A stretch of DNA of 64,000 bases from Blastomyces gilchristii SLH14081 (lineage: Eukaryota; Ascomycota; Eurotiomycetes; Onygenales; Ajellomycetaceae), in NCBI RefSeq assembly GCF_000003855.2, contig NW_003101665.1:248001-312000 (forward strand), written 5' to 3'. The notes under the pieces are model-generated. The model made no database searches. It was given only the letters and a program-made list of their open reading frames with translations, and was not told the DNA's origin. The stretch's first letter is position 1, and each line of letters opens with the position of its first letter. Positions 1-64,000 of this stretch are shown here, piece after piece. The position numbers were made by a program, and so were the translations under genes.

Positions 1-939
1 AACTCATCTCTCATTGATAATGAGATTGTGAAAATGTGCTATTATGTAAGAACTGTTGATAGAGAATCTAGACATATTTACATATATCTGATCAGAGATT
101 GTATAAGTAGAGAGAGAGTGATTGTAGATCTGCAGAGCTGTAGAAGATACTGATAGCATCAGAAGCTTCACAGAAACTGTCAGCTAAAGTCTGTAAGAAA
201 TTACTTATGAGAAGACTTACAGTAAAGAGTAGAACTATACTGCTTGAAGTCAGAAGCTTATCTAAGAGAGACATACAATTGACTACTGATCTGAAGATCA
301 GATGTGATGATAAAGCTGAGAGAGATAAAGATACTGTTATAAGTGATGATATCTCTACTTCATTATCTAGTAAAAAGTAATCAGAGAAGTTGCAGAGATA
401 CTTATAAGAAGCTCAGCAGCAGTCAGATATTATTTATAAAGATATTAAAATTAAAAAAAATTTTAGTCTTGAGAAGTTCTTACATCAATATATAAATATT
501 ATCAGAAATACTCTCTCTCTGTTATCTGAATAATAACACTTTACAGATGAATGAGAATACTCACAGTTATGAAAATAAGAGCTGTTACAGAAAAAGAAAA
601 AAGAAGATGAGATTTTACAGACAGATCTGAAATATTTATACTACTCTAGAGAGATTTATTTATACTATAAATAATTCTGTGAAACAGTCAGATCACTTTA
701 GTAAATAAAGAGTGATTATGAATTATAGGTCTGAATCTTTCTATATGACTATAAAGAGTGATTACAGACTGTGAATATCTTGATTCTACAATTCTACAGA
801 GTTGATAAAAGAATGAAAAATTCCTCACAATTCTACAGTGTTAAAGAATAATGATTTGTGAGAATGAGTGAAAGATCAACTTACAAATACTTCTCTTTGA
901 TAAGAATAATCTCATAGAAAGTGATTCATCTGCAGAATA

Positions 940-1115
940 AATCTGTGTAATGATCACATAAGAATCTTGATTGAAGATCAACTGAAACTCTTCAGATTGA
1001 AAGATATGAGATGAATCTGTGTAATAATCACACAAGAATCTCACAGAAATGATTGAGAGTCAATCAGAACTCTTCTGTATGAAAGATGTGAGATGAATCT
1101 GTATGATAGTCAGAG
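940..1115. repeat. Imperfect tandem repeat, about 2.3 units of 74-82 bp
   Basis: Similar units begin at about 940, 1014 and 1096. Each opens with AATCTGTRTRATRRTCA-like sequence, and the first two continue through AAGAATCT and end in GAAAGATRTGAGATG. The period changes from 74 to 82 bp, so the units have drifted by indels. Confidence 0.6.
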
Positions 1116-1310
1116 AAAGATCTGCAGGGAATAAAGAATCTCACAGAACAAGAAACTGAGTGACAGACTCTTTTCTCTTCATAGTAACAAGGGATTTTTC
1201 CTCACTGAGGTTTTTTTTTATAGACATGAAGGGTTTTTAGTGAGTATCACTGCAGTGCTGAGCCTGATTCTATAGAATCACTCAGTGAAAGGCTTCACAG
1301 ACAAAGCCTT

Positions 1311-1325
1311 AGAGAGAGAGAAGTA
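1311..1325 (+). promoter_or_regulatory. Polypurine tract of element C
   Basis: A purine run of AG dinucleotides ending in AAGTA sits immediately before the TGTAAGAA that opens the 3' LTR. This is the expected position of the plus-strand primer of an LTR retroelement and fixes the element's orientation as plus. Confidence 0.6.
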
Positions 1326-1537
1326 TGTAAGAAATTCTGCTTCTCATAGATTCTTTACTTCTATTTCTATCTCTTGTATAATTAATAAAGTTAGTGACTC
1401 TTGACTACATACAACTATATAGACTGAAGTTCATGAATACTATTCACAACTCAGCTTGAATACTATTATACATTTGATCTCTACATTTTATCTTTCCACT
1501 ATGAATACTTCTAGTAGTTAACAGTACATATCACGCC
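1326..1537 (+). repeat. 3' LTR of element C, left piece (212 bp)
   Basis: Begins TGTAAGAA after a polypurine tract. The LTR resumes at 16092 and ends TTCTTACA at 16137, giving a perfect 8-bp inverted terminal repeat and a total of 258 bp once the LINE is removed. The split point carries the LINE's 15-bp target duplication. Confidence 0.7.
1523..1537. repeat. Left target-site duplication of the LINE
   Basis: AGTACATATCACGCC here is repeated exactly at 16077-16091. The 15-bp direct repeat brackets everything between and defines the LINE ends. Confidence 0.9.
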
Positions 1538-1550
1538 GTGTCTGAGTGAG

Positions 1551-2772
1551 ATGAATGAAGATGTTCTGTTAATTCTTCATACTCAGGCTAGACAACTACA
1601 GAAGGTGATAAAGTTCAAACTTGGAATTTCAAACACAGTTCAAAAAACATTGAAAATTCTGAGTATAATCACTGACTCTTCATCTTGCTCTTCTTCTTTT
1701 TTTTCTACTTCTTCTTCTTCTTTGAATCAGAAGAAAACATATGCTCAAGTAGCTGAATCTGCTGTCTCTAAACCTGCTGTCTCAAAACCTGCTCAAAATC
1801 CTGAGAAAACTGAGAAGAATACTGCTCATACTTCTATTCATAGAAAAGTGAAGAAAAAAATACAAAAGAAGAAAAACTTTCAAATCTCCAGAAATAGAAG
1901 ACTTATTCTCAAAGTCTCAAATCAGGATATCTTGCAAAGGAACAAGCTAAACTTAAATCTCATTTTCAGAATCAGAAATGAAATTAATTAGCAGTTCTTT
2001 TCTTAGTTAATGACTGATATTGAAGTTCAAAAATCAGTTATAGCTTTAATTGAGTTATTCTTCTTTGAAAACTCCATCATTCTGACTACAATGCCTGAAT
2101 TCAGTGCAGAATTCCTTATTCAGAATGAGAATCTCTGGAAATCAGTAGTAGAATCTTTGTTAAACACAACAATTGTATCTGAGAGAGATGAAAAGTGAGA
2201 TCAATTCATTCTTCATAATATTCCAGTTGAAATTTTTAACTGTGAAGAAGAAATGCTACTTCTTAAAAATGAATTAAAAGAATACAACTCTATTCAACTG
2301 AGAAAAGAGCCTGTATGACTAAATTCAATTGAGTTCAGATAAAGCAGAAGAAATGCCTCTGTTCTAGTATATATAAAAACACTTAAACAGTCAAAGATCT
2401 CTGAAGTAAGAGTAACAGATTTAAAAATGAGAGTTCATGAATACAAAGACTCAAGAATGAATCTCAAAGCTCAAACACAGTGTTCAAACTGTCAAAGATA
2501 TGAACACTTTGTAATCTCTTGTTTTAGAGACTCAAAATGTGCATTCTATGCCAGAGATTACAAAACTAGTGAGTATAAATGTGAAACATGCTCAAAAAGA
2601 GATGAAATATATCAACACACTCTGCTTAAATGCTCTAATTGCAAAGAAAAACATGCATCTAGCTCAAAAGAATGTATGTTTACTTCAAGAACTCAAAAGA
2701 ACTGAAGAAAAGATAAAGCTCAACGCAAATCTAGAACTGAAGAGAATAGTCAAGCCAGTAAACTCATAACTG
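1551..2772 (+). pseudogene. LINE ORF1, gag-like nucleic-acid-binding protein with CCHC knuckles
   Basis: ORF1 products of Tad-type LINEs bind the element RNA in the retrotransposition particle. From ATG 1551 one frame can be followed to the Gypsy A1 insertion at 2773, broken only by stops (for example 1989-1991 and 2196-2198). Residues 53-64 are a Ser-rich run, followed by a KTYAQVAES-like motif typical of the family. The C-terminal part, about 2475-2690, has three Cys clusters. The first is a perfect CX2CX4HX4C (CSNCQRYEHFVISC); the second has lost a Cys and the His to Tyr; the third is CSNCKEKH followed by SSSKEC. If A1 is removed the frame runs to a TAA at 11547-11549. Confidence 0.85.
2769..2772. 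repeat. Target-site duplication of Gypsy A1 (ACTG)
   Basis: ACTG precedes the 5' LTR here and follows the 3' LTR at 11520-11523. If the LTR is taken to end in CAC, the duplication reads AACTG (5 bp). Confidence 0.75.
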
Positions 2773-2938
2773 TGTGATTCGGAAGAATGTACAACCGCCG
2801 GAAAATAACGCGGCCGCTTCCGAACATGCTTATGAATGTAAAGGGGCTCTAGCGGCCACTAATTAATTTAGATAATGTATATAAGAAGCCGGTGTATGCC
2901 TGTAATCATACACTGACTCAAGCAATCTTTGAATCACA
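2773..2938 (+). repeat. 5' LTR of Gypsy A1
   Basis: 166 bp, TGTGATTC...GAATCACA. It keeps 9 CpG by my count, including a GCGGCCGC site, against 3 in the 3' LTR. The sequence after it starts TCTGATAGCATG and does not resemble a common tRNA 3' end, so the primer is unknown. Confidence 0.9.
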
Positions 2939-3373
2939 TCTGATAGCATGTCTAAAAACTGGTGAGAAGCGCAGGCTTCTCCAGAACATGATAATTCCAT
3001 CTACAAAGCAATTCATAGTTATCATATCAGTGTGGTTCTAAAAATGCCTCAAAAGATAGGCATATGAAGAGTGATAAGTGAAAGAGCATTCAATTGATGC
3101 TGCTTAACTTGTTGAGGGAAAACTCCATGCTCAGATGAATACCATGTATGATATACAAACAGATGAGATGTGAGAAAGAAGATATAAGTAATGAATCAGA
3201 TTCAAAGAAGTTCACTCTCTATTTAAAAGAAGAATGAAAAGAAGAGTAGCTATCACTGAAGTTGTATAATGATAACAGAAATTATATAATAATATAGTGA
3301 TATAATAATATAGTAATATAATAATATAGCAATATAATAATAGACATTGTATAATTAATGAGAAATCACTGAA
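2939..3373 (+). other. Gypsy A1 leader between 5' LTR and gag
   Basis: Untranslated leader with no recognised gene. It contains a short run of TATAATAATATAG-type repeats near 3285-3345 that is mostly absent from copy A2 (17440-17480), so it is a local microsatellite expansion in A1. Confidence 0.6.
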
Positions 3374-4829
3374 ATGAATATCTTCTCTAGTTAATATAAA
3401 CAACACTCTTCTCTACTATCTGAATCAGAAGATATGCAGAATCTTTCAGAGAGTTTACTCAAAACAGTAAGAAAAGCAGCTGAGATTACTGAACTGAAAT
3501 TGAAGCTCTGTACATGTACAAGAATTCTAAATGAAATTAAGGCCTTGCATACACAGTGACAGACTAAGATGAAAGTGAAATAACAATTAATATTCACTGC
3601 AGATCAAGCATTTACTATGAAGAGCTTCACTGATGCAATCACTATTATTAAGAAGAATAGAGAAAACCAGGTCTTAGATCTACAGTAGAAGATTGAATAT
3701 TTATACAGATAGATAACTATGCTGAATCTGAAGATTGTACTATAATTATTCATAATCTCTTTAGAAGTGTACACATTATCTGAGACTGCTGCACAGAATG
3801 AGAATCTGAGCATGAAATATATCAAGCTGAGAGATCTGTCAGAGTCATTAAGCTTCAATGATAATTAAAATAATAATACTGTAATCAGCTAGCTAAGTCA
3901 GATGTGATTATATTATCAGATTGAATACAAACTTATAGACAGACAGTTAACAGAATTTCAACAAGTCTTAAGATCTGCTGCATTTCTATGCAGAAAAGTG
4001 AAGTTATTATAAATAACTGATGAAAAGATAAATCTCACAGATCTGAAATGATATTCATTCTTATAAATATAGAATGAGTTTTTCAAATAAATCTTACACA
4101 ACTTTGAGAAAGTGAATATATGAAATAAGTATTATGAATGCTTTACTAAGTGTAGATAAATAAGTGATCTTATATTATACTTTATACACTTCAGCTTACA
4201 CTATCTTGTATTGAATGAAGAGCTTTCAACATTTTTCTATTTATAGATCTTTATTCATAATCTTACACTCAAGTTAAGAGTAGAATGAAAATGCTTAATC
4301 TCACAGTCAGATACAGTAAAGAAAGCATATAACATTCTCATTGTATGAGAATAAGTAAGTTAACTGTGATAGAAAATACTGTAATTAAGTATATCTCAAC
4401 AGAGAATAGATAATCAGACTTTCATAATACAAGTTATATACTTCAATACAATGAATCTAGATTTGAATATCATTGCTAAAGCACTGAATTGTCTGAAAAA
4501 GAGATTCTCTGAGTGAAAATCTTGATATTATAAGTATTGAGCTTACTTCAACTGCAGATGCTAAAATCATGATATAAAAGATTACACACAGTGTACACAG
4601 TCAAGAAAACCAAGAGAGTTAAAAAACTAGCAGAATCAGTAAGCTCAGAGACACTTGCTGATATTCTATGAAAAGTCTTCAAAGTGAAAGAGATGTCTGT
4701 GTTAGATGATTCTCTGAATTCTGTGAATATCAAGAGAAAGCAGGCTTCTGACTGAGATGCAGATGAGAATGAAGTGAATACTCATTTCAATACCTTGAGA
4801 TCTGAAATGTTAATATATAAAGAGCACTT
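3374..4829 (+). pseudogene. Gypsy A1 gag, decayed
   Basis: Gag forms the particle that packages element RNA. ATG 3374 matches the ATG at 17518 in copy A2. The first 200 or so codons read as a Lys/Glu/Leu-rich, probably helical protein with scattered TAG, TAA and TGA stops. A CCHC knuckle lies at 4544-4585. There the first and last Cys have become Tyr and a further codon is a stop, whereas copy A2 keeps all four ligands. Frame changes occur between the start and the knuckle, so indels are also present. Confidence 0.75.
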
Positions 4830-5106
4830 GAGTAAGAATTGAGAGATGACTGTTAATGAATACAGAAGTATCTATATAATATATTAATAATTATATGATT
4901 CAAAGACTGAAAGAGGTTCACTGAGTGAAGAATTCTCAATGTATAAGATTATCTGATAATTAATATTTAATATTATCTGTAAGAGTAAGAGTTTCCTTGC
5001 ACTTCAGAGAATGATCTTGCTATATTTGAATGTGAGAGCTGCAGAATATGAAATATAACCTTATTCTCAGACTTAATTGATTTCAAAGATTCAATCTGCA
5101 GACTCA

Positions 5107-5114
5107 ATGATGTA
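5107..5114. repeat. Target-site duplication of the hAT-type insertion in A1
   Basis: ATGATGTA here and again at 5621-5628. Copy A2 has a single ATGATGTA at the matching place near 19252-19259, which is the empty site. Confidence 0.9.
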
Positions 5115-5620
5115 TAGACTGGCCGCCGGGACCATGAATTTCACGTTTGGTCTCATTTGGTCTGGTCCCATACATTTCTTGGCGTGAATCCTGCTGGGAC
5201 TGGCTATCAAAAAAACATGTAAAGTGACTATATATCAGATCTTAAAATGGAACCATGACTTGAAAAAAATGAGAAAGTGGTCTCATTTGGTCTCATTTAG
5301 TCACATTCTTGGCATAAAGTTACTATTTTTAGACATTTTAAGGTTTTTTTTAGACTATTTTTAATTTTTTAAAAAGTAACACTTTTTGATAACACTCAAA
5401 TGAGATTTAAAGTCATTTAAAGCAATAAAAATAATTTAAATTGAGAAGTAGAAATCATGATCCCATTTGGAAAATGTGACAAGAGTAGACAGTAAGTCCC
5501 ACTGGGACAGTATGGGACTACTATCTAATGTTAAAACCGTGTAATGGGATCAGTCGAATTGGTAATGAGACTATCAAAAAATCTGGTCCTGGTCTCAGAC
5601 ACGGTCACACGGTCAGTCTA
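5115..5620 (+). mobile_element. hAT-type non-autonomous element (MITE), copy 1, 506 bp
   Basis: Terminal inverted repeats TAGACTGGCCG and CGGTCAGTCTA (one mismatch) with an 8-bp target duplication indicate the hAT superfamily. No coding frame is present. It is much less AT-rich than the surrounding Gypsy sequence and keeps many GG, CC and CG steps, so it is younger or less mutated than its host. Its first ~90 bp and last ~35 bp match the ends of the 5.8-kb element at 41473-47296, of which it looks like an internally deleted derivative. Confidence 0.88.
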
Positions 5621-8600
5621 ATGATGTACATGTTATATATAATTAACTGATAAGAAGAAAACAGTTCATATAATTCTATTAACTGATATGAGAAGAACAT
5701 TTCATATCTCTGATATAGAAGAATTAAATCTGCTTATACATTAATAAGCAAAGAGAATAATTTACAAGATCTCATTTAAAAGTATTCTGTATATCATACA
5801 GAACCCAGAAGCAGAGAAAATCAAGATAAAGAATATATAAGAGAATAAGTGTATAAAGAAGCTTCTGAAGAAGTATGAAAAGATCTTCTGAATAGATCTT
5901 TCATCAGAATTACTGCTGAAATGAGAATTCATACATGAGATTGATACAGAGAATATGAAATCAGTCAATTAAAATGTGTATTCTCTGTTGCAAATGCATC
6001 TTGAAGAATAGAAGTATCAGATCACAGACCTTGTAGAATATAGTCTTATATAACTCTTATTAAGTATGTGAGACTTTTCAGTTCTATTCATGAAAAAGGC
6101 AGATGAGAAGTGATGAATGTGTATTAATTATTAAACACTTAACAAGCTTATGATCAAGAATGAATACTTATTATCATGAATTCAATAACAGTTGAATACA
6201 GTCAGAAATACCTGATATCTATTGAAGATTGATCTTCTCTCAGAATATTGACAGATCTGTGTAGATGAACTGTCAGTACTGTGAATCATATTTAATATAC
6301 AATGAGAAAAGTGTGAATTTCTGATAATATCATTCAGTCTAATAAATCTGTTCATCATCTTTCAAACAATGATGAATACAATTCTTTATAAATAGAATGA
6401 AATCTTATACCATGTATATCTGAATGACATTCTAGTCTTCTTAAACTTATACAATGAATATCTGAAGTATCTTGATAAAATGCTTACAACTCTGACAGAG
6501 TATAAGCTCTATATTAAATTAACAAAGTGTGTGTTTGAAATGAAAGAGTTGAAGTTTATAGAATATATAGTGAGTGATGACTGTATATATCTCATTCTGA
6601 AGAAATTAAATGTTATAGTGAATTGACTGCAGCTGAGAAATGTGTATTATATATAATAGTTTCTTGAGTTAATCTCATATTACTGCAGATTTATCAAGAT
6701 TTTTACATAAATAGCTGTAGCACTCTCAGATCTCTTAAGAGAAATAGATGCTAATCTGCAGAAGAAGAAGTTTCAGTCAATTATCTGAAATACTGTGTGT
6801 AAAGAGACTTTCTCACACTGAGAGAATATGTATAATCTTCTCAGTGCTTATTCAATCAGATTGCAATAATCTTTCTATATTGAAATAGATATATTTGAAT
6901 GAGCTATCAGAGACACTCTTCTACAGATGAGTAAGAACAGCAAGCTGCATCTGATGATATATAATAGTAGAAAACTATCAGGCACTGAGCTCAATTACTC
7001 AGTGCATGAAGAGAAATTGCTAGTGATTAAGCACACACTGATATTATGAGATAGATATATTGACAACAGATATATGACAATGATAATCACAGATCATGAA
7101 AGCCTCATCTATTTATAATTAATGATAAAACCTTTCAAATACTTAGTATGTTGAATCTCAGAGTTTTAAGTATATAATCTATATACTAAATACTGAAAGA
7201 AATCAAACACTGTAATATCTGATATAATCAGTCACAGACCTGATTTCATGAGTGAGAATTCTGTGAATCAGATATAAGAGAAGTTCATATTAAATGTACT
7301 GAAAGAGTGTAAGAAATCAGAATGAGTAAATATAATGATCTCTCACTTGAAGAATAACAAGATATTGAATAACAAGTATCTTGTAAAAGTGATAGAAGAG
7401 ATACTTTCAAACTTCAAGCTGAGGAAATTGAAAAATGATATTATGTTTTATCACAATCTAGAATATATAGAAGCTCTCTATCTAGAATATTCATTTAGAT
7501 ATAACTTAATAACTCACATGCACAAGGAATTCAGTCACTTAGAAAGCTCTGAACTTATAAGTGTACTCAAATCAAGAGCATACTGATCAAGCATGACTGA
7601 GAATATTCAGATGTATACTCACAAGTGCCTGAATTATCAGGTCATAAAAGAATCTAAGAAAGAATTAGAATGTGAGAAAGTACAATATCAGATAAAGTGT
7701 ATAATATAACTGTTTAAATGATGAAGAGTGAATCTCATAGACATATTACTGTGAATATTAAATGAAAATCATTGAATAATCACTGCTATTGACTACACTA
7801 CTGACTGATCAGTTGCAATAGCAGTTTCAGAGATAATAGAGAAGATAGTGATAAAGTTTCTATATAATAAGATCTATATCAACTATGAAATACTGTATGA
7901 GATTCTAACTGATAATAGTGTGAATCTTATAGAAGAAGCAGTGAGACATTTCATGAGCCAGTTACAGACAAGATATTATAGAACAACAATATATCATTTA
8001 TAAATGAATGGAAAAGTGAAATACTTGAATGAAATCTTGAGTAATATGCTGATGAAATATCTAGTGAGCAAGTCTATAAGATTATGAGATGAATATCTCA
8101 GTCAGGCACTATTAGTCACATGAATTTGACAGTATACAGTCTTCAAGTGTTCACTATTCTACCTGTTGTATGGATTGCATCCGCGCATTCTGAAGAATGT
8201 TTTGAAAAAGATGAGAAAGAGAACAGTGATTGCAGATACAGTAGAAATAACAGTTACAGATGCAACAGTTGCAGATACAGAATCAAGATTGAAAGAGATC
8301 AGTTATACACATGCAAAAGCTAATGAGTTACTCCTGAACTGAGTAATTCAATTAAAAAGAATATGAGACTCACTAGTTAAGAAATTGAGTCTCAAGATAA
8401 GAATGTGTGTTCTTGTATATAATAAGAGTTCTAAGAAGTTTCAATCTAGATGATTTAAGTTATATAAAATACTTAAATCACATTCTCTGAGAATATACAC
8501 ATTGAAAGAATCAGAGAGATAGATCTTATACAACTTAATAAATGATTCACATCTTATAAAGATAAAGATATAAGACTTGAGTGAAATATAATTATTCACA

Positions 8601-9200
8601 GCACTCTCATCATTGTTGAAAAAGAAGAGACTTATAATTGAAAAGTCTTATAAAGTAAGAGAAATTATAGATACTTATAATTCAGATAATCTCACTTATT
8701 TCAATCTTTTCATAATTATAAGAAAAGAATGAGAAGCAATGAAGAAATCAGATAAATATCACACTTTAATAAGTAATGAGACTGTAGTCAGTCATACAAT
8801 AATGTGCTGCAGACAGTAGATGTAATGCAGTAAAGAGCAGTCTCAGAGCAGCAGACTTGCATATGAGTCAGATTGCAGAAGAAAAAGAAATTCAGAGTTG
8901 AATTTGACTATTTATATCAGTTTAATTACAGAGATAACAGACAATGAATCATCTGAAATATTCATGAATATATAAGACCAAGTTATCTCAACTTCTGAGA
9001 ATGCTCAGAGATCAGATGAGATTAGTTTCAATGAGCTTTTCACTATAGTAATCTGAGCAGGTGAAGAGAGACAGTATAATGTATAAGACAGAATTATAAA
9101 AGATGAAAGCTGTTGAATCTAGTCACTGAATACTGTATTATATAGAGATTATATAAGAGTAGTGACTAGCAGATAAAGAAAAAGTGTAAGAAAAGAGAAG

Positions 9201-11341
9201 AGATAATGAATTGATTATTAACTGTAAAAATCAGCTGTAAAAGACAAATGTTATCATACATATCTCATTCATTTTTATATATCACATATTTAATTTATTT
9301 TCAACATCATGTCATCTGAAAAACATCAAAAATAAAGAAAATCTCAAAACTTGAGATCTGTAAGAAATTCAAGAGCTGTAAGCTGCTCTTGTAATAATAC
9401 TGTATATGTCTCTGATTTCTCTACTGCTCTGTGTATAACATTAATATCATTTATCACAAGATTGACTGAAATGCTAATATAGAAATCTGTACATATATGC
9501 ATAGAAAAATTAAAGAAGAGTGCAGAACTTACAGAATTAGAAGTCAGAATAGAGAAGACAGAGATAGAAGAAATGAATGAAGAAGAAGAAGAAGAATTAG
9601 ATAAATAATAATGAGAGTCACTCAGAGCTGAACACTTATAATCTGATATACACACAATCTTTCTCACAGAAGAGAAAGAGAAAGTGATAGAAGAAGCATA
9701 AGAATAGAAGAGAGTAGTCTCAGTGATGTTATTATCTTTGATTAAATTAATCTCTGATACTGGAGCAACTAAGAACTATTATTAGCATATAAAACTGTAA
9801 AAGCAGAGATAACAATTACTGAATGAATATCTGCTGATCTTAGAATTATACACATAATTACAATATGCATGAGACTTCTCAGAAAGAGAGAGAGAGACAC
9901 AGAGAAATGTAGAAAGTAGAACACAGTATATGAACAGCTCATTTTCATAATAACATCTCAGACAAGACATATGAGTCTCACACTTATAAGTGTAAAAAAG
10001 TACAATATCTGTGTTTTTATTTCTGAAAACACAGATATTCTTCACCTGCATTATACAGTCAGATGATAAATGCTAGAGAATAGACTGATACAGATTAATT
10101 ATTCTGAAGAAATTTATCAGAGTGAATATATCTATAATATTGAATTTAACAGTTGTAAAAAGTTTCTTAGTGTCTGTCAACATCATAACTTTATATATAA
10201 TAAAACTTGTAATGATTTTCTCTAAGAATAGAAAAATCAGTATTAAAAAGAAAAGATGAAAAAGAAAAAGACTTACAATCTTAATACTGTTAAGAAGAGA
10301 AGTGATTCTCTGATATAAATAAATAATTATCTTATCATAAATATTTAAAATGAATATAATAATCAGTATTTATAACTGAGCTTTATATAGTTATATTATA
10401 CACAGTCTTCATATAATAAATTATTTTAGAAGTCAGTAAGAAGAACAGAAGTGTATATACTAAGAAACATGATTGATTAAGTCTATACAACATCTTCTTA
10501 CAACAGAAAGAGCTGATAATAAAAGCAGAGATAATAGAAGCAGAGAGAGTAGAAGTAGTAAGAGTAGAGGTTGCAGAAACAGAGGTAGCAGAAGGGAGAG
10601 AATCAGACATAGAGACAGGTGTAGAAGATTAAGAGAAAGTGACAGAGAAAGAAATAGAGAGAGTAGAGAGAAATGTAGAAGACTCAGATATATATAATGT
10701 AAACAATTTCTTTATTATTATATTTCTCAAGTTCTCAACTGATGAATTAATATTGAGATCACGATTATTAATGAATATGAATCTGTCAATGTGTGAAGAT
10801 TCTACATGAATTAAAACAAAATATCAGTATCTGTGTTCATACAAAACATGATCAGATGCCTGCTAGAAAAAGAAGATTAAGAGTATATAAGAAGATGAAG
10901 AAGATGTGTCATTCATAATAGTATGTTCTGATAATTATTAGAGAATAAAAAAGTTCTGATTATATTCTACAATGTGTTACACTCACTGCTAATAAACTGC
11001 TCAGTATGAACACTATAATGATGCTTATTGTGAAAATGAGAGATCATTGTCAGAAATGTGTACAATGTGATAGATGAACAGATAGAAAGTGTTGAATAGA
11101 AGAAGAAGTAGAAATCTTGAATAAGATGATAGCATTTGATGATAATAATGATGAAGAAGATGATTGAAGAATGAAAAAAGTTAGTAAATGAGTGATATAA
11201 TATAGTGAAAGTTTCTTTGTGAGAGTGTATACAGAATGCTAGCTGAATCAGAGATAGACTACACTATTGCAAACACTAGTAACACGCTAATCTGCATGAA
11301 GCTAGAGCATACATCATGATCACATGAGTGTGACTAAATCT
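9201..11341 (-). pseudogene. Opposite-strand reading frame region in the 3' part of Gypsy A1
   Basis: The segment between pol and the 3' LTR reads best on the minus strand. The frame at 9344-9667 encodes a Ser-rich stretch followed by a part ending LTALEFLTDLKF. The frame at 9782-10051 has paired Cys (CLRC) and further Cys. The frame at 10383-10610 is Ser/Thr/Ala-rich. The same peptides in the same order occur in copy A2 at 23017-23232, 23410-23682 and 24011-24478, so they are an original part of family A. Reading frames change between the three blocks, which could reflect introns or decay. The product is unknown. On the plus strand the purine-rich part near 10473-10697 translates as an Arg/Ser repeat, which I consider the shadow frame. 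Confidence 0.5.
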
Positions 11342-11353
11342 GATGAGAGAGAA
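11342..11353 (+). promoter_or_regulatory. Polypurine tract of Gypsy A1
   Basis: GATGAGAGAGAA directly precedes the 3' LTR; the corresponding A2 sequence is GGTGGGAAAGGA. Confidence 0.7.
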
Positions 11354-11519
11354 TGTGATTCAGAAGAATGTACAACTGCTGAATAATAATGCAGTCACTT
11401 CTGAACATGCTTACAAATGTAAAGAAGCCCTAGCGGCCACTAATTAATTTAGATAATGTATATAAGAAGCCGGCGTACATCTGTAATCATACACTAACTC
11501 AAGCAACCTTTGAATCACA
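11354..11519 (+). repeat. 3' LTR of Gypsy A1
   Basis: 166 bp, same ends as the 5' LTR. The half next to the element body has lost every CpG, while the outer half keeps three. It is followed by ACTG (11520-11523). Confidence 0.9.
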
Positions 11520-11752
11520 ACTGCAAGCTTAAAAAGAAGAAACTCTTAACTATTTAAATCTTCAAACTTCAATTCTTTAGTTAAATGTAAACAGAATTTG
11601 AATCCTCAAACTTCTGTTAAGATTAAAGAATTGAGAAATGACTCTGATAATAAATTAGATATAATATAAGCAGTTGAGATTTCTACTTTTCATAATAGTT
11701 ATAATCTACTATCTGATGATAGTGATTAGATTCTACTCTACTCTCTTTTAGT

Positions 11753-14700
11753 ATGAATATACAACAAAAACAATAAAAAAAGTTTAAAAACTCTTCAAAA
11801 ATCACATTTATTTAAAATAATGTGAATAGAAACTCAAATTGCATTTATTCTTGTCTTCAAATTGCATTTGAATAAAAAGTTGACTTTATACTGCTTCAGA
11901 AGCTAAATTTTGATGCTGAGCAAAAATATGTTATTTCTTATTCAAGCTACTACTGCTTTCTATCTCAAAAGTCTGAGATAAAGTCAAGAGTAGTGATCTA
12001 AGAAAGAAAGATATCAAGATATCAATTTAATCTAAGATTTGATATCATGTCTGACTCTGATATTTTGACAAGTGATATTACAGATAAAGAGAATGAGTTT
12101 GATACTATACAGCTTATAAATATCTATAATGAAAAGTCATTGAAGAAAAATAACAATATCTGAACAATTAATAGAGGATTTCTGAACATAACTTCATTAA
12201 GAAACTCTACAATTGCAGGAGATTTCAATGCACATTATCTCTGATGAAATTCAGAATGTAAAAAAGTAGTAAGAGCTGATAATCTGATTGAATGAATCTT
12301 TAAGCATTCAATAGATTTAGTTAACAAGTCTGATTAATAAACATTCTTTAGAAAAGACATGAAACAGAAATCTATTATAGATCTAATCTTCATATCACAA
12401 AATCTAATGAAAAAAAGACTTTTAAACTGGTTTATTAATTCAAATAAGACATCAGAATCAGATCATGAGATTATTTAATTTAATATTAAACTGAGTAAAG
12501 AATAAATGAGTGAAAATCCTCTTCTCTCTAATCAGTTTAACTTTGAAAAAGCTGATTGAAAAAGCAGTTGAAGAAAGTATAAAACTGTTAAAATCTGAAA
12601 AGCAGAGTGAGCTATATTAGAATTCTGATCAAGATATCTCAAATGAAATACTTGAGAATAGAGTGAAGCTCATTATATGTATTATTCTAATAAGTGTTAG
12701 AGATAATATTTCAAACAGAAAGTCTTCTAAGTATTCAAAATCTTGATGAAATGAGAATATCACATCTAAAAGAAAATAATTAGCTACTGCTAGAAGAGAT
12801 TAAAAGAATGATATAATTTCTGATAAAGAGTTCAAAACTGCCAGAAATGAATATTTTTCAGATATTAAAAGAGCTAAAACAGACTACTGAAATAAATTTC
12901 TTGAAGAAGTATAAGAAAAGAAAGTTTTTAAAGCTTTTAACTATATTAAAACAAGAAGTGTAGCAAAACTTCCAGTCTTAGAATATAAGATTCAGAATGA
13001 ATCATATACAGCAAACTCTTTTGAGAAAAAATATCAAGCTTTTATAAGAACTCTCTTTCAAAACTCATCAGATTCAGATTCAGAGAAAGAGAATATATCA
13101 CTTCTCAACTATATTAATGAAAATAACTGAGAATGATATGATCTTATACAAGATGAACTAGAGTCAGCTATCTTCTCAAATTCAGTTAAAACTGCTGCAG
13201 ACCTGATTTAATTAATTACTTAATTATTTAAAATACATACTTCTACTTAAAGAATGAATATTTTGAGCTCTTTTTCAATCTCTTGAAAAATGAATATTAT
13301 TCTGAATGCTGAAGAGAAGTCACTGAAGTGATTCTTGTAAAATCTAATAGAAAAACTTCAATTTTCAAGTTATATAGAGTAATATCTCTATTGAACTGTC
13401 TAGAAAAGGTTTTAGAAAAGATAATAGCAACTTAAGTATCTTTTATAAGCTCTATTAGTAATTCTCTTTTATTCAGTGAATAAATGAAAGATAGAAAACA
13501 ATGTTCTACAATTAACACTGTTTTCTCAGTTATTCATAATATTCAAATAGCAAAGCATGAAGATCTGATCTCAACTGCAGTTTTCATTGATATAAAAGAA
13601 GCATTTGATCATGTTTCAAAGTCAAAGTTAATTCAGACTTTGATGATATTAAAACTGTCACTTTCTCTAATAAAATGAATTAACTGTTTTATATCTAAAA
13701 GAATCATACAACTTTTCTTTGATGAAATGAAATAGACAGACTGAGATAAAATAGAGTACTGTAAGATCTTCAATCTCACTCATTTTATTTGCATATACAC
13801 TGCATATCTATTTAAAAATAGAAATATGAGANNNNNNNNNNNNNNNNNNNNNNNNNNNNNNNNNNNNNNNNNNNNNNNNNNNNNNNNNNNNNNNNNNNNN
13901 NNNNNNNNNNNNNNNNNNNNNNNNNNNNNNNNNNNNNNNNNNNNNNNNNNNNNNNNNNNNNNNNNNNNNNNNNNNNNNNNNNNNNNNNNNNNNNNNNNNN
14001 NNNNNNNNNNNNNNNNNNNNNNNNNNNNNNNNNNNNNNNNNNNNNNNNNNNNNNNNNNNNNNNNNNNNNNNNNNNNNNNNNNNNNNNNNNNNNNNNNNNN
14101 NNNNNNNNNNNNNNNNNNNNNNNNNNNNNNNNNNNNNNNNNNNNNNNNNNNNNNNNNNNNNNNNNNNNNNNNNNNNNNNNNNNNNNNNNNNNNNNNNNNN
14201 NNNNNNNNNNNNNNNNNNNNNNNNNNNNNNNNNNNNNNNNNNNNNNNNNNNNNNNNNNNNNNNNNNNNNNNNNNNNNNNNNNNNNNNNNNNNNNNNNNNN
14301 NNNNNNNNNNNNNNNNNNNNNNNNNNNNNNNNNNNNNNNNNNNNNNNNNNNNNNNNNNNNNNNNNNNNNNNNNNNNNNNNNNNNNNNNNNNNNNNNNNNN
14401 NNNNNNNNNNNNNNNNNNNNNNNNNNNNNNNNNNNNNNNNNNNNNNNNNNNNNNNNNNNNNNNNNNNNNNNNNNNNNNNNNNNNNNNNNNNNNNNNNNNN
14501 NNNNNNNNNNNNNNNNNNNNNNNNNNNNNNNNNNNNNNNNNNNNNNNNNNNNNNNNNAAAGAAAATGTCTTCTCAACTGTACAGACTATGCTCACTGATT
14601 AAAAATCAATTTTCTTTGTTAAATATTGAAAAAGTTGATCATGAGAAGATATCTCTCTGAAGAGAAAAGCTTGAATCTCTTATAGACTTATAAATAAGTG

Positions 14701-15704
14701 AACTATCTAAGAAGAAAGAATATGAACAGCATTTGAAGAGAATTTCTATATTTAATATAGAAGACTCTATTCTGATTTATTCAGATGACTTCAAAAATGA
14801 GAATTTGAATAGATTAAGCACAGACATTGCTTATATTGAAGATAATATTAATTTTATCTCAGATTTCTGGAATTTAGACTGTGAATCTGAAGTCTTTGAT
14901 ACTGAACTATTTACAATAGTGAAAGCTTTTATACTCATTGAAATACAATCTTATAAAAGAGAAAATAGTTTAAAAGAGACATAAATATTCTCTGATAGTC
15001 AAGCTGCTTTAAAAAGACTTAGAAATAGTCAGATTCATAATAATTAAATGAATCTTGAACTGATCTTAAACTCTGTTTTGAAAATTCAAAAGAGAAGAAT
15101 ATCAAAGCTGATAATTCATCTACACTGAGTATCTGCTTATATGAATATTCATAACAATGAATTGGCTGATTCAGCTGTAAAAAAGAGTTTAGAATGAAGC
15201 AGATCTATTCAAAAAATTATATCCAGGTCTTTTATAAAGAGAAAAATAAAAGAATCTTGTTTAGACAAGTGAAATAAAAGCTGGCAGAAATAAAAGAAGA
15301 GTATACATTATTCAAGATTTGAAACAAAACCCAAGTGGAAATCTTGTTTAATTAAATGTAGAAAGAAAATATTCTCATCTATAATACAGCTGAAACTGGA
15401 ACATGACTATTTCAAATCTTATATACAAAGATTTAATGATAGATTTAATTCAATAGAATACTCATTCTACAATGCAAATGAGAATTCTAAGTATATTATA
15501 ATGCACTGTGCATTATACAATAGTCTCAGAGTCAGATTGAAAGAGAAGTATGATCTAAATCAATTAAATATGAGATTCTTATTCTCAACTGAGACAGGAA
15601 TTAAATACTTAATAGACTTTCTATCAGAAACTCAAGCAGCTACAAGAAAATGACTAAATTCAGAAATATCTGAATATGAAGAGAAGAAAATTAATCAGAT
15701 ATAA
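11753..15704 (+). pseudogene. LINE ORF2: endonuclease, reverse transcriptase, RNase H
   Basis: ORF2 nicks the target, copies the RNA into DNA at the nick and removes RNA. ATG 11753 opens a frame starting MNIQQKQ, as in Tad-type ORF2. It stays in phase to the assembly gap despite many stops. The AP-endonuclease motifs are AGDFNAH (12215-12235) and SDHE (12458-12469). RT motif A, FIDIKEAFD, has its first Asp at 13589-13591 and follows a DRKQCST-like segment. The YADD region would fall in the gap at 13832-14557. After the gap the RNase H motifs read IYSDD (about 14778), VFDTELF, FSDSQAALKRL and NNELADSA. The C-terminus ends at TAA 15702-15704. The frame differs across the gap, whose 726 Ns may be an estimate. 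Confidence 0.9.
13832..14557. other. Assembly gap (726 Ns)
   Basis: Unsequenced bases inside LINE ORF2. The missing part should hold the RT catalytic YADD motif, thumb, and start of the RNase H linker. Long frames running through it are artefacts. Confidence 0.99.
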
Positions 15705-16076
15705 TCTGTTAAAACAGCTATATACTATTTTTTAATAATTTGTTTTGTTACAGTTTCTCTTTATTTTATCTTTTTCTTTCAATTCTTTTCTATCTATCTA
15801 TTTAATGTGTCTATCTTTAAGACTGTGTTCTCTTTTCTTTTGTCATGATATTGTCAAATGGATTCAAAGTATCAGAAGATGTTAAAATAATGTAATTTGT
15901 AAACAGTTTTTGTATTCTGAGCTGAAATTTTCTGATTTTACATATCTGAAATTGATGAATGTATAATAGTTAACTTTACAGATATAGGAAAAACTCTGGG
16001 AACTAAAAGTTCTCAGGTAGATGTCATAGTCTCTGACTGCATACATCTATAATTGAAGAATAATAATAATAATAAA
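15705..16076 (+). other. LINE 3' untranslated region and AAT-repeat tail
   Basis: No open frame. The last 30 bp run from TATAATTGAAG into repeated AAT and end at the right target duplication (16077-16091). The repeat tail in place of plain poly(A) resembles the tail of the SINE-like insertion at 62056-62430. Confidence 0.8.
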
Positions 16077-16091
16077 AGTACATATCACGCC
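16077..16091. repeat. Right target-site duplication of the LINE
   Basis: Exact copy of the 15-bp word at 1523-1537. Confidence 0.9.
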
Positions 16092-16137
16092 AAGCTGCAA
16101 ACACCTGAATAATTGCCTGTGAGCACTTATTCTTACA
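16092..16137 (+). repeat. 3' LTR of element C, right piece (46 bp)
   Basis: Continues the LTR broken by the LINE and ends TTCTTACA, the inverted match of its TGTAAGAA start at 1326. Gypsy A3 sequence starts immediately to the right, in the integrase region, so element C inserted into A3. Confidence 0.65.
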
Positions 16138-16945
16138 GTAAGTCTCATGTTCTTTTCAATTGAATTGCTCAGTTCAAGAGTAACTTATTAACTTTTACAC
16201 ATGTATCACTGATCTCTTTCAATCTTAATTTCATGTCTGTAATTACTGCTTTCTCTCTCATCTTTTCTGAAGCATTCTTCAGAATGTGTGAATGCAATTC
16301 ATATAATAGATAGAATGATAAACACTTAAAGACTGCATGCTGCTGAATTCTCGTGGCTAATAGCATCTGTCTGAGATATTTATCTTATAATCTCATAGAC
16401 TTGCTCAGTAGATATTTCATCAGCATGTTACTCAGAATTTCATTTAAGTGTTTCATCTTCTCATTTATTCACAGATGATATAGCATTGTTCTATGATATC
16501 TTATCTATAACTGTCTTATAAAATGTCTCATCACTTCTTCTATAAAATTCACATTATTATCAGTCAGAACTTTGTATGAGATTTCATAGTTAATATAGAT
16601 TTCATTATATAAGAACTTTATTAATATCTTCTCAGTCATCTCTGAAACTACTTTTACTACTGATCAATTAGTAGCATAGTTGATAGCAGTGATGATTCAA
16701 TAATTTTCATTTGACATTCATAGTAATATATCTATAAGATTCATTTCTCATTACTTAAACAGCTGTATTATATATTTTATCTGATATTATAGTTTCTCAT
16801 ATTTTAATTCTTTCTTAGATTCTTTCATAATCTGATAATTCAGACACTCATAAGTATACATCTGATTATTCTCAGTCATGCTTGCTCAGTACACTGTTGA
16901 TTTAAGTATATTTATAAGTTCAGAGCTTTCTAAGTGACTGAATTC
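16138..16945 (-). pseudogene. Gypsy A3 pol: integrase core and C-terminal part
   Basis: The minus frame at 16169-16366 reads FYLLYELHSHI, the family's equivalent of the conserved stretch before the integrase C-terminal domain. It ends in KVNKLLLN as copy A2 does (21739-21972), but lacks the short Ala/Val-Asp repeat seen there. Upstream sequence, 16370-16920, holds the integrase core with stops in all frames. Confidence 0.75.
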
Positions 16946-17112
16946 TGTGGTTCGGAAGAACGTACGACCGTCGGATAATAACGCGGCCGCTTCCAAACTT
17001 GCTTACGAATGTAAAGGGGCCATAGCGGCCACTAATTAATTTAGCGTACAATATATAAGAAGCCAGTGTACGCCTGTAATCGTATGCTGGCTCAAGCAAC
17101 CTTTGAATCACA
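16946..17112 (+). repeat. 5' LTR of Gypsy A2
   Basis: 167 bp. I count 13 CpG, the best-kept copy of this LTR, against 6 in its partner at 25007-25173. Ten of the 13 are in the outer part. Confidence 0.92.
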
Positions 17113-17517
17113 TCTGATAGCATGTCTAAAAACTGGTGAGAAGTGCAGGCTCCTCTAGGACATGATAATTCTGCCTATAAAGTGATTTGTAGTTATCATG
17201 CCAGTGTGATTCTAGAACATCTCAAAAGATAGTGTATAAAGAATGATGAGCAGAAGAGCATCTGATTGATGCTGCTTTACTTGTTGAGGAGAAAACTTCA
17301 TGCCCAGGCAAATACCATGTACACAAATGAATGAGATGTGAGAAAGAGGGATGAGAGCAGTGAACCAGATTTAAAGAAGACTGCTCTTCACTCAAAGAAA
17401 TAAAAGAGAAGAGTGGCCACCACTGAAGTTGTACAATGATAACAAAAATCATATAACAATACAGTGATATAACAATAGATATTGTATAATCAATGAGAAA
17501 CTCTGAAATGAATATCT
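17113..17517 (+). other. Gypsy A2 leader
   Basis: Sequence between the 5' LTR and the gag ATG, about 85% alike with 2939-3373 by eye. No gene seen. Confidence 0.6.
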
Positions 17518-18950
17518 TCTCTAGTTAATACAAACAACACTCTTCTCTGCTATCTGAACTGAAAGATATGCAGAATCTCTCAGAGAGTTTACTCAAAGCA
17601 GTAAGAAAAGTAGCTGAAACTGCTGAACTGAAATCAAAGCACTGTATATATATGAGGATTCTAAATGAGATTGAGGCCTTGTGTATACAGTGACAGATCA
17701 AGATGAAAGTGAAATAATAATTAACATTTACTGCAGATCAAGCATTCACTATGAAGAGTTTCACTGACACAATTGTCATTATTAATAAGAATAGAGAAAA
17801 CCAGATCTTAGACCTGCAGCAGAAGATCAAATATTTACACAGACAGATGACTATATTAAACCTGAAGATCTTATCATGATCATTCACAATCTCTTCAGAA
17901 GTATACATACTATCAGAGATCACTGTGCAGGATGAGAATCTAAGTATGAAATATATCAAGTCAGAAGATCTGCTGAAGTCATTAAGCTTTAATGATAACT
18001 GAAAAAATGATGCTGCAATCAGCTGACTAAGTCAGATGCAATTATATTATTGAATTGAATGTGAACTTACAGACAGATAGTTAACAGAATTTCAATAAGT
18101 CTTAAGATCTGCTACATTTCTATATGAAAAAGTGAAGTTATTATAAATGACTGATAAAAAGATAAATCTCACAGATCTGAAGTGATATTCATTCTTATGA
18201 ATATGAAATGAGTTTTTCAAATGAATCTTGTATAACTTTGAGAAAGTGAATGTATAAGATAAGTATTATAAACACTTCACTGAGTGTAGATAAGTGAGTG
18301 ATCTTATATTATACTTCATACACTTCAGCTTATACTATCTCATATTGAATGAAGAGCTTTCAATATCTTTCTATTTACAGATCTTCATTCATGATCTTAC
18401 ATCTGAGTTGAGAGTGAAATGAAAATGCTTAACCTCATAATCAGACATGATGAAAGAAGTATATAACATTCTCATTATATAGAAACAAGTGAGCTAATTA
18501 TAATAGAAAATACTGTAATTAAGTATATCTCAGTGAAGAATGAATAATCAAACTTCTATGACACAAGTCACATATCTCAATGCAATGAATCTAGATCTGA
18601 ATGTCATTGCTAAAGCATTAAATTCTCTGAAAAAGAGATTTCTGAGTGAAAATCTTGATATTATAAGTATTGAGCTTGCTTCAACTGCAGATGTCAAAAT
18701 CATAGTATAAAAGATTGCACACAGTGTGTACAGTTAAGAAAAGCAAGAGAGTCAAAAAACTAGCAGAATCAGTGAGCTCAGAGACACTCACTGATATTCT
18801 ATGAAAAGTCTTCAAAGTGAAAGAGATGCTCATATTAGATGATTCTCTGAATTCTATGAATATAAAGAAGAAGCAGACTTCTGAATAAAATGTGAATGAG
18901 AATGATGAAGTAGACACTCATCTCAATATCTTAAGACCTGAAATGGTAAT
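17518..18950 (+). pseudogene. Gypsy A2 gag with an intact CCHC zinc knuckle
   Basis: ATG 17518 matches A1. The N-terminal part has the same Lys/Glu/Leu-rich character and several stops. At 18677-18718 the frame reads CFNCRCQNHSIKDC, a complete CX2CX4HX4C RNA-binding knuckle as found at the C-terminus of Gypsy gag. The knuckle is in a different frame from ATG 17518, so at least one indel lies between. Minus-strand frames here (17738-17959, 18681-18917) are shadows. Confidence 0.8.
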
Positions 18951-21900
18951 GTATAAGAGACACTTAAATAAGAATTGAGAGATAACTGTAAAAGTATTAA
19001 CAGATACAGAAGCTTCTATATAATATATTAATAATTATATAATCTGAAGACTGAAAGAGGTCTGTTAAGTGAAGAATCTCTGATATATAAGATTATCTGA
19101 TAATCAATATTTGATATCATCTGCAAGAGTAAGAGTTCTCTTATACTTCAGAGAATGATCTTGCTATATTTGAGTATGAGAGCTGCAGAACATGAAATAC
19201 AATCTTATTCTCAGACTTCATTGATTTCAAAGATTCAATCTACAGATTCAATGATGTACATATTATATGCAATTAACTGATAGAAAGAAAACAGTTTATA
19301 CAATTCTATTAACTGATATAAGAAGAACATTTCATGTCTCTGATATAGAAGAATTAAATCTGCTTATGCATTAATAAGCAAAGAGAATGATTTGTAAGAC
19401 CTCATCTGAAAGTATTCTGTATGTCATACAGGACTCAGAAGCAGAGAAAACTAAGATAAAAGATATACAGAAGAACAAGTGTATGAAGAAGCTTCTGAAG
19501 AAGTATGAAAAGATCTTCTGAACAGATCTTTCACTGAAATTATCACTGAAATGAGGATTTGTACATGAGATTGACATGAGGGATGTAAAATCAGTTAATC
19601 AGAATACATACTCTCTGTCACAAATACATCTTGAAGAACAGAAGTGTCAGATCACAGATCTTCTAGAACATGATCTTATATAACTCTCATCAAATGTGTG
19701 AGACTTTCCAGTTCTATTCATGAAAAAGACAGATGAGAAGTGATGAATATGTATTGATTATCAAGCACTTAATAAGCTTATGATTAAGAATGAATATTCA
19801 CTGTCATAAATTCAATAATAGTTGAATACAGTTGAAAACATCTGATATCTATTGAAGATTAATCTTCTCTCAGAATACTGACAGATTCATGTAGACAAAC
19901 TGTCAGTCTCATAAACTGTGTTTAATATACAATAAGAAAAGTTCAAATTCCTGATAATATTATTCAGTCTGACAAATGCACTCATCATCTTTCAAATGAT
20001 GATGAATATGATTCTTTATAAGCAGAATGAAACCTCATGTCTCATATATCTTGATAACATTCTAGTCTTTTCAAACTTATATAATGAATATCTGAAGTAT
20101 CTTGATAAAGTGCTTATAACTCTGACAGAGTATAAGCTCTACATCAAATCAATAAAGTGTGTGTTTAAAATGAAAGAGTTGAAGCTTATAGAACATGTAG
20201 TAAGTGATGACTGTATACACCTCATTCTGAAGAAATTGAATGTCATAGGAAATTGACTGTGACTGAGAAATATATACTATGTATGACAGTTTCTTGAATT
20301 GATCTCATATTACTGTAGATTCATAAAGAATTTCACATGAATATCTGCATTACTCTCAGATCTCTTAAGAGAAATAGATGCAAATCTGTGAAAGAAGAAG
20401 TTTTATTCAATCATCTGAAATACTGTATGCAAAGAGGCTTTTCTCACATTGAGAGAATATGTAATAATATTCTCAGTGCTTATTCAATCAGATTATGATA
20501 AATCTTTCTACATTGAGATGAACATATCTGAATGAGCTATTGAAGATGCTCTTCTACAGATGAGTAAGAATGACAAGCTGCATCTGATAATGTACAATGA
20601 TAGAAAACTATCAGACACTGAGCTCAATTACTCAGTATATGAAAAGAAATTACTAGTGATTAAGCACACACTGATGTTGTGAAATAGATATATCAATAAC
20701 AGATATATAATAACAGTGATCACAGATTATGAAAGCCTTATCTATCTACAAGCAATGACAAAACCTTTCAAATGCTTAGTATGTTGAATCTCAGAGTTTC
20801 AAGTATACAATCTTCATATCAAATACTGAAAGGAATTGAATACTGTGATATCTGATGCAATCAGTCACAGACCAGATTTCATAAGTGAGAATTCTGTGAA
20901 CTAGATATAAGAGAAGTTCACATTAAACATGCTGAGAGAATACAAGAAATCAGAATGAGTGAATATCATAATCTCTTACTTGAAGAATGATAAGATGTTG
21001 AATAATAAGTATCTTATAAGAGTAGTAGAAGAGATGCTTCTGAACTTCAAGCTGAGAAAATTGAAAAATAACATTGTGCTTTACTGTGATCTAGAATATA
21101 CAGAAGCTTTCTATTTAGAATCTTTATTTAGATGTGACTTGATGACTCACATGCATAAGAAATTCAGTCACTTAGAAAGCTCTGAACTCATGAGTGTACT
21201 CAAATCAAGAGTATACTGGCTAAGCATGGCTGAGGACATTCAGATGTACACTTATAAGTGTCTGAATTATCAGATTGTGAAAGAATCTAAGAAAGAGTTA
21301 GAATATGAGAAAGTGTAACATCAGATGAAGTGTATAATATAACTGTTTAAATGATAAGAGATGAATCTCATAGATATATTATTATGAATATCAAATGAAA
21401 ATTGATGAATAATCACTGCTATTAATTACACTACTGACTGGCCAGTCATGAAAGCAGTTTCAGAGCTGACAGAGAAGATGATAGTGAAGTTTCTATATAA
21501 TGAGATCTATATCAACTATGAAATGCTGCATGAGATTCTGACTGATAACAGTGCAAACCTTGTAGAAGAAGCAGTGAGGCATTTCATAAGCCAGTTATAG
21601 ATAAGATATTGTAGAACAATGTCATATCATCTGTGAATGAATGAAAAGATGAAACACTTGAATGAAATCTTGAATAACATGCTGATGAAATATCTGATGA
21701 GTAAGCCTATGAGACTATGAAATGAATATCTCAGACAGATGCTATTGACCATGCAGATTCAACAGTATGCAGTCTTCAAGTATTCATCATTCTACCTGTT
21801 GTATGAATTGCATCCGCGCATCTCAGAGAATGCTTTGGAAAAGGTGAGGAAGAGAACAGTAGTTACAGATGCAGCAGTAGCAGTTGCAGATACAACAGTT

Positions 21901-22835
21901 GTGAATATGAAATCAAGATTGAAAGAGATCAGTCATGCATGTGTAAAAGCTAATGAGTTACTTCTGAACTAAGCAATTCAATCAAAAAGAATATGAGACT
22001 CACTAGTTAAGAAATCAAGTCTCAAGATAAGAATATAAGTTCTTATATATAATGAGAGTTCTGAGAAGTTTCAATCTAGATGATTTGAGTCATATAAAAT
22101 ACTCAAATCACATTCTCTGAAAATATACACATTGAAAGAATCAGAGAGACAGATCTTACACAACTTAATAAATGATTCATGACTTATAAAAGTAAAGATG
22201 TAAGACTTGAGCAGATTATAATTATTCACAGCACTATTATCAGTATTGAAAAAGAAGAGACTTACAATTGAAAAGTCTTGTGAAGTAAGAGAAATCATAG
22301 ATACTTATGAATCAGATAATCTCACTTATTTTAATCTTTTCATAATTATAAGAAAAGAATGAGAAGAAATGAAGAAATCAGATGAATATCATACTTTAAT
22401 AAGTGATAAGACTGTAGTCAGTTATATGATAATACACTGCAGACAGTGAGTGCAATATGGTAAAGAGTAGTCTCAAAGCAGCAGACTTGCACATAAATCA
22501 GATCACAGAAGAAAAAGGAATTCAGAGTTGAATTTAACTGTTTACATCAGTTCAATCATGAAGACAACAGAGGATGAAGCATCTGAAACACCTGTGAATA
22601 TGTGAGATCAAGCCATTTCAATCTCTGAGAATGCTCAGAGATTGAGTGAGATTAGTTTTAATGAGCTGTTTACTATAGTGATCTGAGCAGGTGAAGAGAG
22701 ACAGTATAATGTGCAAGATAGAATCATAAAAGATGAAAGCTGTCAAACCTAGTCACTGAATACTGTATTATATAGAGATTATGTAAGAGTAGTGACTAGC
22801 AGACAAAGAAAAAGTGTAAGAAAAGAAAAGAGATA
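18951..22835 (+). pseudogene. Gypsy A2 pol: protease, RT, RNase H, integrase
   Basis: The protease active site is DTEA at 19003-19014 (Gly of DTGA changed to Glu). RT covers about 19690-20260. The open frame 19996-20256 holds YLDN at about 20047-20058, so the second catalytic Asp of YLDD has become Asn by a G-to-A change. RNase H is at about 20490-20900 (NYSVYEKKLLVIKH, then VITDYESL). The integrase zinc domain lies in the open frame 20959-21318 (HMHKKFSHL, then YKCLNYQ where the second Cys is Tyr). The core continues to 21739-21972 (FYLLYELHPRI). The C-terminal segment is at 21975-22230, followed by an extension to about 22835. Normal Trp codons survive here that are stops in A1. Confidence 0.88.
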
Positions 22836-22949
22836 ATAAATTAATCATCAACTGTAAGAGTCAGCTGTAAAAGACAAATGTTATCATACATCTCATTCAT
22901 TTTCATATGTCACATGTTTAATCTATTTTCAACACCACATCATCTGAAA

Positions 22950-24478
22950 AACATCAAAAATAAAAGAAATCTTAAAACTTGAGATCTGTAAGAAATTTGA
23001 GAGCTGTAAGTCACTCTTATAATAATACTGTACACATCTCTGATTTCTCTATCACTCTGTGTATGACATTAATGTCATTTATCCCAAGATTGACTAAAAT
23101 GTCAATATAGAAATGTGTATGCATATGCATAGAAAAATTGAAGAAGAGTGCAGAACTCACAGAACTAGAAGTCAGAACAGAGAGAGTGAAGACAGAAGAA
23201 ATAGAAGAAGAAGAAGACACAGAATCAGACAAATAACAGTGAGAGTCATCTGAGACTGAATGCTTATAATCTGATATGCATACAACCTTTTCTGCAGAAG
23301 AGGAAGAGAAAGTGACAGAAGAAGCTTGAGAGCAGGAGAAGATAGTCTCAGTGATATTATCATCTTTGATTAAAATGATCTCTGATGCCAGAGTAACTAA
23401 GAACTATTATTAGTGTATGAAACTGTAAAAGCAGGAATAACAATTACTGAATAAACACCTACTGATCTTAGAATTGTATACATAATTATAACACACACAA
23501 GACTTCTCAGAAAGAGAGAGAGAGATATAGAAGAATACAGAAAGCAGAACACAGTATGTGAATAACTCATTCTCATAATAACATCTCAGACAAGGTGTAT
23601 GAGTCTCATACCTGTGAGTGTAAAAGAGTATGACATCTGTATTCCTGTTTCTGAAAACACAGATATCTTTTGTCTGCATCACAAAGTCAGATGACAGATG
23701 TTAGAGAATAGACTGATATAGATCTATTATTTTAAAGAAATTTATCAGAGTGAATATCTCTGTAATATTAAACTTTATAATTGTAAAAAGTTTCTTAGTA
23801 TCTATGAATATCATGACTTCATACATAATAAAACTCATAATGATTTTCTCTAAGAATAGAAAAATCAGTGTCTGAAAGAAAAGATGAAAAAGAAAAAGAC
23901 TTATAATCTCAACACTGTTGAAGAGGAAGATGATTCTCTGATATAAATGAATGATTATCTTATCATGAATATTTAAAATGAATGTAATAATCAGTGTCTG
24001 TGACTGAGCTTCAGATAGTTATGTTGTATACAGTCTTTATATAATAAATCATTCTAGAGATCAGTAAGAAGAGCAGAAGTGTACACACTGAAAAATGTGA
24101 TTCATTAAGTCTACACAACATCTTCTTGAAATGAGAAGAGCTGATAATGAAAGTAGAGATGACAGAATCAGAGAAAGCAGGGATAACAGAAGCAGAAGAA
24201 CCAGACACAGAGGCAGAGATAGCAGGAGCGGGAGAACCAGACACAGAGACAGATATAGAAGATTAAGAAGAGAGAGCAGCAGAGAAAGAAACAGAGAGAG
24301 CAGGAAGAAATGCAGAAGACTCAGTCACACATAGTATAAGCAATTTCTTCATTATCACATTCTTCAAGTTCTCAATCAATAATTTAATATTGAGTTCACT
24401 ATTATCAGCAGACATGAATCTGTCAATATGTGAAGATTCTATGTGAATAAAAATAAATATATCAGTATCTGCATTCAC
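22950..24478 (-). pseudogene. Opposite-strand reading frame in Gypsy A2, Cys-pair protein of unknown function
   Basis: Read on the minus strand. An N-terminal block, 24478 to 24011, is one frame with a single TAA and is rich in Ser, Ala and Pro. A middle block, 23682-23410, has CLRC and, 30 residues on, CVCYNY. A C-terminal block, 23300-22985, reads KVVCISDYK, then a Ser run, then VNLGINDINVIHR. All three are conserved in A1 at 9344-10610. The blocks are in different frames, so a spliced antisense gene or frameshifts are both possible. I do not recognise the protein. Antisense accessory frames are known in some LTR retroelements, but no homology is claimed. Confidence 0.5.
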
Positions 24479-24994
24479 ATAAAATTGTGTCAGAAAACAT
24501 GATCAGAAATCTACTGTGAAGAAAAATAATTGAGAGTGTATAAGAAGATGAAGAAGATATGTTATTCATGATAGTATATTCTGATAATTGTTAGAAGATA
24601 AACAAGTTCTGATCATGTTTCACAACATATTATACTTACTGCTAATGAACTGTCTGATATGAACATCATGAGAATGCTTGTTATGAGAACAGAGGGCCAT
24701 TGTCAGGAACATATATAATGTGATAGATGAACAGATGAAAAGAGTTGAACAGAAGAAGGAATAGAAATCTTGAATGAGATAGTGACATTTGATGATGACA
24801 ATGATGAAGAAGATGATTGAAGAATGAGAAAAGTTAGTGAATGAGTGATATAATATAGTGAAAGTTTCTTTGTGAGAATGTACACAGAACACTAGTCAAA
24901 TCAGAGATAGATTATAAGATTGCAAATGCTAGTGACATTCTAATCTGCATGAAGCTAGGATGAATATCATGATCACATGAGCATGACTGAATCT
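24479..24994. other. Gypsy A2 3' non-coding segment
   Basis: Matches A1 10800-11340. No frame longer than 90 codons, and none with a recognisable motif. Confidence 0.6.
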
Positions 24995-25006
24995 GGTGGG
25001 AAAGGA
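24995..25006 (+). promoter_or_regulatory. Polypurine tract of Gypsy A2
   Basis: GGTGGGAAAGGA immediately before the 3' LTR. Confidence 0.75.
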
Positions 25007-25173
25007 TGTGATTCAGAAGAATGTACAACTGTTGGATAATAACACAGCCACTTCTGAACTTGCTTATGAATGTAAAGGGGCCATAGCAGCCACTAATTAA
25101 TTTAGCGTACAATATATAAGAAGCCGGCGTACGCCTGTAATCGTACGCTGACTCAAGCAACCTTTGAATCACA
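25007..25173 (+). repeat. 3' LTR of Gypsy A2
   Basis: 167 bp. The first ~95 bp have no CpG while the matching part of the 5' LTR has ten. The outer ~70 bp keep six. ATTC follows at 25174-25177. Confidence 0.92.
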
Positions 25174-25177
25174 ATTC

Positions 25178-27770
25178 CTTGAATATGTGAGTTATTAAGT
25201 TGTGTCTAAATAAATGTTTCAGATAGAGAGTTATTATATATTCTAGATTATAATAGAGTATAACATCATTTTTTAATTTCTTTAGTTTAAAGTTCAGAAG
25301 TATCTCTTTTACTATCTTTGCAAGATGCTTATTATCTGATACTTTGTCATTCTTCAAGTAGAAGATTATAATGTTCACTCATTCTAAGTTCTTACATTCT
25401 CTCAGTGTATTTAGCATGAACTTTTCTTATATCTAATTCACAGAATTCTCACTCATGAAATCAGATCTGCAACTAATTGTATCAGATATCACAGTATTTA
25501 ATCTGTTTCAGTATTTGATATGAAGATTATATACTTAAAATATTAAGATTCAACATGCTAAATATTTAAAAGACTTTATCATTAATTATAAATAGATGAG
25601 ACTTTTGTGATCTGTGATCACTGTTGTCATATATTTGTTGTTAATATATCTATCTCATAACATCAGCATGTGCTTGATTAGTAGCAATTTCTTTTCATAT
25701 ACCAAGTAATTGAGCTCAGTATTTGATAGTTTTCTATTATTATATATCACTGAGTGTAGCTTCCTGTTCTTTGTCATCTGTAGAAGAGTATCTCTGATAG
25801 CTCATTCAGATGCATTTATCTCAATGTAGAAAGATTTATTATAATCTGATTGAATAAGCACTGAGAATGTTATTATACACTTTCTCAGTATGATAAAGAT
25901 CTCTTTGTATACAGTATTTTAGATAATTAAACAAAACTTCTTCTTTTACAAATTTGTATTTATTTCTCTTAAGAGATCTGAGAGTGATACAGCTATTTAT
26001 ACAAAATCTTTGATGAATCTGCAGTAGTATGAGATCAGTTTAAGAAATTATTGTATATAATATATGTTTCTTAGTCACAATCAATTCACTATAACATTCA
26101 ACTTTTTCAGAATGAGATATATATAGTCATTACTTATTACATTTTCTATAAACTTCAACTCTTCTGTTTTAAACACATACTTGATTAGTTTGATATAGAG
26201 CTTATACTCTGTCAGAGTTGTAAGCACTTTATCAAGATACTTCAGATATTTATTATATAAGTTTAAAAAGATCAAGATATTATCTAGATATGTAAGATAT
26301 AAGATTTCATTCTGTTTATAAAGAATTATATTCATCATTATTTAAAAGATAATGAGTGCATTTGTCAGACTGAATAGTATTATCAGAAATTTGAACTTCT
26401 CTTATTATATATTAAATACAGTTTACTATACTGATAGTTTATCTATATAAATCTATTAATATTCTGAGAGAAGATCAATCTTTGACAGATATCAGATGTT
26501 TTTAACTGTATTCAACTGTTGTTGAATTCATAATAGTGAGTATTTATTCTTGATCATAAGCTTGTTAAGTGCTTGATAATTAATATACATCTATCACTTC
26601 TCTTCTACCTTTTTGACAAATAGAACTGAGAAACCTTATACACTTGATAAGAGTTATATAAGATCACATTTCAGAAGGTCTGTGATCTTACACTTCTGTT
26701 CTTCAAGATATATTTGTGACAGAGAATACATATTCTGATTGACTAATTTCACATTCTCTGTGTTAATCTTATATACAAATTCTTGTTTCACCAGTAATTT
26801 TAGAGAAAGATCTGTTCAGAAGATCTTTTCATACTTCTTCAGAAGTTTCTTCATACACTTATTCTCTTATATATTCTTTATCTTGATTTTCTTCTCTTTC
26901 AGATCTCATATAATATACAGAATACTTTCAGATAAGATCTTATAAATTATTCTCTTTACTTATTAATGTGTAAGCAGATTTAACTCTTCTATATCAGAGA
27001 TATGAAATGTTCTTCTCATATTAATTAGTAGAATTATATAAATCTTTTTCTTTCTATCAGTCAATCTCATATAATACATACATCATTGAATCTGTGAATT
27101 GAATCTTCAAAATTAATTAAGTTCAAGAATAAGATCATATTTCACATTCTACAGCTCTCACACTTAAATATAGCAAGATCATTCTCTGAAGTCTAAGAAA
27201 ACTCTTACTCTTACAGATGATACTAAATATTAATTATTAGATAGTCTTATATATGAAAGATTCTTCACTCAGTAGATCTCTTTCAGTCTTCAGATTATAT
27301 AATTACTAATATATTGTATAGAAGCTTCTGTGTCAGTTAACACTTTTACAGTTATCTCTCAATTCTTTCTTAAGTAATCTTTATATATTAACATTTCAGA
27401 TCTTAAGATATTGAGATGAGTATCTGCTTCTTCATTCTCACTCACATCTTATTCAGAAGTCAGCTTTCTCTTAATATTCACAGAATTCAGAGAGTTATCT
27501 AATATAAGTATTTTCTTCACTTTGAAGACTTTTTATAGAATATCAGTGAGTGTCTCTGAGCTCACTGATTCTGCTAGTTTTTTAACTGTCTTACTTCTTT
27601 TAACTGTGTACACTGTGTATAATCTTTTACATTATGATTTTGATATTCACAGTTAAAGCAAGCTTAATACTAACAATATCAAGATTTTCACTTAAAGAAT
27701 TTCTTTTTCAGAGAATTCAGTGTTTTAATAATAGTATTTAAATTCGGATTTATTATATTCAGATGTATAA
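25178..27770 (-). pseudogene. Gypsy A3 pol and end of gag
   Basis: Minus-strand order from right to left. The CCHC knuckle is near 27650, protease near 27350, RT around 26080-26640 (frame 26081-26338 reads YLDNILIFLN, the YLDD box with Asp changed to Asn), RNase H around 25500-25870, and the integrase zinc domain at 25178-25378, broken by the A2 insertion. Stops and indels are dense, more than in A2. Confidence 0.82.
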
Positions 27771-27775
27771 CTTAT
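27771..27775. repeat. Target-site duplication of Gypsy B1 (CTTAT)
   Basis: CTTAT here and at 33484-33488, 5 bp as usual for Ty3/Gypsy. Confidence 0.88.
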
Positions 27776-28090
27776 TGTAAGAAGCCTACACCGAATAGAT
27801 CGGTATAATATTATAGGTTTTATATAACAAAGAGAAAAACATTAGAGAAGGAAAAGAAAGAGAAAGTGCGAGAATCAGTGATTGAAGTGAATATTTATAC
27901 ATGTATATGATGGCCGAGGATCAGTGATTGAGAATGGCTGAGAATCAGAGTGTACACAGTTCGTGGCGGCTGAGAATTGGTGATTGAAAATGACCAAGAA
28001 TCAGAGTGTACGCGTTCGAGAATGCAGTGGTTGGAATCTGTGGAGTGTAATGAAATAGTCTATATGAATGATCGGGCGCAGCTCACCACA
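27776..28090 (-). repeat. 3' LTR of Gypsy B1
   Basis: 315 bp. It contains a 56-bp internal tandem duplication (units start at 27912 and 27968) absent from the B2-B5 LTRs. The outer end keeps CpGs lost at the same sites of the 5' LTR. Confidence 0.92.
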
Positions 28091-31000
28091 TTAGTCCCCC
28101 CCTTCTCATCAGTCAGGAGCCGCGGTCTCAGATAACGCGGAAGTCGGAGTCCAGGTCAGGTGATTGTAATCAACTCATTTCACAAGATATTGTCAGTCAC
28201 AGCCGCGGGGTCTCTTATCAAGAATATCTTCAATTTCTCATTCAAGTTCATTATCTTCTTCTATGATCCCTGGTGACTGCTAGTCAGAGGTCAGTTGTGA
28301 AGAGAATAGATCAGTGACAGCATGACAGAGTAGACTTGTGTGAAACACATCATGAATCTCTGATGAAGTGTCAAGATAGTAGTTGTGACTACCTAGGACT
28401 TCTATCACTTTATACTTGATATGGCAGTAATTCAGTGTATGAGATGAACATGTGATCTGTATATTCTTAAGATTCAATCATACTGAGTCTTCTATCTTAT
28501 ACTGCTCAGTGAGATCTCAATGAACATTGATTTGATTCTCTTAGTCTTGTTTCACAGTTGTTATGAAGGTCTCTGCTCAGTCACAGATATCTTGAAGCTT
28601 TATTACTATATTATCAGTGATCTGGATTAAACTGCAGAAGTTCAGTGTGAAATGTGTGATTTTCAGAAGATTCAATACTTTCATATGATAACTGTGTGTA
28701 AGAAAGAACAGGCTTATATCTGTTAAGATAGTATCTCAATCATTGATAGCAATCTCTGTATATAGAAGAAGATCATGTTAATCATCTTATAAGTAGTTAC
28801 AGAACTTATAAAGATAATTCTTTACAGTCTGAATTATTCATTCTGATGTATCATCAGTCTCAGAGTAATAGACAGTTAACAAACAGTGTATAATCTTAAG
28901 AACTTGACAGATTCTTGTTCAGAGAGTGCTTATGAATTAACAGTCTCAGTTTAATATAATAGATCTCAGTAACTTATATATTTAATGAAATAAACTCTGT
29001 AAGAAGGCTTCAGTGACTTGTTCAGTATTTATCTTATTATAAGATTTTAATATTATATCTTTACTTAGTCAGTCAACAATGATCAGAATATTCTTATAAT
29101 TCTGACTCTCAGATAGATTAATAGCAAAGTCAATTACTACATCTTATCAGATTCTATTAGAAATATTAAATGATTTCAGTAGATCTTTTCTACAGTTCTT
29201 TTATAAGATAATGAAAGAACAGTAGTTACAGTTTCAGACAAAGTATCTAATACTGTTTAATATCTCAGATCAGTAGAACTCTCAGAAGATTATTCTATAT
29301 AGTTATTCACAGTCTGAACAATTAGTTATACACAAATCATACATCTCTTGTATTATTCAGATATATAAGAATTCAGAGTGAGAGACTCAGTATCATTCAT
29401 AGAATTGTAGAGTATTATTGTTATGAATTGAATATTCTGAGATATCAGTTCTTATATGTAGTTCTGGAAGAAATCAGAGTGCTTCTTGATATACTGCTTC
29501 AGTGAGTGCTTGAAGAAGTTCATCAGTTTAAGCTGTTATATGCTATAATTCATCTAGTATAGATTCAGAAGAAGTCAAGATATCAGTGTTAATATCAGTG
29601 TCAGTGACAGTTCAGAGAAAGAATGTTCTAATCAGAGAAGTGTGTATAGTGTCATGAGTTGTTTTATCTTGATTAACTAATATCTTCAGATCTAGAAGTC
29701 AGTATTCTCAGTTCATTCAACAGATATCTGTTACATCAGAAGATATATCTTACTCTCATTATAAAAGAGTATCTGTCATCAAGTTCTAACTGCTGAGACA
29801 GTAGTGTATTGTAAAATAAAAGCAGCTTAGAAACTCAGATCATCACATCTATCACTCAGTAAGTTTACAGATCATTGTGAAGTACTTGAGATTCTTATGA
29901 TCTGTGATTATCTCAAATTCAGAGATACTTCAGAGTTCAGAGTCTTATTCTTCTAGACAGTGTATAATTGTGAGAAGTTTCTTATTGTAGATCTCATAAT
30001 TGTATTCAGCAGAACTCAGTTTCTTAGACATGAAGATGCATAATTATAGAACACTTTTATTATCATACTGTAATATAGCTTCTTCTGTGATATAGTCAGA
30101 GAAATCAGCTTTAATGACTGTCTTGTAGTCAGAATTGAATGTTATCAGCAGAGAGGTATTAATGAATATCTTCTTTATCTGTGTAAATACAGCTTCAGTA
30201 TTCACTGATCATTGAAATACTGAGTTCTTTTTAGTGAGCTCTGTAAGTGATCTCATGATATCTGAGAAGTTTCATATAAATTATTAATAGAAGTTAGCAA
30301 ATTCAATAAAGCTTTATATATCTTTCACAGTGCATGAAGCTTCTCATTCAAGAATGACAGAGACCTTCTCAGAATTCATTTGAATTCTCTTATCAGCTTC
30401 TATAATAAAATCTAAGTATTTAGTACTCTTGACTTCAAAATCACACTTATCAATATCAATTGATAGTTCAGCTTCTTGTAGTCATTGTAATACTCTTTAT
30501 ACATACTCTTGATATTTCTTTCTGAATTCATCAGTGAAGATGAGAATGTTATCTAGATAAGTAAATACAAATTCATCAAGACACTCTCAGAGTGCTCAGT
30601 TGATATACTTCTGAAATATACTGAGAGTATTGATTAGTTCAAAGAGTGTGACTACTCATTCAAAGAGATCATAATGTGTTTGAAATATAATAAGTTATTC
30701 ATCTTCTTCAGTAATACAAATCTTATGAAACACAGTGATGATATTTAACTTTGTAAATCATTGAGCTTATCTGATATATGCTAGGATTTCATTGATGAGA
30801 GATAAGAGATAATGATCTTTCTTTGTCAATCTGTTCAGATCTCAATAGTTCACACAGAATTGAAGTTCTTCATCTGGTTTCTTTGCAAAGAGAATAGGAG
30901 CTGCAGTAGAAAAGTTACTAACATGTATGAATCTCTTATTCAACAGATTATTGAGTGACTTTTAAAGAAGAAGGAGTTCATCTTAAGACATATTATAAAG

Positions 31001-31717
31001 AGAGTCACATGATGATTCAGAGTTCTTATCATTCTGCTTTTCTAACTTGATACTGTGATTTATTTCTGAACCTTGTAAGAGGAGTAAATTTGTAATATTA
31101 TCTTGTCAGAAGACATCTAGATATTTATGATGTTATTGAGAGAGTTTTGTATGAGAATCTGTTATTATAGTATGAGATAACTTCTCTAGAGCTTTCTTGA
31201 TATCAGCCAGGCTGATAGAATAGATTGATACATAGTCTTACTGTTGATGACTTCATCAGCAGTTCTAATAACTTCTTTTTCAGAGTATTTTATAAGCATT
31301 GACAGATATCTGTGTAAGATTCATAGTTCTGTGAATATCATCTTCATGAATTCTATTGTTGGTAGAGAATATTAAGCTCCTGTTTCAAGCATTTAACAAG
31401 ATGCCTTGTTCAGATAGTCAGGTGAGTTCTAACATAAGATTATAATCAAGATTATCAACTTCATTCATATAGATGTTTTCACATTGATGTTCTTCAACAT
31501 CTATGTTTAGTTTCATCACATAATAGATGCAAACATCTTTTAAATCATCAAATCCTGTGAGAAGTCAGGATTTTGATAAGAAGATACACTGAAGATTATA
31601 ATATCTTACAACTGAAGATTTTATCATTGCATAGTAGTATAGATCACTGTCTATCATGACTTTCATATTATACATGTTATCAACTACAGTAGATACAAGA
31701 ATCACATTCATTGTCAT
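28091..31717 (-). pseudogene. Gypsy B1 pol: protease, RT, RNase H, integrase, chromodomain
   Basis: The ATG at 31715-31717 overlaps the gag stop (ATGA). The protease site reads IDSD (IDSG expected). RT reads FCVNY, then TYLDNILIFTDE at about 30560-30590, so the catalytic Asp pair is Asp-Asn. RNase H is recognisable by KADFSDY and ITDHKNLKY, about 29880-30120. The integrase HHCC and DDE core lies at about 28560-29350. The C-terminal frame 28280-28477 leads into EIEDILDKRP...YLVK and TWTP at about 28115-28260, a chromodomain thought to guide integration to heterochromatin. Two Trp codons of the chromodomain have become TGA. The final TAA (28091-28093) touches the LTR. Confidence 0.9.
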
Positions 31718-32859
31718 TTTCTCTTTAAATTATTATTATCTGATCTCTTCAAGCTTCTGTGTGCAAATTTGAACAGAAGCTAATCTTTTCTCTGTTTTAT
31801 TGAGACATTCTCATAGTTATCTTCTGACTCTTCTTCTAATGTAATATGATTGATGTGAACTGCTGATATTAATCTTTCTTTTAAATGAGGAGATATATAG
31901 GCTGATCAGCAGTTGCAAGTGATATGTTCTGATCAGTTACAGTTGATACACACTTCTTATTAATATCAATCAGCAACTTCTTCAGAAGTGATTTCAGAAA
32001 CTCAGAAGTCTGTTCAGACAGTGAAGATTCTTACTTATGTATAGATATTTGAGTCTACTCAATTCATAGCATCTGCATCATTGTTATTCCTCAGTATAAG
32101 TGTATAAGTGACTGAGATGTAACATCTTCTGTCACTGTTCTGTATACTCTTGAGCTTGATAAGATGATTGTTCAATGTTCAGAGCTGTGTGTAGAAGTCT
32201 TCATAAGTCTGATCTTCATCTATACTTACAAGAGTCTGTAAGAGTTTGAAAGTTAATGTCTTCTTGAGCATGCTAATCTTCATTCAATTCTCTCAAGATT
32301 GATCATCTGCTTCTAGAATCTTGATGTCAAAGTCAGAAATGAATGTTGTAAGAGAAGTGTTTCTCTGTCAGATACTCTGTAATCAATCTAATACCTTCTA
32401 TTGCATGACAGTGTCTCAGAACAGAATATCAAGATGTTTCATAATATTATCAGATATTTGTAACACTGATTTATATACTTTCATTTATGAATGAAACTTC
32501 TGTTTCATATGATTCTTCAATCATTCATTGATATATCAATCTTGATTAATTAATAAACTGATAACATCTTTATCTACACTTAGTTTCACAAGCATTTTCA
32601 TTCTTCATGATGAGTAGAGAGTGAGATCAGAAGTATTAAAATATGTGAGAGTATCTAAGTGTTTCTTCAACACTTTTGTATTTAATTCTGTAAATGTTGA
32701 AATCACATGAATTAATTATTGAATCTCTTTATATTGAAGTTATTGAGTCATGTGCATGTCTGCTATCTATTGCTGTTGTAATTTCAACATTGCTCAGAGT
32801 CACTGTGATATCACTTCTATACTTACATTTGAGAGTTCTTTCATATTATCATTAGACAT
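31714..32859 (-). pseudogene. Gypsy B1 gag
   Basis: ATG at 32857-32859 starts MSNDNMKELSN. A long, largely single-frame protein follows, with scattered stops. The Retrotrans_gag-like part is central, and the C-terminal knuckle near 31920 reads CINCN-SEH-ITCNC (one Arg codon turned into a stop). It ends with TGA inside the overlap ATGA at 31714-31717, so pol is one base back in phase. Confidence 0.82.
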
Positions 32860-33155
32860 GATTATATCATTTTGTCAGATGTGTGATATCTGTGAAATCT
32901 GAAGAAGTGTAATTGTATGAATATCTCATATATCTGAATATCAGAACTCTCAGATCTTTCACTGACATTCTCTTTATAACATCTTATTACAGAGTCAGAG
33001 TGACTGATAAGCAAGATTCTATCTGAGAACTCAGTGTTCATTTAACTGTGTTTCTCTTTCTTACATGTTGTTACATGTTCACATATCTCTTGATAGATAA
33101 TCATTTCTAATGAGAAGACAATATATGAATAATCATCTCTAATAAGAAGACAATG

Positions 33156-33166
33156 AATGTTTTTCT
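33156..33166 (-). promoter_or_regulatory. Self-priming primer-binding site of Gypsy B1
   Basis: Two bases inside the 5' LTR, minus strand, is AGAAAAACATT. It is the exact reverse complement of AATGTTTTTCT inside the LTR (33226-33236), which lies where a transcript start is expected. Tf1/sushi-group elements prime reverse transcription by folding the first 11 nt of their own RNA onto such a site. Confidence 0.8.
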
Positions 33167-33168
33167 AG

Positions 33169-33483
33169 TATAAGAGGCCTACACTGAATAGATCAGTATA
33201 ATATTATAGATCTTATATAACAAAGAGAAAAACATTAGAGAAGGAAAAGAAAGAGAAAGTGCAAGAATCAGTGATTGAAGTGAATATTTATATGTGTATG
33301 TGGTGGCCGAGGATCGGTGATTGAGAATGGCCGAGAATCGGAGCGTACGCGGTTCGTGGCGGCCGAGGATCGGCGATCGAGAATGGCCGAGAATCGGAGC
33401 ATACGCGTTTGAGAATGGAGCGGTTGGAATCTGTGAAGTGTAACGGAATAGTCTATATGAATGATCGGGCGCAGCCCGCCACA
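33169..33483 (-). repeat. 5' LTR of Gypsy B1
   Basis: 315 bp. Units of the 56-bp duplication begin at 33305 and 33361. The outer half is rich in CpG; the inner half (33169-33300) has none. It opens TATAAG on the plus strand where other copies have TGTAAG. A TATAAATATTC-like box lies about 55 bp before the predicted transcript start. Confidence 0.92.
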
Positions 33484-33488
33484 CTTAT

Positions 33489-34927
33489 ATTATAAAAGTC
33501 TAATTATCTGTTCTTTACTGAGATATACTTAATTATAGTATTTTCTGTTATAGCTGACTTACTTGTTTCTATATAATAAGAATATTATATACTTCTTTCA
33601 CTATATCTAGTTATAAGCTTAAGCATTTTCATTTCACTCTTAACTCAGATACAAGATTATGAATGAAGATCTGTAAACAGAAAGATATTAAAAGCTTCTT
33701 AGTTAATATAAGATATTGTAAGCTGAAGTATGTAAAGTATAATATAAGATTACTTACTTATTTACACTTAATAAAGTATTTATAATACTTATCTTATATA
33801 TTCACTTTCTCAAAGTTGTGTAAGATTCATTTGAAAAACTCATTTCATATTTATAAGAATGAATATCACTCTGAGACTGTTAAATTCATCTTTTCATCTA
33901 TTATTTATAATAACTTTACTTTTTCATATAGAAACACTGCAGATCTTAAGACTTATTAAAATTTTATTAACTATCTATCTATGAGTTTATACTTAATATA
34001 ATAATATGATTATATTTGACTTAGTCAGCTGATTACAGTATTATTTTTTCAGTTATTATTGAAGCTTGATAATTCTGACAGATTGTTTAACTTAATATAA
34101 CTTATACTTGAATATATATTATATGTAACAGTCTCAGATAATGTGTATACTTCTGAGGAGATTGTGAATAATTTTAATAAAATCTTGAGATTCAGTGTGA
34201 TTATCTATCTATATAAGTATTTACTCTCTTATTACAGATCTACAATCTGATTTTCTCTATTCTTATTAATAATAATAATTGCATAAGTGAAGCTCTTTAT
34301 AATAAATACTTACTCTGCAGTAAATGTCAATTATTACTTTACTTCTTCTTCAGTCTATCATTGTGTATACAAGACTTCAATTTCATTTAAAATTCTTGTA
34401 TATATACAGAGCTTCACTTTCAGTTCAGCAGTCTCAGTTATTTTTCTTACTATTTCAAGTAAATTCTTTAAGAGATTCTGCATATCTTTCAGTTCAGATA
34501 GTAGAGAAGAGTGTTTGTATTAACTAGAGAAGATATTTATTTCAGAAGATTTTCATTAATTGTATAATATCTATCATTCTATAATTTCTGTTTTCTGTTA
34601 TCATTGTATAATTCTGATTATAGTCATCTCTTTCTTTCATTCTTCTGAGTAGAGAGTAAACTTCTTTGCATCTGATTTATCACTCTCATTCTCTTTCTCA
34701 TGTCTTCTCATGTTTGTATACATGATATTTGTCTGAGTATGAAGTTTTCTCTCAATAAGCAGAGTAGTATTAATCAGATACTCTCTTACTTATCACTTCT
34801 TCATACACTCTCTTCTAAGACATTTTAGAATCACTCTGACATGATAACTATAAATTGTTTTATGAACAGAATTATCACATTCTGAAGAAGTCTGTGCTTC
34901 TTACTGATTTTTAGACATGCTATTAGA
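33489..34927 (-). pseudogene. Gypsy A3 gag (5' part) and leader
   Basis: Reverse complement of the A1/A2 gag start and leader. The gag start corresponds to about 34540, where ATG has become ATA. Plus-strand frames at 34287-34523 are shadows of this. It continues at 27770 after removal of B1. Confidence 0.78.
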
Positions 34928-35094
34928 TGTGATTCAAAGGTTGCTTATATCAGTGTATAATTACAGGCGTACGCTGGCTTCTTAAATACATTATACTAAA
35001 TTAATTAGTGGCTGGTAGAGCCTCTTTACATTCATAAGCATATTCGGAAGCGGCCGCGTTATTATCCAGCCATTGTACACTCTTCCGAATCATA
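34928..35094 (-). repeat. 5' LTR of Gypsy A3
   Basis: 167 bp, opening TGTGATTC on the plus strand. The outer terminus CACA has become CATA. It keeps seven CpG and the GCGGCCGC site. Confidence 0.88.
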
Positions 35095-35741
35095 AATATC
35101 TGTTTATTTAAATCTCTGATAGTTGATATTATAGTAGTCTCAGACTAATTTAATATATGTCTTATTTCTTCTCTATTCAATTTTAAGAAGTGTAGATATT
35201 AACTTAATAGAAGAGATCTAGTAGAGTTGCTATAATATAGTACTCTGTAAAAGATTGTTCAGTTTTACTGTAGTAATATATCAGTTTATCTCTTATAATA
35301 ATAATAATAGTCTGCACTATAGTATTATCTCAGACTGAATTTCATTTTAAGTGATTCAACTGCTTCTTAAGATAAGTAAAGAAACTGTTATATACTTATC
35401 AGACTAACTATAGTATTAATATATAAGTAATTAAAACTGTTTTAATTATCTTATAAAACTGAAATAGTAAATTAATTATATATTTCAACTGAGTTCACTT
35501 TATATTAGAAAGTTTCAATATCTGCATCTTTTCTTAATTAGAGTGTTACACTTAATAATTAATTATTTAATATAATTAAAGAGTCTGAATAGTTATCTTA
35601 TATATTACACTTTATTATATTCTAATATTCTGTATTATATTAAGTAGTGTGACTGATTTATTTATTTATTAAATATTATAAAATTATTATTATTATGTAG
35701 AGAAGATATAAATTATATTAATAATGTTTTAAATCTATAAT
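35095..35741 (+). mobile_element. Fragment of hAT-like element E (copy B, left part)
   Basis: Matches 42286-42939 of the complete copy of E. AT-rich, with no transposase motif recognised. A2/A3-type LTR sequence ends at 35094 and E sequence starts at once, so A3 is inserted in E. It ends at TCTATAAT (35734-35741), the target duplication of the next insertion. Confidence 0.75.
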
Positions 35742-35991
35742 TAGACTGGCTATGTGACTGTGTCTGAGATCAGAATCAGAATATTTAATGATTTCATTAT
35801 CAATTTAATTAATCTCATTACACAGTTTTAAGATTAGATAGTAGTTTTATACTATCTCAGTAAGACTTACTGTCTACTCTTATTATACACTTTAAATAAG
35901 ACTATGATTTTCACTTTCTCAATTTAACTTCTTTTTATTGCTTTAAATGACTTTAAATCTCATTTGAGTTTTATCAAAAAGTGTTACTTTT

Positions 35992-36300
35992 TGTAAGAGG
36001 CCTACGCCGAATAGATCAGTATAATATTAATAGGTCTTATATAACAAAGAGAAAAACGTTAGAGAAGGAAAGAAAGAGAAAGTGTAAGAATTGACAATCA
36101 GAGTGAATATTTATACACATATATGATGATGTACACAGTGAGGCTTCAGAGTGGAAGAATCTATTCACGTTCATAGCGGCCGAGGATCAGTGATCAAGAA
36201 TGGCTGAGAATCAGAGTGTACATGTTTAAGAATGAAGTGATTGAAATCTGTGAAGTGTAACAGAATAGTCTATATGATTGATCAGGTGCAGCTGATCACA
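35992..36300 (-). repeat. 3' LTR of Gypsy B2
   Basis: 309 bp, lacking the 56-bp duplication of B1. The self-priming donor word keeps its CpG here (AACGTTTTTCT on the minus strand, 36050-36060), probably the ancestral form. Confidence 0.9.
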
Positions 36301-39300
36301 TTAACTTCTCTCTTTCAGAAGCAGTTTTCATCAGTCAAGAGCTGCTGTTTTAAATAATGTGAAACTCAGACTTCAGGTTAGTTGATCATAGCTGATTCAT
36401 TTTATAAGATATTGTCAGCTGCAGCTGTGTGATCTCTTGTTGAGAATATCTTCAATCTCTCACTCAAGCTCATTATCTTCTTCTATAATCCCTGGTGACT
36501 GTCAGTCAGAAGTCAGTTGAGAAGAAAATGAGTCAGTGACAGTATGATAAAACAAGCTTGTATGAAAGACATCATGAATTTCTGATGATGTATCAAGATG
36601 ATAGTTGTAGCTATCTAGAACTTCTATCACTTTATACCTGATATAACAGTAATCTAGTGTATGAGATGAATATGTGATTTGTATATTCTTAAGATTCAAT
36701 CATATCAGATCTTCTATCTTATATTATTCAGTGAGATCTTGATGAACATTGATTTAATCTTCTTGATTCTGTTTAGTGCTTATTATGAAGGCTTCTATTC
36801 AATCATGAGTGTCTCAGAGTTTTATTACTACATTATCAGTGATCTGAATTGAACTGCAGAGATTTAGTGTAAACTGTGTAATCTCTAGAAGATTTAACAT
36901 CTTTATATGATAACTGTGTATAAGAAAGAACAGGCTTATATCTGTTGAAATGACATCTTAATCATTGATAGTGACCTCTGTATATAGAAGAAGATCATAT
37001 CAGTCATCTTATAAGTGATTGTAGAACTTATAAAGATAATTCTTTATGATCTGAATTATCTGTTCTGATGTATTATCAGTCTCAGAGTGATAGACAGTTG
37101 ATAGATAGTATGTAATCTTGAGAACTTGACAGATTCTTCTTCAAAGAGTGCTTACAAATTGGCAGCTCTGATCTGATACTATAGATATTGACAACTCATG
37201 CATCTGATAGAATGAGCTCTGTAGAAAAGCTTTGATAACTTGTTTAGCATTTATTTTGTTACAAGGTTTCAGTATTATATCTTTACTTAATTGATTCATG
37301 ATGATCAGAATGTTCTTACAATCTTTACTCTCAGAGAGATCAACTGTGAAGTCAATTATCACATCTTATCAGATTCTATCAGAGATATTGAGTGATTTCA
37401 GCAGATCTTTTCTACAATTCTTTCACAAGATAATGAAAGAATAATAATTGCAGTTTCAGATAAAGCATCTAATACTGTTTAATATCTCAGATCAGTAGAA
37501 CTCTCAGAAGATCATTCTATACAGTTATTCACAGCCTGAATAATCAGTTATACACAAATCATGCATCTCTTGCATTATTCAGATGTCTAAGAGTTTGAAG
37601 TGAGAGACTCAGCATTGTTCACAGAATTGTAGGGAGTTATTATCATCAATTGAATATTCTGAGATATTGATTCTTATACATAGTTCTGAGGGAAATCAGG
37701 TTGCTTCTTAACATACTGCTTCAGTGAGTGTTTGAAGAGGTTCATCAGTTTGAGCTGTTATATGTCACAATTCATTCAGTGTAGATCTGGAGAATGTTCT
37801 GATCAGTGAAGTGTATATAGTGTTATAAGTGATCTCATCATAATCAACTAATATCTTTGAATTCAAGAGTTGATGTTCTCAATTTATTCAGTGTGTATCT
37901 GTCACATTGAATAGCATATCTTGTTCTTGTTATGAGAGAACATCTATTATCAAGTTCTGACTGCTGAGGTGATAGTGTATTGTAAAATGAAAGCAGCTTA
38001 GAAACTCTGATCATCACATCTATTATTTAATGAGTTTATGAGTCATTGTGAAGTATTTGAGATTCTTATAATCTGTGATTATCTTAAATTCAGAGATACT
38101 TTGAAGTTCAGAGTCTTATTCATCTAGACAGTGTATAATTGTGAGAAGTTTCTTGTTATAGATCTTATAATTGCATTCAGCAGAACTCAGTTTCTTAGAC
38201 ATGAAGACACATGATTATAGAATATCTTTATCATTATATTATAATATCACTTCTTCTATTATATAGTCAGAGAAATCAGCTTCAATAACTGTCTTATAAT
38301 CAGAATTGAATATTATTAGTAGAGAAGTATTAATGAACATCTTCTTTATCTGTATAAATGCAGCTTCAGTGTTCACTGATTATTGAAATACTGATTCTTT
38401 CTTAATGAGTTCTGTAAGTGATCTTATAATATCTGAGAAGTGTTGTATAAATCATTGATAGAAGTTAGTAAATTCAATGAAGCTTTATACATCTTTCACA
38501 GTATGTGAAGCTTCTCATTTAAGAATAGCAGAGATCTTCTCAGAATTTATTTGAATTCTCTTATCAGCTTCTATGATGAAATCTAAGTATTTAGTACTCT
38601 TGACTTTGAAATCACACTTATTAATATCAATTGATAGTTCTGCTTCTCATAGTTATTGTAATACTCTTCACACATACTTTTAATATTTCTTTCTGAATTC
38701 ATTGATGAAGATAAGAATGTCATCTAGATAAGTAAATACAAATTCATCAAGAAAGTCTTGAAGTGCTTAGTTGATATACTTCTGAAATGTACTGAGAGCA
38801 TTGATCAGTTCAAAGAGTGTGACTATTTATTCAAAGAGATCATATCATGTTCAGAATGCTGTAAGTCACTCATCTGCTTCAATGATGCAGATCTTATGAA
38901 ATGCAGTGATGACACCTAACTTTATAAATTATTAAGCTTGTTCAATGCAAGCTAGAGTTTCATTAATAAGAGATAAAGAATAACAGGCCTTCTTTATTAA
39001 TCTGTTCAATTCTCAATAATTTATGCAGAACTGAAGTCCTTCACCTGGTTTCTTTGCAAAAAGAATAGAGACTGTGGTGAAAGAGTTACTAACATGTATG
39101 AATTCTTCATTCAACAGATCATTGAGTGTCTTTTGAAGAAGAAGAAGTTCATCTCAGAACATGTTATAAAGAGAGTCTTATAACAGTTTAAGCTTCTTGT
39201 TATTCTTTTTCTCTAACTTGATACTATGATTCACTTCAGAATCTCATAAGAGAAGTATATTTATAATATTGTCTTATCAGAAGATATCTAGATATTCATA

Positions 39301-39867
39301 ATATTATTGAGAGAGTTTTATATAAGAATCTGTTATTATAACACATAATAACTTTTCTAGAGCCTTTTTAATATTGATCAGACTGATGAAATAGATTGTC
39401 ATATAATTCTGCTATCAGCAACTTCTTTTTTAAAGCATTTTATACATGTTAATAGAGATTTGTGTCAGATTCATGATCTTGTGAATATCATCTTCATAGA
39501 TTCTATCATTGTTAGAGAATATCAAGCTTCTGTTTCACATGTTCAATAAGAGACCTTGTTCAGATAGTCAGATAAGTTCTAATATAAGATTATAATCAAG
39601 ATTATAAACTTTATATACATAGGCATCTTCACATTGATATTCTCTCACATCTATAGTCAACTTCATCATGTAATAGATACAAATGTCTTTTAAATCATCA
39701 AATCCTGCAAGGAGTCAGGGTTTTGATAAAGAACTATGCTGAAGGTTATAATGTCTTATAACTGAAGATTTTATCATTGCATAGTGACATAGACCGCTGT
39801 CTATCATGACTTTCATATTATACATATTATCAATCACAGTAGATACAAGAATCACATTCATTGTTAT
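36301..39867 (-). pseudogene. Gypsy B2 pol
   Basis: Same order as B1. The gag/pol junction at 39864-39867 reads ATAA where B1 and B4 have ATGA. The integrase core frame at 37141-37362 reads IIDFTVDLSES (first catalytic Asp), then SIVSDQSCQFV (second). The C-terminal frame is 36502-36699, leading to the chromodomain at about 36320-36490. The stop TAA is at 36301-36303. RT and protease are present but heavily stopped. Confidence 0.87.
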
Positions 39868-41030
39868 TTTCTCTTCAAATTATTATTGTCTGATCTCTTC
39901 AAGCTCCTATTTATGAATTTGAACAGGAGTTACTCTTTTCTCTGTTTCATCAGAGCATTCTCATAGTTATCTTCTGAATCTTTCTTCACTGCAATGTGAT
40001 TGATGCGGACAGGTGCTGATTCATTCTTTGAATGAGAAGACACTGATCTTTCTCTCAATTGAGAAGATACATAGGTCAATTGACAGTTGAAAGTGATGTG
40101 TTCTAATTGATTACAGTTGATGTATACTTCATGTTAACATCAATCAGTGACTTTCTCAGGAGTGATTCCAGGGACTTGAAAGCCTGTTCAAACAGTGAAA
40201 ACTCTTGCTTATGTATAGATATTTAAATCTATTCAGTTTATGACATCTGCATCATTGCTGTTCTTCAGCATGAGTGTATGAGTGACTGAAGTGTAATATC
40301 TTCTATCACTGTTCTATATACTCTTGAGCTTGATAAGATGATTGTTCAATGTCTGAAGCTGTGTACAGAAGCCTTTATAAGTTGAGTCTTCATTTACACT
40401 TATAAGAGTCTGTAAGAGTTCAAAAGTTAATGTCTTCTTAAGCATGCTAATCTTTATTCAATTCTCTCAAGATTGATCACCTGCTTCTAAGATCTTGATA
40501 TCAAAGTCAGGAATGAATGTTGTAAGAGAAGTGTTTCTCTGTCAGACACTCTGTAATCAATCTAATATCTTCTATTATATAATAGTGTCTCAGAACAGAA
40601 TATCAAGATATTTCATAATATTATCAGATGTTCATAACACTGATTCACATACTTTCATTCATGAATGAGACTTCTGTTTCATGTGATTCTTCAATCATTT
40701 ATTGATATACTAATCTTGATTGATTAACAAACTGATGATATCTTCATCTACACTCAGTTTCACAAGCATTTCCATCCTTCATGATGAGTAGAGAGTGAGA
40801 TTGAAAGTAATAAAATATACAGAAGCATCTAAGTGTTCTTTCAGTGCTTTTGTATTTGATTCTGTAGATGTTGAAATCACATGAGTTAATTATTGAATCT
40901 CTTTGTATTGAAGTTGTTGAGTCACATGCATGTCTGCTGTCTGTTGCTGTTGTAATTTTAACATTGCTCAGAGCCATTGTGACATTGTGTCTATACTTGT
41001 ATTCAAGAATTTCATATTATTGTTAGACAT
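39864..41030 (-). pseudogene. Gypsy B2 gag
   Basis: ATG at 41028-41030, MSNNNMKF-like start, homologous to B1 gag throughout, with the CCHC knuckle near 40100. The minus frame at 40744-40977 is not the gag frame. Confidence 0.78.
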
Positions 41031-41333
41031 GGTTAGATTGTTTTATCAGATGTGTGATATCTGTGAAATCTGAAGAAGTGTAATTGTATGAATATCTCAT
41101 ACATCTGAGTGTCAGAACTCTCAGGTCTTTAACTGATATTCTCTTTGTAAGATTCTTTTACAGGGTCAGAGCAACTGATAAGCAAGCTTCTATCTGAGAA
41201 CTCAGTGTTCACTTAACTGTTTGACTGTTTCTCTATTTCTTACATGTTGTTTACATGTTCAGATATCTCAGTGAGTAATTGTTTCTAGTGAGAAGATGAT
41301 TCATGAATAATCATTTCTAATAAGAAGATAATG

Positions 41334-41344
41334 AACATTTTTCT
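41334..41344 (-). promoter_or_regulatory. Self-priming primer-binding site of Gypsy B2
   Basis: Minus-strand AGAAAAATGTT, two bases from the LTR. It pairs with AATGTTTTTCT (41405-41415) using two G-T wobbles where a CpG has decayed differently at the two sites. Confidence 0.72.
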
Positions 41345-41346
41345 AG

Positions 41347-41472
41347 TGTAAGAGGCCTACGCTGAATAGATCAGTATAATATTGATAGATCTTATATAAT
41401 AAAGAGAAAAACATTAGAGAAGAAAAGAAAGAGAAAGTGTGAGAATTGATAATCAGAGTAAATATTTATACA
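41347..41472 (-). repeat. 5' LTR of Gypsy B2, inner piece
   Basis: Starts TGTAAGAGGCC on the plus strand and breaks at TTTATACA, the target duplication of element E. The other piece is 47305-47487. Confidence 0.9.
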
Positions 41473-44400
41473 TAGACTGGCCGGCAGAATCATGAATTTC
41501 ACATTTAATCCCATTTGATCTGGTCTCATACATTTCTTGGCATGAGTCCCACCAAGACCAAGCCTCAAAAAAATCTTAAAAAGGACCATTTCTGAGAGAA
41601 ATGATGTGAAAAATGACCAGATTTAATTCAAGAACAGTGAAATGAGAGTAATTTCTCAGAATAAACTGTGAAAGATGATCATTCTTTCAAAATCAGAATG
41701 AGACTGAGACTGAAGATTAAAATCAGTCTCATTCAGTTCATTCAGTGATTGCTTATATAATCAGAATTTGATAACAATTATTGATAATGCTTATGAAACA
41801 ACTAAATACATTCTTGTACAAGTTTATTCTTCACTTTCTTATGAAAACTACACTTCTCTGATATACTGTGATCAGAGATATTAAACTGTCTGATAATTTC
41901 ATGTTTTATAATCATGAGTTTCTTGATTGTTTCTTCTTGTAATTGTTCTCAGTAATAGTGATAAATATCTTGACTTGAGTTAAACTTTCACTTCATTCTC
42001 ATCTCTATCAATGAAATTATCAGAATATCATGTATCATCAGTGTAACAGTTAAATATATACTCTCAACAATTTTTCATAGCTCTAGAATTGATTTGATGT
42101 GTAAATTCATTAGATCATCTTGAAGATAGCAGTTAAATTCAGTTTTATAAGTATATAGTTTTACCTGATTTTCAGTTGTAATCAATATATGCAAGTTCTG
42201 TTTCAAAGTTAGTATTATAGTTCTATGTGATATGAATCATTATTAAAGATCATTACTTACTAGAGAATTGTATTCTACTATCTTCATATCTTGAACATCT
42301 GCTCATTGAAATCTCTGATAGTTGACATTGTAGTAGTCTCAGACTAATTTAATATATAAGTCTCATTTCTTCTCTGTTCAATCTTGAGAAGTGTAGATAT
42401 TAACTTAATGAAAGAAATCTAGTAGAGCTGCTATAGTATAGTACTCTGTAAAAGATTGTTCAGTTTTGCTGTAGTAATATGCCAGTTTATTTCTTACAGT
42501 AATAATAGCCTGTATGATAGTATCATCTCAGACTGAATTTCTTTTTGAGTGATTCAACTGCTTCTCAAGATGAGTAAATAAACTGTTATACACTTATCAG
42601 ACTGACTGCAGCATTGATGTACAAGTAATTGAGACTGTCTTTATTATCTTATAAAACTGAAACAGTAAATCAATCACATATTTCAACTGAGTTCACTTTA
42701 TATCAGAAAGTGTCAATATCTGAATCTTTTTCTGATCAGAGTGTTACACTCAATGATCAATTATCTGACATAATTGAAGAGTCTGAACAGTTATCTTATA
42801 TATTAAACTTCACTGTGTTCTAACATTCTGTATTATATTCAGTGATGTAACTGATTTATTTATTTATTGAATATCATAGAATTGTTATTATTCTTTAGAG
42901 AAGGTATAAATCACATTAACAATATTTCAAATCTATGATATTTAAATTATTAGTCAATCTATTCAAAATTAACAGTAGTATTATCAAAAAGCATTATTAA
43001 AAAGTAATATTAAAAAGTGTTATTAAAAAATATTATCTTTTACAAAGTGAATGTAAAAGTTACTTGAGTAATCACTTTTATCTCATTCTCATCTCAAGAA
43101 TCAGTCATCTTATTATTCTTCATCTTAATGTTATGATTCTTTATCAGTGATTATATCATAAGTTGAATTATATAAGCAATACAGAAAATATGACCTTATT
43201 TATTATTTCAGAAATACAAAGTCAATTTTTGCTTCATGATCTTCATTATAGTATAGTTATTTACAGCATTATCAGTTGTAATTATAAGAAGACTGAGACT
43301 AATATCTCAATAGTTATTTTTAATCACAGTTATTAATATCTCTGTTATATAATTCTCAGTATGACTACTGATCAATGATTCAAATTCAATTAATATCTCT
43401 TAATAAGTTCAGTTCTCATTAATATAATAACATATAACTTTCATAAATACAAGATTGTTTGTACTAGTTCATGTATTCACTGTGAGAGACACTGTTCAAT
43501 AATTCTTCAACTCTGATTCTAGATATTATATATTGACTTTGTAGTGTGTCTTGAGATTGAACTGAAGACAGAATCAATGTAGAATATGAAGATTTAAATT
43601 AAGTATTTAAAGAAGTGTTCAGAATTCAGGGTTTTCAATTGATTGAAGAGAAAGATTCAGAGATATATATATATAAAGTAATTATTTATAAAAGTTATTA
43701 GATGAGAGTTATGAAATCAGAGTACTGATATATAATCATTTTCACATGATTTTCTTCAAATTAGAAAGTTAGTATTACTAAAAATCATTATCTAGTAGAG
43801 TAACTTATCAACTCAGTAGTAATTTTCTGATTATTTTTCTTTTATTATCTGCATTCTGATAACTTCAGATATCAGAAAATTTCTTCAGAGTTATAATCAG
43901 TCTATAATGAATGTTTCTGAATGAAGTTATAATGATTATAGTAGAGAGATAACTCTTCAGTAATCTGTAATACAATCTGTTAATAATTATTTCATAGTTT
44001 ATCTCAGTGTTTGTATTAAGTTTTTTATAAATTTCATGACCTGAAATCAGATGTGAAGAATGAAGTGATTATTCATTATAATTGAAAGAGAGCATTCTGT
44101 ATTGAATTGTAAATAATATAGACTTTGTGATTTACAGTGATTTCTTGAAGAGTTTATGAATCTTCAATAGAAGTAACAGAAGTGAAAGAAGTGAATTCAG
44201 AAGACATAATAATAATTTAATAAAGAGAATAATTTATTTTTAATAACTGATCACTGATGTGTGTAAGAAGAATTAATATAAGAGAAAATAATCTTGTTTC
44301 TTAGCTTAGTTATAATTTTAGTACTAACTCAGATTGAATATTATTAATATATAAAAGTAAATAAATAATCTTGATTAATGTCTGTTATATTTCTTGAAAT

Positions 44401-44538
44401 ATATTAATATTATAAAAGAGAGTGTTATCAAATTACATTATCAGATAATATTATTAAAAATATATTAATATTATCAATATCAATATTGAAAAAATGTTAA
44501 TACTTATATATTATAGTGATTTATGAATCATGATAGTT

Positions 44539-44561
44539 AAATATATATATATATATATATT
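44539..44561. repeat. (AT)n microsatellite in element E
   Basis: About 10 AT units; the inverted counterpart in the other E copy is near 55410-55426. Confidence 0.85.
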
Positions 44562-44699
44562 ATTCCTGACTTGATTACAACTTGTACAATAATTTTTAAA
44601 AACTCAAAATTAATTTCAATTATTAATAATTATGAACTTATAACTAACTAATATAAAAAGAAAAAAACTTTTTCTACTTATTATCTTTCTACTCTTTCT

Positions 44700-44726
44700 T
44701 ATTCTTCTTATTATTTTTTATAATTC

Positions 44727-44761
<35 letters not shown>

Positions 44762-45440
44762 TCTGAGATGATAACTATCTTAAAATCTCTCTTCACTATC
44801 TTCTCAGAGAAGGGTTTCTACTGCTCTCTCTCAGCCAGGTCAATCTACATCTCAAAATCCCGCATTTTTTGATCTGCTGTCTTAAGTTTCATCTCAGTAG
44901 TAAGCAGATTAGTATGCTTAGAGAGTAGAACTGTCTTCTCAATATTCTGAATTATAAAGTGTATTCAAGACCTGAACAAGGTCTCAATTCTCTTCTTCTC
45001 TGTCAGCTTCTGCTAATCAATTAGAGAACAGAAGTATTATTAAAAATCATTATCTCTTAATAAATAAAAAACTTATCAGTTTTGACTTCTTTAACTTCTA
45101 CTCTAACACTCTCTTAATCTTCTTCTGCTATTACTTATTTATAGTAATACTCTTCTTCTCTCTCTCTCTCTTTATCTTGATCTTAAATTATTCTCAGAAC
45201 TTCTTCTGATTTCACTGCTACTGTATAAGACTCTTCACTATCTTCTTCTTTAATCTCTCACAGGCAGTATTATTCACATTATTTCTATACTTAGTTCAGT
45301 CTAAATCTATCAGAAGTATTACTTAAAATCATTATTATTCTACTCTCTTACAGAGTCTTTTCAAGATATTATAATATGTTTTATGATCTGTCTTCTCTCA
45401 CTTGAATGTCTTCTTCTTCTCTCTCTTCAATCTGTGACAG
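44700..45440 (-). pseudogene. Lys-rich C-terminal reading frame in element E, unknown
   Basis: On the minus strand a frame reads LTEKKRIETLFRS, then NIEKTVLLSKHTNLLT, then PFSEKIVKRDFKIVII, and ends in a poly-Lys run encoded by the (CTT)n/(AAG)n tract at 44728-44760. The same frame reads in the other E copy on the plus strand (about 54970-55280), with matching substitutions and additional stops. A charged helix followed by a basic tail resembles the C-termini of fungal DDE transposases, but no catalytic motif was found, so this is only a suggestion. Upstream, near 45430, CEHCHRLKRE could be a metal-binding segment. Confidence 0.4.
44728..44760. repeat. (CTT)n microsatellite in element E
   Basis: Eleven CTT units; the reverse-complement tract is at 55225-55262 in the other E copy. 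Confidence 0.9.
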
Positions 45441-45555
45441 TGCTCACATGCCTTGATGATCTGCAGGACTGCAGAATATTTGAAGAAGAATAATGTAATT
45501 AGTTTCAGTGAGTGTTGAAGAGAAATGAAAGCAGAAGAGACAGTCAGAAATAATA

Positions 45556-45652
45556 TAATAATAATGATAATAATGATAATGATGATGGTAATAATGATAG
45601 TAATAGTGATAATGATGATAGTGATGATAATAATGATGATAATAATGAAAGA
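45556..45652. repeat. Degenerate AAT/GAT trinucleotide tract
   Basis: Mixed AAT and GAT repeats. The matching place in the other E copy is a near-pure tract at 54274-54420. Confidence 0.85.
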
Positions 45653-45872
45653 GAAAGTGCATTGAAATATATTACTGACTTATCAAATATAAAGAGACTT
45701 AAAGAAAATATTAACAGCTTTCAGTGATGTACAGAAACAGCTACAGTATTGTATAATAATATTATCTTCATTCAATACATACACTGTTGATATTCTTTAT
45801 ATACAGTTATTATATAATCTGTATCAGAGATACATGCAGAAAACAGATCTTTATTACTAGAATAAATGATTA

Positions 45873-46741
45873 CAGCAATTCTCTATTTTTATATTATAAA
45901 GATAAGTTATTCTTATTTCTTTCTTCTCTCTTTTCTCTTCTTCAATCAATGACTAATTTCAAGCTGATATGAAAACTATTAAAACACTCTCAGAAACTCT
46001 TAAATTGAAGAGTATAGACTAATCAAATTTCAAATGCAGAAGAAATCAAATTATCTTCTACAGATTCAATTACTCATTTCTCTCTAAATAAAACAGCAGT
46101 TGTGTCCTTCTTTCCCCTCAATCAAATAAAACATGATCTGTGAAAAGTGAGTATCATGTCAGATTATAATGATCAACACAGTCTCAGCATGTAGAGCTGT
46201 ATATACACAGTACATGCTGAACTGAGAGACTGCATGAATTACAAATCAGTGATAGTATCTCAGAGAGAGCTGTGCAGTATGAGAAAGCTGTAACTCTCAG
46301 TTATATACACAAAGAATGAATTACTGCAGTAAGTACATGTGTATTGAAGTAATACTTTTTAATAGTACTCAGTTGCTGATATAATGAAAATAGAGTCTCT
46401 TTATGAGATCTGTTTTTATCAGAAGTCAGAGAATCTTATATTTCTCAAGATTATCTTCATATGTCTTGTCTGTGAAATTAATAAAGAGAATCATTGATTT
46501 CAGTATTCTGTTCTTGATATCATTCAAGTGACAGCAGAGTTCATCCTGATCACACTTTTTAAGTATATGTTTTCTAATTATTCACATTTATATAGATATA
46601 TACTGATTATTTGTTAGATGATGTTAAGATAATAACTCATTATAACTGTGTTACTCTCACTGTGAGAAATACACAGTTGATAATAAATATTATAAAGACT
46701 CTGAGAAGTGAGTATTTTAAGAATACTGTAGCTCTGCAATC
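45873..46741. other. Right arm of element E, no recognised gene
   Basis: AT-rich sequence unique to this copy within the window. Frames are short and without motifs. Confidence 0.5.
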
Positions 46742-46931
46742 TTGATTTTTTTTTATTTTTATTTTTTAATTTTTTCTTTTTCTTTTCTTTTTTTTTTCTT
46801 TCTCTTTCTTTCTCTTTTTTTCTTTCTCTTCTTTTTTTCTTTCTTTTTTTTTTTTGTTGTGATTTTTTCTTGTTGTTTTATTTTTTGTTTTTTTATTATT
46901 TTTTGCATTTTATATATATTTTTTTTTAATT
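46742..46931. repeat. Polypyrimidine tract of about 190 bp
   Basis: Almost only T with interspersed C and a few G and A; a low-complexity sequence. Any frame through it (poly-Phe) is not a gene. Confidence 0.9.
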
Positions 46932-47304
46932 AAAATGATATTAATTATGATCTGTGTTTAGAAAAGTAATAATATTTGATAATACTCTCTATTGAATTTT
47001 CAACAAATGAGTACTATGTTATGATATTATGTAAGTGAGAAATGATTTCATAATCTTATTTAATGTCATTTTCAATAATGAGATCAGAATGAAAATGTAA
47101 CTAAGAATTCAAACATATTCTTTATCTGAGACTAGATTTTTATTTGAAAAGTGAATCTGAGATCTTTAATATTTGAAATAATGTGATTTGAAATCAATGT
47201 GATGAACACAAATCATGATCAGGAGTAATGCTTTTAGGCAATGTGATAACTGTAAAGTTTGATCCTGGTCTCAGACACGGTCACACGGTCAGTCTATTTA
47301 TACA

Positions 47305-47487
47305 TGTATGTGATAATGTACACAGTGAGGCTTCAGGGCGGAAGAATCTATACGCGTTTATAACGGCCGAGAATCAGTGATTGAGAATGGCCCAGAATCA
47401 GAGTGTACACATTCAAGAATGAAGCAGTTGAAATCTGTGAAGTGTAATGAAATAGTCTATATAATTGATCAGGCGCAGCTCATCACA
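47305..47487 (-). repeat. 5' LTR of Gypsy B2, outer piece
   Basis: Resumes after the TTTATACA duplication and ends CATCACA; CTTTT follows at 47488-47492. Confidence 0.9.
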
Positions 47488-47757
47488 CTTTTTAAAAAGT
47501 TAAAAATAGTCTAATAAAAACGTTAAAATGTCTAAAAATAGTAACTTTATATTCAGAATGAAATTAAATAAAATTAAATGAAATCACTTTCTTATTTTTT
47601 CTAAGTCATGGTTTGATTTTGAGATCTGATAAATAGTTACTTTGCATGTTTTTTTAATAATTAGTCTCAGTGAGATTCACATCAAGAAATGTATAAGATC
47701 AGATTAAATAAGATTAAATATGAAATTTATGATTTCAGCAGCCAGTCTATCTATAAT

Positions 47758-48152
47758 ATTTAAATTATTAGTCAATCTATTTAAAATTAAGAGTAGTGTT
47801 ATTAAAAAGCATTATCAAAAAATAATATTCAAAAGTATTATTAAAAAAACATTATTTTTTATAGAGTGAATATAAAAGTTACTTAAGTAATTACTTTTAT
47901 TTTATTCTTATCTTAAGAATTAGTTATCTTATTATTCTTTATCTTAATATTAAGATTCTTTATCAGTGTTTATATTATAAGTTAAATCACATGAGTGATA
48001 AAGAGAATATGATCTTATTTATTATTTTAGAAATATAAAGTTAATTTTTACTTCAAACTCTTTATCATAGTATAGTATTCACAGTATTATCAGTTGTAAT
48101 TATAAAAAAGACTAAGACTAATATCTTAATAGTTATTTTTAATTATAGTTAT
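47758..48152 (+). mobile_element. Fragment of element E (copy B, left part continued)
   Basis: Continues 35741 after MITE copy 2 and matches 42940-43338 of the complete copy. It is cut by Gypsy B3 at GTTAT (48148-48152). Confidence 0.75.
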
Positions 48153-48424
48153 TCTGGCGGGCTGCGCCTGATCAATTATATAGACTATTTCATTACACTT
48201 CACAGATTCCGCTGAAAGCTCCGATTCTTCAGTCACTGATTCTTAGCTGAAAAACTCATGAAATTCCTATTCTTCTGCTCTGAAGCTTTACTATGTACAT
48301 GTATAAATATTCACTCTGATCACTGATTCTCATACTTTCTCTTTCTTCTCTTCTCTAATGTTTTTCACTTTTGTATTATAAGACCTATATATTATACTGA
48401 TTCATTCAGTGTAGGCCTCTTACA
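48153..48424 (+). repeat. 5' LTR of Gypsy B3
   Basis: 272 bp, ending GGCCTCTTACA. It opens TCTGGCGGGC where the family has TGTGGCGGGC. It contains TATAAA at 48302-48307 and the predicted transcript start word AATGTTTTTCA at 48357-48367, leaving a 68-nt R-U5 part. Confidence 0.9.
48302..48307 (+). promoter_or_regulatory. Candidate TATA box in the B3 LTR
   Basis: TATAAA, conserved in all family-B LTRs as TATAAATATTCA, 55 bp upstream of the self-priming word. Confidence 0.5.
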
Positions 48425-48426
48425 CT

Positions 48427-48437
48427 TGAAAAACATT
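48427..48437 (+). promoter_or_regulatory. Self-priming primer-binding site of Gypsy B3
   Basis: TGAAAAACATT, two bases after the LTR, exactly complementary to AATGTTTTTCA at 48357-48367. The last base pair differs from B1 (A-T swapped), and both partners changed together. Confidence 0.82.
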
Positions 48438-48712
48438 CATCATCTTCTTATCAGAAATAATTACTCATTAAGAAGATATCTAAATGTGTAATAATGTATA
48501 AGAAATAGAAAAATAACTAAACAGTTAAACAGATATCAAGTTCTCAGATAGAAGCTTGCTTATCAGTTACTCTGATCTCACAACAAGATCTTATAAAGAG
48601 AATAAGATCTTACAAAGAGAATATCAGTGAAAGACCTGAGAGTTCTGACACAGATGTATGAGATATTCATATAATTACACACATCTGACAAACAATACAG
48701 CTATGTCTACTA

Positions 48713-49869
48713 ATAATATAAGAGAACTCTTGAATACAAGCATAGATGCAGTGTCACAGTGACTCTAAGTAATATTAGAATTATAACAGTAACAGATAGC
48801 TGATATACATACAACTAAACAACATCAATATAAAGAGATTCAATAATTATCTTAACAAGAAACCTCTGCACAGACAATTTCAACACTGACAGAATTAAAT
48901 ATGAATATAATACAAACACTGAAGAAATACTTAGATACTTTTACATATTTTAATACTTCTGATCTCACTCTCTATTCATCATGAAGATTGAAAATGCTTA
49001 TGAAACTAAGTACAGATGAGAATGTCATCAGTTCATTAATTAATCAAGATTGATATATTAATGAATAATTGAAGAATTATATAAAACAGTAGTTTTATTT
49101 ATGAATGAAAGCATGTAAATCAGCATTGCAAACATCTGACAATACTATCAAATATCTTGATATTCTGTTTCAAGACACTGCTATGTAACAGAAAGTATTA
49201 GATTGATTACAGAGTATCTGACAGAGAAACACTTCTCTTATAACATTCATCTCTGACTTCAATATCAAGATTGTAGAAGCAGGTGATCAATTTTGAAAGA
49301 ATTGAATGAAGATTAGTATACTTAAGAAGATATTAACTTTCAAACTCTTACAGACTCTTGTAAGTATAGATGAAGACTTAACTTATGAAGACTTCTGTAT
49401 ATAACTTCAGACATTGAATGATCATCTGATCAAGCTCAAGAGTATACAGAACAGTGATAGAAGATATTACATCTCAGTCACTTATATATCTACACTGAAG
49501 AATGACAATGCAGATGTCATGAATTAAGTGAACTTAAATATCTATACATAAACAAGAGTCTTTATCACTTAAACAAATTTTCAAGTCTCTGAGATTGCTT
49601 CTGAAGAAGTCACTGATCAACATTAATGTGAGATGTGCATTAACTATAACTGATCAGAATACATTGCTTTTAACTGCTAATCAATCTATGTACCTTCTTA
49701 CTCAAAGAATAAATCAGTGCCTGTCCGCGTCAATTACATTACATTAGAGAAAGATTCAGAAGATAACTCTGAGAATATCTCAGTGAAACAGAGAAAAGAT
49801 TAGCTTCTGTTCAAATTCACAAGCAGAAGCTTGAAGAGGTCAGATAATAATAATTTAAAGAGAAAATAA
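48713..49869 (+). pseudogene. Gypsy B3 gag
   Basis: ATG 48713 starts MSTNNIRELL. The body is homologous to B1, B2 and B4 gag. The C-terminal knuckle at 49636-49677 should read CX2CX4HX4C, but the second Cys and the His have become Tyr and one Arg a stop, all explained by transitions. It ends at TAA 49867-49869, one base off the pol frame (ATAA where B1 and B4 have ATGA). Confidence 0.83.
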
Positions 49870-52800
49870 CAATGAATACAATTCTTATATCTACTGTGAT
49901 AGATATCATGTATAATATAAAAGCCATGATAGACAGCAGTCTATACTACTATACAATGATTAAATCTTCAGTTATGAGACATTATAATCTTCAGTGTATT
50001 CTCTTATCAAAACCCTGACTTCTTGCAGGATTTGATGATTTAAAAGACATTCACATTCATCACATGATGAAACTAAACATAGATATCAGAGAATATCAAC
50101 ATGAAGATGCTTATATATATGAAGTTGATAATCTTAATCATAATCTTATACTAGAACTTGTCTGACTATCTCAATAAGACATCTTGTTGAATACTTAAAA
50201 CAGAAGCTTAATATTCTCTAATAATAATAGAATTCACAAAGATAATATTCACAAAACTATGAATCTTACACAGATCTCTGATAATACCTATAAAATACTT
50301 TAAAAAAGAAGCTATTAATGAGATCACTAACAAAGTCACTGATAGCAGACTTATATGACAATCTATTTCATCAGTCTGACTAATATCAAGAAAGCTCTAG
50401 AGAAGTTATTTTATATCACAGTAACAGATTCTTATACAAAACTCTCTCAACAATATCATGAATATCTAGATGTCTTTTAACAAGATAATAATGTTACAAA
50501 TCTATCTCTCTTACAAGGCTCAGAAGTGAACCACAGTATCAAGTTAAAAAAGAAGAATGATAAGAACTCTGAATCACTATGAGATCTTCTTTACAATATG
50601 TCTTAAAATAAACTTCTTCTTCTTTGAAAGACACTTAATAATCTGTTGAATAAAGAATTCATATGTATTAGTAACTTCTCTGCTGCAGCTTCTATTCTCT
50701 TTGCAAAGAAATCAGATGAAGAACTTCAATTCTGTGTGAACTATCAAGAACTGAACAGATTAACAAAGAAAGATCATTATTCTTTATCTCTTATTAATAA
50801 ACCTCTAGCTCATATTGAACAAGCTCAATGATTTACAAAGCTAGATGTCATTATCATATTTCATAAGATCTGTATTACTGAAGAAGATGAGTGACTTACA
50901 GCATTTTAAATACAATATAATCTTTTTAAATGAATAGTCACATCTTTCAGACTGACTAACACTCTCAGTATATTTCAGAAGTATATCAACTGAGCACTCT
51001 GAGATTTTCTTGATGAATTTGTATCTGTGTATCTCAATGATATTCTCATCTTCACAGATAAGTTTAGAAAAGAATATTAAGAACACATGTAAAGAGTATT
51101 ACAATAACTAAAAGAAGCAGAACTATCAATAGACATAGATAAGTGTGATTTTGAAGTTAAAAGTACAAAATATCTAGACTTTATCATAGAAGCTGACAAG
51201 AAGATCTGAATGAATTTTGAGAAGATCTCTGCTATTCTTGAATAAGAAGCTCTATGCACTGTGAAAGATATACAAAGCTTTATCAGATTCACTAACTTCT
51301 ATCAGCAATTTATACAAAACTTCTCAGATATCACAAGATCACTTACAGAACTTACTAAGAAGAACTCAGTATTTCAATAATCAGCAGACACTGATGCTGC
51401 ATTTATACAGATGAAGAAGATATTCATTAATATGTTTCTACTAATAATGTTTAACTCTGACTGTGAAACAGTTGTTAAAGCTGACTTCTCTAACTATGTT
51501 ACAGAGAAAGCTATATTATAATATAATAATAAAGATATCTTATAATTATGCGTCCTCATATCTAAGAAGTTGAGCTCTGCTGAATGTAACTATGAGATCT
51601 ATGATAAGAAACTTCTTATAATAGTACACTGTCTAGAAGAATAAGACTCTGAGCTCTGAAGTATTTTCAAGTTTGAGATAATCACAGATTATAAGAATCT
51701 TAAATACTTCACTATTATCTATAAGCTTACTAAATGACAGATGCAATGATCTGAGCTATTAAGTTATTTTCATTTCATAATACACTACTGTCTCAACAGT
51801 CAGAACTCAATGACAGATGCTCTCTTATAATAAGAGTAAGATATATCATTCAATATAACAGACACTTACTGAATAAACTGAGAGCATCAGCTCTTAGATC
51901 TGAAAATACTAGTTAACTATAATAAGATCACTTATGACACTATATACACTACTCTAATTGGAACATTCTCTCTTCAAACTGACACTGACACTGATATTAA
52001 CACTAATATTAATATCTTAACTTCTTCTGAATCTACACTAGATGAATTGTGACATACAATAGCTTAAACTAATGAACTTCTTCAAGCACTCACTGAAGTA
52101 GTATATTAAGAAGTATCTCAATTTTCACCAGAACTTCATATAAGAACTGACATCTCAGAATGCTTAATCAATAATAATAACACTCTGTGATTCTGTGAAT
52201 AATGCTGAATCTCTCATTCTGAACCTCTATATATTTGAATAATACAAGAGATACATGAATCACATATAATTAGTCATCTAAATCATGAATAACTGTATTA
52301 AATAATCTCTCAAGAATTCTACTGATCTGAGATATTAAACAGTATCAGACACTTTGTCTAAAACTGTAATTATTATTCTTTCATGATCTTATGAAAGAAC
52401 TATAGAAAAGATCTACTGAAATCACTCAATGTCTCTGATAGAATCTGATGAGATATAGTAATTGACTTCACTATTGATCTCTCTGAGAGTAAGAGTTGTA
52501 AGAATGTTCTGATTATCATTGATTAATTGAGTAAAGATATCATATCAGAATCTTGTGATAAGATTGACACTGAACAAGTTGCTGAAGCCTTTCTACAGAG
52601 CATATTCTACTGAATACATGAATTGTCAAGATCTATAGTATTGAATTAAGACTGTCAATTCATGAGTGCTCTCTGAACAAGAATCTGTCAAGTTCTCAAG
52701 ATTATATATTATTTATTAACTGCTTATCACTCTGAGATCAATGATACATCAGAATAAATAATTCAGACAGTGAAGAATTATCTTCATAAGTTCTGTAACT

Positions 52801-53537
52801 AGTTATAAGATGACTGATATTATCTTTTTCTACATGCTGAAGTTATCATCAATGACTGAGGTGTCATTTCAACAGACATAAGTCTGTTCTTTCTTACACA
52901 CAGTTACTACATGAAAATGTTGGATCTTCTAGAAATTACATAGTTTACACTGAATCTCTGCAGTCTGATTCAGATTATCAACAATATAATAACAAAGTAC
53001 TAAGATATTCATGACTGAGTAGAGGCCTTCATGATAAGTACTAAATAAGATTAAGAGAACTGAATCAATGTTCACTGAGATCTCACTGAGTAATATAAGA
53101 TAGAAGATCTGATATAATTGAATCTTAATAATATACAGATCACATGCTCATCTCATACACTGAATTATCATCATATCAAGTATAAAGTGATAGAAGTTCT
53201 CAACAGTCACAACTACTGTCTTAATACATTATCAGAGATTTATAATATCCTTTATACAAGCTTGCTCTGTCATACTATCACTGATCTGTTCTCTTCTCAA
53301 CTGACTTCTAACTGACAGCTGCCAGAGATCATAGAAGAAGATAATGAACTTGAATAGAAGATTGAAGATATTCTTGATAAGAGACTCTGCAGCTGCAGCT
53401 GATAATATCTTGTGAAATGAGTTAGTTATAATCATCTGACCTGAACTCTGAGCTTCATGTTATCTGAGATAACAGCTCTTGACTGATAAGAACTATGCAC
53501 TTATGACTCTATATCACTTCTGAAAAGAAGAGACTAA
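49866..53537 (+). pseudogene. Gypsy B3 pol: protease, RT, RNase H, integrase, chromodomain
   Basis: The pol frame begins MNTILIST and the protease site reads MIDSS (DSG expected). RT is at about 50646-51170, with FCVNYQELNRL and YLNDILIFTD (first Asp of YLDD changed to Asn, about 51030). RNase H is at about 51470-51720 (KADFSNY, then ITDYKNLKY). In integrase the HHCC region is near 52230-52380, the first catalytic Asp is at 52464-52466 (VIDFTIDL), the second is mutated to Asn in SIVLN, and Glu lies in DTSE. The frame 53118-53315 is the C-terminal domain, and the chromodomain is at about 53335-53480. The TAA at 53535-53537 touches the LTR. Confidence 0.9.
53522..53537 (+). promoter_or_regulatory. 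Polypurine tract of Gypsy B3
   Basis: GAAAAGAAGAGACTAA, overlapping the last pol codons. B1 has GAAGGGGGGGACTAA at the same place. Confidence 0.75.
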
Positions 53538-53808
53538 TGTGATGAACTGCACTTAATCAATTATATAGACTATTTTATTACACTTCACAGATTTCACTGA
53601 ACACTCTAATTCTTAGTTATCAATTCTCAGCTGAAAAACTCATGAAATTTCTATTCTTTCACCCCGAAGCTTCACTGTGTATGTGTATAAATATTCACTT
53701 CAATCACTGATTTCTGCACTTTCTCTTTCTTTTCTTCTCTAATATTTTTCACTTTTGTATTATAAGATCTATATATTATATCAATCTATTCAGTGTAGAT
53801 CTCTTACA
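53538..53808 (+). repeat. 3' LTR of Gypsy B3
   Basis: 271 bp. It starts TGTGATGAAC where the 5' LTR keeps GGCGGGC, so its inner end is more decayed than the outer end of its partner. Confidence 0.9.
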
Positions 53809-53813
53809 GTTAT

Positions 53814-54033
53814 TAATATCTCTACTATATAATTCTCTGTATAACTACTAATTAAAGATTTAAATTCAATTTATATCTCTTAATAAGTGTAGTTCTTACT
53901 AATATAATAATATATAACTTTTATAAATGTAAGATTGTTTATACTAGTTTATATACTCACTGTAAGAGATACTCTTTAATAATTCTTTAACTCTGATTCT
54001 AGATATTATATATTAACTTTATAGTATATCTTA
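53814..54033 (+). mobile_element. Fragment of element E (copy B, left part, end)
   Basis: Matches 43339-43557 of the complete copy. The match stops near 54033, where E sequence in the opposite orientation begins. Confidence 0.72.
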
Positions 54034-55700
<1,667 letters not shown>

Positions 55701-56009
55701 TGTAAGAGGCCTACGCTGAATAGATTGATATCATATTGATAGGTCTTATATAACAAAGATAAAAATGTTAGAGAAGGAAGGAAAGAGAAAGTGCCAGAAT
55801 CAGCAATTGAGATGAATATTTATACGCGTATGTAGTGGTGTATGCAGTGGAGCTTCGGGGCGGGAGAATATATGCGCGTTCATAGTGGCTGAGAATCAGC
55901 AATTGAGAATGGCTGAGAATCAGAGCATATGTGTTTGAGAATGAAGTGATTGAGATCTGTGAAGTGTAATGAAATAGTCTATATAATTGATCAGGCACAG
56001 CCTGCCACA
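55701..56009 (-). repeat. 3' LTR of Gypsy B4
   Basis: 309 bp, same subtype as B2. It has fewer CpG than the 5' LTR (about 7 against 12 by eye). Confidence 0.9.
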
Positions 56010-59000
56010 TTAGTCTCCTCTTTCAGAAGCAGTTCTCATCAGTCAAGAGCTGCTGTTTCAGATAACACAGAACTCAGAGTTCAGGTCAGTTGATTATAGC
56101 TAACTCATTTCACAAGATATTATCAGTCATGATCACAGAATCTCTTATCAAGAATATTCTCAATCTCTCACTCAAGCTCATTATCTTCTTCTATAATGCC
56201 TGATGACTGTCAGTCAGAAGTCAGTTGAGAAGAGAACAGATCAGTGACAGCATGACAGAGCAAGCTTGTATGAAATATATCATAAATCTCTGATGATATG
56301 TCAAGATAGTAGTTATGACTATCTAGAACTTCTATCACTTTATACTTGACATGGTGGTAATCTAGTGTATGAGATGAATATGTGATTCATATATTCTTAA
56401 GATTCAATTATATCAGATCTTTTATCTTATATTGTTCAGCAGAGTCTTGATGAATATTAATTTAATTCTCTTAATCTTGTTTCACAGTTGTCATGAAGAT
56501 CTCTACTCAATCACAGATATCTCAGAGTTTCATTACTATATTATCAGCAATCTGAATCAGACTGCAGAGATCTGATATGAACTGTGTGATCTCTAGAAGA
56601 TTCAACACTTTCATGTGATATTCATGTATAAGAAAGAACAGACTTACATCTGTTGAAATAACATCTCAACTGTTGATAGTGATCTCTGCATATAGAAAAA
56701 GGTCATGTCAATCATCTTATAAGTAATTGCAGAACTTATAGAGATAATTCTTCATAGTCTGAATTATTCATTCTGATACATTATCAGTCTCAGAGTGATA
56801 GACAGTTGATAGACAGTGTGTAATCTTGAGAACTTGACAGATTCTTGTTCAGAGAGTACTCACAAATTGACAGCTCTGATTTAATACTATAGATCTCAGT
56901 AATTCATGCATTCAATAGAACAGACTCTGTAGAAAAGCTTCAGTGACTTGTTCAGTATTCATCTTATTACAAGATTTCAATATGACATCTTTACTCAGTC
57001 AATTCACAATAATCAGAATATTTCTACAATTCTTGCTCTCAGATAGATTGATAGTGAAGTCAATTACTACATCTCATCAGATTCTATCAGAAATATTGAG
57101 TGATTTTAATAGATCTTTTCTACAGTTCTTTCATAAGATAACAGAAGAACAGTAATTACAGTTTCAGATAAAGCATCTGATACTGTTTAATATCTCAGGC
57201 TAGTAGAACTCTCAGAAGATCATTCTATACAGTTGTTCACAGCCTGAATAACTGATTATATATGAATCATGTATCTCTTGTATTATCTGAGTGTATAAGA
57301 GTTCAGAGTGAGAGACTCAGTGTCATTCATGAAATTATAAGATATTATTATCATCAATTGAACATTCTGAGATATCAGTTCTTATACATAGTTCTGAAGA
57401 AAATCAGAGTGTTTCTTGATATACTGCTTCAGTGAGAGTCTGAAGAAGTTCATTTATCTGAGCTGCTGTATATCACAGTTCATTCAGTGTAGAGGAAGTG
57501 AAGATATCAATAGCAGTTCTAACTGAGAAAGTATGTATAATGTTATGAACTGTTTCATCTTGATCAACTAGTATCTTCAGGTTCAAGAGCCAGTGCTCTC
57601 AGTTCATTCAGTGAGTATCTGTTACATCAGATAACATATCTTACTCTTATTATAAGAGAACATCTGTTATCAAGTTCTGGCTACTAGAATGATAGTGTAT
57701 TGTAAAATGAAAGCATCTTAAGAACTCAGATTATCATATCTATCATTCAGTGAGTTTACAGATAGTTGTGAAGTATTTGAGATTTTTATAATCTATAACT
57801 ATCTCAAATTCAGAGATACTTCAGAGTTCAGAGTCTCATTCTTCTAAACAGTATATAATTGTAAGAAGTTTCTTATTATAGATCTCATAATTGCATTCAG
57901 CAAAACTCAGTTTCTTAGACATGAAGACACATGATCATAGAATCTCTTCATCATTATATTACAATATCATTTCTTCTGTTATATAGTCAGAGAAATCAGC
58001 TTCAACAACTGTCTTATAATCAGAATCAAATATTATCAGCAGAGAAGTATTAATAAATATCTTCTTTATCTGTATAAATGCAGCTTCAGCATTCACTGAT
58101 TATTGAAATACTGAGTCTTTCTTAGTGAGGTCTATAAGTGATCTTGCAATATCTGAGAAGTTTCATATAAATTGCTGATAGAAGTTAGTAAATCTAATGA
58201 AGCTTTATACATCTTTCACAGTACACAGAGCTTCTCATTCAAGAATGATAGAGACTTTCTCAGAATTCATTCAAATTTCCTTATCAGCTTCTATAATAAA
58301 ACTCAGATACTTAGTGCTCTTGACTTCAAAATCATACTTATCAATATCTATCAGTAGTTCTGCTTCTTGTAGCTGTTATAATATCTTTCATATATACTCT
58401 TGATATTCTTTTCTAAATTCATTGATAAAGATGAGAATATTATCTAGATAAGCAGATACAAACTCATTAAGAAAATCTCAGAGTACTTAGTTGATATACT
58501 TCTGAAATGTACTGAGAGTATTAGTCAGTTCAAAGAGTGTGACTATTTATTCAAAGAGATTATAACATGTTCAGAATACTGTAAGCCATTCATCTTCTTC
58601 AGTGATACAAATTTTATGAAACACAGTGATAATATCTAGTTTTATAAACTATTAAGCTTGTCTGATCTATGCTAGAATTTCATTGATGAGAGATAAGAGA
58701 TATCAATCTTTCTTTGTCAATCTATTCAAATCTCAGTAGTTCACACAGAATCAGAGTTCTTCATCTGATTTCTTTGCAAAGAGAATAGAGACTGCAGTGA
58801 AAGAGTTGTTAATACATATGAATTCTTTATTCAACAGATCATTGAGTGTCTTTTGAAGAAGAAGAAGTTCATCTCAGAACATATTATAAAGAGAGCCTCA
58901 TGATAATTCAGAATTCTTATCATTCTTTTTCTCTAACTTGATACTGTGATTCACTTCAGAATCTCATAAGAGAGATATATTTATAATATTATCTTATTAA

Positions 59001-59599
59001 AAGACATCTAGATATTCATGATATTATTGAGAGAGTTTTGTATGAGAATCTGTTATTATAATATAGAATAATTTTTCTAGAGTCTTTTTAATATCAGTCA
59101 GACTGATGAAATAGATTGATATATAATTCTGCTATCAGCAATTCTTTCAGCAACTTCTTTTTCTAAGCATTTCATAGATATTGACAGAGATCTGTGTCAG
59201 ATCAATAGTCTTATAGACATCATCTTCATGAATTCTATCATTATTAGAGAATATCAAGCTTCTGTTTCAAGTATTTAATAAGATGCTTTATTCAGATAGT
59301 CAGATAAGTTCTAGTATAAGATTATAATCAAGATTATTAACTTCATATACATAGACATCTTCACATTGATGTCCTCTCACATCTATGATCAGCTTTATCA
59401 TATAACAGATACAAATGTCTTTTGAATCATCAAATCCTGCAAGAAGTTGAGGTTTTGATAAAGAAATACACTGAAGGTTATGATGTCTTACAACTGAAGA
59501 TTTTATCATTATATAGTAATATAGATCACTGTCTATCATGGCTTTCATATTATATATATTATCAATCACAGTAGATACAAGAATCATATTCATTGTCAT
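56010..59599 (-). pseudogene. Gypsy B4 pol
   Basis: ATG at 59597-59599 starts the open frame 59300-59599, MTMNMILVSTV, with protease site AMIDSD. The rest follows B1: RT about 58430-58830, RNase H about 57770-58050, integrase about 56350-57290, chromodomain about 56030-56200. It ends at 56010-56012. The plus-strand frames 56943-57155 and 58172-58403 are shadows. Stops are frequent but the frame is kept over long stretches. Confidence 0.88.
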
Positions 59600-60762
59600 C
59601 TTCTCTTCAAATTATTATTATCTGACCTCTTCAAGCTTCTGTTTATAAATTTGAATAGAAGCTAATCTTTTCTCTGTTTCACTGAGACATTCTCATAGTT
59701 ATCTTCTGAATCTTTCTCTAATGTAATGTGATTAATGTGAACAGACACTGATTCATTCTTTAAATGAGAAGATGCTAATCTTTCTCTCAAGTATGAAGAT
59801 ACATAGATTAATCAGCAGTTGAAAGCAATGTGTTCTGATCAGTTACAGTTGATATACACTTTATATTAACATTGATCAGTGACTTCTTTGGGAGTGATCT
59901 CAGAGACTCAGAAGCCTGTCCAGACAGTGAAGACTCTTGCTTATGTGTAGACATTCAAGTCTACTCAATTCATGATATCTGCATTATTGTTATTTCTCAG
60001 TGCAGGTGTATGAGTCACTGAGATATAACATCTTCTATCACTGTTCTGTATATTCTTGAGCTTAGTAAGACAGTCATTCATTGTCTGAAGCTGTGTGCAA
60101 AAGCCTTCATAAGTCTGGTCTTTATCTGCACTTATAAGAACTTGTAAGAGTTTGAAAGTTAATGTGTTCTTGAGCATGCTAATCTTTATTCAATTCTTTC
60201 AAGATTGATCATCTGCTTCTAGAATCTTGATGTTGAAGTCAGAAATAAATGTTATAAGAGGAATGTTCCTCTGTCAGATACTCTGTAGTCAATCTAATAC
60301 TTTCTGTTGTATAACAGTGTCTCAGAACAGAATATCAAGATATTTCATAATATTATCAGGTATTCACAACACTGGTTTATATGCTTTCATTCATGAATGA
60401 AACTTCTGTTTCACACAATCTTTCAATCATTCATTGATATATCAATCTTGATTGATTAATAAACTGATGATATCTTCATCTACACTCAGTTTCATGAGCA
60501 TTTCCATTCTTCATGATGAGTAGAGAGTGAGATCAGAAGTATTAAAATATATAAAAGCATCTAAGTATTCTTTCAGTGCTTTTGTATTTGATTCTGTAGA
60601 TATTGAAATCATGTGAGTTAGTTATTAAATCTCTTTATATTAATATTGTTGAGTTGCATGCATATCAGCTATTTATTGTTATTATAGTTTCAACATTGCT
60701 CAGAGTCACTGTGACACTGTGTCTATACTTGTGTTCAAGAGTTTCATATTATCATTAGACAT
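59596..60762 (-). pseudogene. Gypsy B4 gag
   Basis: ATG at 60760-60762; ends in TGA within ATGA at 59596-59599. The frame 59965-60177 (LTFKLLQVLIS, then DQTYEGFCTQLQTMN) is a well-kept part of gag, ahead of the CCHC knuckle near 59840. Confidence 0.83.
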
Positions 60763-61031
60763 GATTATATCAATTGTTGAATATGTAATCATATTCTCAT
60801 ACATCTGAGTGTCAGAACTCTCAGGTCTTTCACTGATATTCTCTTATAAGATCTTATTCTCTTTGTAAGATCTTGTTACAGGGCCAGAGTAACTGATGAG
60901 CAAGCTTCTATCTGAGAACTATCTGAGAACTCAGTGTTCACTTAACTATTTGACTGTTTCTCTATTTCTTACATGTTGTTATGTGTTTGAATATCTCTTG
61001 ATGAATAATCATTCCTGATGAGAAGATGATG

Positions 61032-61042
61032 AACATTTTTAT
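61032..61042 (-). promoter_or_regulatory. Self-priming primer-binding site of Gypsy B4
   Basis: Minus-strand ATAAAAATGTT, two bases inside the LTR, exactly complementary to AACATTTTTAT in the LTR (61103-61113). Relative to B1 the second base pair from the end is changed by a transversion in both partners. Confidence 0.82.
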
Positions 61043-61044
61043 AG

Positions 61045-61353
61045 TGTAAGAGACCTATGCTGAATAGATTGATATCATATTAATAGGTCTTATATAACAA
61101 AGATAAAAATGTTAGAGAAGGAAGAAAAGAGAAAGTGCAAGAATCAGTAATCAAGGTGGATATTTATATGTGTGTGTGATGATGTACACAGTGGAGCTTC
61201 AGGGCAGGAGAATATACGCGCGTTCGTAGCGGCCGAGGATCGGTGATCAAGAATGGCTGAGAATCGGAGCATACGCATTCAAGAATGAAGTGGTTGAGAT
61301 CTGTGAAGTGTAACAGAATAGTCTATATAATTGATCGGGCGCAGCCCGCCACA
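61045..61353 (-). repeat. 5' LTR of Gypsy B4
   Basis: 309 bp. The outer end keeps CGGGCGCAGCCCGCC almost untouched. Confidence 0.9.
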
Positions 61354-61358
61354 TTCTT

Positions 61359-62043
61359 ATATATATCAGTGATCAGTTATTAAAAATAAATCATTATCTT
61401 TCTTAAATTTTTATTATATCTTCTGAATTCCCTTTTTTCACTTCTTTCACTTTTATTGAAGATTCACAAACTCTTTAAGAAATTACTATGAATTACAAAG
61501 TCTATATTATTTATAATTTAATACAGAATACTCTCATTTAATTATAATAAATAATCACTTCATTGTTCATATCTGATTTCAGATCATGAAATTTATGAGA
61601 AACTCAATATAAATACTGAGATAAACTATGAGATAATGATTAATAGATTATATTATAGATTACTGAAGAGTTAACTCTCTACTATAATTACTACAACTTT
61701 ATTCAGAAATATTTATTATAAACTGATTATAACTCTGAAGAAATTTTCTAATATCTGAAGTTATCAGAATACAGATAATAAAAGAAAAATAATTAGAAAA
61801 TTACTACTGAGCTGATAAGTTACTCTATTAGATAATAATTTTTAATAATAATAACTTTCTAATTTGAAGAAAATCATGTAAAAATAATTATATATTAGTA
61901 CTCTGATTTCAAAACTCTTATCTGATAACTTCTGTAAATAATTACTTTATATATATATCTCTCCGAATCTTTCTCTTTAATTAATTGAACACTCTGAATT
62001 CTGAATACTTCTTTAAATACTTAATTTAAATCTTTATATTTCA
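61359..62043 (-). mobile_element. Fragment of element E in reverse orientation, continued
   Basis: Reverse complement of about 44270 down to 43580 of the complete copy. No gene recognised. Confidence 0.72.
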
Positions 62044-62055
62044 CATTGATTCTGT

Positions 62056-62430
62056 GCTCTAATAACTGAATGATTAATACAGTCACTCAGTAGCATCTTG
62101 ATGTGAGAAATCAAGACATGTAAGTTTGAAACTCACAGAGAATACATTAAATTCAGAACTCAAGCATCTCAGACTTCTAATAAATACAGAGATGTATAAA
62201 TTACTTCAGTAAAATTACTTTATGTTTCTGAGATGAGAAGTTATTATTGTATGTATTTAATTATCACTTCTTTGTATTTTCTATATTCTTGTTAGATTAA
62301 TATGATCTTATTATCTGTATTGTCTCCTGTATAATCAACACTTAGTCTGTATTTAATATCATGTAAGAACTCATTATAAGCTCCGCTTGCATATGAGTAT
62401 AATGAAAGAATAATAATAATAATAATAATA
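62056..62430 (+). mobile_element. SINE-like insertion, 375 bp, tRNA-like head and AAT tail
   Basis: The insertion is flanked by CATTRATTCTGT at 62044-62055 and 62431-62442. The complete copy of E has one such word (reverse complement, 43568-43579), the empty site. The 5' part has a tRNA-like region at about 62080-62140. There is an ACTCAGTAGCA A-box-like stretch, a 5-bp anticodon-like stem with loop GTGAGAA (TTGAT/ATCAA), and a T-arm GTAAG-TTTGAAA-CTCAC containing a decayed B-box AGTTTGAAACTC. It ends in about eight AAT units, much like the LINE tail. No coding frame. It is not a functional tRNA gene. Confidence 0.72.
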
Positions 62431-62442
62431 CATTAATTCTGT

Positions 62443-62765
62443 CTTCAGTTCAATCTTGAGATATACTATAAAGTTAATATATAATGTCTAGAATCAGAGT
62501 TGAAGAATTATCAAAGAGTATCTCTTACAGTAAATGTATAAACTAGTATAAATAATCTTACATGTATAAAAGTTATATATTATTATATTAATAAGAACTG
62601 AACTTATTAAAAGATATTAATTAAATTTAAATCATTGATTAGTAGTTATACTAAGAATTATATAACAGAGATATTAATAACTGTAATTAAAAATAACTAT
62701 TAAAATATTAATCTCAGTCTTCTTACAATTATATCTGATAATACTGTGAATAACTATACTATAAT
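62443..62765 (-). mobile_element. Fragment of element E in reverse orientation, end
   Basis: Reverse complement of about 43567 down to 43246. It is also an inverted repeat of 53814-54033 and the end of 47758-48152 in the left part of copy B. It is cut by MITE copy 3 at ACTATAAT (62758-62765). Confidence 0.72.
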
Positions 62766-63111
62766 TAGACTGGCTGCTGAGACTATGAATTTCATATTTA
62801 ATCTCATTTAATCTGATCTTATACATTTCTTAGCATAAATCTCACTAAGACTAATTATTCAAAAAACATGCAAAGTGACTATTTATCAGATCTCAAAATG
62901 AGATCATAACTTAGAAAAAATGAGAAAGTGATCTCATTTAATCTCATTTAGTCTCATTCATAACATAAAGTTACTATTTTTAGACATTTTAAGGTTTTTT
63001 TTAGACTATTTTTAATTTTTTAAAAAGTAACACTTTTTAATAATGCTTAAATGAGATTTAAAGTCATTTAAAGCAATAAAAGGAATTTAAATTGAGAAGT
63101 GAAAATCATGA
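62766..63111 (+). mobile_element. hAT-type MITE copy 3, cut by Gypsy B5
   Basis: Starts TAGACTGGCTG and matches the first ~346 bp of MITE copy 1, with most GG, CC and CG steps changed. The remainder lies beyond B5, outside the window. Confidence 0.82.
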
Positions 63112-63368
63112 TATAAGAGGTCTACGCTGAATAGGTTAATATAATATATAGATCTTATAATACAAAAGTGAAAAACATTAGAAAAGAAAAAGAAAGAGAA
63201 AGTGCAGAAAGTGATGATTAAAGTGAATATTTATACATGTACACAGTGAAGCTTCAGAGTGAAAGAATAGAAATTTCAGATGTTTTCAGCTGAGAATCAG
63301 AGTCTCAGTAGAAATCTGTGAAGTGTAATGAAATAGTTTATATAATTGATCAGATACAGTCTGTCACA
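63112..63368 (-). repeat. 3' LTR of Gypsy B5
   Basis: 257 bp, from TATAAGAGG to GTCACA on the plus strand. It carries the priming word AATGTTTTTCA (minus strand, 63169-63179), the same variant as B3. Confidence 0.85.
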
Positions 63369-64000
63369 TTAACTCTTCTCTTCTCTGATTATATATAGTT
63401 TCTATCAATCAAGAGCTGTGATCTTAGATAATACAGAACTCAGAGTTCAGATCAGATAATTATAGCTGACTTATTTTGCAACATATTATCAGCTACAGCT
63501 GCAGAGTCTCTTATCAAGAATATTCTCAATCTCTTACTCAAGTTCATTATCTTCTTCTATAATCCCTGGCAGCTGTCAGTTGAAAGTCAGTTGAGAAGAA
63601 AATGAGTCAGTGATAGTGCAGTAAAGCAAGCTTGTGTGAAACATATTATAAATCTCTGACAGAGTATTAAGACAGTAGTTATAGCTGTCTAGAACTTCTA
63701 TCACTGTGTATTTTATATAATGATAATTCAATGTACAGAATAAGTGTGTGATCTGTATATTTCTAAGATTCAATTATATAAGATCTTCTATCTTATACTA
63801 CTCTGCAGAATCTTATCAGATCTTAACTTAATCTTCTTAATCTTGTTTAACACTTGTTATGAAGACTTCTGCTCAGTTGTGAGTATCTCAGAGCTTTATC
63901 ACTATATTATCAGTAATCTGAATCAGACTGTGAGAATTTGATATGAACTGTGTAGTCTCTGAAAGATTCAACACTATTATATAATAACTGTGTGTGTAAG
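63369..64000 (-). pseudogene. Gypsy B5 pol, integrase C-terminus and chromodomain
   Basis: The frame 63576-63773 matches the integrase C-terminal part of B1-B4 (YKVIEVLxSxNY motif, here YTVIEVLDSYNY). The chromodomain follows at about 63390-63560 (EIENILDKR). The final codons run into a purine-rich tract next to the LTR. Confidence 0.85.

Follow-up and report, generated by a model that had tools for sequence, protein, structure and literature searches.

Family B Elements in the Analysed Window

The window, by which we mean the whole stretch of 64,000 nucleotides that was analysed (G000:C18:248001-312000, from a genome of 74.8 Mb in 75 contigs), is composed mostly of AT-rich repeats and carries four decayed copies, B1 to B4, of an LTR element family that we refer to as family B. 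The coordinates of the LTRs, of the LTR words and of the primer binding sites (PBSs) are collected in Table 1. Target duplications of 5 bp were read for B1, B3 and B4, that of B3 (GTTAT) lying at the end of the 5′ flank and directly after the 3′ LTR, and the LTRs terminate in CTTACA in B2, B3 and B4 and in TTATA in the B1 5′ LTR.

Table 1. Coordinates of family B features, given as positions of the window.
Feature	Position	Strand	Basis or remark
B3 5′ LTR	48153..48424	+	self-BLAST pair 48162-48427 / 53547-53811; ends read
B3 TATAAAT box	48302..48308	+	55 bp before word
B3 self-primer word AATGTTTTTCA	48357..48367	+	presumed first 11 nt of RNA
B3 U5 inverted repeat with arms CCTA/TAGG and CTGA/TCAG, lying between word and PBS	48380..48421	+	fold, arm counts
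B3 gap CT, 2 bases, LTR end to PBS	48425..48426	+	
B3 PBS TGAAAAACATT	48427..48437	+	
B3 3′ LTR	53547..53808	+	start is the BLAST alignment start
Word of B3 3′ LTR	53741-53751	+	CA class, like the 5′ word
B1 5′ LTR	33169..33483	-	starts TG; target duplication ATAAG; self-BLAST, ends read
B1 self-primer word AATGTTTTTCT	33226..33236	-	
B1 PBS AGAAAAACATT	33156..33166	-	
Word in B1 3′ LTR	27833..27843	-	CT class, like the 5′ word
B2 self-primer word AATGTTTTTCT	41405..41415	-	matching LTR stretch only 126 nt
B2 PBS AGAAAAATGTT	41334..41344	-	two G.U pairs with the B2 word
Word in B2 3′ LTR	36050..36060	-	CT class, like the 5′ word; CpG retained
B4 5′ LTR	61045..61353	-	TG...CA; target duplication AAGAA; self-BLAST, ends read
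B4 self-primer word AACATTTTTAT	61103..61113	-	
B4 PBS ATAAAAATGTT	61032..61042	-	
Word in B4 3′ LTR	55759..55769	-	AT class, like the 5′ word

The first-pass annotation of this DNA had described in all four elements an 11-base word placed 2 bases past the 5′ LTR and complementary to a word within the LTR, 68-69 bases before the LTR end and downstream of a TATA box. The pairs are present as written; pairing is perfect (11/11) in B1, B3 and B4 and includes two G.U pairs in B2. The gap between LTR and PBS is CT in 4/4 elements, the LTR end lies 68 or 69 bases from the word start in each of them, and a TATAAAT box was found 54-56 bp upstream of the word in 88/92 loci, none being found in the other 4. 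When the LTRs of B1, B3 and B4 were dinucleotide-shuffled and searched with the 11-mers at 7 start positions around the LTR end (beginning, in the B4 control, 4 bases inside the LTR), an 11/11 match occurred in 0/300 shuffles for each element. The words of the 5′ and 3′ LTRs are of equal class, as defined below, in 4/4 window elements.

Over the whole window (1-64000), strong depletion was seen for CG, CC and GG (0.12, 0.25 and 0.26 of expected) and enrichment for CA, TG, CT, TC, AG and GA, but not for TA (0.86). Depletion of CG, CC and GG without TA enrichment is unlike textbook RIP; contrary to such a non-RIP pattern, C/T differences among family B copies lie mostly before A (134/229 columns). 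A second LTR family, with LTRs of about 170 bp and elements of 8.2-8.8 kb, is located at 2773-11523 and 16946-25173; TCTGATAGCATG follows its 5′ LTR (2/2 read), and no complement was seen by eye in its own LTR.

Collection of Family B Copies

Family B is present in hundreds of genome places. A search with the B3 LTR returned 44 matches from 3,159 first-look candidates (40 scored), and 30 loci were cut out of the 44 listed. Patterns built on the PBS alone matched 282 genome places of AT type and 503 of AG type, from which 30/282 (29 kept, L046 being without an upstream LTR) and 30/503 were taken. A PBS-free pattern, with the LTR end fixed and the 11 PBS bases left free, found 346 genome places, and among the 100 of these that were listed every PBS word belonged by eye to the TG, AG or AT class or was a mutated form. 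From the same 100 we chose all 37 rows of contig C3, retaining 36 of them, together with 15 of the 21 rows of contig C2, taken in order from the first; the LTR word was unseen at the time of choice. L101, which coincides with L019, was removed from this set and its C-A mismatch at position 10 with it; the mismatch remains in the counts under L019. Selection had rested on the PBS for the AT and AG sets and on LTR plus PBS for the first 30 loci; the fair sample is therefore the 51 PBS-free rows.

PBS words beginning with C or G occur at 8 genome places, of which the five from family B were taken and four kept, L129 having lost its LTR word; the other three are not family B by sequence. Two further places of the three with a GTAAAAA PBS and three window copies were also included, B3 being left out as the same place as L001.

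Paired Changes at Positions 10 and 11

Both words were extracted from 149 distinct copies and examined for co-variation, a check that the first-pass annotation had suggested and that holds at both positions distinguishing the classes, the PBS-free set included. Named by word end and PBS start, four paired classes were found, CA/TG, CT/AG, AT/AT and the rare AC/GT, with no difference between them at positions 1-2 and 5-9. At position 11, T-A was read in 101 copies, A-T in 42, C-G in 2 and T.G in 4 (145 Watson-Crick and 4 G.U), while position 10 showed C-G in 94, A-T in 47, T.G in 5 and C-A in 3 (141 Watson-Crick, 5 G.U and 3 C-A). The mutual information between the two words over 147 copies was 0.890 at position 10 and 0.896 at position 11, values reached by 0/500 shuffles. 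Words fitted the PBSs of other copies of their own class in 6,184/6,654 combinations, against 168/13,942 combinations across classes. One-sided cells at the two positions numbered 12 in the 149 copies, 9 of them still G.U-paired and 3 C-A, and all 8 at position 10 fit decay by C-to-T or G-to-A change; a fixed mismatched class was not found among the 149.

The 51 PBS-free rows comprised 24 CT/AG, 14 AT/AT, 11 CA/TG, one TA/TG and one TT/AG, with Watson-Crick pairs at position 11 in 51/51 and at position 10 in 49/51, the remaining 2/51 being G.U. All nine non-CpG positions were paired (Watson-Crick or G.U) in 45/51 of these rows and in 135/149 of all copies (123/149 by Watson-Crick pairs alone), leaving at least one mismatch outside CpG in 14/149. 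A complete Watson-Crick match of 11/11 was retained in 11/51 PBS-free rows and in 42/149 copies overall, or 83/149 counting G.U, the loss occurring mostly at CpG. The paired observation is confirmed as real and extends well beyond the four copies in which it was made.

Independent Drift at the CpG Positions

The result was different at positions 3 and 4, where the mutual information over 147 copies was 0.012 and 0.014, values reached by 392/500 and 196/500 shuffles. The TG/CA differences at these positions had been counted as covariation as well; the partners vary without relation to each other, and we dropped this part of the claim. Paired differences between copies therefore stand at positions 10 and 11 and fail at the CpG, and the independent drift of both words, which the first-pass annotation had named as a refuting sign, is seen at positions 3-4 and not at positions 10-11. 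The CpG is intact in few undecayed words, such as those of L106 and of the B2 3′ LTR, and the differences are read as independent decay after insertion. The CpG serves as an internal control, the same 11-mer holding two freely drifting and two locked positions.

The AC/GT Class

The AC/GT class surfaced in the searches made on the PBS alone. L133 shows GTAAAAATGTT facing AACATTTTTAC, a perfect 11/11 pair, and in L130-L132 a PBS G stands opposite an unchanged T as a G.U pair, with an additional adjacent C-A mismatch in L130. Both the PBS of L133 (GTAAAAA) and its LTR word occur at 3 genome places each; two of the three words are L133's own and another in the same orientation at a distance of 5.4 kb, presumed to be that of the L133 3′ LTR. 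AC in the 5′ LTR word together with 11/11 pairing was found at 2/3 places with the GTAAAAA PBS (L133 and L150). In L149 the 5′ LTR reads TTTTTAT, and 5.3 kb further downstream the same strand carries a TTTTTAC word; since this distance is the usual LTR spacing, the 5′ word of L149 has probably decayed from C to T. A small AC/GT subfamily is located at G000:C32:248622-254051, C2:5346212-5351575 and C3:654215, the flank CTTCAA being common to the three 5′ LTRs.

Structure of the Leader

The limits of the helix were examined over 129 copies, in which the place shared by L019 and L101 is contained twice. Position 0 was paired in 4/129 (1 Watson-Crick and 3 G.U), position 12 in 2/129 (G.U) and position 13 in 0/129; past these unpaired neighbours, position 14 forms an isolated T-A in 128/129 and position -1 is paired in 29/129. 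The 11-bp helix is bordered by unpaired bases. Folding of hand-picked copies returned the helix between word and PBS in 11/11 and, by our own reading, a CTGA/TCAG hairpin in 7/11, and the fold of the B3 leader gave a z of -3.25, with 1/200 shuffles equally stable. In a column-based count the CTGA/TCAG stem of U5 was present in 85/148 rows with arms mostly invariant or changed on one side, so that the arm counts neither support nor refute it. A third duplex of the Tf1 type scored no better than shuffled sequence (5.75 vs 5.66) and was rejected.

Number of Independent Changes

Trees were built for 92 rows from purine/pyrimidine-coded U3 or internal sequence, with word and PBS excluded and with decayed words labelled by their class of origin (TA as CA, TT as CT). 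The classes required 10 changes on the U3 tree and 12 on the internal tree, where shuffled labels averaged 43.7 and 43.8, and a second U3 tree required 9. Independent pairs on supported branches of the U3 tree numbered one each for positions 10 and 11, with both sides changed, and on the internal tree position 10 had three among the counts listed, both sides having changed in all; at the CpG positions, word and PBS changes did not go together on supported-branch pairs, again among the counts listed. A clade test on the internal tree rejected CT as one clade (p 0.0014), rejected AT weakly (0.045) and did not reject CA (0.058). Since the four classes can be linked by only three changes, most of the pairing agreement is shared descent, and the independent co-changes are few, 1 to 3 per position on supported branches among the counts listed, not dozens.

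Coding Remains

Ten stop-to-stop pieces of the window copies were profile-searched separately with curated cut-offs applied. Matches were obtained below these cut-offs to RT_RNaseH_2 (22.4 bits), to SH3_Tf2-1 (20.3 bits against a cut-off of 30, in a piece of B1) and to rve (15.6 bits), the last lying 3′ of the first; no retroelement family was found in the remaining seven pieces and no RVT match in the two pieces taken for reverse transcriptase (RT). After the SH3-like piece a chromodomain-like tail broken by stops was seen by eye in B1-B4, and the domain pieces suit a chromovirus without proving membership; from its sequence, family B looks like a chromovirus-like Ty3/Gypsy family. The first two tryptophans expected in the chromodomain are stops in B1-B4 (TGA, and once TAG in B3), and the third is TGG in B1. 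In the long open exon of the host actin gene, which lies elsewhere in the genome and matches solved actins, the tryptophans are TGG. Taken with the size of the genome and the type of element, this suggests that the host is a filamentous fungus.

Genome-wide, none of the 150 scored SH3_Tf2-1 places and 13 Chromo places was assigned to family B. The SH3_Tf2-1 place near L019 was judged by eye to belong to another element, and L019 itself (G000:C3:2448270-2451631) is a B3-type element apparently lying inside the coding part of another Gypsy-like element, past its SH3-like region.

Proposed Mechanism and Alternative Explanations

Direct observation covers the 11-bp complementarity and where it stops, its constant location, and the paired change of positions 10 and 11 in four classes. 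The first-pass annotation had proposed self-priming as in Tf1 and the sushi group; covariation over 149 copies, the helix limits and the fixed placement of the word support this mechanism, and we consider Tf1/sushi-type self-primed reverse transcription to be very probably the best explanation for family B. Because the PBS pairs with the presumed RNA start of the element and both words change together, self-priming is favoured over a host tRNA. By analogy with Tf1, from which we infer the RNA start at the word, the cut and the priming, transcription would start at the AAYR word 55 bp past the TATA box, and the first 11 nt would fold back, aided by the U5 inverted repeat, onto the PBS 2 nt beyond the 5′ LTR. 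RNase H would then cleave after nt 11, RT would extend the freed 3′ end through U5, and the extra 2 nt (CT) might later be taken off by integrase. A further copy from the same class, acting as primer in trans, would account for the data equally well.

In one survey, tRNA priming is used by most plant Ty3/Gypsy and Copia elements (PMC6317226). Priming here might likewise be by an intact or halved host tRNA, or by some other Pol III transcript, the LTR match being incidental. A few copies of the CA/TG class do start with TGG (L004, L025, and 1/100 of the listed PBS words). The classes themselves start with TG(A), AG, AT and GT, none with TGG, and an outside primer matching the site would have to contain UUUUU, a Pol III stop signal. 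Nor does such a primer account for a PBS that covaries with the LTR word across four classes. In the window, ARAGORN found 0 tRNA genes and 0 Rfam families reached the gathering score. We dropped the tRNA primer on the grounds of the missing TGG start and the required UUUUU, and regard outside priming as extremely improbable. Descent alone, with subfamilies carrying complementary differences that have no function, would agree with classes that largely cluster on the U3 and internal trees and imply few independent events, and with the PBS G of L130-L132 opposite a T that stayed unchanged. It is nevertheless very unlikely, as at every step between classes (C/A for position 10, T/A or T/C for position 11) each partner became the precise complement of the other, also in the fourth class. 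Moreover, 9 of the 12 one-sided cells remain G.U-paired, the 8 at position 10 follow the direction of decay, and the CpG within the same words displays unlinked change.

A further reading keeps self-priming and asks only how the pairing is maintained, and is a version of the preferred explanation, not a competitor: plus-strand synthesis would copy the attached primer into the new PBS, so that pairing is kept by copying and not by selection. In Tf1 the primer may remain attached during reverse transcription. The lack of a fixed mismatched class in 149 copies and the limitation of class differences to primer nt 10-11, the 3′ end joined to new DNA, favour copying; with decayed copies it is inseparable from selection, and its range is unreadable because positions 1-2 and 5-9 are equal across classes. 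We hold maintenance by copying to be possible, if rather doubtful. More specifically, and only as a tentative and somewhat unlikely suggestion, the self-primer, or its last approximately two ribonucleotides left on the minus strand, might be copied into the daughter PBS and the pairing inherited in each cycle, which would explain both the restriction of class differences to the primer 3′ end and the absence of a persisting mismatched class. If true, any change at nt 10-11 would rewrite the PBS within one cycle, and the lineages would be separate primer "alleles" in one genome.

Comparison with Known Self-Primed Elements

In the papers considered here, self-priming is established on Tf1 and elsewhere mostly inferred from a complementary match. 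Among the matches listed in a literature search, titles and abstract openings contained no report of natural paired change in self-primed elements. The point of interest in family B is the co-existence of four primer words with paired change restricted to the primer 3′ end: one genome with hundreds of copies provides a natural mutate-and-compensate experiment, which offers recognition of self-priming by sequence alone and a data set for telling selection from copying in each cycle as the way in which the PBS is maintained.

The first 11 RNA bases of Tf1 are complementary to its PBS and the cut falls between bases 11 and 12 (PMC7175516), and Tf1/Tf2 possess a chromodomain, their primer:PBS duplex being accompanied by two adjacent duplexes of the LTR (PMC10085805). 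As in these elements of Schizosaccharomyces pombe, the complementarity is 11 long in family B, where its neighbours are unpaired. Unlike them, family B has another host and other words, four word classes per genome and decayed window copies, its RNA start and cleavage are predicted, and the third duplex of Tf1 is unsupported. On the basis of sequence, self-priming has been predicted for the Copia TAR lineage and for most elements of the Tcn1 clade (PMC6317226), and it has been proposed for Tcn1 of Cryptococcus (PMC7175516); for the spikemoss element SM-Tcn1, neither priming by a tRNA nor self-priming is reported to have been found (PMC2864245). The likeness of family B to the Tcn1 clade and TAR is that self-priming is predicted from sequence. 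For Tj1 of S. japonicus, Tosmo1-3 and Tcry1, self-priming was proposed from sequence, the PBS being complementary to what is presumed to be the 5′ end of the mRNA (PMC4600332, PMC10085805). Tj1 is active whereas family B is decayed, yet family B occurs in hundreds of places and its covariation is therefore testable.
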